Assembly (NCBI RefSeq): GCF_000455125.1
Contig: NZ_AUWR01000044.1
Location: 1 to 43,171 of the forward strand
Origin: Mycobacterium sp. UM_WGJ
Lineage (GTDB): Bacteria; Actinomycetota; Actinomycetes; Mycobacteriales; Mycobacteriaceae
Length of the DNA: 43,171 bases
Direction of reading: 5' to 3'
The notes under the pieces were generated by a model. It ran no database searches. It saw only the letters and a program-made list of their open reading frames with translations, and was not told the DNA's origin. Numbering within the stretch: position 1 is the stretch's first letter; every line of letters begins with the position of its first letter. Shown piece after piece: positions 1 to 43,171 of the stretch. A program made the position numbers and the translations under genes.

Positions 1-31
1 GGCAGCACACCCGATCCCTGGGTGTGCTGCC
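1..31. terminator. Perfect hairpin, likely terminator of an off-window gene
   Basis: Two perfect 12-base arms (1-12 GGCAGCACACCC and 20-31 GGGTGTGCTGCC) enclose a 7-base loop. A short T run, GCGTTTTGC, follows the 3' arm. This is the form of an intrinsic terminator for a gene entering from the left. The hairpin is seen directly; its termination role is inferred, since the upstream gene lies outside the window. Confidence 0.75.
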
Positions 32-134
32 GCGTTTTGCATTCTCGAGAAGGCCTATTTCGGCCGAAGGCAAGCGCTTTCGCCTCCGGTGCGCAATGAT
101 CTGGACGATGCCGTCGGCGTCCCGGCGGTTCGGA

Positions 135-164
135 TTGACCCCTGCCACCCCACTGGTGCACTAT
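135..164 (+). promoter_or_regulatory. Candidate promoter of the M-box transcript
   Basis: TTGACC at 135-140 resembles a -35 element. CACTAT at 159-164 (NANNNT) lies 18 bases further on as a possible -10. The predicted start, near 171, sits just before the riboswitch aptamer at 177. TATGGT at 162-167 also fits TANNNT, but its 21-base spacing from TTGACC is poor. This is a pattern match only. Confidence 0.4.
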
Positions 165-176
165 GGTTAAGCAAGC

Positions 177-349
177 ACCTCGTTAGGTGAGGCGTCTGCA
201 CGGATACAGGCCACTGACCCCGAACGTCGAAAGACGCCCCGGGTCAGGACAGCTCCTCCCGGATTAAGGGTTGAGCCCAAGTGGCTTCCGGGTCTGCACA
301 TTAGTGCAGGCCAGGACACGCCGTGCAGTGCCGAAGCTCTGACGAGAGG
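177..349 (+). promoter_or_regulatory. M-box (ykoK leader) Mg2+ riboswitch aptamer
   Basis: The sequence carries hallmark M-box blocks in order: CGTTAGGTGAGGC at 181-193, GTCGAAAGACGCC near 227-239, GGGTCA near 241, ATTAAGGG near 263, and GCAGTGCCGAAGCTCTGACG near the 3' end. CCTCGT (178-183) can pair with ACGAGAGG (342-349) to close the P1 helix. M-boxes bind Mg2+ and switch genes off when Mg2+ is plentiful. In M. tuberculosis one M-box precedes the PE20-PPE31 operon, so its position ahead of a PPE gene and an mgtC-like gene here fits a magnesium-limitation regulon. Confidence 0.95.
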
Positions 350-378
350 GGTGCGGATCTCGGTTGTCGCCGGGCTAC

Positions 379-437
379 TTCACCTCGTCGTGCATACGTG
401 CAGGCACCCGCGCGTGCCCAGGCCGAGAGGAGGTGAG
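379..437 (+). promoter_or_regulatory. Putative M-box expression platform sequestering a Shine-Dalgarno
   Basis: TTCACCTC (379-386) can pair with GAGGTGAG (430-437), burying the strong ribosome-binding site AGGAGGTGA (429-437 region). The same strand, CTCGTC (384-389), is complementary to GACGAG (341-346), which is the 3' side of aptamer helix P1. The three pairings cannot all form together. With Mg2+, P1 holds 341-346, strand 379-389 is free and masks the SD. Without Mg2+, 341-346 takes up 384-389 and the SD is released. Complementarity is seen directly; the switching logic is inferred. Confidence 0.6.
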
Positions 438-444
438 AGCGACA

Positions 445-519
445 TTGAGTCCGAGTGATAGTTCCTATCCGGGATCGGTGGTCGTCTCCTTCGATCTCGG
501 TACTGCTTTCACCATGTGA
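445..519 (+). CDS. Possible 24-codon leader ORF behind the M-box
   Basis: A TTG codon lies 7-8 bases after an unusually good Shine-Dalgarno (AGGAGGTGA). It opens a 24-codon frame that ends with TGA at 517-519. The peptide starts LSPSDSSYPG and ends GTAFTM. I recognise no family. It is too short for coding statistics, but a strong SD about 350 bases before the PPE start needs an explanation. A four-codon alternative starting with ATT at 444 is also possible. The PPE gene has its own ribosome-binding site, so this would be a regulatory leader peptide or a remnant of a lost gene. Confidence 0.35.
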   Translation: MSPSDSSYPGSVVVSFDLGTAFTM

Positions 520-544
520 TTCGCACCGGCGCTGAACTCGTCGA

Positions 545-576
545 CTGGCGTACCTCCCCGTAGCGGAAGGCGCCAG
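545..576 (+). other. Imperfect hairpin in the PPE leader
   Basis: CTGGCG (545-550) pairs with CGCCAG (571-576), and the inner bases 553-558 pair partly with 565-570. It begins 26 bases after the stop of the possible leader ORF and is not followed by a T tract. It may be an attenuator or a processing site. I see nothing else interpretable between 577 and the PPE ribosome-binding site. Confidence 0.3.
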
Positions 577-792
577 GCTTCGGCATGCCCTGAAATCGAT
601 TGGTAACTCGACCTATTCGTCGAGCGGACGATCGGTCTGGCATGAGTTGCTCCGGCATGTCGCCATGACCGCTGTCCCGATTCTCCTGCCGTCCGGATTA
701 CGGCTGCAACACATATCGGGCATCGACTCCGCCTGCACATCCCCAAGACCAGCCATTCGTGGCCGAAAAACCACCCAAAAAGGAGCAACGCC

Positions 793-1977
793 ATGGACTT
801 CGGAGCATTTCCGCCGGAAATCAACTCAGCACGTATCTACACCGGCCCCGGTTCGGGACCGATGATGGCCGCCGCGGCGGCATGGGACAAGATGGCCGCC
901 GAGCTCAGCTCGGCCGAGGCCGCCTATCAGGCCGTCATCAACGGACTTGTCAGCGAAGGCTGGATGGGGCCGGCTTCGGATGCAATGGCTGCCGCGGCGA
1001 CCCCCTACGCGGTATGGATGGGCGCCACCGCCGCCCGGGCAGAGCAGGCCGCCATGCAGGCCAAGGCGGCGGCCGCGGCGTTCGACGCCGCATATGCGAT
1101 GACGGTCGCGCCCCCGTTGATCGTCGCCAACCGGTCTGCGCTCGCAGCGCTCGTGGCGACCAACGTCCTCGGCCAGAACGCTGCCGCGATTGCCGCCACC
1201 GAGGCGCAATACGGCCAGATGTGGGCCCAGGACGCCGCCGCGATGTATGGCTACGCGGCGTCATCAGCGGTGGCCACCAAGGTCACGCCGTTCACCGCGC
1301 CGCATGAGGTCGTCGACCCGTCGGCGCAGGGTGCCCAGCAAGCCGCGGTCTCCCAGGCCGCCGGCACGGCCGCTACGTCGAACGCGCAATCCGCAGCGTC
1401 CCAGGCGCTTACGAATACGCCGCAGGCGCTGCAGGCGCTCGCGACACCGGTGCAGCCGCCGCTGACGGGCGGTGAGGCGATCAGCACCGGCGACCTGGCG
1501 AACGGCGTGACCAACCTGATGAGCAGCTCGTTCAGCCCGATGGGCGCGGCGGCGATCTCCAGCTTCGCCGCCGACATGGCAGTGGTGCGTGGCGCTGCCA
1601 TCGCCGCCGGCGATCCCCTGGGCTTGGGCGCGATCGACCCGTTCACGCCCACCATCGGGGGGCTTGGCGCCGGACTCGGCAACGGAATGCACGGGCTGAG
1701 CCCGCTCGGGATAGCCTCGGGTTCCATGGGAAACGCGCCCTCGGTGGGTGCCATGTCTGTCCCGAAGACGTGGGCCGCGTCGGTTCCGGCCACCGGTCCC
1801 GTCGGGGGAGCCGCGGCAACCGGGTGGACGGTGTCGGCACCCGCGCCTCAGGCGGGCCCGGCCGGCATGCCCGGGGTGCCGCTGGCGGGCGCCGGGCAGG
1901 GCCGAAACTACGGTTTCGCCGCCCCGCGGTACGGCTTCAAGCCCACCGTGATGGCTCGGCCGGTGGTCGCCGGCTAG
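793..1977 (+). CDS. PPE family protein, SVP subgroup
   Basis: The 394-residue protein has the PPE signature near its start (MDFGAFPPEINSARIY, with P7-P8-E9). A helical Ala-rich PPE domain runs to about residue 165 and includes the EGWMG turn at 55-59. The C-terminal part carries the SVP motif GAMSVPKTW at about 319-327 and ends in a Gly/Pro-rich tail with RYGF. PPE proteins are exported by type VII (ESX) systems, usually with a PE partner, and act at the cell envelope. The start has a clear SD (AAGGAGCAACGCC before ATG). No PE gene lies directly upstream, unlike the Mg2+-regulated PE20-PPE31 arrangement. M-box control suggests induction under Mg2+ starvation, perhaps in nutrient or ion access across the outer membrane. 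Confidence 0.93.
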   Translation: MDFGAFPPEINSARIYTGPGSGPMMAAAAAWDKMAAELSSAEAAYQAVINGLVSEGWMGPASDAMAAAATPYAVWMGATAARAEQAAMQAKAAAAAFDAAYAMTVAPPLIVANRSALAALVATNVLGQNAAAIAATEAQYGQMWAQDAAAMYGYAASSAVATKVTPFTAPHEVVDPSAQGAQQAAVSQAAGTAATSNAQSAASQALTNTPQALQALATPVQPPLTGGEAISTGDLANGVTNLMSSSFSPMGAAAISSFAADMAVVRGAAIAAGDPLGLGAIDPFTPTIGGLGAGLGNGMHGLSPLGIASGSMGNAPSVGAMSVPKTWAASVPATGPVGGAAATGWTVSAPAPQAGPAGMPGVPLAGAGQGRNYGFAAPRYGFKPTVMARPVVAG

Positions 1978-1998
1978 GCATGTGTCATCGTTGACGTC

Positions 1999-2709
1999 AT
2001 GCAGACGCTGAGCGTCGCCGAGTTCACGTTGCGACTGGCTGTCGGGCTGGGCTGCGGTGCACTGATCGGGCTGGAAAGACAGTGGCGTGCCCGAATGGCG
2101 GGACTGCGTACCAATGCGCTCGTGGCCGCCGGCGCGACGCTGTTCGTGCTGTATGCCGTCGCCGTGGAACCCAACTCGACCCGCGTCGCGTCGTACGTGG
2201 TGTCGGGGGTGGGCTTCCTCGGCGGCGGGGTGATCCTGCGCGAGGGGTTCAACGTCCGCGGTCTCAACACCGCGGCCACCCTGTGGTGTTCGGCCGCAGT
2301 GGGCGTGCTGGCGGCAGCCGGCGATCTGGTGTTCGCGCTGATCGGGACCGGCGCGATCGTCGGCACCCATCTGCTGCTGCGGCCGCTGGGGCGGTTCATC
2401 GACCGTGATCAGCACGTAGAGGAGGACGAACCGCATTCGCCTTACGAAGTGCAGGTGATCTGCCGGCCGAAGTCCGAGAAGTACCTGCGCGCCCAGATCG
2501 TGCAGCACACCGCCAGCAACGACCTGATCCTGCGGGGGATTCACACCGTTCGCGCCGGCGAGGACAACATCGCGCTCACCGCGTCGATGCTGTCGGACAG
2601 TCGGGCGCCGGACCGGCTTGAGCGCCTGGTGAGCGAGTTGTCACTGCAGCCGGGCGTCTACGCGGTCCAGTGGCATGCCGAAGATCAGTCGTCGCTGTCA
2701 CCGGACTGA
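1999..2709 (+). CDS. mgtC: MgtC/SapB family membrane protein
   Basis: This 236-residue protein matches MgtC, the virulence factor needed for growth in low Mg2+ and inside macrophages. Residues 1-140 form the MgtC/SapB membrane domain, with the conserved GLERQWRARMAGLRTNALV stretch and VSGVGFLGGGVILREG. Residues 150-230 form the soluble ACT-like C-terminal domain seen in long MgtC proteins. It follows the PPE gene after 21 bases, so the two are probably co-transcribed under the upstream M-box. No strong SD is visible before the ATG, which suggests coupling to the PPE gene. In M. tuberculosis mgtC (Rv1811) also lies near M-box-controlled PPE genes. Confidence 0.92.
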   Translation: MQTLSVAEFTLRLAVGLGCGALIGLERQWRARMAGLRTNALVAAGATLFVLYAVAVEPNSTRVASYVVSGVGFLGGGVILREGFNVRGLNTAATLWCSAAVGVLAAAGDLVFALIGTGAIVGTHLLLRPLGRFIDRDQHVEEDEPHSPYEVQVICRPKSEKYLRAQIVQHTASNDLILRGIHTVRAGEDNIALTASMLSDSRAPDRLERLVSELSLQPGVYAVQWHAEDQSSLSPD

Positions 2710-2749
2710 GCCCGGCGACGTCTAGGCTGTTGTTCCGGAGGTAGCGACG

Positions 2750-3673
2750 GTGGATGCGTTCGCAGCGGTGTGGTCGGCGTTGCCCGGGCCGATGCGCGAC
2801 CCGGTTATCTTTGCCGTGCCTTTTTTCCTGCTGCTGCTCTCGCTCGAGTGGTTCGCCGCGCGCAAACTGGAGCAGTCCGAAGCAGAGCTGGTGCCGGTCG
2901 GGGCCTATCGCACCCCGGACGCCTGGGCGAGCATCTCGATGGGCCTGGTGTCCATGGCCACCACCGCCGGCTGGAAGTTCGTCGCGCTGCTGGGTTACGC
3001 AGCCATCTATACCTACCTCGCGCCGTGGCATCTGTCGCCGCAGCGCTGGTACACCTGGGTGATCGCACTCGTCGGGGTGGATCTGCTCTACTACACCTAC
3101 CACCGCATCGCGCATCGGATCCGGCTGATCTGGGCGACTCATCAGGCGCACCACTCCAGCCGCTACTTCAACTTCGCCACGGCGCTACGCCAGAAGTGGA
3201 ACAACAGCGGCGAGATCCTGATGTGGATTCCCCTGCCGCTGTTGGGCATTCCGCCGTGGATGGTGTTCGCCAGCTTTTCGGTGAGCCTGGTCTACCAGTT
3301 CTGGGTCCACACCGAGCGGATCGACAAGCTGCCTCGGGCAGTCGAGTTCATCTTCAACACTCCATCGCATCACCGGGTGCACCACGGCATGGACCCGGAG
3401 TACCTGGACAAGAACTACGGCGGGATCCTCATCATCTGGGACCGGCTGTTCGGCAGCTTCGCCGCCGAGCGGTTTCGCCCGCATTACGGGCTGACCAAGC
3501 CGGTCGACACCTTCAACATCGTGACCCTGCAATTCCACGAGTACGCCTCGATCATCGCCGATGTACGCCGTGCGACGCGGTGGCGCGACCGGCTGGGCTA
3601 CATCTTCGGACCGCCCGGCTGGCAGCCCGTGGGCCCGGCAGCGGCCGTCTCCCAGCAACCGAGATTGCCGTGA
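2750..3673 (+). CDS. Fatty acid hydroxylase/sterol desaturase family protein
   Basis: The 307-residue integral membrane protein carries the histidine boxes of the di-iron hydroxylase superfamily: HRIAH (118-122), HQAHH (131-135) and HHRVHH (207-212). An extra His is at 187. Hydrophobic segments near 18-35, 70-90 and 160-185 embed it in the membrane. Such enzymes use O2 to hydroxylate or desaturate lipids. The M. tuberculosis counterpart is Rv1814 (named erg3), but mycobacteria do not make sterols de novo, so the true substrate is unknown. The GTG start has GGAGGT at 2737-2742. It may be read from its own promoter, as it starts 40 bases after mgtC. Confidence 0.9.
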   Translation: MDAFAAVWSALPGPMRDPVIFAVPFFLLLLSLEWFAARKLEQSEAELVPVGAYRTPDAWASISMGLVSMATTAGWKFVALLGYAAIYTYLAPWHLSPQRWYTWVIALVGVDLLYYTYHRIAHRIRLIWATHQAHHSSRYFNFATALRQKWNNSGEILMWIPLPLLGIPPWMVFASFSVSLVYQFWVHTERIDKLPRAVEFIFNTPSHHRVHHGMDPEYLDKNYGGILIIWDRLFGSFAAERFRPHYGLTKPVDTFNIVTLQFHEYASIIADVRRATRWRDRLGYIFGPPGWQPVGPAAAVSQQPRLP

Positions 3674-3781
3674 CGTAATGCGGGGCACACCGGCGGGTGT
3701 TCGCCTAGGCTGACTAACGTCGCATCGCAGCGACAACGCCCGGCGAGTCAGGCCGCGGCGGGCCGATGAAAAGGGGACAAC

Positions 3782-4345
3782 GTGGCACAGAGCTTGGGAG
3801 ACACGCTCACGGCAGGTAAGAAGCTCGTCAAGGGCGAGTCGCTGACCTCTAACAACGGGGCTTACACCCTGACGCTGCAGGAGGACGGCAACCTGGTGCT
3901 GGCGGCGAGGGGCAAAGCGATCTGGGCATCGGGTACCAACGGCAACGACGTGGTCCGTGCCGAGGTGCAGGCGGACGGAAACTTCGTGCTCTACACGGCC
4001 GACAAGCCGATTTGGCACACCGACACCAAGGGCAAGAAGGACGTCAAGCTGGTTCTGCAAGACGACCGCAACCTGGTGCTCTACGCTGCCGACGGCGCGG
4101 CCTGGTCCACCAAGACCGAGACCGACGCCCCGCCGCCGGAGGAGCCCAAGGCTGAAGAGGCGCCGGCTCCCGTGGAGGAGGCCGCACCCGCGGCACGCAC
4201 CTACACCGTGGTCGCCGGTGACACCCTGTTCGCCATCGCCGAGCGGTTCTACGGCGACGGCAACAAGTACCCGCAGATCGCGGAGGCCAGCGGCATCGCC
4301 AACCCTGACCTGATTCACCCCGGTCAGGAGCTGACGATCCCCTGA
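3782..4345 (+). CDS. B-lectin (mannose-binding) plus LysM domain protein
   Basis: The 187-residue protein has a monocot-type B-lectin domain at about 1-112 with three sugar-binding repeats of the form QxDxNxVx[10 protein letters not shown] (33-41), QADGNFVLY (63-71) and QDDRNLVLY (93-101). A Pro/Glu/Ala-rich linker spans 116-138. A LysM domain (140-187) ends in HPGQELTIP and should bind peptidoglycan. M. smegmatis has a described mannose-binding lectin with this architecture. The first repeat has Ala41 where the motif has Tyr. No signal peptide is visible, although the likely ligands lie outside the membrane. The GTG start follows AAAAGGGGACAAC. A strong hairpin terminator follows. Confidence 0.93.
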
Positions 4346-4363
4346 TCGCCGCACAACGCCGCC

Positions 4364-4398
4364 GCGGCGGCCCGGATCCCTTGGGGCCGGGCCGCCGC
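4364..4398 (+). terminator. GC-rich hairpin terminator after the lectin gene
   Basis: Perfect 12-base arms (GCGGCGGCCCGG at 4364-4375 and CCGGGCCGCCGC at 4387-4398) enclose an 11-base loop, 18 bases after the lectin stop codon. No U tract follows, as is common for mycobacterial terminator-like hairpins. It separates the lectin gene from the protease gene. Confidence 0.7.
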
Positions 4399-4461
4399 GC
4401 TGCGACATGGTGGCTTGATCCGGCCGGACCGAAACCGGCCCTCAACGATAGGAGTCGACGG

Positions 4462-5136
4462 TTGCGCAGGCGCGTTGCGCGGGTGCTGGCGGTGCTGCTG
4501 GGGATCGGTGCGACAGTTGCTGAGCCGACGGTCTTTCCGGCTAGAGCCGATCGGGTGCTGGTGTTCCCCGGGATGGAGATCCGCCAAGACACCCACGTCT
4601 GCACTCTCGGCTACGTCGACCCGGTGATGCGGATCGCCTTCACCGCCGGCCATTGCCGGGGAAGCGGAACCGTCACCGACCGCGGCGGGGCGGTCATCGG
4701 CAGGTTGGCGACCTTTCGCGACAACACTCCCAATGGTTCGACCGTCAACACCGACCAGGTGATCGCCGACTACGAGTCGATCGTGCTGGCCGACGATGTC
4801 GACGTCAACGATGTCCTCCCGGGCGGGCTGCAGCTGCAGGCCGGCCCCGACACCGAGCTGAAACCCGGTGATCCGGTCTGCCACTTCGGCATCGTGACCG
4901 GCGAGACCTGCGGCAACATCGAACGGGTCAACAACGGATGGTTCACCATGACGCGCAGCATTCGCAGTCAGCAGGGTGACTCCGGCGGCCCCGTGTATGC
5001 GCCGGGCGGCTCCGGCCCGGCCCGGATCGTCGGGCTGTTCAACAGTGTCTGGGGCGAATTCCCCGCCGCGGTGTCATGGTCGGCGATCTCGCAACAGGTC
5101 CGTGAAGACGTCGGCGTGCCGTCCCCGCTGTCGTGA
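4462..5136 (+). CDS. Secreted trypsin-like serine protease (Rv1815-like)
   Basis: With the TTG start at 4462 (SD ATAGGAG at 4448-4454), the product has 224 residues and a Sec signal peptide: MRRRVARV, a hydrophobic core to about residue 20, and a likely cut after PARA near residue 29. The chymotrypsin-fold triad is readable as His64 (TAGHC), Asp103 (IADYESI) and Ser174 (QGDSGGP). Cysteines 47/65 and 140/150 could form disulfides. It matches Rv1815 in length and family. An in-frame extension upstream to 4381 lacks an SD and overlaps the terminator hairpin, so it was not used. The stop overlaps the next start (GTGA), implying translational coupling. Confidence 0.88.
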
Positions 5137-5633
5137 CCCCGCCGCCTCGACCACCCATCCAGATCGCATGGGTCACAAACGATCTCGACGCCACCGAGTC
5201 GACGCTGACCGCGTTGCTCGGCGTGCGCAAATGGATCCGTATGCCCGGGGTGCACTTCGCCCCGGACACCTGCAGCTACCTCGACGAGCCGGCTGATTTC
5301 GTCGCCGACATCGCGCTGAGCTACGTTGGCGACATGCAGTTGGAGCTGATCGCGCCGGTGCGCGGACGCAGCCTCTACGACGACTTCCTCCGTGCCCACG
5401 GGCCGGGCCTGCACCATGTCTGCATCGAGGCCGAGGATCCCGAAACCTTCGACGTTATGCTGAGCGACACCGCCGAACAGGGCGCCCAGGTGGTAGCCCG
5501 GGGCGTGATGCCCGGCGGTATGCAGTTCGCCTACATCTCAGCTCCGGACGCCGGCATCCCTTACCTGGAGATCGCCTACATCCCAGCCGAGATCCGAGCG
5601 GTCTTCGACTACATCAAACAGGAGCAGCGGTAA
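5133..5633 (+). CDS. VOC (glyoxalase/bleomycin-resistance fold) family protein
   Basis: The 166-residue protein has the two beta-alpha-beta-beta-beta modules of the vicinal oxygen chelate fold. Likely metal ligands are Gln10 (QIAWVTND), Glu71 (QLELI), His94 or His95 (GLHHVC) and the Glu in [11 protein letters not shown] proteins include glyoxalases, methylmalonyl-CoA epimerases and extradiol dioxygenases; the substrate here cannot be told. It overlaps the protease gene by 4 bp and is followed after 52 bases by the FAD-dependent oxidoreductase, so a role in the same catabolic step as that enzyme is plausible but inferred. Confidence 0.85.
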
Positions 5634-5685
5634 CCACCGCATCGGCGCCGATGGCCAGCGCCGGCGACGAAGAGGAGTGGCGGCA

Positions 5686-7137
5686 ATGAGCACCCAGATC
5701 CCGGACACCACCAGTGCCGAAACGGTTTCGGAGTGGTCCGACGAGTTCGACGTCGTGGTGATCGGCTTCGGCATCGGTGGCGGCTGCGCGGCCGTCACCG
5801 CGGCGGCGGCCGGGGCTCGGGTCCTGGTCCTGGAGCGGGCCGCCGAGGCCGGTGGCACCACCGCCATGGCCGGCGGCCATTTCTACCTCGGCGGTGGCAC
5901 TGCGGTCCAGGAAGCCACCGGGCATGCCGACACCGCGGACGAGATGTACAAGTACCTCGTCGCGGTGTCGCGCGAACCCGAGCACGACAAGATCCGGGCC
6001 TACTGCGACGGCAGCGTCGAGCACTTCAATTGGCTTGAAGACCTCGGAATTGCGTTCGAGCGCAGCTACTACCCGGAGAAGGCGGTGATCCAGCCCAACA
6101 CCGAGGGGCTGATGTTCACCGGCAACGAGAAGGTGTGGCCGTTTTTGAACGAGGCCGTTCCGGCGCCACGCGGGCACAAGGTTCCGGTGCCCGGTGACAC
6201 CCAGGGCGCCAAGATGGCAATCGACCTGCTGCTGAAGCGGGCCGACAACCTCGGGGTGACGATCCGCTACGAAACCGGTGCCATCAGGCTGGTCACCGAC
6301 GCCTCCGGCGCCGTCGTGGGTGTCACGTGGAAGCACTTCACCGAAAGCGGTGTGGTCAAAGCGAAGTCGGTGGTGATTGCCGCCGGTGGCTTCGTGATGA
6401 ACCCGGAGATGGTCGCCCAGTACACGCCGAAGCTCGCCGAGAAGCCGTTCGTGCTGGGCAACACCTACGACGACGGGCTGGGCATCCGGATGGGGATGTC
6501 GGCGGGCGGCGCCACCAAGCACATGGACCAGATCTTCATCACCGCGCCGGTCTACCCGCCGTCGATCCTGCTGACCGGCATCATCGTCAACAAGGAGGGC
6601 AAGCGCTTCGTCGCCGAGGACTCCTACCACTCGCGCACCTCGGGATTCGTCATGGACCAGCCCGACAGCGCGGCCTTCCTGATCGTCGACGAGGCCCACA
6701 TGCGCAAGCCGCAGGTGCCCTTGGTCCCGCTGATCGACGGATGGGAGACCGTTCCGGAAATGGAAGCCGCACTGGGCATTCCGGAAGGAAACCTGGTCGC
6801 GACACTGGACCGCTACAACACCTACGCGGCGCAGGGACAGGACCCGGACTTCCACAAGCAGCCGCCGTTCCTGGCTCCGCAGGACAATGGCCCGTGGGGC
6901 GCTTTCGACCTATCGCTGGGCAAGGCGATCTACGCCGGCTTCACCATCGGCGGGTTGGCGACGTCGGTGGACGGCGAGGTGCTGCGCAGTGACGGCCGGC
7001 CCATTCCGGGGCTCTACGCCGCCGGAGCCTGTGCGGCCAACATCGCCCAGGACGGTAAGGGATACGCCAGCGGGACCCAGTTGGGCGAGGGCTCGTTCTT
7101 CGGCCGGCGCGCCGGGGCGCACGCGGCAACTCGTTAG
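5686..7137 (+). CDS. FAD-binding oxidoreductase, KstD/fumarate-reductase flavoprotein family (Rv1817-like)
   Basis: The 483-residue protein opens with a Rossmann FAD-binding motif, [12 protein letters not shown] (GxGxxG at 27-32). It ends with the typical second FAD segment, [11 protein letters not shown]...GYASG. The overall layout is that of 3-ketosteroid delta-1-dehydrogenases and fumarate-reductase-like flavoproteins, which take electrons from or add them to a C-C bond. The ATG at 5686 is preferred over a GTG nine bases earlier because AGAGGAG (5671-5677) is then 8 bases upstream. Its counterpart in M. tuberculosis is Rv1817, whose substrate is not settled. The stop codon shares bases with the stop of the convergent ABC transporter. 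Confidence 0.87.
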
Positions 7138-9068
7138 ACCGCAGACAGGTCCCAGCGGCCCTGGCCGAGCAGCTCCAGCACGTGCTTGTGGTGCTGGCGC
7201 ACCGTGTGCCGGTGGCTCACGCTGACCAGGATGGTGTCGGGCAGCTCGGAGCGCAGCAACCGGTACAGCGTCAGTTCCAGGCCTTCGTCGAGCGCCGATG
7301 TCGACTCGTCGAGGAAGGCAGCCTTGGGCCGCGTCAACAGGATTCGGGCGAATGCCACCCGCTGCTGCTCACCGGGCGAGAGCACCTTGGCCCAATCCTC
7401 GACGTCGTCGAGCCGGTCGACGAGATTCGGCAGCGACACCTTGACCAACGCCTCGGTGATCTCGGCATCGGTGACCTCGCCGGCCGACAGCGGGTAGGAC
7501 ACCACCGCTCGCAGATCACCCAGCGGGATGTAGGGCAGCTGCGAGATGAACATCGTGGCGTTGACCGCATCGGGGCGCCGCAGGGTTCCCGACGCGTACG
7601 GCCACAACTGGGCCAGGCTGCGCAGCAGCGTCGTCTTGCCACTGCCCGATGGTCCGGCGATCATCAGCGCATCACCGACGCCCAGCTGCACATCGAGCGC
7701 CTCGATCAGCGGGACACCCTCGGGGTTGCGCACCTCGACGCCCTCCAGCGCCACCGTGCCGTCCGGGCTGGGCTTGACCAGCAGCTCGGGAAGATCGCGG
7801 GCCTCGCGGTTGGCCTCCACCAGGCCGTGCAGACGAATGATCGACGCCCGGTAACCGGCGAAGTTGTCGTAGGCGTTGCGGAAGAACGACAGGGAGTCAG
7901 AGATATTGCCGAACGCCGACGCGGTCTGCGCCACCCCGCCGAACATGATCTGTCCGGAGAACAGTCGCGGCGCCTGGATCACCCAGGGCAGCGGCACGAT
8001 CGCCTGGCTCACCGACAGGTTCCAGCCGGCGAATCCGATGGTCCGGTTCACGAAGTTCAGATAGTTGGCGATGATCGCCCGGAACCGCGTCCGCAGCTGG
8101 ACCCGCTCGGCCAGCTCGCCCCGGTAGAACGCCACCGACTCGGCGGCGTCGCGCACCCGCACCAGCGCGTACCGGAAGGCGGCGTTGGTGAGCTCATTGC
8201 GGAAGCTCAACCGGATCAGCGGACGGCCGATCCAGAACGCGACAATGGTCGCGATGGCCACATAAGCCAGCACGATCAAAAACATCGCCCGCGGGATGTC
8301 GAACCCGAACACGGTCAGCGTGCCCGACAGGTTCCACAGGATGGCGGTGAACGACACCACCGTGACCATGGACTGGACGGCACCGAACAACAGCGTGCTG
8401 CCGGTGCCGTTGGACGGTGCGTTGACGTTGGCGCCGTTGCCCGCGGTGAAGATGTCGATGTCCTGCTGAATACGCTGATCCGGGTTGTCGATGGCGCCTT
8501 CGATGGCTTCGCCGACGGCCGGGTCAAGCGGTGTCTTGACGAAGTGGGCCCGGTAGTAGGCCCGCCCGTCCAACCAGTCCCCGGTCAGGCGGTCGGTGAG
8601 CCAGATGCGCCAGTTCACCATGAAGTGCTGGGTCAGATAGATGTCGAGCATCACCCGCGCCACGTGCAGCACGGCCATCAGGCTGAAGATGCCGATCGAC
8701 ATCCAGAATCCGTGTACGCCGGACTGTTTGATGGCCTCGTCCCCGCCGGCGGCGCCCTGGAAGGCGGTCTGCAGCGACGAGTACATGTCGTTGCCCTGGA
8801 AGCTGAACAACACGTTGAGCCGGACCGCGGTGATCACCGACAGCAGCAGCACGCCCAGCATCAGCCAGACACGCAGGCTGTCCCGCCCGGTGAAGTAGGC
8901 GCCGCTGATCTCCCAGAACTGGCGTCCCCATCGGGTGCTGACCCGCAGCAGGGCCGCCACTGCCAGCACGCTCACGGCGCTGATGGTCCAGGCCAGTGCG
9001 ATCCACACCAGCGAATCGGGCAGCGCGTGCCCCCAGTCGATGGACGGATTGAACAGCTTCGAGTCCAC
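7134..9068 (-). CDS. bacA: ABC transporter, SbmA/BacA-like importer (Rv1819c-like)
   Basis: The 644-residue protein fuses a SbmA/BacA-type membrane domain (about 1-430, several hydrophobic helices) to an ABC ATPase. The ATPase shows Walker [10 protein letters not shown] (472-480), signature LSPGEQQR (563-570), Walker B AAFLDE (to Glu588) and switch His619 (SVSHR). In M. tuberculosis Rv1819c imports vitamin B12 and hydrophilic compounds such as bleomycin, working as a homodimer in the inner membrane. The gene stands alone, convergent with the flavoprotein gene and divergent from secA2 across 183 bases. The ilvG gene that I recall next to it in M. tuberculosis is absent. Confidence 0.92.
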
Positions 9069-9251
9069 TGCCGATGTCTCCTTGCCGTCCGTATCGCCGC
9101 AATCGCGTCGCGGCCGGTATCCGAATCGGGAAATCCCGTGCGAAACCTACCGCAGCAGTGCGGCGTCGTGCCGGATAAGCATGGCCCGGCAGCCCGCCGA
9201 CGCGACGGTGCCCCCGGCTTGCGAGCGACGGCCACCGCGTACCGTTGTGCT

Positions 9252-11612
9252 GTGGCTAACACCTCCAAGACTGTCTCCGGAACGCGAACCAAGTCGGGTC
9301 GGCTCAGCGGGAAATTCTGGAAACTGCTGGGCGCCAGCACCGAGAAGAACCAGAGTCGTTCGATGGCCGAGGTCACCGCGGCCGGCGAGTACGCCAAGAA
9401 GGCCGCTGGGCTCGATGACGAGCAGCTGCGCAAAGCCGCGCAACTGCTCAAACTCAAGGAGCTGGCCGACGCCTCCGACATCCCGCAGTTCTTGGCGATC
9501 GCCCGGGAAGCCGCCGAGCGCAGTATCGGGCAGCGTCCGTTCGACGTTCAGCTGCAGGGCGCACTGCGGATGCTGGCCGGGGATGTCGTCGAGATGGCCA
9601 CCGGCGAAGGCAAGACGCTCTCCGGTGCGATCGCTGCCGCCGGATACGCCATCGGTGGCCGGCACGTGCACGTGGTCACCATCAACGACTACCTCGCGCG
9701 TCGCGACGCCGAATGGATGGGTCCGCTGCTGGAGGCTCTGGGGGTCACCGTCGGGTGGATCACCGAAGAGTCCACGGCGGCCGAGCGTCGCGCGGCCTAC
9801 CAGTGCGATGTCACCTACGCATCGATCAATGAGATCGGCTTCGACGTGCTGCGTGACCAGTTGGTCACCGACGTCGACGATCTGGTCTCGCCCAACCCGG
9901 ATGTGGCGCTGATCGACGAAGCCGACTCGGTGCTGGTCGACGAGGCGCTGGTGCCGCTGGTGCTGGCCGGCACCACCCACCGGGAGACGCCCCGGATGGA
10001 GATCGTCGAGCTGGTCGGGCGGCTCAAACCCGGCGTGGACTACGACTCCGACGAGGACCGGCGCAACATCCACCTCACCGAGGTGGGCGCGAACAAAGTC
10101 GAGAAGGCGCTCGGTGGCATCGACCTGTACTCCGAGGAGCACGTGGTCTCCACGCTGACCGAGGTCAATGTCGCCCTGCACGCGCATGTGCTGTTGCAGC
10201 GCGACGTGCACTACATCGTCCGCGACGGCAAGGTGCAGTTGATCAACGCCTCGCGCGGCCGGATCGCGGCCTTGCAGCGCTGGCCGGACGGCCTGCAGGC
10301 CGCGGTGGAGGCCAAAGAAGGCATCGAGACCACCGAGACCGGCGAGGTGCTCGACACCATCACGGTGCAGGCGCTGGTCAATCGGTATCCGACCGTGTGC
10401 GGTATGACCGGTACGGCGTTGGCGGCCGGCGAGCAGTTGCGGCAGTTCTATCAGTTGGGGGTCTCGCCGATCCCGCCGAATATGCCCAACATTCGCGAAG
10501 ACGAGGCGGACCGGGTCTACATCACCGCCGCGGCCAAGAACGACGCCATCGTGGCCCACATCGTCGAGGTGCACGCCACCGGGCAGCCGGTGCTGGTCGG
10601 CACCCACGATGTCGCCGAGTCCGAGGAACTGTACGAGCGGCTGCGCAAGCGCGGTGTCCCGGCGGTGGTCCTCAACGCCAAGAACGACGCCGAAGAAGCC
10701 ACGGTGATCGCCGAGGCCGGCAAGCTCGGGGTGGTCACGGTGTCCACCCAGATGGCCGGCCGCGGCACCGACATCCGCCTGGGCGGCTCCGAAGAGGCTG
10801 ATCACGACGCGATCGTCGAGCTGGGCGGCCTGCACGTCATCGGCACCGGGCGCCAGCACACGCAACGCCTCGACAACCAGTTGCGGGGCCGGGCCGGTCG
10901 TCAGGGCGACCCGGGATCGTCGGTGTTCTTCTCCAGCTGGGAAGACGACGTCGCCGCGACCAACCTGGAAGCCAACAAGCTGCCGACCGAGACCGACGAC
11001 GACGGTCGGATCCTGAGCCCGAAGGCCTCCGGCCTGCTCGACCACGCGCAGCGCATCGCCGAGGGCAAGCTGCTCGACATCCACGCCAACACCTGGCGGT
11101 ACAACCAGCTGATCGCCCAGCAGCGCGCGATAATCGTGGAGCGGCGCAACACGCTGCTGTCCACCCCGGCGGCTCGCGAGGAGCTGGCCGAGCTCACCCC
11201 GAAGCGCTACGCGGAGTTGAAGGACCAGCTGGGGCAAGACGGGCAGGACGGCGAAGCCAAGCTGGAGAAGATCTGCCGGCTGATCATGCTCTACCACCTG
11301 GACCGCGGCTGGGCCGACCACCTCGCCTACCTGGCCGACATCCGCGAGAGCATCCACCTGCGTGCCCTGGGCCGGCAGAACCCGCTCGACGAGTTCCACC
11401 GGTTGGCGCTGGATGCGTTCGCCTCACTGGCCGCCGACGCCATCGAGGCGTCCCAGCAGACGCTGGAGACCTCGGACTCGATCGAATCCGAGCCGGGGAT
11501 CGACCTGTCGAAGCTGGCCCGGCCCACCTCGACGTGGACCTACATGGTTCGCGACAACCCGCTGAGCGACGACAGCATGGATGCGCTGAGCCTGCCCGGG
11601 ATCTTCCGCTAG
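9252..11612 (+). CDS. secA2: Accessory preprotein translocase ATPase SecA2
   Basis: The protein of about 786 residues is closely similar along its length to mycobacterial SecA2, the ATPase that exports a small set of proteins, including some without signal peptides. Walker A is ATGEGKT (116-122, Lys121), and the DEAD-type box is DEAD at 222-225. The product is shorter than SecA1 and lacks a C-terminal zinc-binding tail, ending in LSLPGIFR. The GTG at 9252 was chosen because homology begins soon after it. TACCGT at 9240-9245 could be a -10 giving a leaderless mRNA, since no SD is visible. A much longer in-frame extension upstream runs antisense to the ABC gene and was rejected. pgsA2 follows after 9 bases. 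Confidence 0.95.
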
Positions 11613-11621
11613 GGGGTCGGT

Positions 11622-12224
11622 ATGACTGTCGGCTCCGGCTCCGATCGCGTTGAGGACCGGGTGCTCACCGTGCCCAACGTGATCAGCCTGGCTCGCCTCG
11701 GCCTGATCGGCGTTTTTCTTTATCTGCTGCTGATCGCGCGGGCCGACGGACCGGCAGTGGCGACCCTGATGCTCAGCGGTGCCTCCGACTGGGCGGACGG
11801 CAAAGTGGCTCGCCTGTTCAACCAGTACTCGACGCTGGGGGCGCTGCTCGACCCGGCGATCGACCGGCTTTACATGCTGGCGATTCCGGTCGCATTCGGC
11901 GTGCGGGGTTTGGTGCCCTGGTGGATCATCGGCGTGCTGCTGGCCCGGGATCTGCTGCTTGCCGCCACCCTGCCGGCGCTGCGTAGCCGGGGACTGACCG
12001 CGCTGCCGGTGACCTACGTGGGCAAGGCGGGCACCTTCGCGCTGATGTCGGCGTTTCCGCTGATCCTGCTGGGGCAGTGGGATCAGCTGTGGAGCCGCGT
12101 GGTGCTCTCGGCCGGCTGGGCCTTCCTGATCTGGGGCCTGGGCATGTACCTGTGGGCGTTCGTGCTGTATCTGGTCCAGGTGAGACTGGTGGTCCGCACC
12201 ATGCCGAAGGTTGCCGGTGGCTGA
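11622..12224 (+). CDS. pgsA2: CDP-alcohol phosphatidyltransferase PgsA2
   Basis: The 200-residue membrane protein contains the full CDP-alcohol phosphotransferase motif, D56xxD59G60xxA63R64 followed by G73xxxD77xxxD81. The Asp residues bind the metal ions and activate the alcohol. Several transmembrane helices fill the rest. It is the Rv1822 counterpart, annotated as PgsA2 or a CDP-diacylglycerol-glycerol-3-phosphate transferase; its actual head group is not certain. The SD AGGGGGT lies directly before the ATG, 9 bases after secA2. It overlaps the next gene, so the secA2-pgsA2-DUF881 set is probably one operon. Confidence 0.93.
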
Positions 12225-13146
12225 GCCGTTTTTCGCGCTGAGTGGCTACGACTCTCAGGGGGCGGGCGCCCACGAGGCCGGCAGGCCCCGGAAATTCGCG
12301 GTGCCGTCTTTGCTGCGCTCCCTGTTGTCCGAACATCTCGACCCCGGCTACGCCGCGGCGGCAGCCCGGCGTGCACGCCGCACCGCACCCCCCGCTGCCA
12401 CCGCCCGGGTCGCGGGGTGGGCATGGGAGGCGGCGGCGGCGTTGCTGGTGGCGGCGGTGTTCGCCGTCGCGGTGGCGCAGGCCCGGTCGGTGGCTCCCGG
12501 GGTGCACGACGCCCAACAGGTGCTGGCGACGAATGTCCGCGCGGCCGAAGCCGTCACCGGGAGGCTGGCCGACAAACGGGAGACCTACGCCAACCGAGTC
12601 GACGAGTTGCGCCGGCACCGGCTGGCCGACGACGCCCAGGGCCAGCGGGTGTTGGCCGGCCTGGACGCGCTCAGCCTGGAGGCCGCCGGCACGCGGGTGA
12701 GCGGCCCCGGGCTCACCGTCACCGTCACCGACCCCGGAGCCGGGCGGAATCTCTCCGATGCCTCCAAACAGAGGGTGTCGGGCAGTCAGCAGATCATCTT
12801 GGACCGCGACCTCCAGCTGGTCGTCAACTCGCTGTGGGCCAGCGGGGCCGAGGCGATCGCCGTCGGAGACGTCCGCATCGGGCCCAACGTCACGATCCGG
12901 CAGGCCGGCGGAGCCATCCTGGTCGACAACAAACCGATCAGCAGTCCCTATTCGCTGCAAGCCATCGGGCCGCCCCGCGAACTGCGCGACACCTTCGACC
13001 GCAGCCCCGGGCTGTACCGGCTAAGGCTGTTGGAGGCGTCCTACGGGGTGGGGGTTCGGGTCGACGGGCGCAGCTCGGCCGACCTCACGCTGCCGGCCGG
13101 CTCGGTGCGAGATGTCCGGTTTGCCAAACAGATAGGGGCGTCGTGA
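12217..13146 (+). CDS. DUF881 membrane protein (Rv1823-like)
   Basis: The protein of about 309 residues has a basic, disordered cytoplasmic N-terminus, one transmembrane helix at about 68-88, a coiled-coil stretch at about 98-145 and a DUF881 domain to the end ([32 protein letters not shown]). DUF881 proteins occur beside DUF1290 proteins near division genes in Gram-positive bacteria; the exact role is unknown. The GTG at 12217 (AAGG upstream) is preferred over a TTG six bases earlier. It overlaps pgsA2 by 8 bases. Confidence 0.88.
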
Positions 13147-13234
13147 CGCAAGCTAGCGCTGCGGGTCGTGACTTGGCCGGCTTGGCCGTCGTGGCCCGCA
13201 CGGATCCGGTTCGGGAGGCTGGAGTGATGTCGCA

Positions 13235-13567
13235 ATGATCGGTATCGCCGCGCTCATCGCCGGCATCGTCTTGGGACTGCTCTTTCACCCCAGCGTGCCG
13301 GAGGTGGTTCAGCCCTATCTGCCGATCGCCGTGGTGGCCGCGCTGGACGCCGTGTTCGGCGGCCTGCGTGCCTACCTGGAGCGGATCTTCGATGCGAAGG
13401 TGTTCGTCGTGTCGTTCGTCTTCAACGTTCTGGTGGCCGCTCTGCTGGTCTACCTCGGTGACCAGTTGGGGGTCGGCACCCAGCTGTCCACCGCGATCAT
13501 CGTGGTGCTGGGCATTCGCATCTTCGGCAACGCGGCGGCGCTGCGGCGACGGCTGTTCGGGGCCTGA
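13235..13567 (+). CDS. DUF1290 small basic membrane protein (Rv1824-like)
   Basis: This 110-residue protein is almost entirely hydrophobic. It has three likely helices (about 2-18, 25-45 and 55-95) and ends in the basic tail RIFGNAAALRRRLFGA. It matches the 'small basic protein' family (DUF1290), found between two DUF881 genes across Gram-positive bacteria. The SD GGAGTG is at 13221-13226. An 88-base gap without a gene separates it from the DUF881 gene before it. Confidence 0.9.
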   Translation: MIGIAALIAGIVLGLLFHPSVPEVVQPYLPIAVVAALDAVFGGLRAYLERIFDAKVFVVSFVFNVLVAALLVYLGDQLGVGTQLSTAIIVVLGIRIFGNAAALRRRLFGA

Positions 13568-13572
13568 CACAC

Positions 13573-14346
13573 ATGAGTAGCGCCGATCCGGCATCGCACG
13601 GCCGTCACGAGCTGCCGCAGCCACCTGCTCGGAACGGTGTGCCGCCGCCCCGCGGCCGTTCCGGACCGGTGTTCAGCGTGCTGGGGATGCTGTTGTGTCT
13701 GCTGCTGGGCGTGGCGATCGTCACTCAGGTCCGCCAGAACGACTCCGAGGACGCGCTGGAGACGGCCCGCCCCGCTGACCTACTGGTGCTGCTGGATTCG
13801 CTGCGCCAACGCGAGGCCACCCTCAACACCGAAGTCGCCGAACTTCAGCAGACGCTCAACGCCCTGCAGGAGTCCGGCAGCAGCGACCAGGCCGCCATCG
13901 AAAACGCCCAGGCGCGGTTGGCCGCGCTGGCGATCATGATCGGCACCGTGGGCGCCGCCGGTCCCGGCGTGGTGATCACCGTGGACGATCCGACCCGCGG
14001 GGTGGCGCCCGAGACCATGCTCGACGTGATCAACGAACTGCGGGCAGCCGGTGCCGAGGCGATGGAGGTCCGCGACGGCACCAAGGCAGTGCGCATCGGG
14101 GTGGATTCGTGGGTTGCGGGCACGCCCGGTGCGCTGGAGTTCGACGGCACGGCTCTGGCGCCCCCGTATTCGGTTCTGGCGATTGGGGATCCCCCCACCC
14201 TGGCGGCCGCGATGAACATTCCCGGCGGGGCCGTCGACAGCGTCAAGCGGCTTGGCGGCGCCATGGCGGTGCAGCAGGCCGACCGTGTTCAGGTGACCGT
14301 GTTGCGACAACCGAAACCCCGCCAATACGCTCAGCCAGTCAAGTGA
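13573..14346 (+). CDS. DUF881 membrane protein (Rv1825-like)
   Basis: The 257-residue protein has the same plan as the gene two positions upstream: a Pro-rich N-terminus, one transmembrane helix at about 33-52, a coiled coil at about 74-125 (heptad-rich [20 protein letters not shown]) and a DUF881 domain containing [11 protein letters not shown] and YSVLAIGDP. It starts 5 bases after the DUF1290 gene. The two DUF881 proteins probably flank or bind the DUF1290 protein in one membrane complex; this is inferred from the fixed gene order. Confidence 0.9.
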
Positions 14347-14374
14347 GCCCGACAGCGCAAGGAGCACCATCACC

Positions 14375-14788
14375 GTGAGCTCGGAAAGTTTAGTTCCAGC
14401 CGACCTGTACTACACCGCTGAGCACGAGTGGGTTCACCGCACCGGCCCGGACACCGTCCGCGTGGGCATCACCGACTTCGCGCAGGCCGCCCTCGGTGAC
14501 GTGGTCTTCGTGCAGCTGCCCGCAGCGGGCACCGGGGTCACCGCCGGAGAGGCCTTTGGCGAGGTGGAGTCGACCAAGTCGGTCTCGGACCTCTACGCAC
14601 CGATCACCGCATCGGTGAGCGCGGTCAACGCCGAACTGGACGCCAACCCGCAGTTGGTGAACTCCGACCCCTACGGCGCCGGCTGGCTGCTGGAACTTCA
14701 GGTGGCGAACGCGGATTCGGCGGCGCTGGACCAAAGTCTGGCGGGGCTGCTGACCGCCGACGCCTACCGGGCGACGTTGTCGGAATGA
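14375..14788 (+). CDS. gcvH: Glycine cleavage system H protein
   Basis: The 137-residue protein carries the lipoylation site [15 protein letters not shown] with Lys68. It shuttles the aminomethyl group from the P protein (GcvB, encoded at 19650 in this window) to the T protein and passes electrons to the L protein. The GTG start is preceded by AAGGAG (14359-14364). It sits at the end of the DUF881 cluster, well away from gcvB, as in M. tuberculosis. The lipoyl swinging arm and the N-terminal AEHEW segment are intact. Confidence 0.96.
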
Positions 14789-14963
14789 CGATTGTTAGCC
14801 TGCCTGCCGGGACACGCTGGGCATCCGGCGACACGATCCCGCGGTGCGGGGGACATGACGGACCGCTGCGCGGTACGGTCGACTCAACGATTCAGGGTTG
14901 GGCGCAAGACATGTCCGGCGGGCGCGACCAGGTAGCAGAACAGCGGCCAGTGAGGAGTAGCGG

Positions 14964-15449
14964 GTGACGGAGAAGGACCCGGCAACGGGGCAAGACCAGG
15001 CAGGCGATGAGGTCACGGTGGAAACCACATCGGTTTTCCGCGCCGACTTCCTGAACGAACTCGACGCTCCCGCGCAGGCGGGCGGCGAGAGCCTGACCTC
15101 GGGTGTTGAAGGACTCCCCGTGGGTTCGGCGCTGCTGGTGGTCAAGCGCGGTCCCAATGCCGGATCGCGGTTCCTGCTCGACCAACCGGTCACCGCGGCC
15201 GGTCGGCACCCCGACAGCGACATCTTTCTCGACGACGTCACGGTGAGTCGTCGTCACGCCGAGTTCCGGCTGGAGGGCAACGAGTTTCAGGTTGTCGACG
15301 TCGGCAGCCTCAACGGGACCTATGTCAACCGGGAGCCGGTTGATTCGGCGGTCCTGGTCAACGGCGACGAGGTGCAGGTCGGCAAGTTCCGGCTGGTGTT
15401 CCTGACCGGCCCGAAGACGGGTGAGACCGAGGCCGGGCCGGGCAGCTGA
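14964..15449 (+). CDS. garA: FHA-domain metabolic regulator GarA
   Basis: The 161-residue protein has an N-terminal VETTS motif with Thr21 and Thr22, the sites phosphorylated by PknG and PknB in mycobacteria. An FHA domain at about 52-146 has the phosphopeptide-binding residues Arg81 (GRHPDSD), Ser95-Arg-Arg-His98 and Asn117-Gly118. Unphosphorylated GarA restrains alpha-ketoglutarate decarboxylase and NAD-glutamate dehydrogenase and activates glutamate synthase; phosphorylation locks its own FHA domain. The GTG start has GAGGAG at 14952-14957. The 175-base gap before it probably holds its promoter. Its stop overlaps the next start by one base. Confidence 0.97.
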
Positions 15450-16186
15450 TGACCGCGCCTGACAGCCCTGACCTGGCCGGGATGTCAATCGGAGCGGTGC
15501 TGGACCTGCTTCGGCCGGATTTTCCCGACGTCACGGTCTCCAAGATTCGTTTCCTGGAAACCGAGGGGCTGGTCATGCCGCAGCGGGCGGCGTCGGGCTA
15601 TCGCCGATTCAGTGCGTACGACTGCGCACGGCTGCGCTACGTGCTGACCGCACAACGCGACCAGTACCTGCCGTTGAAGGTGATCAAGGCGCGGCTGGAC
15701 GCCGAACCCGATGGCGCGCTGCCGTCCCCGGAGTCGCCGTACCCCACCCCACGACTGGTGTCGGCCGGCGGCGAGACCGCCCACGGCGCGACGGCGCTGC
15801 CCGCGCCGCCGCGGCAGGTGCGGCTGAGTCGGGAGGATCTGCTGCAGCGTTCCGGCGGCGACGACGCGCTGCTGACGGCATTGGTCAGGGCGGGCGTGAT
15901 CAGCGCCGGGCCGGGTGGGCTGTTCGACGAGCACGCCGTGGTGATCGTCCAGTGCGCGCGGGGGCTGGCCGACTACGGCGTGGAGCCGCGGCACCTGCGT
16001 GCTTTCCGCTCTGCGGCCGACCGGCAGTCCGACCTGATCGCCCAGATTGCGGGCCCGCTGGTCAAGGGGGGCAAGGCGGGGGCACGCGACCGGGCCGACG
16101 ACCTGGCGCGCGAGGTCGCGGCGCTGGCGATCGCGTTACACACCGCGCTGCTCAAGTCCTCGGTACACGACGTACTGCACGGCTGA
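15449..16186 (+). CDS. MerR-family transcription regulator (Rv1828-like)
   Basis: The 245-residue protein has an N-terminal MerR winged helix-turn-helix at about 10-80 ([33 protein letters not shown]). A longer C-terminal region, about 115-245, is not the usual metal-binding tail. No Cys cluster for metal sensing is present. It is read from TGATG overlapping garA, so the two are translationally coupled. The gene is conserved at this site in mycobacteria. Its effector and targets cannot be read from the sequence. Confidence 0.9.
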
Positions 16187-16310
16187 GGACTAGACTTCGC
16201 CTCGTTGGCTCGTTGCGCGCCATCCGGTTGTCCGACCGGGGGTTTCGCGACGAGTCAGACTGGGACGACAAGGACTTGGGACAGACGCGAACGCGGAGGG
16301 CTGACTGGAG

Positions 16311-16805
16311 ATGGGTGAAGTACGCGTGGTCGGCATCCGCGTCGAGCAGCCGCAGAACCAGCCGGTGCTGCTGCTGCGCGAAGCCGATGGTGATCGATAT
16401 CTCCCGATCTGGATCGGACAGGCCGAAGCCGCCGCCATCGCCCTGGAGCAACAGGGCGTGGAGCCCGCCCGGCCCCTGACGCACGACTTGATCCGTGACC
16501 TGATCGGCGCGCTCGGGCATTCGCTCAAGGAGGTCCGGATCGTCGACCTGCAGGAGGGCACGTTCTACGCCGACCTGATCTTCGACCGCGACATCACGGT
16601 GTCGGCGCGCCCGTCGGACTCGGTGGCCATCGCGTTGCGGGTGGGTGTTCCGATTTTCGTCGAAGAGGCGGTGCTGGCCGAGGCGGGCCTGCTGATCCCC
16701 GATGAGGGCGACGACGAGACCAGCGGCGCGGTGCGCGAAGACGAGGTGGAGAAGTTCAAGGAATTCCTCGATAGCGTGTCGCCCGACGATTTCAAAGCAA
16801 CCTGA
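16311..16805 (+). CDS. DUF151 bifunctional nuclease-family protein (Rv1829-like)
   Basis: The 164-residue protein matches the DUF151/bifunctional nuclease family: LLREADGDRYLPIWIGQAEA, then ARPLTHDLI and SARPSDSVAIALRVG. Some members degrade DNA or RNA. The acidic C-terminus (EGDDETSGAVREDEVEKF) is typical of actinobacterial members. It sits between two MerR-type genes, an order I recall as conserved in mycobacteria, with a 124-base gap on the 5' side. Confidence 0.9.
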   Translation: MGEVRVVGIRVEQPQNQPVLLLREADGDRYLPIWIGQAEAAAIALEQQGVEPARPLTHDLIRDLIGALGHSLKEVRIVDLQEGTFYADLIFDRDITVSARPSDSVAIALRVGVPIFVEEAVLAEAGLLIPDEGDDETSGAVREDEVEKFKEFLDSVSPDDFKAT

Positions 16806-17038
16806 CCCGGCGCGGCGGACTCAGCCTCGTCACAGATCCGTTTCATCTCTCTGCCGTCGACGCGACACGCCCGAACGAAAGCAACACGCGCAAAACGCGG
16901 CCCCCATACTTGAACCACGGCGGGAACAACTGCACGGCAGCTCGTCGGACGGCGTATGCTCACGACCAACTCGGGCAAGAGCAAACGCGGCCACTGGCCA
17001 GTCAGTGGCAACGAGCGCGATCGGCGAGAGGAAGCAGC

Positions 17039-17674
17039 GTGGGCGACCAACCGGGGCAGGAACAGCTGGACTTCACGGGTCAGTCCGACCAGGGCGACCG
17101 TCAGGTCCCGGCGGCCCCTTCCAGCGCCGGCCAACCCGTACAGGGCGGCTTGTTCCCGGACGACTCGGTTCCCGACGAACTCGTCGGTTACCGCGGCCCC
17201 AGCGCCTGTCAGATCGCCGGCATCACCTACCGCCAGCTCGACTACTGGGCCCGTACCTCGCTGGTGGTGCCCTCCATCCGGGGCGCGGCCGGCTCCGGTA
17301 GCCAGCGGTTGTACTCGTTCAAAGACATTCTGGTGCTCAAGATCGTCAAGCGGCTCCTGGACACCGGCATCTCGCTGCACAACATCCGGATCGCCGTCGA
17401 CCACCTTCGCGAGCGCGGTGTCCAGGATCTGGCCAACATCACGCTGTTCTCCGACGGCACCACTGTGTACGAATGCACCTCGGCTGAGGAGGTCGTCGAC
17501 CTGCTGCAGGGCGGTCAGGGCGTGTTCGGCATCGCGGTGTCAGGCGCGATGCGCGAGCTGACCGGCGTGATCTCCGACTTCCCCGGGGAGCGCGCCGACG
17601 GCGGCGAGTCGATCGCCGCGCCGGAAGACGAGCTGGCCAGCCGCCGCAAGTTCCGCGACCGCAAAACCGGCTAG
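17039..17674 (+). CDS. resR: MerR-type regulator ResR (Rv1830-like)
   Basis: The 211-residue product (GTG at 17039, GAGGAA upstream) has a disordered Gln/Pro-rich N-terminus to about residue 45. A MerR-like DNA-binding domain at about 50-128 follows (GPSACQIAGITYRQLDYWARTSLVVPS). A C-terminal dimer or effector region ends in SRRKFRDRKTG. The M. tuberculosis counterpart, Rv1830, has been called ResR because clinical mutations in it are linked to post-antibiotic regrowth. An in-frame extension upstream to 16910 has no SD and low-complexity content, so the shorter start is preferred. Confidence 0.9.
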   Translation: MGDQPGQEQLDFTGQSDQGDRQVPAAPSSAGQPVQGGLFPDDSVPDELVGYRGPSACQIAGITYRQLDYWARTSLVVPSIRGAAGSGSQRLYSFKDILVLKIVKRLLDTGISLHNIRIAVDHLRERGVQDLANITLFSDGTTVYECTSAEEVVDLLQGGQGVFGIAVSGAMRELTGVISDFPGERADGGESIAAPEDELASRRKFRDRKTG

Positions 17675-17726
17675 AAATCACCGCCGCGACGTCGGCATTG
17701 CGGTCGAAACCCGTTGCGGTGCATTG

Positions 17727-17754
17727 CTTTTATTCGACAGCTTTTATTCGACAG
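17727..17754. repeat. 14-bp tandem duplication across the TetR stop codon
   Basis: CTTTTATTCGACAG occurs twice head to tail (17727-17740 and 17741-17754). The second copy contains the end of the minus-strand TetR gene and its TAA stop; the first copy is just beyond it. It looks like a simple slippage duplication. Confidence 0.9.
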
Positions 17755-18367
17755 CGCGTTCGGCCATCGGCGTCAGGACCTCTTGAGCGAAGTGTCGCAG
17801 CGCCGCATCATCGCGGAAGTCCGGATCGGCGGATGGCAGCGAGATATAGGTCAAGAACAGCCGGGCGAACACGTCGGCGACCCAGCGCACCGGCTGGCCC
17901 GGACTGCCGGGCGCGTCGCCGTGCAGGTAGTTGGCGATAAACGCTGATCCCATCGCCAGCAGGTCCCGGGAATCGGCGGCCGGTAGCGGCTCGAACTGCG
18001 CGGCGCGGCTCAGCATCGGATGTTCGCGGGCGAAGGTGATGGCGGCGACGAAGGCCTCGGCCACGCCGTGGTGGGGGTCGGGCGTGTTGTCGATGGCGTC
18101 GGCCACCGTCGCCAGGAAACGCTGGGTCTCGCGGCGGATCAGGGCCTGGATCAGATCTTCGCGACGGGGAAAGCGGCGGTAGGCGGTCATCCGCGACACG
18201 CCCGCACGCCGCACCACCTCTTCGATGGTGACCCGCCGCAGGCCCACCGTCGCCGCTTCGTGAACGGCGGCGTCAAGAATGCGTTGCGCGGTCGGATCGG
18301 TGGCATGGTCGGCGGGTGATCCGGCGACCGTTTCGCCGATGACGGTGATGAACTGCCGGTCGATCAT
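17744..18367 (-). CDS. TetR-family transcription regulator
   Basis: The 207-residue protein has a TetR helix-turn-helix at about 28-75 (ILDAAVHEAATVGLRRVTIE, RRAGVSRMTAYRRFPRRED) and an all-helical ligand-binding region after it. The ATG has an SD (AGGAGCACC) and overlaps the stop of the upstream DUF2236 gene as ATGA, so both are translated from one mRNA. TetR repressors in such pairs usually control their own operon; an inverted repeat upstream of the DUF2236 gene is a candidate operator. The ligand is unknown. Confidence 0.92.
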   Translation of the reverse strand: MIDRQFITVIGETVAGSPADHATDPTAQRILDAAVHEAATVGLRRVTIEEVVRRAGVSRMTAYRRFPRREDLIQALIRRETQRFLATVADAIDNTPDPHHGVAEAFVAAITFAREHPMLSRAAQFEPLPAADSRDLLAMGSAFIANYLHGDAPGSPGQPVRWVADVFARLFLTYISLPSADPDFRDDAALRHFAQEVLTPMAERAVE

Positions 18368-19281
18368 GGTGCTCCTGCGGTGGTCACACTGGCGCCGTTG
18401 GCGCGTTCTCGCGCCAGCTTGGCGTAGGCGGGAAGGCCGTAGGCCCACCGGAGCCGTCGGGCGTCGAACTGCAGCGCCGGGCCGATCAGTCGCCTGACCA
18501 GCATGGGCGGGCGGTCGAATCCGGTGAGTTCTCGGGCCCAGCTCGGTGCGTAACTCATGCCGGCGTACACCGCGAACCGGTGTAGCGCGCGGTCGAGGGG
18601 GTCGGGCAGGTCGGGGTAGAAGGGTGCGGTGAGCAGGAAGTCGATGAACTCGCGGGTCTGCGCGTTGACCCCCAGGTGCGGGCGCATCCGGCGCACGTAG
18701 TCGTCGAGCTCAGCCATGTTCGACGGCACCCATTCGGCCCCCGCCATCCGGCCGATGGTGGCCTGCTCGGTCAGGTATCGGTCGCGTTCGTGCGGGGTCA
18801 ACGGCCGATTCGTGCGTTCGAAGGTGCGCATGATCATCCACGGGATGCAGGTGTGCACCCACGCGAGCAGTTCGGGGTCCAGGGCGCGGTACGCCACGCC
18901 GTCGGGCCGGTTGCCGGTCACGTGGGAATGGATGGACTTCACCCGGTCGATCAGCTGCGTCGCGGCCTCGGTGTTGCCGAAGGTCGTGGTCAACACGTAA
19001 CCGAGGGTGGTGCGGGCGCGCCGGAAGGGATCCTGGCGGTAGGTCGAAAGATCCTGCACGCCGGCGATCACCGACGGATGAAGGATCTCCAGCACGATCG
19101 CCGGCAATCCGGCCTGCGCGACCGCGGCAACGTCCGCGTTCACCTCCCAGGACACACTGCTCGGACCGATCAAGCCCACGTCGCCCGGCGGGCCACCGTA
19201 GACGCCAGGGTCGTCATGGCGGCCGGTGATGTTCTCGAATTCGTTGACGATGCGCTGGCGTAGCCCGTCCATCTCCACCAC
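18364..19281 (-). CDS. DUF2236 (MpaB/Lcp-like oxygenase) family protein
   Basis: The 305-residue protein has DUF2236 landmarks: a [10 protein letters not shown] start, LHPSVIAGV, a TTFG turn, SIHSHVTG and WVHTCI. Characterised relatives include the rubber oxygenase Lcp and the fungal meroterpenoid enzyme MpaB, in which His residues bind haem. No signal peptide is visible. The GTG at 19281 is used, but GTG 19278 or ATG 19272 are possible because no clean SD decides. It is the first gene of a two-gene operon with the TetR regulator and is divergent from gcvB. The substrate is unknown. Confidence 0.85.
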
Positions 19282-19285
19282 CCAC

Positions 19286-19322
19286 TGGTATGAATGTTAC
19301 AAATCTGGTCTTAGGTATACCA
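19286..19322. promoter_or_regulatory. Candidate operator/promoter of the DUF2236-TetR operon
   Basis: TGGTAT (19286-19291) and ATACCA (19317-19322) form an inverted repeat, and GGTATACC (19314-19321) is itself a perfect palindrome. On the minus strand TAACAT (19299-19294) fits a -10. These lie immediately upstream of the DUF2236 start, where an autoregulating TetR would bind. This is inference from position and symmetry. Confidence 0.35.
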
Positions 19323-19371
19323 CGACGGCGGCCCGGTGCCCAGCGGATCCTGCCGGGCCGGGCCCGGCGGG

Positions 19372-19377
19372 TAGTAT
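19372..19377 (+). promoter_or_regulatory. Candidate -10 of the gcvB riboswitch transcript
   Basis: TAGTAT fits the mycobacterial TANNNT -10 consensus. It would start transcription near 19384, just before the first glycine aptamer. No convincing -35 is present in the G/C run upstream. Confidence 0.45.
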
Positions 19378-19395
19378 TGGCACCGCATCAGCCCC

Positions 19396-19605
19396 GCGCG
19401 GGAGAGTTCCGTGGCAGCCAGCCGCGGACGCCGAAGGAGCAATACCTCTCCGTCAACCTCTCAGGCACCCGGACCGCGCCGGCATTGATGCCTCTGGAAA
19501 GCGGTGACGCCCGTTCGGGTTACACCCGCCCATGGGGAAAGGCGCCGCAGGAATCTCGGCGCCGAATCTCTCAGGCGCCCGGGCCGGGCAGACGACAGAG
19601 GGGGA
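19396..19605 (+). promoter_or_regulatory. Glycine riboswitch, tandem aptamers, upstream of gcvB
   Basis: The first aptamer (about 19396-19503) shows GGAGAGTTCC, CGCCGAAGGAGCAA and AACCTCTCAGGCACCCGGAC. The second (about 19504-19605) shows GGCGCCGCAGGAAT, GAATCTCTCAGGCGCC and GACAGAGG. The repeated CTCTCAGG and GACAGAGG blocks are glycine-riboswitch hallmarks. Glycine binding normally switches the glycine cleavage genes on, and the very next gene is the P-protein gene. The gcvB Shine-Dalgarno is about 35 bases beyond the second aptamer, leaving room for a small expression platform. Confidence 0.93.
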
Positions 19606-19649
19606 GGACACGAATTCGTCTCGCAGTCGTCTAGCGCCCAGGAGTTCCC

Positions 19650-22481
<2,832 letters not shown>

Positions 22482-22587
22482 GGCGCCGGCCTTCGGGAAA
22501 TAGCCAGCAAAGTCTCAGCGAGAACAAAAAAGAGTCTAGGATCGCCCTTATCCAAATCATGGTTGAGGTTCCGATCTAGGAGGACTC

Positions 22588-24225
22588 GTGCGGGAGCCAC
22601 TTTCTCGCTCCTGCGTCAGCACCGGCGTCGCGCTCGTCAGTGCGGGGATCGTCACGGTCGCTCCGGTCGCGGTACCGCCGCCGGCCGCCGCGGTTTCAGC
22701 CGGAGTCGCGCTGAACACCTCCTACGGTGACCTGTTCTCCAACACCACGGCCAACATCGATCGGATCAGTACGCACGCGGACTGGTCGGCGATCTCGCAG
22801 CTGGTCACCGCGATGTTCGCCAATCCGGTCGGGGTGATCGAAGCGGCCAGCAACTTCACGCTGGCGGTGGACACCGACACCGCATCGCTGCCGGCGACGC
22901 TCTCGGTGCAGCTGTCGCCGGGACTGGAATTGCTGATCGCCGGACTGACATCGCACGTGGCGACGCTGGACGCGCTCTTCGGCGTGGTCGACGAGCTGGG
23001 TGACCCCAGCACCGCATTCACCGCGCTGTTCAACGCCCCGGCCACGCTGCTCGACGCCTACCTCAACGGCCAGCACAACCTTTCGTTGCTGGACGGCATC
23101 GTCAGCATTCCGCTGTTCAGCGGGGTGCTGGCGCCCGAACAGAACTTGGAGATCGGCCTCAACCTGTCCCAGTTGCTGCAGATGCTGGGCCTGGGCACTC
23201 CGGATCTGAGCGAGCTGAACCTTGACGGCGTGATCGACCAGATCCGTCTCGGCACCCTGACCTTGGGTGGGCTGCTCAGCGGTCTGGGGTTCAGCGATGA
23301 AGGCCTGGGGGATCTGCTGAAGCTGGCCACCGACGTCAGCACCCTGGGCGATCTGCTCGACTTCGTGGGCCTGGGCGACTTGGGGCTGAGCCGCTACAGC
23401 CTCACCGCCCTGTTGGGCGAACTGGGCCCCGGCAGTGACTTCTTCCGCGATCTCGACCTGGATCTCGCGCTCGGCAACTTCAGGCTGGTCGACGTGCTAA
23501 GCGCATTCGGGATCGACGCCTGGATTCCCCTGGGCCTGGGCCAGGTACTGGTCGGGCTTGGCGACGGCGACCTGGCCGGCGAACACCTCGGCAGCCTACT
23601 GTCCGACGTCGGCCTTCTCGCCGAACTCCTGAGCTGGCTCAACGCGACTGCGGCTGACCTCTTCGACCCCATTCCGCTGGTAGGGCCGCTGCTGACCGAC
23701 TTTTTCAGCGGCCTGTTGGGAGTCGACAGCCTGGAGTCGCTGCTGAACACCTTCACGCTCGGCGACCTGCTGGGAGACCTGCGCATCGACGGCCCCCTCG
23801 CTTCGGTGTTGGGGAGTGTGGGCAGCGCATTGCTGTCCGCAGGCAACCTGACCATCGGCGGCATCCTGCAAGATCTCGGCTTCACCGATTCCATCGGCGA
23901 CCTGACGCTGCGCGACGTGCTCAATGGGCTGGGGGGTGCACTCGGCGGCGTACTGACCGATGGCCCACTCGGGTTGGACCTGACCTGGCTGTTGAACGGC
24001 TTTGACGTGGGCGACCTGGTCGGCTTTCTGGGACTCGATGATCTGTCACTCAACGTCGGCGACCTCGTCGGGGACTGGGTGAACCCCTATCTCGCCGACC
24101 TACTCGAGGGCTTCGTCCAAGGGCAGGTGAACTTGGCCGGCGCCAGTGTCGGCGCCTTCGGCGGGACGTTCACCGAACTGTTCGTCAGCATGCCGCAGCA
24201 GATCCTGGACGCGCTGAGCGGGTAG
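22588..24225 (+). CDS. Secreted Leu/Gly/Asp-rich repeat protein, function unknown
   Basis: The 545-residue protein begins with a probable signal peptide (basic start, hydrophobic core to about residue 35, then APPPAAAVSA-like small residues). The mature part is low-complexity, rich in Leu, Gly, Asp and Ser, with about ten GDL motifs (LGDLLKL, LGDLLDF, LGDLLGDL, VGDLVGF and similar) and almost no Lys or Cys. The pattern suggests a repetitive amphipathic surface protein. It resembles exported mycobacterial proteins of unknown role but fits no enzyme family I know. The GTG start has a strong SD (AGGAGGACTC). TAGGAT at 22535-22540 may be its -10. Confidence 0.8.
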   Translation: MREPLSRSCVSTGVALVSAGIVTVAPVAVPPPAAAVSAGVALNTSYGDLFSNTTANIDRISTHADWSAISQLVTAMFANPVGVIEAASNFTLAVDTDTASLPATLSVQLSPGLELLIAGLTSHVATLDALFGVVDELGDPSTAFTALFNAPATLLDAYLNGQHNLSLLDGIVSIPLFSGVLAPEQNLEIGLNLSQLLQMLGLGTPDLSELNLDGVIDQIRLGTLTLGGLLSGLGFSDEGLGDLLKLATDVSTLGDLLDFVGLGDLGLSRYSLTALLGELGPGSDFFRDLDLDLALGNFRLVDVLSAFGIDAWIPLGLGQVLVGLGDGDLAGEHLGSLLSDVGLLAELLSWLNATAADLFDPIPLVGPLLTDFFSGLLGVDSLESLLNTFTLGDLLGDLRIDGPLASVLGSVGSALLSAGNLTIGGILQDLGFTDSIGDLTLRDVLNGLGGALGGVLTDGPLGLDLTWLLNGFDVGDLVGFLGLDDLSLNVGDLVGDWVNPYLADLLEGFVQGQVNLAGASVGAFGGTFTELFVSMPQQILDALSG

Positions 24226-24244
24226 CGCAGCGGGGCTAGCCGAG

Positions 24245-24260
24245 GCTGAGTCAGCTCAGC
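24245..24260. terminator. Short stem-loop at a convergent gene junction
   Basis: GCTGAG (24245-24250) and CTCAGC (24255-24260) form a 6-base stem with a 4-base loop. It overlaps the stop codon of the minus-strand VWA gene and lies 20 bases after the secreted-protein gene. No T tract follows on either strand. It is a weak bidirectional terminator candidate. Confidence 0.35.
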
Positions 24261-26395
24261 AAGGCGTTGAGCGCGCCGGCCAGCTCGGGGGAGTTGGCGC
24301 CGCGCAGATTCTGGTAGGTACCGCCGGACAGTCGGGCCACCGACTGCCAGGTCGCCTGGTCGGCATCCGCGCCGAAGTCGATGACGTTGACGGCTACCGG
24401 TCGCTGCGGGTCACTAGTGGTCCGGATGAAGTCTTGGAGCCCGGGGCCATCCAAAGTCCGGTCGGTGTGCGGCCCCGCGGTGATGACGAGCACCGAATTG
24501 GCTTGCCCGGGGCGGTAGTTGGCCAAGGCCTGGTTGTATACCAGGCGCAGCGTGGTGAAAGACACCGCGCCCCCTGGCGTCGAGCTCAGTTCGTCGAGCT
24601 CCCTGACCAAGGCGTCCGCGCGAGTCCCGCCGTTGAGTGCTTCGTCCAACGGCCCGCCGGTCACCACATCGCGCCCCTCGGTGCCATCGAAGGTCCATAG
24701 GCCCACAGACGAATTCGGGGACAGGACTTTGATCCGTTGAACGAGCGCAGCGATCACATGGGCCAGCCGGCTCTTGCCGCCTTCGTCGGTGGTCATCGAC
24801 TGGTCGAGCATCACCGTGACGGCCGCACTGCCCGGCAAGGTGGTCAGGGCGTTGGCGAGGGCGGCGCGCGTCGCGTCGTCGCCGGCCGACAGGGTGTCCG
24901 ACACCGCCGGGAAGCCGGTGACCTCACTGCTGGGCGGTTCGACACCCTCGACGCGGAACCCGGCTTTGGCCAGCTCGGCAAGCTGGTCGGGCTTGCGCGC
25001 GAAGCGCGCGAATTCGCTGGCGGCACTGACCTGTTCTTGCGACAGCCAGGAGCCGGCGAGCAACACGGTGGGGTAGTCGGCGACCGGCACCGGGCCCGGC
25101 GGCCGCCAGGATGCCAGCTCGGTCGCCGGATCCGACAGCGACTGGCCGCGGGTGAACAATTGCTGCTCGGTGGTCACCACCGCATGCACCGGAGCAGCAG
25201 CCAGATCTCCCTGGCGCAGAAGCACGTTCATCGCCTCAGCGAGCGAAGCGTCGACGAGCTTGGGTTGTGCGCCCGCGAGCCGGTGCACTCCACCGACCCC
25301 ATCGATGATGGGTGCGCCGTTGGGAGCGACGCCGGCAGCCACTGCCTCGCCGGCCAGGAAGGCGGCGTCGCCGTTGCCGCCGATCGGCAGCGCCAGCCGC
25401 AGCGGCCCCCAGCCGGGCAGCCCGAGCGGACCCAGTCCGTCGGGGTCGGACTGCAGGTCGGGCAGACTCGCCCAGCTCTGCTTCTGGAGCGCGCTTTTGA
25501 GTTCGGGGCGGATCGCCAACAACACCGGCGAGGTGACCAGCGAACGACTGTCACTGACCGTCTCGGCCCCGGCGGAGGCCTGCAGCCGGGCGGTGGACAC
25601 CGAACTGCCCGGAATCCACAGCGCCGGGCGCTGCCCCAGTTGCGCGGGCCAGTCACCGATGAAACCACTGACCAAGGCATCGGAATCGGCCGGCTTGACC
25701 CGTACCGACACGCAGCGGTCGCCGATCGGCTTGGCGGTCTTGTTGAACCTGTCGGCGAAGCTCTGTACGTAGTCGGCGATCGACGGGTCCGCGACGACGG
25801 CCACCGTCAGATCACCTGCCGGGCAGTTGCCGGCGGCGACGGCGGAACGATGCGACAGCGAGTTGCCGAAGAAGCGCCACCCGATCACCACCCCCACGAT
25901 GACGATCACCGACACCAGCGCGGCGATCACGCCGACGCTGACGCCGCGCGGCCCCGAGTCGTTGCGATGGCGGCGCCACCGCTCGAGATTGCGGTGACCG
26001 CCGCGCGGATCTTCTGGCTCGGGTGCCCCGCCCGGGTGCGACTCGTCGATCACGCCGCCGATGGCGCCGAAAGGACCCGTGCGGTACCGCGATTCCTCAT
26101 CAGGCTCACCGCCGCGACGCATGTACTGCGCCGGGTCGGCATCGTCGAATCCGGCCTCGGATCGGGCGCGGTCGTAGCCCGCGCCATAGTTCGGCTCGCG
26201 GTATCCGGGGTCGCCACCGTCGGAGAACGACTCGCCATAGAACGCGTCGTGGTAGTCGTCGACGTAGTCGTCGTCGTCGGGGTCGCCGAAGCCGAACAGA
26301 TCGGGGCCGTCGGAGAAGGGGCTGTCGTCGGGCTCGTTGCCGCCCACCGGCTCGTCGTCGGAATCGTCCGGGCCGGGGAAACTGTGCCTACCCAC
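24251..26395 (-). CDS. VWA and solute-binding-like membrane protein (Rv1836c-like)
   Basis: The 714-residue protein has a strongly acidic cytoplasmic N-terminus (about 1-145), one transmembrane helix at about 151-173 and a long extracytoplasmic part. The first extracytoplasmic segment, about 190-500, resembles a periplasmic binding protein fold. A von Willebrand factor A domain runs from about 525 to the end, with a MIDAS-like DQSMT (Asp531, Ser533, Thr535). VWA domains bind partners through a metal ion; the partner here is unknown. The GTG start at 26395 has GGAGAGGA about 10 bases upstream. It lies 66 bases after glcB and may be co-transcribed with it. Confidence 0.88.
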   Translation of the reverse strand: MGRHSFPGPDDSDDEPVGGNEPDDSPFSDGPDLFGFGDPDDDDYVDDYHDAFYGESFSDGGDPGYREPNYGAGYDRARSEAGFDDADPAQYMRRGGEPDEESRYRTGPFGAIGGVIDESHPGGAPEPEDPRGGHRNLERWRRHRNDSGPRGVSVGVIAALVSVIVIVGVVIGWRFFGNSLSHRSAVAAGNCPAGDLTVAVVADPSIADYVQSFADRFNKTAKPIGDRCVSVRVKPADSDALVSGFIGDWPAQLGQRPALWIPGSSVSTARLQASAGAETVSDSRSLVTSPVLLAIRPELKSALQKQSWASLPDLQSDPDGLGPLGLPGWGPLRLALPIGGNGDAAFLAGEAVAAGVAPNGAPIIDGVGGVHRLAGAQPKLVDASLAEAMNVLLRQGDLAAAPVHAVVTTEQQLFTRGQSLSDPATELASWRPPGPVPVADYPTVLLAGSWLSQEQVSAASEFARFARKPDQLAELAKAGFRVEGVEPPSSEVTGFPAVSDTLSAGDDATRAALANALTTLPGSAAVTVMLDQSMTTDEGGKSRLAHVIAALVQRIKVLSPNSSVGLWTFDGTEGRDVVTGGPLDEALNGGTRADALVRELDELSSTPGGAVSFTTLRLVYNQALANYRPGQANSVLVITAGPHTDRTLDGPGLQDFIRTTSDPQRPVAVNVIDFGADADQATWQSVARLSGGTYQNLRGANSPELAGALNALLS

Positions 26396-26461
26396 GGTGG
26401 GTGCGTCCTCTCCGCCTGGTCAGTCGTCCGGCCACGGTGATGTCCTCGGGTCTGCGCTGGC

Positions 26462-28648
26462 TCAGATACCGGCCTGGGCTTTGAACTCCCGGCGACGCCG
26501 GTGCAGGATCGGCTCCGTGTAGCCGTTGGGCTGGGTGGTCCCCGACAGGATCAGCTCGCGTGCGGCCGCGAACGCGATGCTGGACTCGAAATCGGGCGCC
26601 ATCGGCCGGTAGCTCGCGTCGCCGGCGTTCTGACGGTCCACCGCCGGGGCCATCCGCTCCAGGCTGGACTGCACGTCGTCGGCGGTGATCACCCCGTGCC
26701 GCAACCAGTTCGCCAGCAGCTGTGACGAAATCCGAAGCGTGGCACGGTCTTCCATCAGCGCCACGTCGTGGATGTCGGGGACCTTCGAGCAACCCACGCC
26801 CTGGTCGATCCAGCGCACCACGTAGCCCAGGATCGACTGGCAGTTGTTGTCGACCTCTTCGCGGATCTCGTCGGGCGCCCAGGCCAGACCCTCCGACAGC
26901 GGGATGGTCAGCAGCTGATCGATTGTGGCGCGCCGCTTTCCGGTCAGTTCCTTCTGCACCTCGAACACGTCCACCTGGTGGTAGTGCATCGCGTGCAGGG
27001 TGGCGGCGGTCGGGGACGGCACCCACGCCGTGCTCGCGCCCGAGCGCGGGTGGCCGATCTTCTGGGTGACCATGTCGGCCATCAGGTCGGTCATCGCCCA
27101 CATGCCCTTGCCGATCTGGGCGTGGCCGGTCAAGCCGGTGGCCAAGCCGGCGTCCACGTTGTTGTCTTCGTAGGCCAGGATCCACGGCTGCGACTTCATG
27201 CTCGCCTTGCGGACCATGGGCCCGGCCTCCATCGAGGTGTGGATCTCGTCGCCGGTGCGGTCCAGGAAGCCGGTGTTGATGAACACCACCCGGTCGGCGG
27301 CGGCCTTGATGCACGCCCGCAGGTTGACCGTGGTGCGCCGCTCCTCGTCCATGATGCCGATCTTGAGGGTGGTCTGCGGCAGACCCAGGACGTCTTCGAC
27401 CCGGCTGAACAGCTCGGCGGTGAAGGCGACCTCGTCCGGGCCGTGCATCTTCGGCTTGACGATGTAGATCGACCCGGTGCGGCTGTTGACCAGCGGACCG
27501 TTGTCGTCAGAGGCCGTCAGGCCGTGCGATGCGATCAGCCCGGTGAACAGCGCGTCCTGGATGCCCTCGAACACCTCCGCGCCCGCGCTGGTGGTGATGG
27601 CGTCGTTGGTCATCAGGTGACCCACGTTGCGGACGAACATCAGGCTACGGCCCGGCAGGGTCAGGGTGCCCCCGTCCGGGGCGGTGAACTCCCGGTCGGC
27701 GGCCAGGGTGCGGGTGAAGCTCTTGTCGCCCTTGCTGACCTGCTCAGACAGGTCGCCGCGGTTCAGCCCCAGCCAGTTGCGGTAGCCGAGCACCTTGTCC
27801 TCGGCATCCACCGCGGCCACCGAGTCCTCGAAGTCCATGATCGTGGTGACCGCCGATTCGAGCACCACGTCTTTGATGCCGGCGGAGTCGGTGGACCCGA
27901 TCGGCGATGCCGGGTCGATCAGAATTTCGATGTGCAGCCCGTGGTGGCACAGCAGCACCGACGACGGCGAGGCGGCCTCACCGGTGTAGCCGACGAATTC
28001 CGCCGGTGCGGCCACCGCCGTCTCCAGCCCGTCGCCCAGGGTGACCACCAGCGCGCCGTCGTTCACCGCGAAACTCTTGACCTCGGTCCAGGCGCCGTTG
28101 GCCAGCGGCACGGAGTCGTCGAGGAACCGGCGGGCATAGGCGATCACCTTGTCGCCGCGCACCGGGTTGTATCCCGTTCCCTTCTCGGCGCCGTCGTCTT
28201 CGCTGATCACGTCGGTGCCGTAGAGAGCGTCGTACAGGGAGCCCCAGCGGGCGTTGGCGGCATTGAGCGCGAACCGGGCGTTGAGCACCGGGACCACCAG
28301 TTGTGGGCCGGCCTGCACCGCGATCTCGTCGTCGACACCGGCCGTGGTGACGGTGAAGTCCTCGGGTTCGGGAAGCAGGTAGCCGATCTCGGTGAGGAAG
28401 GCCCGGTACGCCTCGGTGTCCAGCGGCTCGATGACCCGGTGCCGGTGCCACTTGTCGATCTGCGCCTGCAGCTCGTCGCGACGCGCCAGCAATTCCTGGT
28501 TCTTAGGCGTCAGATCGGTGACGACTTTGTCCACGCCGGCCCAGAAGCTGTCCGGGTCGACGCCGGTGCCCGGCAGGGCCTCGTCGGTGATGAAGTCATA
28601 CAGCACGCGTGCGACCTGCAGGTCGCCCACCGACACCCGGTCCGTCAT
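26462..28648 (-). CDS. glcB: Malate synthase G
   Basis: The 728-residue enzyme condenses glyoxylate with acetyl-CoA to malate, the second step of the glyoxylate shunt. The Mg2+ ligands are readable as Glu435 (IMDEERR) and Asp463 (GFLDRTGDE), spaced as in the E. coli and M. tuberculosis enzymes. The ATG at 28648 is chosen over one 15 bases upstream because GGGAGGAAATC immediately precedes it. It is the only malate synthase in the window; no isocitrate lyase is nearby. The M. tuberculosis counterpart is Rv1837c. Confidence 0.97.
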
Positions 28649-28697
28649 GATTTCCTCCCTCATAGCCGACCTACCACCTTACCGGCAGGTCGCGAGG

Positions 28698-29579
28698 CTA
28701 TTCGCATCCTGCGATTTCTGTCAGTAGGTCGCACCGATCCAACAGTGCGGTCCGCAGCGGTGCGGCGCGGTGTGCGATCTCGCTTTGGCAGCGCACGTAT
28801 TCGGCACGGCCGGCCGCGTTTTCGATGGTGATCGGCGCATAACCGTAGTGGCTCAGGTCATAGGGGCTGGCGCGCATGTCGATCTCGCGCGCCGACGCAG
28901 CCAGCTCCAGGCAGGACAGCAGCAGTTCGGAGTCGATCAGCGGCCCCAGCTTGTAGCACCACTTGTAGATGTCCATGTTGGCGTGCAGGCAACCCGGTTG
29001 CTCCCAAGCGATTTGGGTGGCCCGGCTCGGCGTCGCGGCGTTGCGCGGCGCCGCTGCCGGGGTGAAGAAGCGGACCGCGTCGAAGTGCGTGCAGCGCAGC
29101 GGAATTGACTCAACCACCTCGTCGGTCTCGGCCGCACTCAGCCGCAGGGGAACATGACCGTGGCGCACCGTGTCGCCGCGATACACCATTGCCCACTCGT
29201 GCAGGCCGAAGCAGTTCAGCTGGGCCGGCCGTTCGCCGGTGGCGCGCAACAGTCGTGCGATGAACGCCACGGTGTCGACTCGCTCACGCAGATAATCCGC
29301 GTGCACGCCGACCCGGCCGTCGCGCACCGCGTAGCCGCGCCGTGCGCGGTAGTCGCGCACCGCCTGCGGCCCGGCCAGTGCCACACCGAAGCCGGGATTC
29401 CAGTTGCGCAACTGCGCCGGCCGCAGGCTGTAGTAGCTGAACAGGAATTTCGGCACCGGGTCGCCTGCCGCGATCCGGCGCAGCAGCGGGGCCAGAAAGT
29501 TCTCCAGGCGCTGCCGGTAGTCCTCGGCCCGGGCTTGCCACTGCCGGGCTTGCAGAACTCGTTCCGCCAGGTCAAACAC
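28698..29579 (-). CDS. Conserved actinobacterial protein of unknown function
   Basis: The 293-residue soluble protein is Trp/Tyr/Arg-rich, with conserved-looking stretches KFLFSYYSLRPAQLRNWNPG, GLHEWAMVYRG and MDIYKWCYKLGP. Close homologues are often labelled '3-methyladenine DNA glycosylase', but I see no helix-hairpin-helix glycosylase motif, so that name is unsupported. The GTG start overlaps the preceding CNNM gene by 8 bases, which implies translational coupling and membership of the guaB1-CNNM operon. The 49 bases between it and glcB are A/T-richer and may contain the glcB promoter. Confidence 0.82.
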   Translation of the reverse strand: MFDLAERVLQARQWQARAEDYRQRLENFLAPLLRRIAAGDPVPKFLFSYYSLRPAQLRNWNPGFGVALAGPQAVRDYRARRGYAVRDGRVGVHADYLRERVDTVAFIARLLRATGERPAQLNCFGLHEWAMVYRGDTVRHGHVPLRLSAAETDEVVESIPLRCTHFDAVRFFTPAAAPRNAATPSRATQIAWEQPGCLHANMDIYKWCYKLGPLIDSELLLSCLELAASAREIDMRASPYDLSHYGYAPITIENAAGRAEYVRCQSEIAHRAAPLRTALLDRCDLLTEIAGCE

Positions 29580-30633
29580 GGTGCGTCCCGTCGCGGACGG
29601 TGCCGACGACGTCCTCGACCATGTCTTCGAGGGTCACCATCGCCACCGCCGTCCCGTCGTCGGCGACCGCCAGCGCCAGATGGCTGTTATGGCGACGCAG
29701 CCGCGACAACGCATCGGCCAGCGGCAGCGAGGCGGGGATGCGCGGCAGCGGGCGCACAACGGCGACGTCGACGACCGCGTCCCCCGACCCGGTCGAGGTC
29801 TCGCCGAGCAACAGCACATCTTTGATGTGCAGGTAGCCGACGAATTCGCCCTGGTCGACGACCGGGAACCGGGAGTAGCCGGTCTGGGCGAAGGCCTTTT
29901 CGATCGCCGACACCGTCGGGCCGCGCCCGGTGGCTGCCACCGGTACGGCGCGCATGTCACCGATCGGCAGCGCGACATCGGCGACCACCCGGGTGCGGAT
30001 CTGCAGGGCGCGGGTCAATCGGGTGTACTCCTCGAGGTCGAGCAGACCCGCCGAGACCGACTCGGCGATCATCTCGCTCAACTCGACGGTGGACACCGTG
30101 ATCTCCAGCTCATCCTTGGGCTCTACCCGCATGGCGCGCAGGGTGACGTTGGCACACCAGTTGTAGAAGACGATGAACGGCCGGGCCGCGGTCATGTAGA
30201 CCAGGTAGGGCGGGATCAGCAGCATCGCCGCGGTCTCCGGGCCTGCCAGGGCGATGTTCTTGGGCACCATCTCGCCGAACAGCAGATGCAGCGCCACCAC
30301 GATCGTCAAGGCAACGACGAACGCCACCGTGTGCAGCAGCGCGTCGGGTATTCCCGCCAGCCGAAACGCGGGCTCGAGCAGGTCGGCGACAGTCGGCTCA
30401 CCGATGCGGCCGAGCAGGATCGAGCACACCGTGACACCCAACTGTGCCCCGGCCAGCATCCGGGACAGTTGCTCACCGGCCCGGATCACCGTGACCGCGC
30501 TTTGCCTGCCCTGTTCTGCCAGCGCCTCGAGCCGGTCGCGTCGCGCCGATATCAGGGCGAACTCGGCGGCGACGAAGAAGGCGTTCGCCGCGATCAGCAG
30601 CACGGTGAACGCGACGTTGAACAGATCAGCCAT
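29572..30633 (-). CDS. CNNM/CBS-domain membrane protein (Rv1841c-like)
   Basis: The 353-residue protein has an N-terminal CNNM (DUF21) membrane domain, about 1-170, with [18 protein letters not shown] and [16 protein letters not shown] pair at about 195-345 follows and includes [20 protein letters not shown]. It stops right after the second CBS domain and lacks the C-terminal CorC_HlyC domain found in its neighbour. Bacterial CNNM proteins (CorC/MpfA types) export or regulate Mg2+ and bind ATP through CBS. It overlaps both flanking genes by 8 bases. Confidence 0.92.
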
Positions 30634-31972
30634 CGCCTGCCCCCAGATGGGTGAGTTCCAGCAGGTCGATGCGCCGACCGTCCATCCGGACCACCCGGGC
30701 CAGCCAGCGGGGCGGGTGGGCAGAGAGCTCGTCGGGCTCGAACGCGGTCAACTCGACCGTCTCGCCGGCCTCCGGGATGTGGCCGAGTTCCTGCAATACC
30801 AGGCCGCCGATGGTCTCGTAGGAGCCCTCCGGTGCGCGGTAGCCGGTGGCGGCGGCCACCTCGTCGATGCGCAGCAGGCCCGACACCTGCCAACCGCCGG
30901 CGGAGGCCACCACGTCGGGGGTGGCGTCGTCGTGTTCGTCGCGGACATCACCGACGATCTCCTCGATGAGGTCCTCGAAGGTGACCATGCCGGCGGTGCC
31001 GCCGTATTCGTCGACGACCATGGCCACCTGCTGACCGTTTGCCCGGATCTGATCCATCACGGCGTCGCCGTCGAGGGTCGAGGGCACCACCGCGACCGGT
31101 TGGGCCACGGCCGTCACCGGGGTGGCTGCGCGATCGGCGACGGCGACCGCGAAAACCTGCTTGACGTGCACGATGCCGACGGTGGCGTCCAGATCGCCGT
31201 CGACCACGGGAAACTTGGAGAAACCGGTGTCGATGGCGACCGCGGCCAGATCGGCGACGGTGTCGCCGGCCTGCAGGCTCACGATCTTGGATCGCGGCGT
31301 CATCAGCTCGGCGGCGGTCAGGGCGCCGAATCGCAGTGACGCCTCCACCAAAGCAGCGGTGGTGGGGTCGAGGGCACCGCTGCGCGCCGAATTGCGCACC
31401 AGCGACGCCAGCTCGCGCGCTGAGCGGGCAGAGGCCGGCCGGTCGGCCGGCTCGATCCCGACTCGGCGCAGGATGCGGTTCGCCGTCCCGTTGGTCAGCC
31501 GGATCGCGATCGCGAACAGCCGGGAGAACAGCAGCTGCGGCCCCGCCACGGCGCGGGCGGTCGGCAGCGGTCGCGCCACCGCCAGGTTCTTGGGCACCAA
31601 CTCGCCGAACACCATGGACAACGACGTGGCGATCACCAGCGCGAGGACCAGCGCAACCCCGCCGGTCGCCCGCTCGGACAGGCCCACGGCCGCCAGCGGC
31701 AGCCGTAGCCAGCGGGCCAGCACCGGTTCGGCCAGATAGCCGGTGGCCAGGGTGGTTATCGAGATGCCCAGCTGGGCGCCGGAAAGCTGAAATGACAGCG
31801 TGCGGTGGGCGTCTTTGATGTAGGCGTCCCGACGGCCGCCGCGATGGGCGTTGGCCTCCACGACGCTGCGTTCCAGGGTGGTCAGGGAGAACTCGGCGGC
31901 CACGAACACCGCGGTGCCCAGGGTCAGGATCGCGAACGCCAGCAGACTGGCCACCGTGACCGCGACGGTCAT
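30626..31972 (-). CDS. CNNM/CBS/CorC_HlyC membrane protein (Rv1842c-like)
   Basis: The 448-residue paralogue of the next gene has the complete layout: CNNM membrane domain (about 1-195, [33 protein letters not shown]), CBS pair (about 210-345, [36 protein letters not shown]) and C-terminal CorC_HlyC domain (about 360-435). The two adjacent paralogues probably assemble together. Their operon-like overlap with each other and their closeness to guaB1 (55 bases) is as I recall it in M. tuberculosis. A role in Mg2+ or Co2+ efflux is inferred from the family. Confidence 0.93.
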
Positions 31973-32027
31973 GGCGACATCCGGCGAGTTGTCCCGGAGC
32001 CGTTACGCCAGCTCGCGCCCATGGGTG

Positions 32028-34271
<2,244 letters not shown>

Positions 34272-35345
34272 ATGCAGGCAAGCCACGTTGTGTCCCTCAC
34301 CGCCGGCGCCGCCCTGCTCGGCGGCATCGCCGTCGCTCCGGTTCCCGCGCCGCCGGCCCCGTCGACCGCGGCCGCATTCGCCATCCAGCTCACAAGCGGT
34401 GACGCCCAAGACATCGTCATCGACTTCGTGCGGCACGCAGAAATGATCTCGCCGTACGAAAACATGCTCACCCCCTCCCCGGATCATCCCGGGGCGCCGC
34501 TCAGCGAACTCGGACAGCAACAGGCGTCCGACGTCGGGCACCAGCTCTTCAACGAGCTTGGCCAGGTCGCCGGCCTCTTCGCCGGGCAGGGTCTCCGGGT
34601 GACGGAAACCGCCGCGCCGTTCGCTGATCTGGTGGGCATGACCCCGCAGTTATTGCCCCAACTCGACGAGGTTGACAGCGGAACCTACGCGCTCGATCCC
34701 ATTGAAAGCCTCGGCGGCCGCCTGGCCTTTCTGACCGTGGCCGGCTGGACGTTGGGAGCGCCGCTGGGGTTGGCACTACTGCCAGGCCCGGGCTCGCACG
34801 ACGCGAACGGGATCGTCATGGGTGAAAGATTCGACGACGGTGTTCAAACAATGTATGACCACGCCCTGGCCAACAGCGACGTCATCAGCGACAACGGTCA
34901 GGTCACTGATGTCGCGTTCACCAGCACAGCGTCGATCTTCACGTGGGTGATGCAGAACGTCGACAACCCCGACCTGCCGTTCTTCCTGGACCTCATCAAA
35001 GAGGCAAACAGTGTCCCGAACGGCCAGACGACCATTTTCCTGCCCAACACCGCCATCGTCGAAGTCGAGGGCAACCCCACCGACGGCTGGACGCTGGTCA
35101 GCTGGGACGGGCACGCCATCGCGGAGAATCCGGATCTGCTGAGCGCGCTGTTCGTCGACGTGCGCGACGTGATGCTGCCGGCGCAAGCGGCGCTCTGGCA
35201 CATCTGGGAAGCCGTCCTCGGCGGTGATCCGGCCACGATCATGACCGCGGTGCAGACCGGCTTCGACGACGTCGGCTCGGCACTGGTCCAGTTCCCGGGT
35301 TCGGTATTCACCGACATCATCGATGCCATCGGAAATCTCGGTTAG
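34272..35345 (+). CDS. Exported histidine-phosphatase-fold protein, copy 1
   Basis: The 357-residue protein starts with a hydrophobic export signal (VVSLTAGAALLGGIAVAPVP, then PAPSTAAA). The first histidine-phosphatase motif is DFVRHAE (Arg54, His55; the usual Gly is Ala). LSELGQQQA, the Arg109 region (LRVTETAAPF) and Glu133 (LDEVDSG) also fit the family. The place where the second catalytic His normally stands reads VAFTSTASI, so that His seems absent. The ATG at 34272 has AGAGGTG upstream; an in-frame ATG at 34203 would spoil the signal peptide. It is followed after 12 bases by a clear paralogue. Confidence 0.85.
   Translation: MQASHVVSLTAGAALLGGIAVAPVPAPPAPSTAAAFAIQLTSGDAQDIVIDFVRHAEMISPYENMLTPSPDHPGAPLSELGQQQASDVGHQLFNELGQVAGLFAGQGLRVTETAAPFADLVGMTPQLLPQLDEVDSGTYALDPIESLGGRLAFLTVAGWTLGAPLGLALLPGPGSHDANGIVMGERFDDGVQTMYDHALANSDVISDNGQVTDVAFTSTASIFTWVMQNVDNPDLPFFLDLIKEANSVPNGQTTIFLPNTAIVEVEGNPTDGWTLVSWDGHAIAENPDLLSALFVDVRDVMLPAQAALWHIWEAVLGGDPATIMTAVQTGFDDVGSALVQFPGSVFTDIIDAIGNLG
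35065..35105 (+). repeat. 41-base block identical to 36136-36176 in the paralogue
   Basis: This 41-base stretch, coding for EGNPTDGWTLVSW and neighbours, is identical to 36136-36176 in the second phosphatase-like gene. Elsewhere the two genes differ at many positions. Perfect identity, including third codon positions, suggests recent duplication or gene conversion of this segment. Confidence 0.9.
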
Positions 35346-35357
35346 GAGGTGGCCGCC

Positions 35358-36464
35358 ATGCAGATATCTTCGATCTGTCCGGTTGCCGCCGGCGTCGCCC
35401 TCCTCGGAGCCGGTGTCATCGCCGTCGTCCCGCCGGCGCAACCCGGCGGCGCGGTTTCCGGCATTGCGCTGGCCGCCGGCGAGACTCAAGACATCGTGAT
35501 CGACATCGTTCGGCACGGACAACGGATGCCGCCGTTCAACGATGTCATCACTCCTTCGCCGGACCACCCGGGTCCGCCGCTCAGCGATCTCGGCGTGCAG
35601 CAGGCGCAGGACGTGGCCGACAAGCTCTACGACCAGCTCGGCGACCAGGTCGCGGGGATCTTCTCCGGACAGGCCATCAGAGACATGGACACCGCAGCGC
35701 CGTTCGCCGCCCTTGAACACAGGACGACACAGATTCTGCCCGGGCTCAACGAGATCGACAGCGGCATCTACGCCGGCCAGCCGATCGCCAGCCTGGCCGG
35801 GTTCCTGTACCAGTTCACGCCCATGCTGTGGACGTTGTTCGGACTGGTGCTGGCGCCCATCCCGGGATCGGTCGAGGACCCCAACGGGGTGGTCATGAAT
35901 CAGAACTTCACGGGCGCCGTCAACGCGATGTACAGCGCTGCGATGGCCAACCCGGTCGTCAGCGACAACGGCGATATCACCGCGGTGGCCTTCAACAACG
36001 AAGCCGACATCGCCGCCTGGGTGGCGCTCAACGTCAAGAACCCCGATATCTCGCTGTTGTTGCCGCTGACGTTGCAGACGATGTTCGCCACCGACGATGG
36101 ATCGCCGCTGTTGCCCAACACCGGCATTGTGCAGATCGAGGGCAACCCCACCGACGGCTGGACGCTGGTCAGCTGGAACGGGATTGCAGTCCCTGAAGAC
36201 CCGGGACTGCTGACGAAGCTGATCATGGACGTGCGTGACCTGATCACCACACCGCAGGTTGCTGCGTGGAACTTGTATCAGGCGCTGCTGGGCGGCGACG
36301 CGACCACCATCGGTGACGTGCTGCAGACCGGACTGCACGACATCAGCACGACGTTCCTCGGATTCCCCGAGGCGGTGCTCAACGACATCTCCGACGCATT
36401 GTCGAATCTCGGGTCGGCCGACGCGGCAGGCTCGGCGTTTGCCGATCTGCTGGCGCTGATCTGA
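35358..36464 (+). CDS. Exported histidine-phosphatase-fold protein, copy 2
   Basis: The 368-residue protein is a paralogue of the preceding gene. It has an export signal (VAAGVALLGAGVIAVVPPA), a canonical first motif DIVRHGQ (Arg52, His53, Gly54), LSDLGVQQA, Arg108 and Glu132 (LNEIDSG). As in copy 1, the second catalytic His is missing, with VAFNNEADI at that position. The ATG at 35358 is 7 bases after AGGAGGT, so it is preferred to a GTG inside the SD. C-terminal features such as EGNPTDGWTLVSW are shared. Both may be non-catalytic phospholigand or carbohydrate binders, or use another residue. Confidence 0.86.
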   Translation: MQISSICPVAAGVALLGAGVIAVVPPAQPGGAVSGIALAAGETQDIVIDIVRHGQRMPPFNDVITPSPDHPGPPLSDLGVQQAQDVADKLYDQLGDQVAGIFSGQAIRDMDTAAPFAALEHRTTQILPGLNEIDSGIYAGQPIASLAGFLYQFTPMLWTLFGLVLAPIPGSVEDPNGVVMNQNFTGAVNAMYSAAMANPVVSDNGDITAVAFNNEADIAAWVALNVKNPDISLLLPLTLQTMFATDDGSPLLPNTGIVQIEGNPTDGWTLVSWNGIAVPEDPGLLTKLIMDVRDLITTPQVAAWNLYQALLGGDATTIGDVLQTGLHDISTTFLGFPEAVLNDISDALSNLGSADAAGSAFADLLALI

Positions 36465-36477
36465 GGTGCAGCGCACA

Positions 36478-37362
36478 ATGACCGCGATGACGAATGCGGC
36501 GTGGCGAAGCAGTGTGAGCGACTGGCAAGACGGTGGCCGGTGGGTGTCGACCGACGCGGGCCGGCTGTTTGTGCGATCAAGTGCGGGGGACGGGCCGACT
36601 GTCTTACTGCTGCACGGCTTTCCGTCCTGCTCCTACGATTTCCGATCGGTCGTGGACCGCTTGGCCGGCCGGTCCTGGCTGACGATGGACTTCCTCGGGT
36701 TCGGATTGTCGGACAAGCCGCGCTCACATCGCTACAGCCTGTTCGAACAGGCCGACCTGGTGGAGCAGGTGGTGGCATCGAGCGCATCGGGTCCGGTGGT
36801 GTTGGCCGCCCACGACATGGGCACCTCGGTGGCCACTGAACTGTTGGCCCGCGATCTCGAAGGCGCTCTGACCTTCGACCTGCAACGTGCGGTGCTGACC
36901 AATGGCAGCGTGATCTTGGAGCGGGCCAGTCTGCGGCCGATCCAGAAGGTGCTGCGTGGCCCGTTCGGCGCTGTCGCCGCCCGGCTGACGAATCGGCGCA
37001 GCTTTGTTCGCGGCTTCGGTCGACTGTTCAGCCCCCAGCACCCGCTGACCTCCGATGAGGCCGCCGCGCAGTGGGCCCTGCTGACCCACAACGGCGGAAA
37101 CCGGATCGCGCACCTGCTCTCGGCCTATCTCGACGAACGGGTGCGGTATGCGCACCGTTGGCACGGTGCAGTGCGCGACTGGCCCAAGCCGCTGGGCTTC
37201 GTGTGGGGCCTGGGTGATCCGGTCGCCACCACCAATGTGCTCGAGGGCCTGCGGCAGTTGCGCCCGGCCGCCGATGTCGTGGAACTGCCCGGGCTGGGCC
37301 ACTATCCGCAGATCGAGGACCCGCAGGCGTTCACCGACGGCGTGCTGGGGCTGTTGGTTTAG
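36478..37362 (+). CDS. Alpha/beta hydrolase with Asp nucleophile (epoxide hydrolase/dehalogenase type)
   Basis: The 294-residue protein has HGFP (46-49, oxyanion hole), FLGFGLSDKP, and a nucleophile elbow AHDMGTS with Asp113. An Asp here, in place of Ser, is the mark of epoxide hydrolases and haloalkane dehalogenases. Asp247 (GLGDP) and His275 (GLGHYPQ) complete a likely triad. A lid region lies at about 130-220. GAGGTG, 9 bases before the ATG at 36478, supports this start; it follows the phosphatase-like genes with almost no gap, so one operon is likely. Convergent gnd1 ends 4 bases away. The substrate is unknown. Confidence 0.87.
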   Translation: MTAMTNAAWRSSVSDWQDGGRWVSTDAGRLFVRSSAGDGPTVLLLHGFPSCSYDFRSVVDRLAGRSWLTMDFLGFGLSDKPRSHRYSLFEQADLVEQVVASSASGPVVLAAHDMGTSVATELLARDLEGALTFDLQRAVLTNGSVILERASLRPIQKVLRGPFGAVAARLTNRRSFVRGFGRLFSPQHPLTSDEAAAQWALLTHNGGNRIAHLLSAYLDERVRYAHRWHGAVRDWPKPLGFVWGLGDPVATTNVLEGLRQLRPAADVVELPGLGHYPQIEDPQAFTDGVLGLLV

Positions 37363-37366
37363 GCCG

Positions 37367-38815
37367 CTAGACCGGAACTTCGCTGCGGTCGGCGCTCCAC
37401 AGCGTGTGGAACTTGCCGTCCGAGTCCGTCCGCCCGTAGCTGTGCGCGCCGAAATAGTCGCGCTGGGCCTGGGTCAGCGCAGCCGGCAGCCGCTCGGTCC
37501 GCAGGCCGTCGTAGTAGGCCAGGGCCGAGGAGAAACCAGGGGCCGGGATACCCAGGCTCACGGCCGTGGTCACCACCCGGCGCCAGGAGTCGATGGCAGC
37601 TTCGACCGCGCTGCGGAAATACGGTGCGGCCAGCAGGCTCACCAGGTCGGCGTCGGTGTCGAAGGCCTCTTTGATGCGGTTGAGGAACTTCGCGCGAATG
37701 ATGCAGCCGCCCCGCCAGATGGTCGCCAGGTCACCCGGGGTGACATTCCAGCCGTACTCGGCGCTGCCGGCCTGAATCTGGTTGAAGCCCTGCGCATACG
37801 CGACGATCTTGGAGGCATACAGCGCCTGGCGAACGTCCTCGGTGAACTGTGCCGTGTCCGCGGGGCGTTCGCCGAGGTTTCCGGCGGCCAGGCCTACCGC
37901 GGCGCGACGCTGCGGGACCGAGCCCGACAGCGCCCGGGCGAAGACCGCCTCGGCGATGCCGGTAACCGGAACCCCCAGGTCCAGAGCGGACTTGACGGTC
38001 CAGCGGCCGGTGCCCTTCTGCTCGGCTTCGTCGACGATGACGTCGACCAGCGGCTGGCCGGTCTTGGCATCGACCTGTCGCAGCACCTCAGCGGTGATCT
38101 CGACCAGGTAGCTGTCCAGCTCGCCGGCGTTCCACTCGGTGAACACTTCGGCGATCTGCGGTGCGGTCAGGCCCAGCCCGTCGCGCAGCAGCTGGTAGGC
38201 CTCACCGATCAGCTGCATGTCGGAGTACTCGATGCCGTTGTGCACCATCTTCACGAAGTGCCCCGCGCCGTCCGGACCGATGTGGGTGCAGCACGGCACC
38301 CCGTCGACGTGGGCGGAGATCTCCTCGAGTAGTGGCCCCAGCGACTCGTAGGACTTCTTGGGGCCGCCCGGCATGATCGAGGGCCCGTTGAGGGCGCCTT
38401 CCTCGCCGCCGGAGATCCCGGCCCCGACGAAGTGCAGGCCACGGGCGGCCATCGCCTTCTCCCGGCGGATGGTGTCGGTGTAGAGCGCGTTGCCGCCGTC
38501 GATGATGATGTCACCGGGTTCCATCGCGTCGGCGAGTTCGTTGATGACGGCGTCGGTCGGGTCACCGGCCTTGACCATGATCAGCACTCGGCGCGGCTTC
38601 TCAAGGGCGGCAAGGAATTCGGGAATCGTCTCGCTGCGCACGAAGTTGCCTTCGGAGCCGTAGGCGTCGAGCAGTGCGTCGGTTTTGGCGACCGACCGGT
38701 TGTGCAGCGCCACGGTGTAGCCATGGCTGGCGAAGTTGCGCGCGATGTTGGATCCCATGACTGCCAGTCCGGTCACGCCGATCTGGGCGGTGCCAACAAC
38801 GTCCGACGCGCTCAT
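37367..38815 (-). CDS. gnd1: 6-phosphogluconate dehydrogenase, decarboxylating
   Basis: The 482-residue enzyme oxidises 6-phosphogluconate to ribulose 5-phosphate and CO2 in the pentose phosphate pathway. The cofactor motif is GLAVMG (16-21) with NRS (39-41), which suits NADP+. Catalytic Lys189 and Glu196 lie in HFVKMVHNGIEY, with IIDGGNALY and GISGGEEGA nearby. The length is that of the long, common type. It is the Rv1844c counterpart and in M. tuberculosis follows guaB1 directly; here four kilobases intervene. Confidence 0.96.
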   Translation of the reverse strand: MSASDVVGTAQIGVTGLAVMGSNIARNFASHGYTVALHNRSVAKTDALLDAYGSEGNFVRSETIPEFLAALEKPRRVLIMVKAGDPTDAVINELADAMEPGDIIIDGGNALYTDTIRREKAMAARGLHFVGAGISGGEEGALNGPSIMPGGPKKSYESLGPLLEEISAHVDGVPCCTHIGPDGAGHFVKMVHNGIEYSDMQLIGEAYQLLRDGLGLTAPQIAEVFTEWNAGELDSYLVEITAEVLRQVDAKTGQPLVDVIVDEAEQKGTGRWTVKSALDLGVPVTGIAEAVFARALSGSVPQRRAAVGLAAGNLGERPADTAQFTEDVRQALYASKIVAYAQGFNQIQAGSAEYGWNVTPGDLATIWRGGCIIRAKFLNRIKEAFDTDADLVSLLAAPYFRSAVEAAIDSWRRVVTTAVSLGIPAPGFSSALAYYDGLRTERLPAALTQAQRDYFGAHSYGRTDSDGKFHTLWSADRSEVPV

Positions 38816-38870
38816 GTATTCGCCTCTCGGTGGTAGGTGATTCGATGCCCGGCACGCCGGACGGCGCAGG

Positions 38871-39809
38871 TTACCCCGCGATCAGTCGGTGCAACTCGGT
38901 GAGCCACGGTACCGCCAGCGCCACCGTGGGCACCGTCAGCACCCCTGCTGCGGCCGAATAGGCGGCAGCGGCCAGCGCCGGGCTGTTGCCCTGTCCCGAC
39001 AACCGTTGCACGCGCAGCACCGTGTTGGTGCCGCCGGCTGCCAGCGCACCGGCGGGCACTTTGGTTGAGGCACAGGTGACCAGGGCGCGGGCCAGGGGTG
39101 GAGCACCGGCCACTCGCACGGCCGCGTCGTCGGCGAGCAGTTCGATCAACAGCCGCACGGCGTCCAGGGCGCTGGCGCTCCGCACGAACCAGGGGAACGC
39201 GGTGTGCACGGCCGAGAACGCTTCGAGTACCAGGTCGTGCCGCGCACGCAGATGGGCCCGCTCATGACACAGCAGCGCGGCCAACTCGGTGTCACCGAGC
39301 GCGTCCAGCGTGCCGGAACTGACCACCACCCGGCTCCGCACCCCCGGCAAGCAGTAGGCCAGCGGCTGCATCACCTGCAGAATGCGCAGCCCACTGGTGC
39401 GCACGGCGGGCGGGCGGTCGGTGACACTGACCAGGTCGACGAGCATGCGGTGGTGGGCCCGGCGCTGCCGGGTGCGGATCGCGACCCGCAATACCGTCCA
39501 CGTGAGGCGCATCCCGACCATGAGGGTCAACACGAAGACCGCGACGTAGAAGGTCCACAGCGGCCAACCCAAGCGGTCCAGCGAGCCGACGATCGTCGAG
39601 GTGGGCCGCCCGTCCGGGCCGGGCATCAGCAGGCGGCTCGCGGTGGCGAGCCCGGCGCTGAACGCGGACAGCACCGCGGCAATGGCGATGGCCTGCCAGA
39701 GCACCAGCGCGGCCCGCGGAGCGCGAAGCGGCCAGTCAGCGCGCGCGAGCAGGGCGGGTACCGGCCCTACGAGCAGCAGCGCGACGATGGAAAAGGCCAG
39801 CGCGGACAC
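38871..39809 (-). CDS. M56 family metallopeptidase, BlaR-like (Rv1845c-like)
   Basis: The 312-residue membrane protein has transmembrane segments at about 2-22, 37-57, 84-107 and near the C-terminus. The zinc-protease motif is HERAH (His182, Glu183, His186). Unlike staphylococcal BlaR1 it has no penicillin-binding sensor domain. M56 proteins of this kind are thought to cleave the BlaI repressor made by the adjacent gene; the M. tuberculosis homologue has been called BlaR. It starts 14 bases after blaI, so the two are co-transcribed. Confidence 0.92.
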   Translation of the reverse strand: MSALAFSIVALLLVGPVPALLARADWPLRAPRAALVLWQAIAIAAVLSAFSAGLATASRLLMPGPDGRPTSTIVGSLDRLGWPLWTFYVAVFVLTLMVGMRLTWTVLRVAIRTRQRRAHHRMLVDLVSVTDRPPAVRTSGLRILQVMQPLAYCLPGVRSRVVVSSGTLDALGDTELAALLCHERAHLRARHDLVLEAFSAVHTAFPWFVRSASALDAVRLLIELLADDAAVRVAGAPPLARALVTCASTKVPAGALAAGGTNTVLRVQRLSGQGNSPALAAAAYSAAAGVLTVPTVALAVPWLTELHRLIAG

Positions 39810-39823
39810 GCTGTAAGTCTCCC

Positions 39824-40240
39824 TCAGGACGCAGGTCGGCCGCTACCTGGGAGGCGAATGCGGTGTTTGGCCTCCAGTTCGTCCAGTGCACGCCGCAGCG
39901 CGTCGGCCTCGTCGACTCCGACGCGTTCGACGAAGTGCACCAGCGCAGCGCGGCGGTCGCCCGAGTCGGCGGCCTGGTCGAGTGCCTCCACCATCAGCCC
40001 GGCGACCAATTCGTCGCGGCCCCGGACCGGTGTGTAGCGGTGTGCACGGTCATCGCGAATCTGCGACACCAGGTTTTTCTTGGCCAGTCGCTGCAGGACC
40101 GTCATCACGGTCGTGTATGCCAGGTCGCGCTGCGCTGACAGCGCCTCGTGGACCTCGCGCACCGTCTGAGATTCTGGCGATGACCACAGGTGGTCCATCA
40201 CCGCGCGTTCCAAGTCCCCTAAATGGGTCTGCTTCGCCAT
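39824..40240 (-). CDS. blaI: BlaI-family transcriptional repressor
   Basis: The 138-residue protein is the size of M. tuberculosis BlaI (Rv1846c). It has a winged helix-turn-helix at about 5-75 (LGDLERAVMDHLW, TVREVHEAL, YTTVMTVLQRLAKKNLV) and a C-terminal dimerisation region. BlaI represses blaC and other genes and is cleaved when beta-lactams are sensed. The ATG at 40240 follows GGGGAG and agrees with the family start. A candidate operator lies 46 bases upstream. No beta-lactamase gene is in the window. Confidence 0.94.
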   Translation of the reverse strand: MAKQTHLGDLERAVMDHLWSSPESQTVREVHEALSAQRDLAYTTVMTVLQRLAKKNLVSQIRDDRAHRYTPVRGRDELVAGLMVEALDQAADSGDRRAALVHFVERVGVDEADALRRALDELEAKHRIRLPGSGRPAS

Positions 40241-40285
40241 GTTTGTTATCAACTCCCCGGGCAACGGAGCAAGCCTACCCTTAAT

Positions 40286-40302
40286 TACTACCGGGCGTCG
40301 TA
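40286..40302. promoter_or_regulatory. Candidate BlaI operator between blaI and the thioesterase gene
   Basis: TACTAC (40286-40291) and GTCGTA (40297-40302) form an inverted repeat with a 5-base centre and one mismatch. The half-sites resemble the TACTAC/GTAGTA type reported for BlaI-family operators. It lies in the only space shared by the blaI promoter and the divergent thioesterase gene. Assignment to BlaI is inferred. Confidence 0.45.
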
Positions 40303-40379
40303 TCAGAAGCTGAGCGTCTGCTGCGACCCCGGTGTGACGGGAGCGGATCGTCCGCGCGGGCATCGTGTAGAACCATCAC

Positions 40380-40793
40380 ATGGCAGCCACCGGGTTTCCG
40401 TCCGACTTCTCCTCGCCCTTCGACTCCGAGATCGGCCTGGTCTATACCGACGTCGGCCCGGACGGAGCGCACGCCACGCTGGAGCTTCAGCCCAAACTCT
40501 GCCAGCCGGCGGGAATCGTGCACGGCGGCGTGTACTGCTCGATCATCGAAAGCGTGGCCAGCGTGTCGGCGCACACCTGGCTCAACCGCGACGGCGGCGA
40601 CGCGGTCGGCACGGTCGTCGGGGTCAACAACAACACCGACTTCCTGCGGGCGGTCTCGTCCGGAACCGTCTATGCCGCGTCCACCCCGATTCATCGCGGC
40701 CGGCGCCAGCAGTTGTGGTTGGTGACGATCACCGATGCCGACGAGCGGGTGCTCGCCCGCGGCCAGGTGCGGTTGCAGAACCTGTCGGAGTAG
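40380..40793 (+). CDS. Hotdog-fold thioesterase, PaaI-like (Rv1847-like)
   Basis: The 137-residue protein has the PaaI/4HBT-type active-site stretch IVHGGVYCSIIESVAS (His48-Gly-Gly, Glu57) and the VGVNNNTDFLRAV strand typical of hotdog thioesterases that hydrolyse acyl- or aryl-CoA. It starts with no visible SD a few bases after GTAGAACCATCAC, so a leaderless transcript is possible. It is divergent from blaI. In M. tuberculosis the urease genes follow this gene; here ndh follows convergently after 48 bases. Confidence 0.91.
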   Translation: MAATGFPSDFSSPFDSEIGLVYTDVGPDGAHATLELQPKLCQPAGIVHGGVYCSIIESVASVSAHTWLNRDGGDAVGTVVGVNNNTDFLRAVSSGTVYAASTPIHRGRRQQLWLVTITDADERVLARGQVRLQNLSE

Positions 40794-40810
40794 ACGGTCA
40801 ATACGGGGCA

Positions 40811-40833
40811 GGCGCCGCTGGGTCAACGGCGCC
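40811..40833. terminator. Symmetric hairpin between convergent thioesterase and ndh genes
   Basis: GGCGCCG (40811-40817) and CGGCGCC (40827-40833) pair perfectly around a 9-base loop. It lies 18 bases after the thioesterase stop and 9 bases after the ndh stop on the other strand. It could serve both genes; there is no T tract. Confidence 0.55.
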
Positions 40834-40841
40834 CGGCGACG

Positions 40842-42227
40842 CTAGCTGACCGCGCGCTCGGCCCCGCGTTGCGCCTCGGCCGCCAGCACTTCGAGCTGCT
40901 CCAGGCGTGTTCTGGCGAAAGCCTGCTGCTCGGTGATGGTGAGCTGGCCGCGCCGGGTGCTCAGGAAGGTCACGTTCCACGACAGCAGCGTGCTGATCTT
41001 GTTCTTGAACCCGACCAGGTAGATCAGGTGCAGCCCCAGCCAGGCCAGCCAGGCCAGGAAACCGCTGAACTCCAGCGGCCCGATCTTGGTGACCGCGGAG
41101 AACCGGGACACGGTGGCCATCGAGCCCTTGTCCAGGTACTGGAAGGGCTCCCGGTCGGCCGGGTCGGCGCCGCCCAGCTCAGCCTTGATGGTGCTGGCGG
41201 CGTGCTTGGCGCCCTGAATGGCGCCCTGCGCCATCCCTGGGACACCGTCGACGGCCGCCATGTCGCCGACGACGAAGACGTTCGGGTGCCCCGGCACGGA
41301 CAGGTCCGGCAACACCTTGACCCGCCCGGCGCGGTCGAGCTCGACGTCAGACTGCTCGGCGAGATCGCGGCCCAGCGGGCTGGCCGACACACCGGCGGAC
41401 CACACCTTGCACTGGGATTCGATCCGCCGGAGCTTGCCGTCGGCATCCTTGACGGTCAGTCCGTTGCGGTCGACGTCGGTGACCATGGCGCCGAGCTGGA
41501 TCTCCACACCCATCTTCTGCAGCCGCTCGGCGGCCCGGCGGCCCAGCTTCTCGCCCATCGGCGGCAGCACGGCCGGAGCGGCGTCGAGCAGGATCACCCG
41601 CGCCTTGGTCGAGTCGATGTTGCGGAACGCGCCCTTGAGTGTGTAGTTGGCCAATTCGGCGATCTGCCCGGCCATTTCGACGCCGGTGGGGCCCGCGCCG
41701 ACCACCGTGAAGGTCAGCAACTTCTCCCGTCGGGCTTCGTCTCGGGACCGCTCGGCCTGTTCGAAGGCGCTCAGGATGCGGCCCCGCAACTCCAGCGCGT
41801 CGTCGATGGTCTTCATGCCCGGCGCGAACTCGGCGAACTGGTCGTTGCCGAAGTAGGACTGCCCCGCGCCGGCCGCGATGATCAGGCTGTCGAACGGGGT
41901 GTCGTAGGTGTGGCCGAGCACCTCGGAGGTGACGAACTTGCCGGCCAGGTCGATGCGGGTGACATCGCCGAGCAGCACCTGCGCATTGCGCTGCTTGCGC
42001 AGGACAACGCGGGTGGACGGCGCGATCTCACCCTCGGACAGGATGCCCGTCGCAACCTGGTACAGCAGGGGCTGGAACAGGTGGTGAGTGGTGCGGGCGA
42101 TCAACTTGACGTCGACGTCGGCGCGCTTGAGCTTCTTCGCCGCGGTCAAACCACCGAATCCCGAGCCGATGATGACGACCTGGTGGCGTCGGCTCTGCTG
42201 CGCAGTGACTTCAGGCTGGGCGCTCAT
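40842..42227 (-). CDS. ndh: Type II NADH dehydrogenase
   Basis: The 461-residue peripheral membrane flavoprotein passes electrons from NADH to menaquinone without pumping protons. The FAD motif is IIGSGFGG (21-26 core) and the NADH motif VVGAGPTG (177-182 core). The C-terminus contains a hydrophobic, membrane-associated stretch (about 390-415) and a charged tail. It is the counterpart of Rv1854c (Ndh), a known drug target linked to isoniazid response. A CRP-like palindrome lies 23 bases upstream of the start codon. Confidence 0.96.
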   Translation of the reverse strand: MSAQPEVTAQQSRRHQVVIIGSGFGGLTAAKKLKRADVDVKLIARTTHHLFQPLLYQVATGILSEGEIAPSTRVVLRKQRNAQVLLGDVTRIDLAGKFVTSEVLGHTYDTPFDSLIIAAGAGQSYFGNDQFAEFAPGMKTIDDALELRGRILSAFEQAERSRDEARREKLLTFTVVGAGPTGVEMAGQIAELANYTLKGAFRNIDSTKARVILLDAAPAVLPPMGEKLGRRAAERLQKMGVEIQLGAMVTDVDRNGLTVKDADGKLRRIESQCKVWSAGVSASPLGRDLAEQSDVELDRAGRVKVLPDLSVPGHPNVFVVGDMAAVDGVPGMAQGAIQGAKHAASTIKAELGGADPADREPFQYLDKGSMATVSRFSAVTKIGPLEFSGFLAWLAWLGLHLIYLVGFKNKISTLLSWNVTFLSTRRGQLTITEQQAFARTRLEQLEVLAAEAQRGAERAVS

Positions 42228-42249
42228 GGGAATCCGGTTGCTCCTCGAC

Positions 42250-42265
42250 GGTGACTGCGTTCACC
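42250..42265. promoter_or_regulatory. CRP/Fnr-type palindrome upstream of ndh
   Basis: GGTGA-CTGCGT-TCACC is a perfect 5-6-5 inverted repeat. It fits the core GTGA(N6)TCAC of cAMP receptor protein sites. It lies 23-38 bases before the ndh start, so a bound factor could block transcription or early elongation. A second short palindrome, GCGGTCACCGC, is at 42289-42299. Binding is inferred. Confidence 0.5.
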
Positions 42266-42335
42266 CAATACGCTAGTCGACCTAAAAGGCGGTCACCGCA
42301 TCCAGTGGTTGTGGGATTAGCCACTCCCGTCACAG

Positions 42336-43007
42336 TCAGGCAAAGCAGGCCAGCGCCCCGTGGCCGACGTGCAGCGTCTGGCCGGTGATGTGCCGGGCAG
42401 CCGGCGAGGTCAAAAATACCGCGAGACGGGCGATTTCAGCGGCCCCGGTGGGCGGCACACGGGTCAGTCCGTCGTAGCCCGGCCGGGCGCCTTCGCCGGC
42501 GGCCACCACGTTGACGGTGATTCCGCGGGTGCCGAACGCGGTGGCCTGGCCGGCGGTCCAGTTCGACAGTGCGGCCTTGACCGCGGCGTCGGCACCGCCG
42601 TCGCGGGGGTTTTCCGGCAGCACCGAGATGATCGAGCCGCCCGAGCGCAGGTGGTCGCCGATGGTGCCGACGGTCAGCACCGCCGAGAGCACCGTGGCGT
42701 CGAGCGCGCTGCGCCAGGCGCTGGCCTGGTCGGCCAGCGAATAGCCGCGCGGGTCGCCGCCCTGCCAGCGTGGTGCCGGGACGTTGACGATGGTGTCGAG
42801 GTGGTGCGGAAACAACCCGCGGGCAGCCAGCATGCTTGCCGGGTCGGTGTTGTCGCAGACGACCGCATTGGCGTCGAGTTCTTTGGCGGCGACCTCGAGC
42901 TCGGGGCCGCGCAAACCGGCGAGCGTCACCTTGTGGCCAGCCTCGCTGAAACCCTCGGCAACGGTGCGACCCAATTCGGTGTCACCACCGGTGACCAGCA
43001 CATCCAT
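42336..43007 (-). CDS. Degenerate short-chain dehydrogenase/reductase (Rv1856c-like)
   Basis: The 223-residue protein has the SDR cofactor motif at the start (VLVTGGDTELGR) and the family C-terminal GQTLHVGHGALA. The active site is altered: Ser128 (IISVL) and Lys144 (AAVKAAL) are present, but the position of the catalytic Tyr, four residues before the Lys, is Asp140. The product may bind NAD(P) without being a normal dehydrogenase. The ATG has a strong SD (AAGGAGGACCTACCG). A 108-base gap separates it from ndh. Bases 43008-43171 hold no gene I can support. Confidence 0.87.
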   Translation of the reverse strand: MDVLVTGGDTELGRTVAEGFSEAGHKVTLAGLRGPELEVAAKELDANAVVCDNTDPASMLAARGLFPHHLDTIVNVPAPRWQGGDPRGYSLADQASAWRSALDATVLSAVLTVGTIGDHLRSGGSIISVLPENPRDGGADAAVKAALSNWTAGQATAFGTRGITVNVVAAGEGARPGYDGLTRVPPTGAAEIARLAVFLTSPAARHITGQTLHVGHGALACFA

Positions 43008-43171
43008 CGGTAGGTCCTCCTTGTGTTCCGAGCTATGTTACTGGACGGTAGCCGGTTTGCGGGGATGGGGCGGAACTCGGCACAGACACGATCCGGCCAC
43101 AGTCCGGGGTGCACCGGGATTCGACCCGCCGCGCGCCGCTTCGCGCCGCTTGCGATCGCCGCTGTGTTGAC

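Follow-up and report, generated by a model that had tools for sequence, protein, structure and literature searches.

A probable Mycolicibacter copy of the pe20-type translational M-box, and short reading frames behind M-boxes of other actinomycete genera

Does the leader of a PPE-mgtC gene pair in a probable Mycolicibacter species mask a Shine-Dalgarno (SD) sequence in response to Mg2+ and, if so, by which pairing and for which reading frame? The question arises at the 5' end of contig NZ_AUWR01000044.1 of Mycobacterium sp. UM_WGJ (GCF_000455125.1), analysed over its full 43,171 nt and called the window below. An earlier note had proposed an M-box riboswitch with three mutually exclusive helices, which would turn translation off with Mg2+ and on without it. 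The aptamer is indeed a full-length M-box at 172-357, with 148.2 bits against a gathering cut-off of 44 and a match to positions 1-169 of the 169 of the model (Rfam RF00380). The leader and the genes behind it are made up as follows:

172-357, + strand: predicted M-box (Mg2+) riboswitch aptamer (Rfam RF00380)
176-183, + strand: 5' strand of P1, CACCUCGU (Rfam register)
342-353, + strand: 3' strand of P1, also SD1 or anti-anti-SD (Rfam register; kept pairing of 348-353 with 381-386)
351-458, + strand: possible uORF1, GTG start, 35 codons, through the anti-SD and SD2 (translation)
359-374, + strand: hairpin A, 359-363 with 370-374 (83.5% of cells paired, 66 two-sided, 134 leaders)
379-389, + strand: anti-SD strand, UUCACCUCGUC (complementarity and conservation)
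391-402, + strand: small hairpin C, 391-394 with 399-402, weakly kept (78.2% of cells, 29 leaders)
403-418, + strand: hairpin B, 403-407 with 414-418 (91.4% of cells, 39 two-sided, 134 leaders)
428-436, + strand: SD2 of uORF2, AGGAGGUGA (sequence; conservation)
445-519, + strand: uORF2, TTG start, 24 codons (position and N-terminal pattern mark it as a homologue of the uORF2/Rv1805A type)
678-792, + strand: C-rich, G-poor stretch 5' of the PPE gene, possible Rho-loading region (base composition)
793-1977, + strand: PPE-family gene with PPE-SVP C-terminus (Pfam PF00823, PF12484)
1999-2709, + strand: MgtC gene (Pfam PF02308, PF21770)
2750-3673: fatty acid hydroxylase-family gene, immediately 3' of mgtC

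In the Rfam register, P1 joins 176-181 to 348-353 and 182-183 to 342-343. Its 5' strand CACCUCGU recurs as eight identical letters at 381-388, i.e. within the anti-SD, so that a pair of similar pyrimidine strands competes for a pair of similar purine strands, SD1 and SD2. All strings named in the earlier note are found where it had placed them, and two of its complementarities are genuine: TTCACCTC (379-386) with GAGGTGAG (430-437), 8 bp including one U•G, and GACGAG (341-346) with CTCGTC (384-389), 6 bp. The pairing of GACGAG with CCTCGT that it had drawn for P1 holds by inspection only for 342-346 with 179-183 (5 bp), in a register that differs from that of Rfam, and the SD that it had read as AGGAGGTGA inside 430-437 lies at 428-436, overlapping that stretch. 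It had missed the two flanking hairpins, and also that the SD serves a 24-codon uORF and not the PPE gene. We rejected the idea that ribosomes enter the PPE gene via SD2, as this gene has its own AGGAG just before 793. No PE gene precedes the PPE gene among the open reading frames of the window, and a sigma-70 promoter scan found none. The same genome carries two further M-boxes (L001 and L002, both on the minus strand), each with an SD2 and a uORF2; the frames downstream of L002 read by eye as PE and PPE proteins, and the downstream stretch examined for L001 holds no clear gene. Elsewhere in the window, a glycine riboswitch aptamer (19389-19486, RF00504, 64.4 bits) lies ahead of a frame at 19650 that is GcvP-like by eye, followed by a second glycine-aptamer-like stretch for which there is no second Rfam match, and the small protein encoded at 3782-4345 has a LysM domain as well as a match to mannose-binding lectin that falls slightly short of the cut-off.

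To compare leaders within the genus we collected 144 loci, which yielded 134 distinct leaders; five loci gave no leader (L013, L026, L027, L103 and L131) and the rest were duplicates. Loci L001-L032 are the best-scoring ones found by the aptamer alone, while for L033-L062 and the places of L065-L144 the platform itself served as query, a procedure that favours conserved platforms. A script recovered the layout from SD1 to SD2 in 29 of the 32 loci L001-L032 (absent in L013, L026 and L027). A pattern specific to the SD2/uORF2 region was matched by 17 named contigs, all of Mycolicibacter, and each of them aligns to the first 2,709 bases of the window, over 445-2,747 columns and with 78-89% identity.

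Which of the pairings are kept? In the 29 leaders, 97.1% of cells have SD1 paired with the anti-SD (348-353 with 381-386), compared with 59-71% in slid controls, and across 134 leaders the figure is 90.0%. The helix 341-346 with 384-389, the alternative favoured by the earlier note, reaches 81.6% (slid controls 27-68%) and 64.7%, respectively. Because of this lower conservation, and because C343-G387 is missing in 16 of the 29 relatives, it was rejected as the conserved alternative helix; judged from the aligned leaders, the conserved alternative pairing is that of 348-353, the better kept anti-SD partner, with 381-386. The anti-SD with SD2 is paired in 90.5% of cells (29 leaders) and 79.9% (134 leaders), and AGGAGGUG of SD2 is kept across the aligned 29. 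Two-sided changes supporting the switch helices are absent from the 29 leaders; in the 134 we count four such cells for SD1 with the anti-SD, two for the anti-SD with SD2 and nine for 341-346 with 384-389, eight of these at 342-388.

In letter-shuffle controls of the structure with anti-SD and SD2 paired, 18 of 500 shuffles match the paired percentage and 139 of 500 the two-sided count; for SD1 with the anti-SD and for 341-346 with 384-389 all 500 of 500 reach the observed values, this control being weak where the purine strands hardly vary. CACCTC occurs between the two hairpins in 18 of the 20 leaders of the window's clade, which are close relatives and not independent (0.2 expected from shuffles), and in 20 of 134 leaders overall (1.1 in shuffles). 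The position of 385 is C in 85 of the 134 leaders, which fits SD1 but not SD2.

Folding the leader with RNAfold gave −143.4 kcal/mol for the free fold and −142.7 kcal/mol with the Rfam register of P1 forced, i.e. nearly equal energies; in the full leader, P1 (7.8 expected pairs) and anti-SD:SD2 (6.8) form together. Forcing 348-353 with 381-386 costs more (−131.7 kcal/mol), as does forcing 341-346 with 384-389 (−128.3 kcal/mol). The predicted off state thus lies ∼12 kcal/mol below the first of these alternatives, and on the RNAfold energies we rejected a stable on state at equilibrium. As the off state is the stable one, the on state needs kinetics, ribosomes or factors. When SD1 is added but P1 is left out, RNAfold keeps the anti-SD on SD2. 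In a fold lacking both SD2 and the P1 5' strand, SD1:anti-SD forms (10.2 expected pairs). SD2 is unpaired with a mean probability of 0.34 when the fold is free, 0.31 under forced SD1:anti-SD and 0.32 without the anti-SD; in the latter two cases it is not freed because it pairs with 438-470, the start of uORF2. RNAfold predicts a free SD2 in none of the states tried: what changes is its partner and the start codon, whose unpaired probability rises from 0.06 to 0.88 when 348-353 with 381-386 is forced.

We further compared these pairings with chance. In the window, linker and SD2 pair with −15.3 kcal/mol (z −3.3), a value matched by 1% of 100 dinucleotide shuffles, but over the 134 leaders this raw duplex test is weak genus-wide, with mean z of −0.55 for SD2 and −0.24 for SD1, and P ≤ 0.05 in 27/134 and 5/134 leaders, respectively. 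A test based on folds does not set the window by itself apart: its anti-SD:SD2 value is reached by 9 of 20 shuffles and its SD1:anti-SD value by 3 of 20. With only the inter-hairpin segment shuffled and each pairing folded without its competitor, the 134 leaders show 6.78 expected pairs for anti-SD:SD2 (shuffles 4.23; above the own shuffle mean in 123/134) and 8.55 for SD1:anti-SD (shuffles 6.98; 97/134). When the whole stretch from SD1 to SD2 is folded, SD1:anti-SD and anti-SD:SD2 lie above the shuffle mean in only 72 and 70 of the 134 leaders.

These observations are best read against D'Halluin et al. (2026; PMC12810186), who describe the pe20 M-box of M. tuberculosis as controlling uORF2 (Rv1805A) via SD1 (the anti-anti-SD), an anti-SD and SD2, on the evidence of lacZ fusions and Northern blots, with Rho-dependent termination as a further part of the control, and who term it the first translational M-box. 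We think it probable that the window holds the Mycolicibacter copy of this pe20 type. SD1, anti-SD and SD2 with mutually exclusive pairing are present by sequence and conservation, and the on state is not stable in RNAfold; the parts, their conservation and the sharing of bases by two pairings are established directly in the window. Since the layout of the window is that of PMC12810186, the mechanism of the earlier note is in essence already published; the note had missed the published Rho component. Its translational Mg2+-off switch is still the best reading and fits the pe20 M-box, though not in the exact alternative register that it gave, and its view that a mycobacterial translational form would be notable has been overtaken by the 2026 publication.

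For the window we infer the Mg2+ response, the kinetics and the Rho step as follows. Mg2+ would fold the aptamer so that P1 holds the strand 342-353; with P1 closed, the anti-SD (379-389) would be free to pair with SD2 (428-437), leaving hairpin B between them. Paired SD2 would allow little translation of uORF2, and expression of PPE-MgtC would fall, probably also via Rho. At low Mg2+, with P1 open, 348-353 could pair with 381-386 around hairpin A before SD2 is made, which would leave SD2 and the uORF2 start with weaker local pairing, so that ribosomes can enter.

Alternatively, the pyrimidine strand might mainly be part of a Rho-loading region, with the aptamer acting via Rho-dependent termination and SD masking being secondary. 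PMC12810186 itself raises this option, leaving open whether the anti-SD acts as a Rho site and placing the main 3' end upstream of uORF2. In the window, the C-rich, G-poor stretch 678-792 (C 0.39 and G 0.20 in 678-756; C 0.38 and G 0.21 in 715-792), a possible Rho-loading region to judge from its base composition, points the same way. However, the C-richness of the linker 357-427 is slight (C 0.37, G 0.31), and the conserved complementarity of the pyrimidine strand to both SD1 and SD2 would need another reason; we regard this alternative as unlikely.

Another possibility is that hairpin B, through its 5' strand (405-408 with 432-435), or else the start of uORF2 does most of the masking of SD2, with a minor role for the anti-SD. 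For the 78 leaders that are less than 88% alike, the RNAalifold structure has SD1 bound to the anti-SD around hairpin A, and SD2 joined through 432-435 to hairpin B (405-408) instead of the anti-SD; this second pairing is kept in 94.2% of cells in 134 leaders, above anti-SD:SD2, and the local pairing that SD2 takes up with 438-470 once the anti-SD is engaged would speak for the uORF2 start. Yet hairpin B itself covaries (39 two-sided cells), so its 5' strand is normally occupied, and 405-408 with SD2 contributes at most 0.04 expected pairs in the window. In M. tuberculosis, moreover, deletion of the anti-SD raised expression (PMC12810186), and we consider a minor anti-SD role quite improbable. 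A transcriptional M-box of the Bacillus ykoK type with an intrinsic terminator would share the identical aptamer family (RF00380), but is highly improbable and was already disfavoured, given that 0 sites with a terminator-like hairpin and T tract were found in 100-800.

If the pe20-type reading is right, the frame under control is uORF2. Its likeness to the uORF2/Rv1805A of M. tuberculosis is drawn from the published description (PMC12810186). Among 125 leaders it starts with ATG in 61, TTG in 48 and GTG in 16. S2, D5 and S6 are kept in 121-122 of the 125 peptides, and residue 7 is Pro in 95 and Ser in 24, the latter including the window and all 20 clade leaders. Across 119 aligned uORF2 frames, third codon positions vary at codons 3, 4, 5, 7, 8 and 9 but are nearly invariant at codons 2 and 6, so that part of the constraint on uORF2 may act on the RNA. 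By raw counts, the possible uORF1 stays open beyond SD2 in 88 of 136 entries and ends ahead of it in 30; uORF1 of M. tuberculosis is described as poorly conserved (PMC12810186).

Is such a frame confined to mycobacteria, as stated for the uORF2 peptide in PMC12810186? M-boxes occur patchily, in 153 of 297 genomes sampled in the genus, and in 27/298 genomes of the order and 24/345 of the class, both including the genus. Outside the genus we took the 40 best-scoring M-box loci, from 16 genera (ten of the same family, others from two families elsewhere in the order and three families elsewhere in the class). A strong 7-base SD with an ORF of 14-50 aa follows within 330 nt in 35 of the 40 loci, compared to 0.6% of shuffles. 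Of the remaining five, L180 lacks such a frame, L183 has a short ORF with a 6-base SD, the frame of L188 runs into masked bases, that of L211 has 6 codons, and in L212 an MgtC-like frame follows the SD directly, with no short uORF. The composition is similar on both sides: over residues 2-10, the 65 distinct peptides from within the genus contain 22% Pro and 13% Asp/Glu, and the 31 from outside it 20% Pro and 12% Asp/Glu, as against 8-10% Pro and 5% Asp/Glu in the later residues. The motif [DHESRG][SG]P is found in 14 of the 31 outside peptides (shuffles: mean 4.6, maximum 10), though some of them share little with the genus peptides beyond composition.

For 20 loci chosen from the 40, we considered the forward frames that begin 100 nt or more past the aptamer and searched the longest of them with Pfam. 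The matches were P-type ATPase (4), MgtE domains (4), NRAMP (3), MgtC (2), CorA (1), ABC permease (1) and a lone CBS domain (1); the other four frames had no match. The anti-SD pairing, by contrast, is not above chance in the 35-37 of the 40 outside loci tested: the own SD1 strand is stronger than the mean with other genera's strands in 14/37, mean z is +0.34 for SD1 and −0.12 for SD2, and 22/35 and 20/35 lie above their shuffle mean. We therefore claim for these genera only the SD and the short ORF. This arrangement, which we did not find in print for M-boxes of other actinomycete genera, speaks against a peptide specific for mycobacteria as stated in PMC12810186. It stands ahead of unrelated Mg2+ or metal transport genes and opens a general leader role to testing in harmless species.

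Compared with the pe20 M-box of M. tuberculosis (PMC12810186), the window has in common SD1 at the end of the aptamer, an anti-SD about halfway, SD2, a short conserved uORF, and PPE and mgtC genes downstream. It differs in that no PE gene is seen between uORF2 and PPE, in its TTG start (an ATG was mutated in PMC12810186) and in Ser at position 7, where Pro is reported. What is added is the test of 134 leaders for kept pairings of a translational M-box, against the nine genomes named in PMC12810186, and the correction of one register. With the Bacillus subtilis ykoK M-box, as described in PMC12810186, the window shares the aptamer class (RF00380) and the expected Mg2+-off direction, but SD masking takes the place of an intrinsic terminator, none being found in 100-800.

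A third comparison is with enterobacterial mgtL and mgtP, which are likewise short Pro-rich ORFs in the leaders of mgtA or mgtC (PMC11282234, PMC3641672). The ORF of mgtL is acidic as well as Pro-rich, like the Pro/acidic-rich start of uORF2, and has an EPDP motif and a link to Rho (PMC11282234); no EPDP motif was seen by eye in the uORF2 peptides inspected inside and outside the genus. A limited literature search found no paper linking the M-box uORF2 to mgtL, and the word mgtL is absent from the text of PMC12810186. Unlike in the mgtL/mgtP leaders, here an M-box precedes the ORF (PMC11282234, PMC3641672). Composition, position and partner genes are what would suggest an old device with two sensors in actinomycetes, in which the M-box gates a Pro/Asp-rich uORF and the uORF in turn acts as a ribosome-based Mg2+/proline sensor like mgtL/mgtP (PMC11282234, PMC3641672), feeding Rho control of the downstream Mg2+ gene, whichever that is. 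We hold this to be rather unlikely; if true, the uORF2 peptide would be a regulatory leader, and not a partner of PE/PPE proteins.
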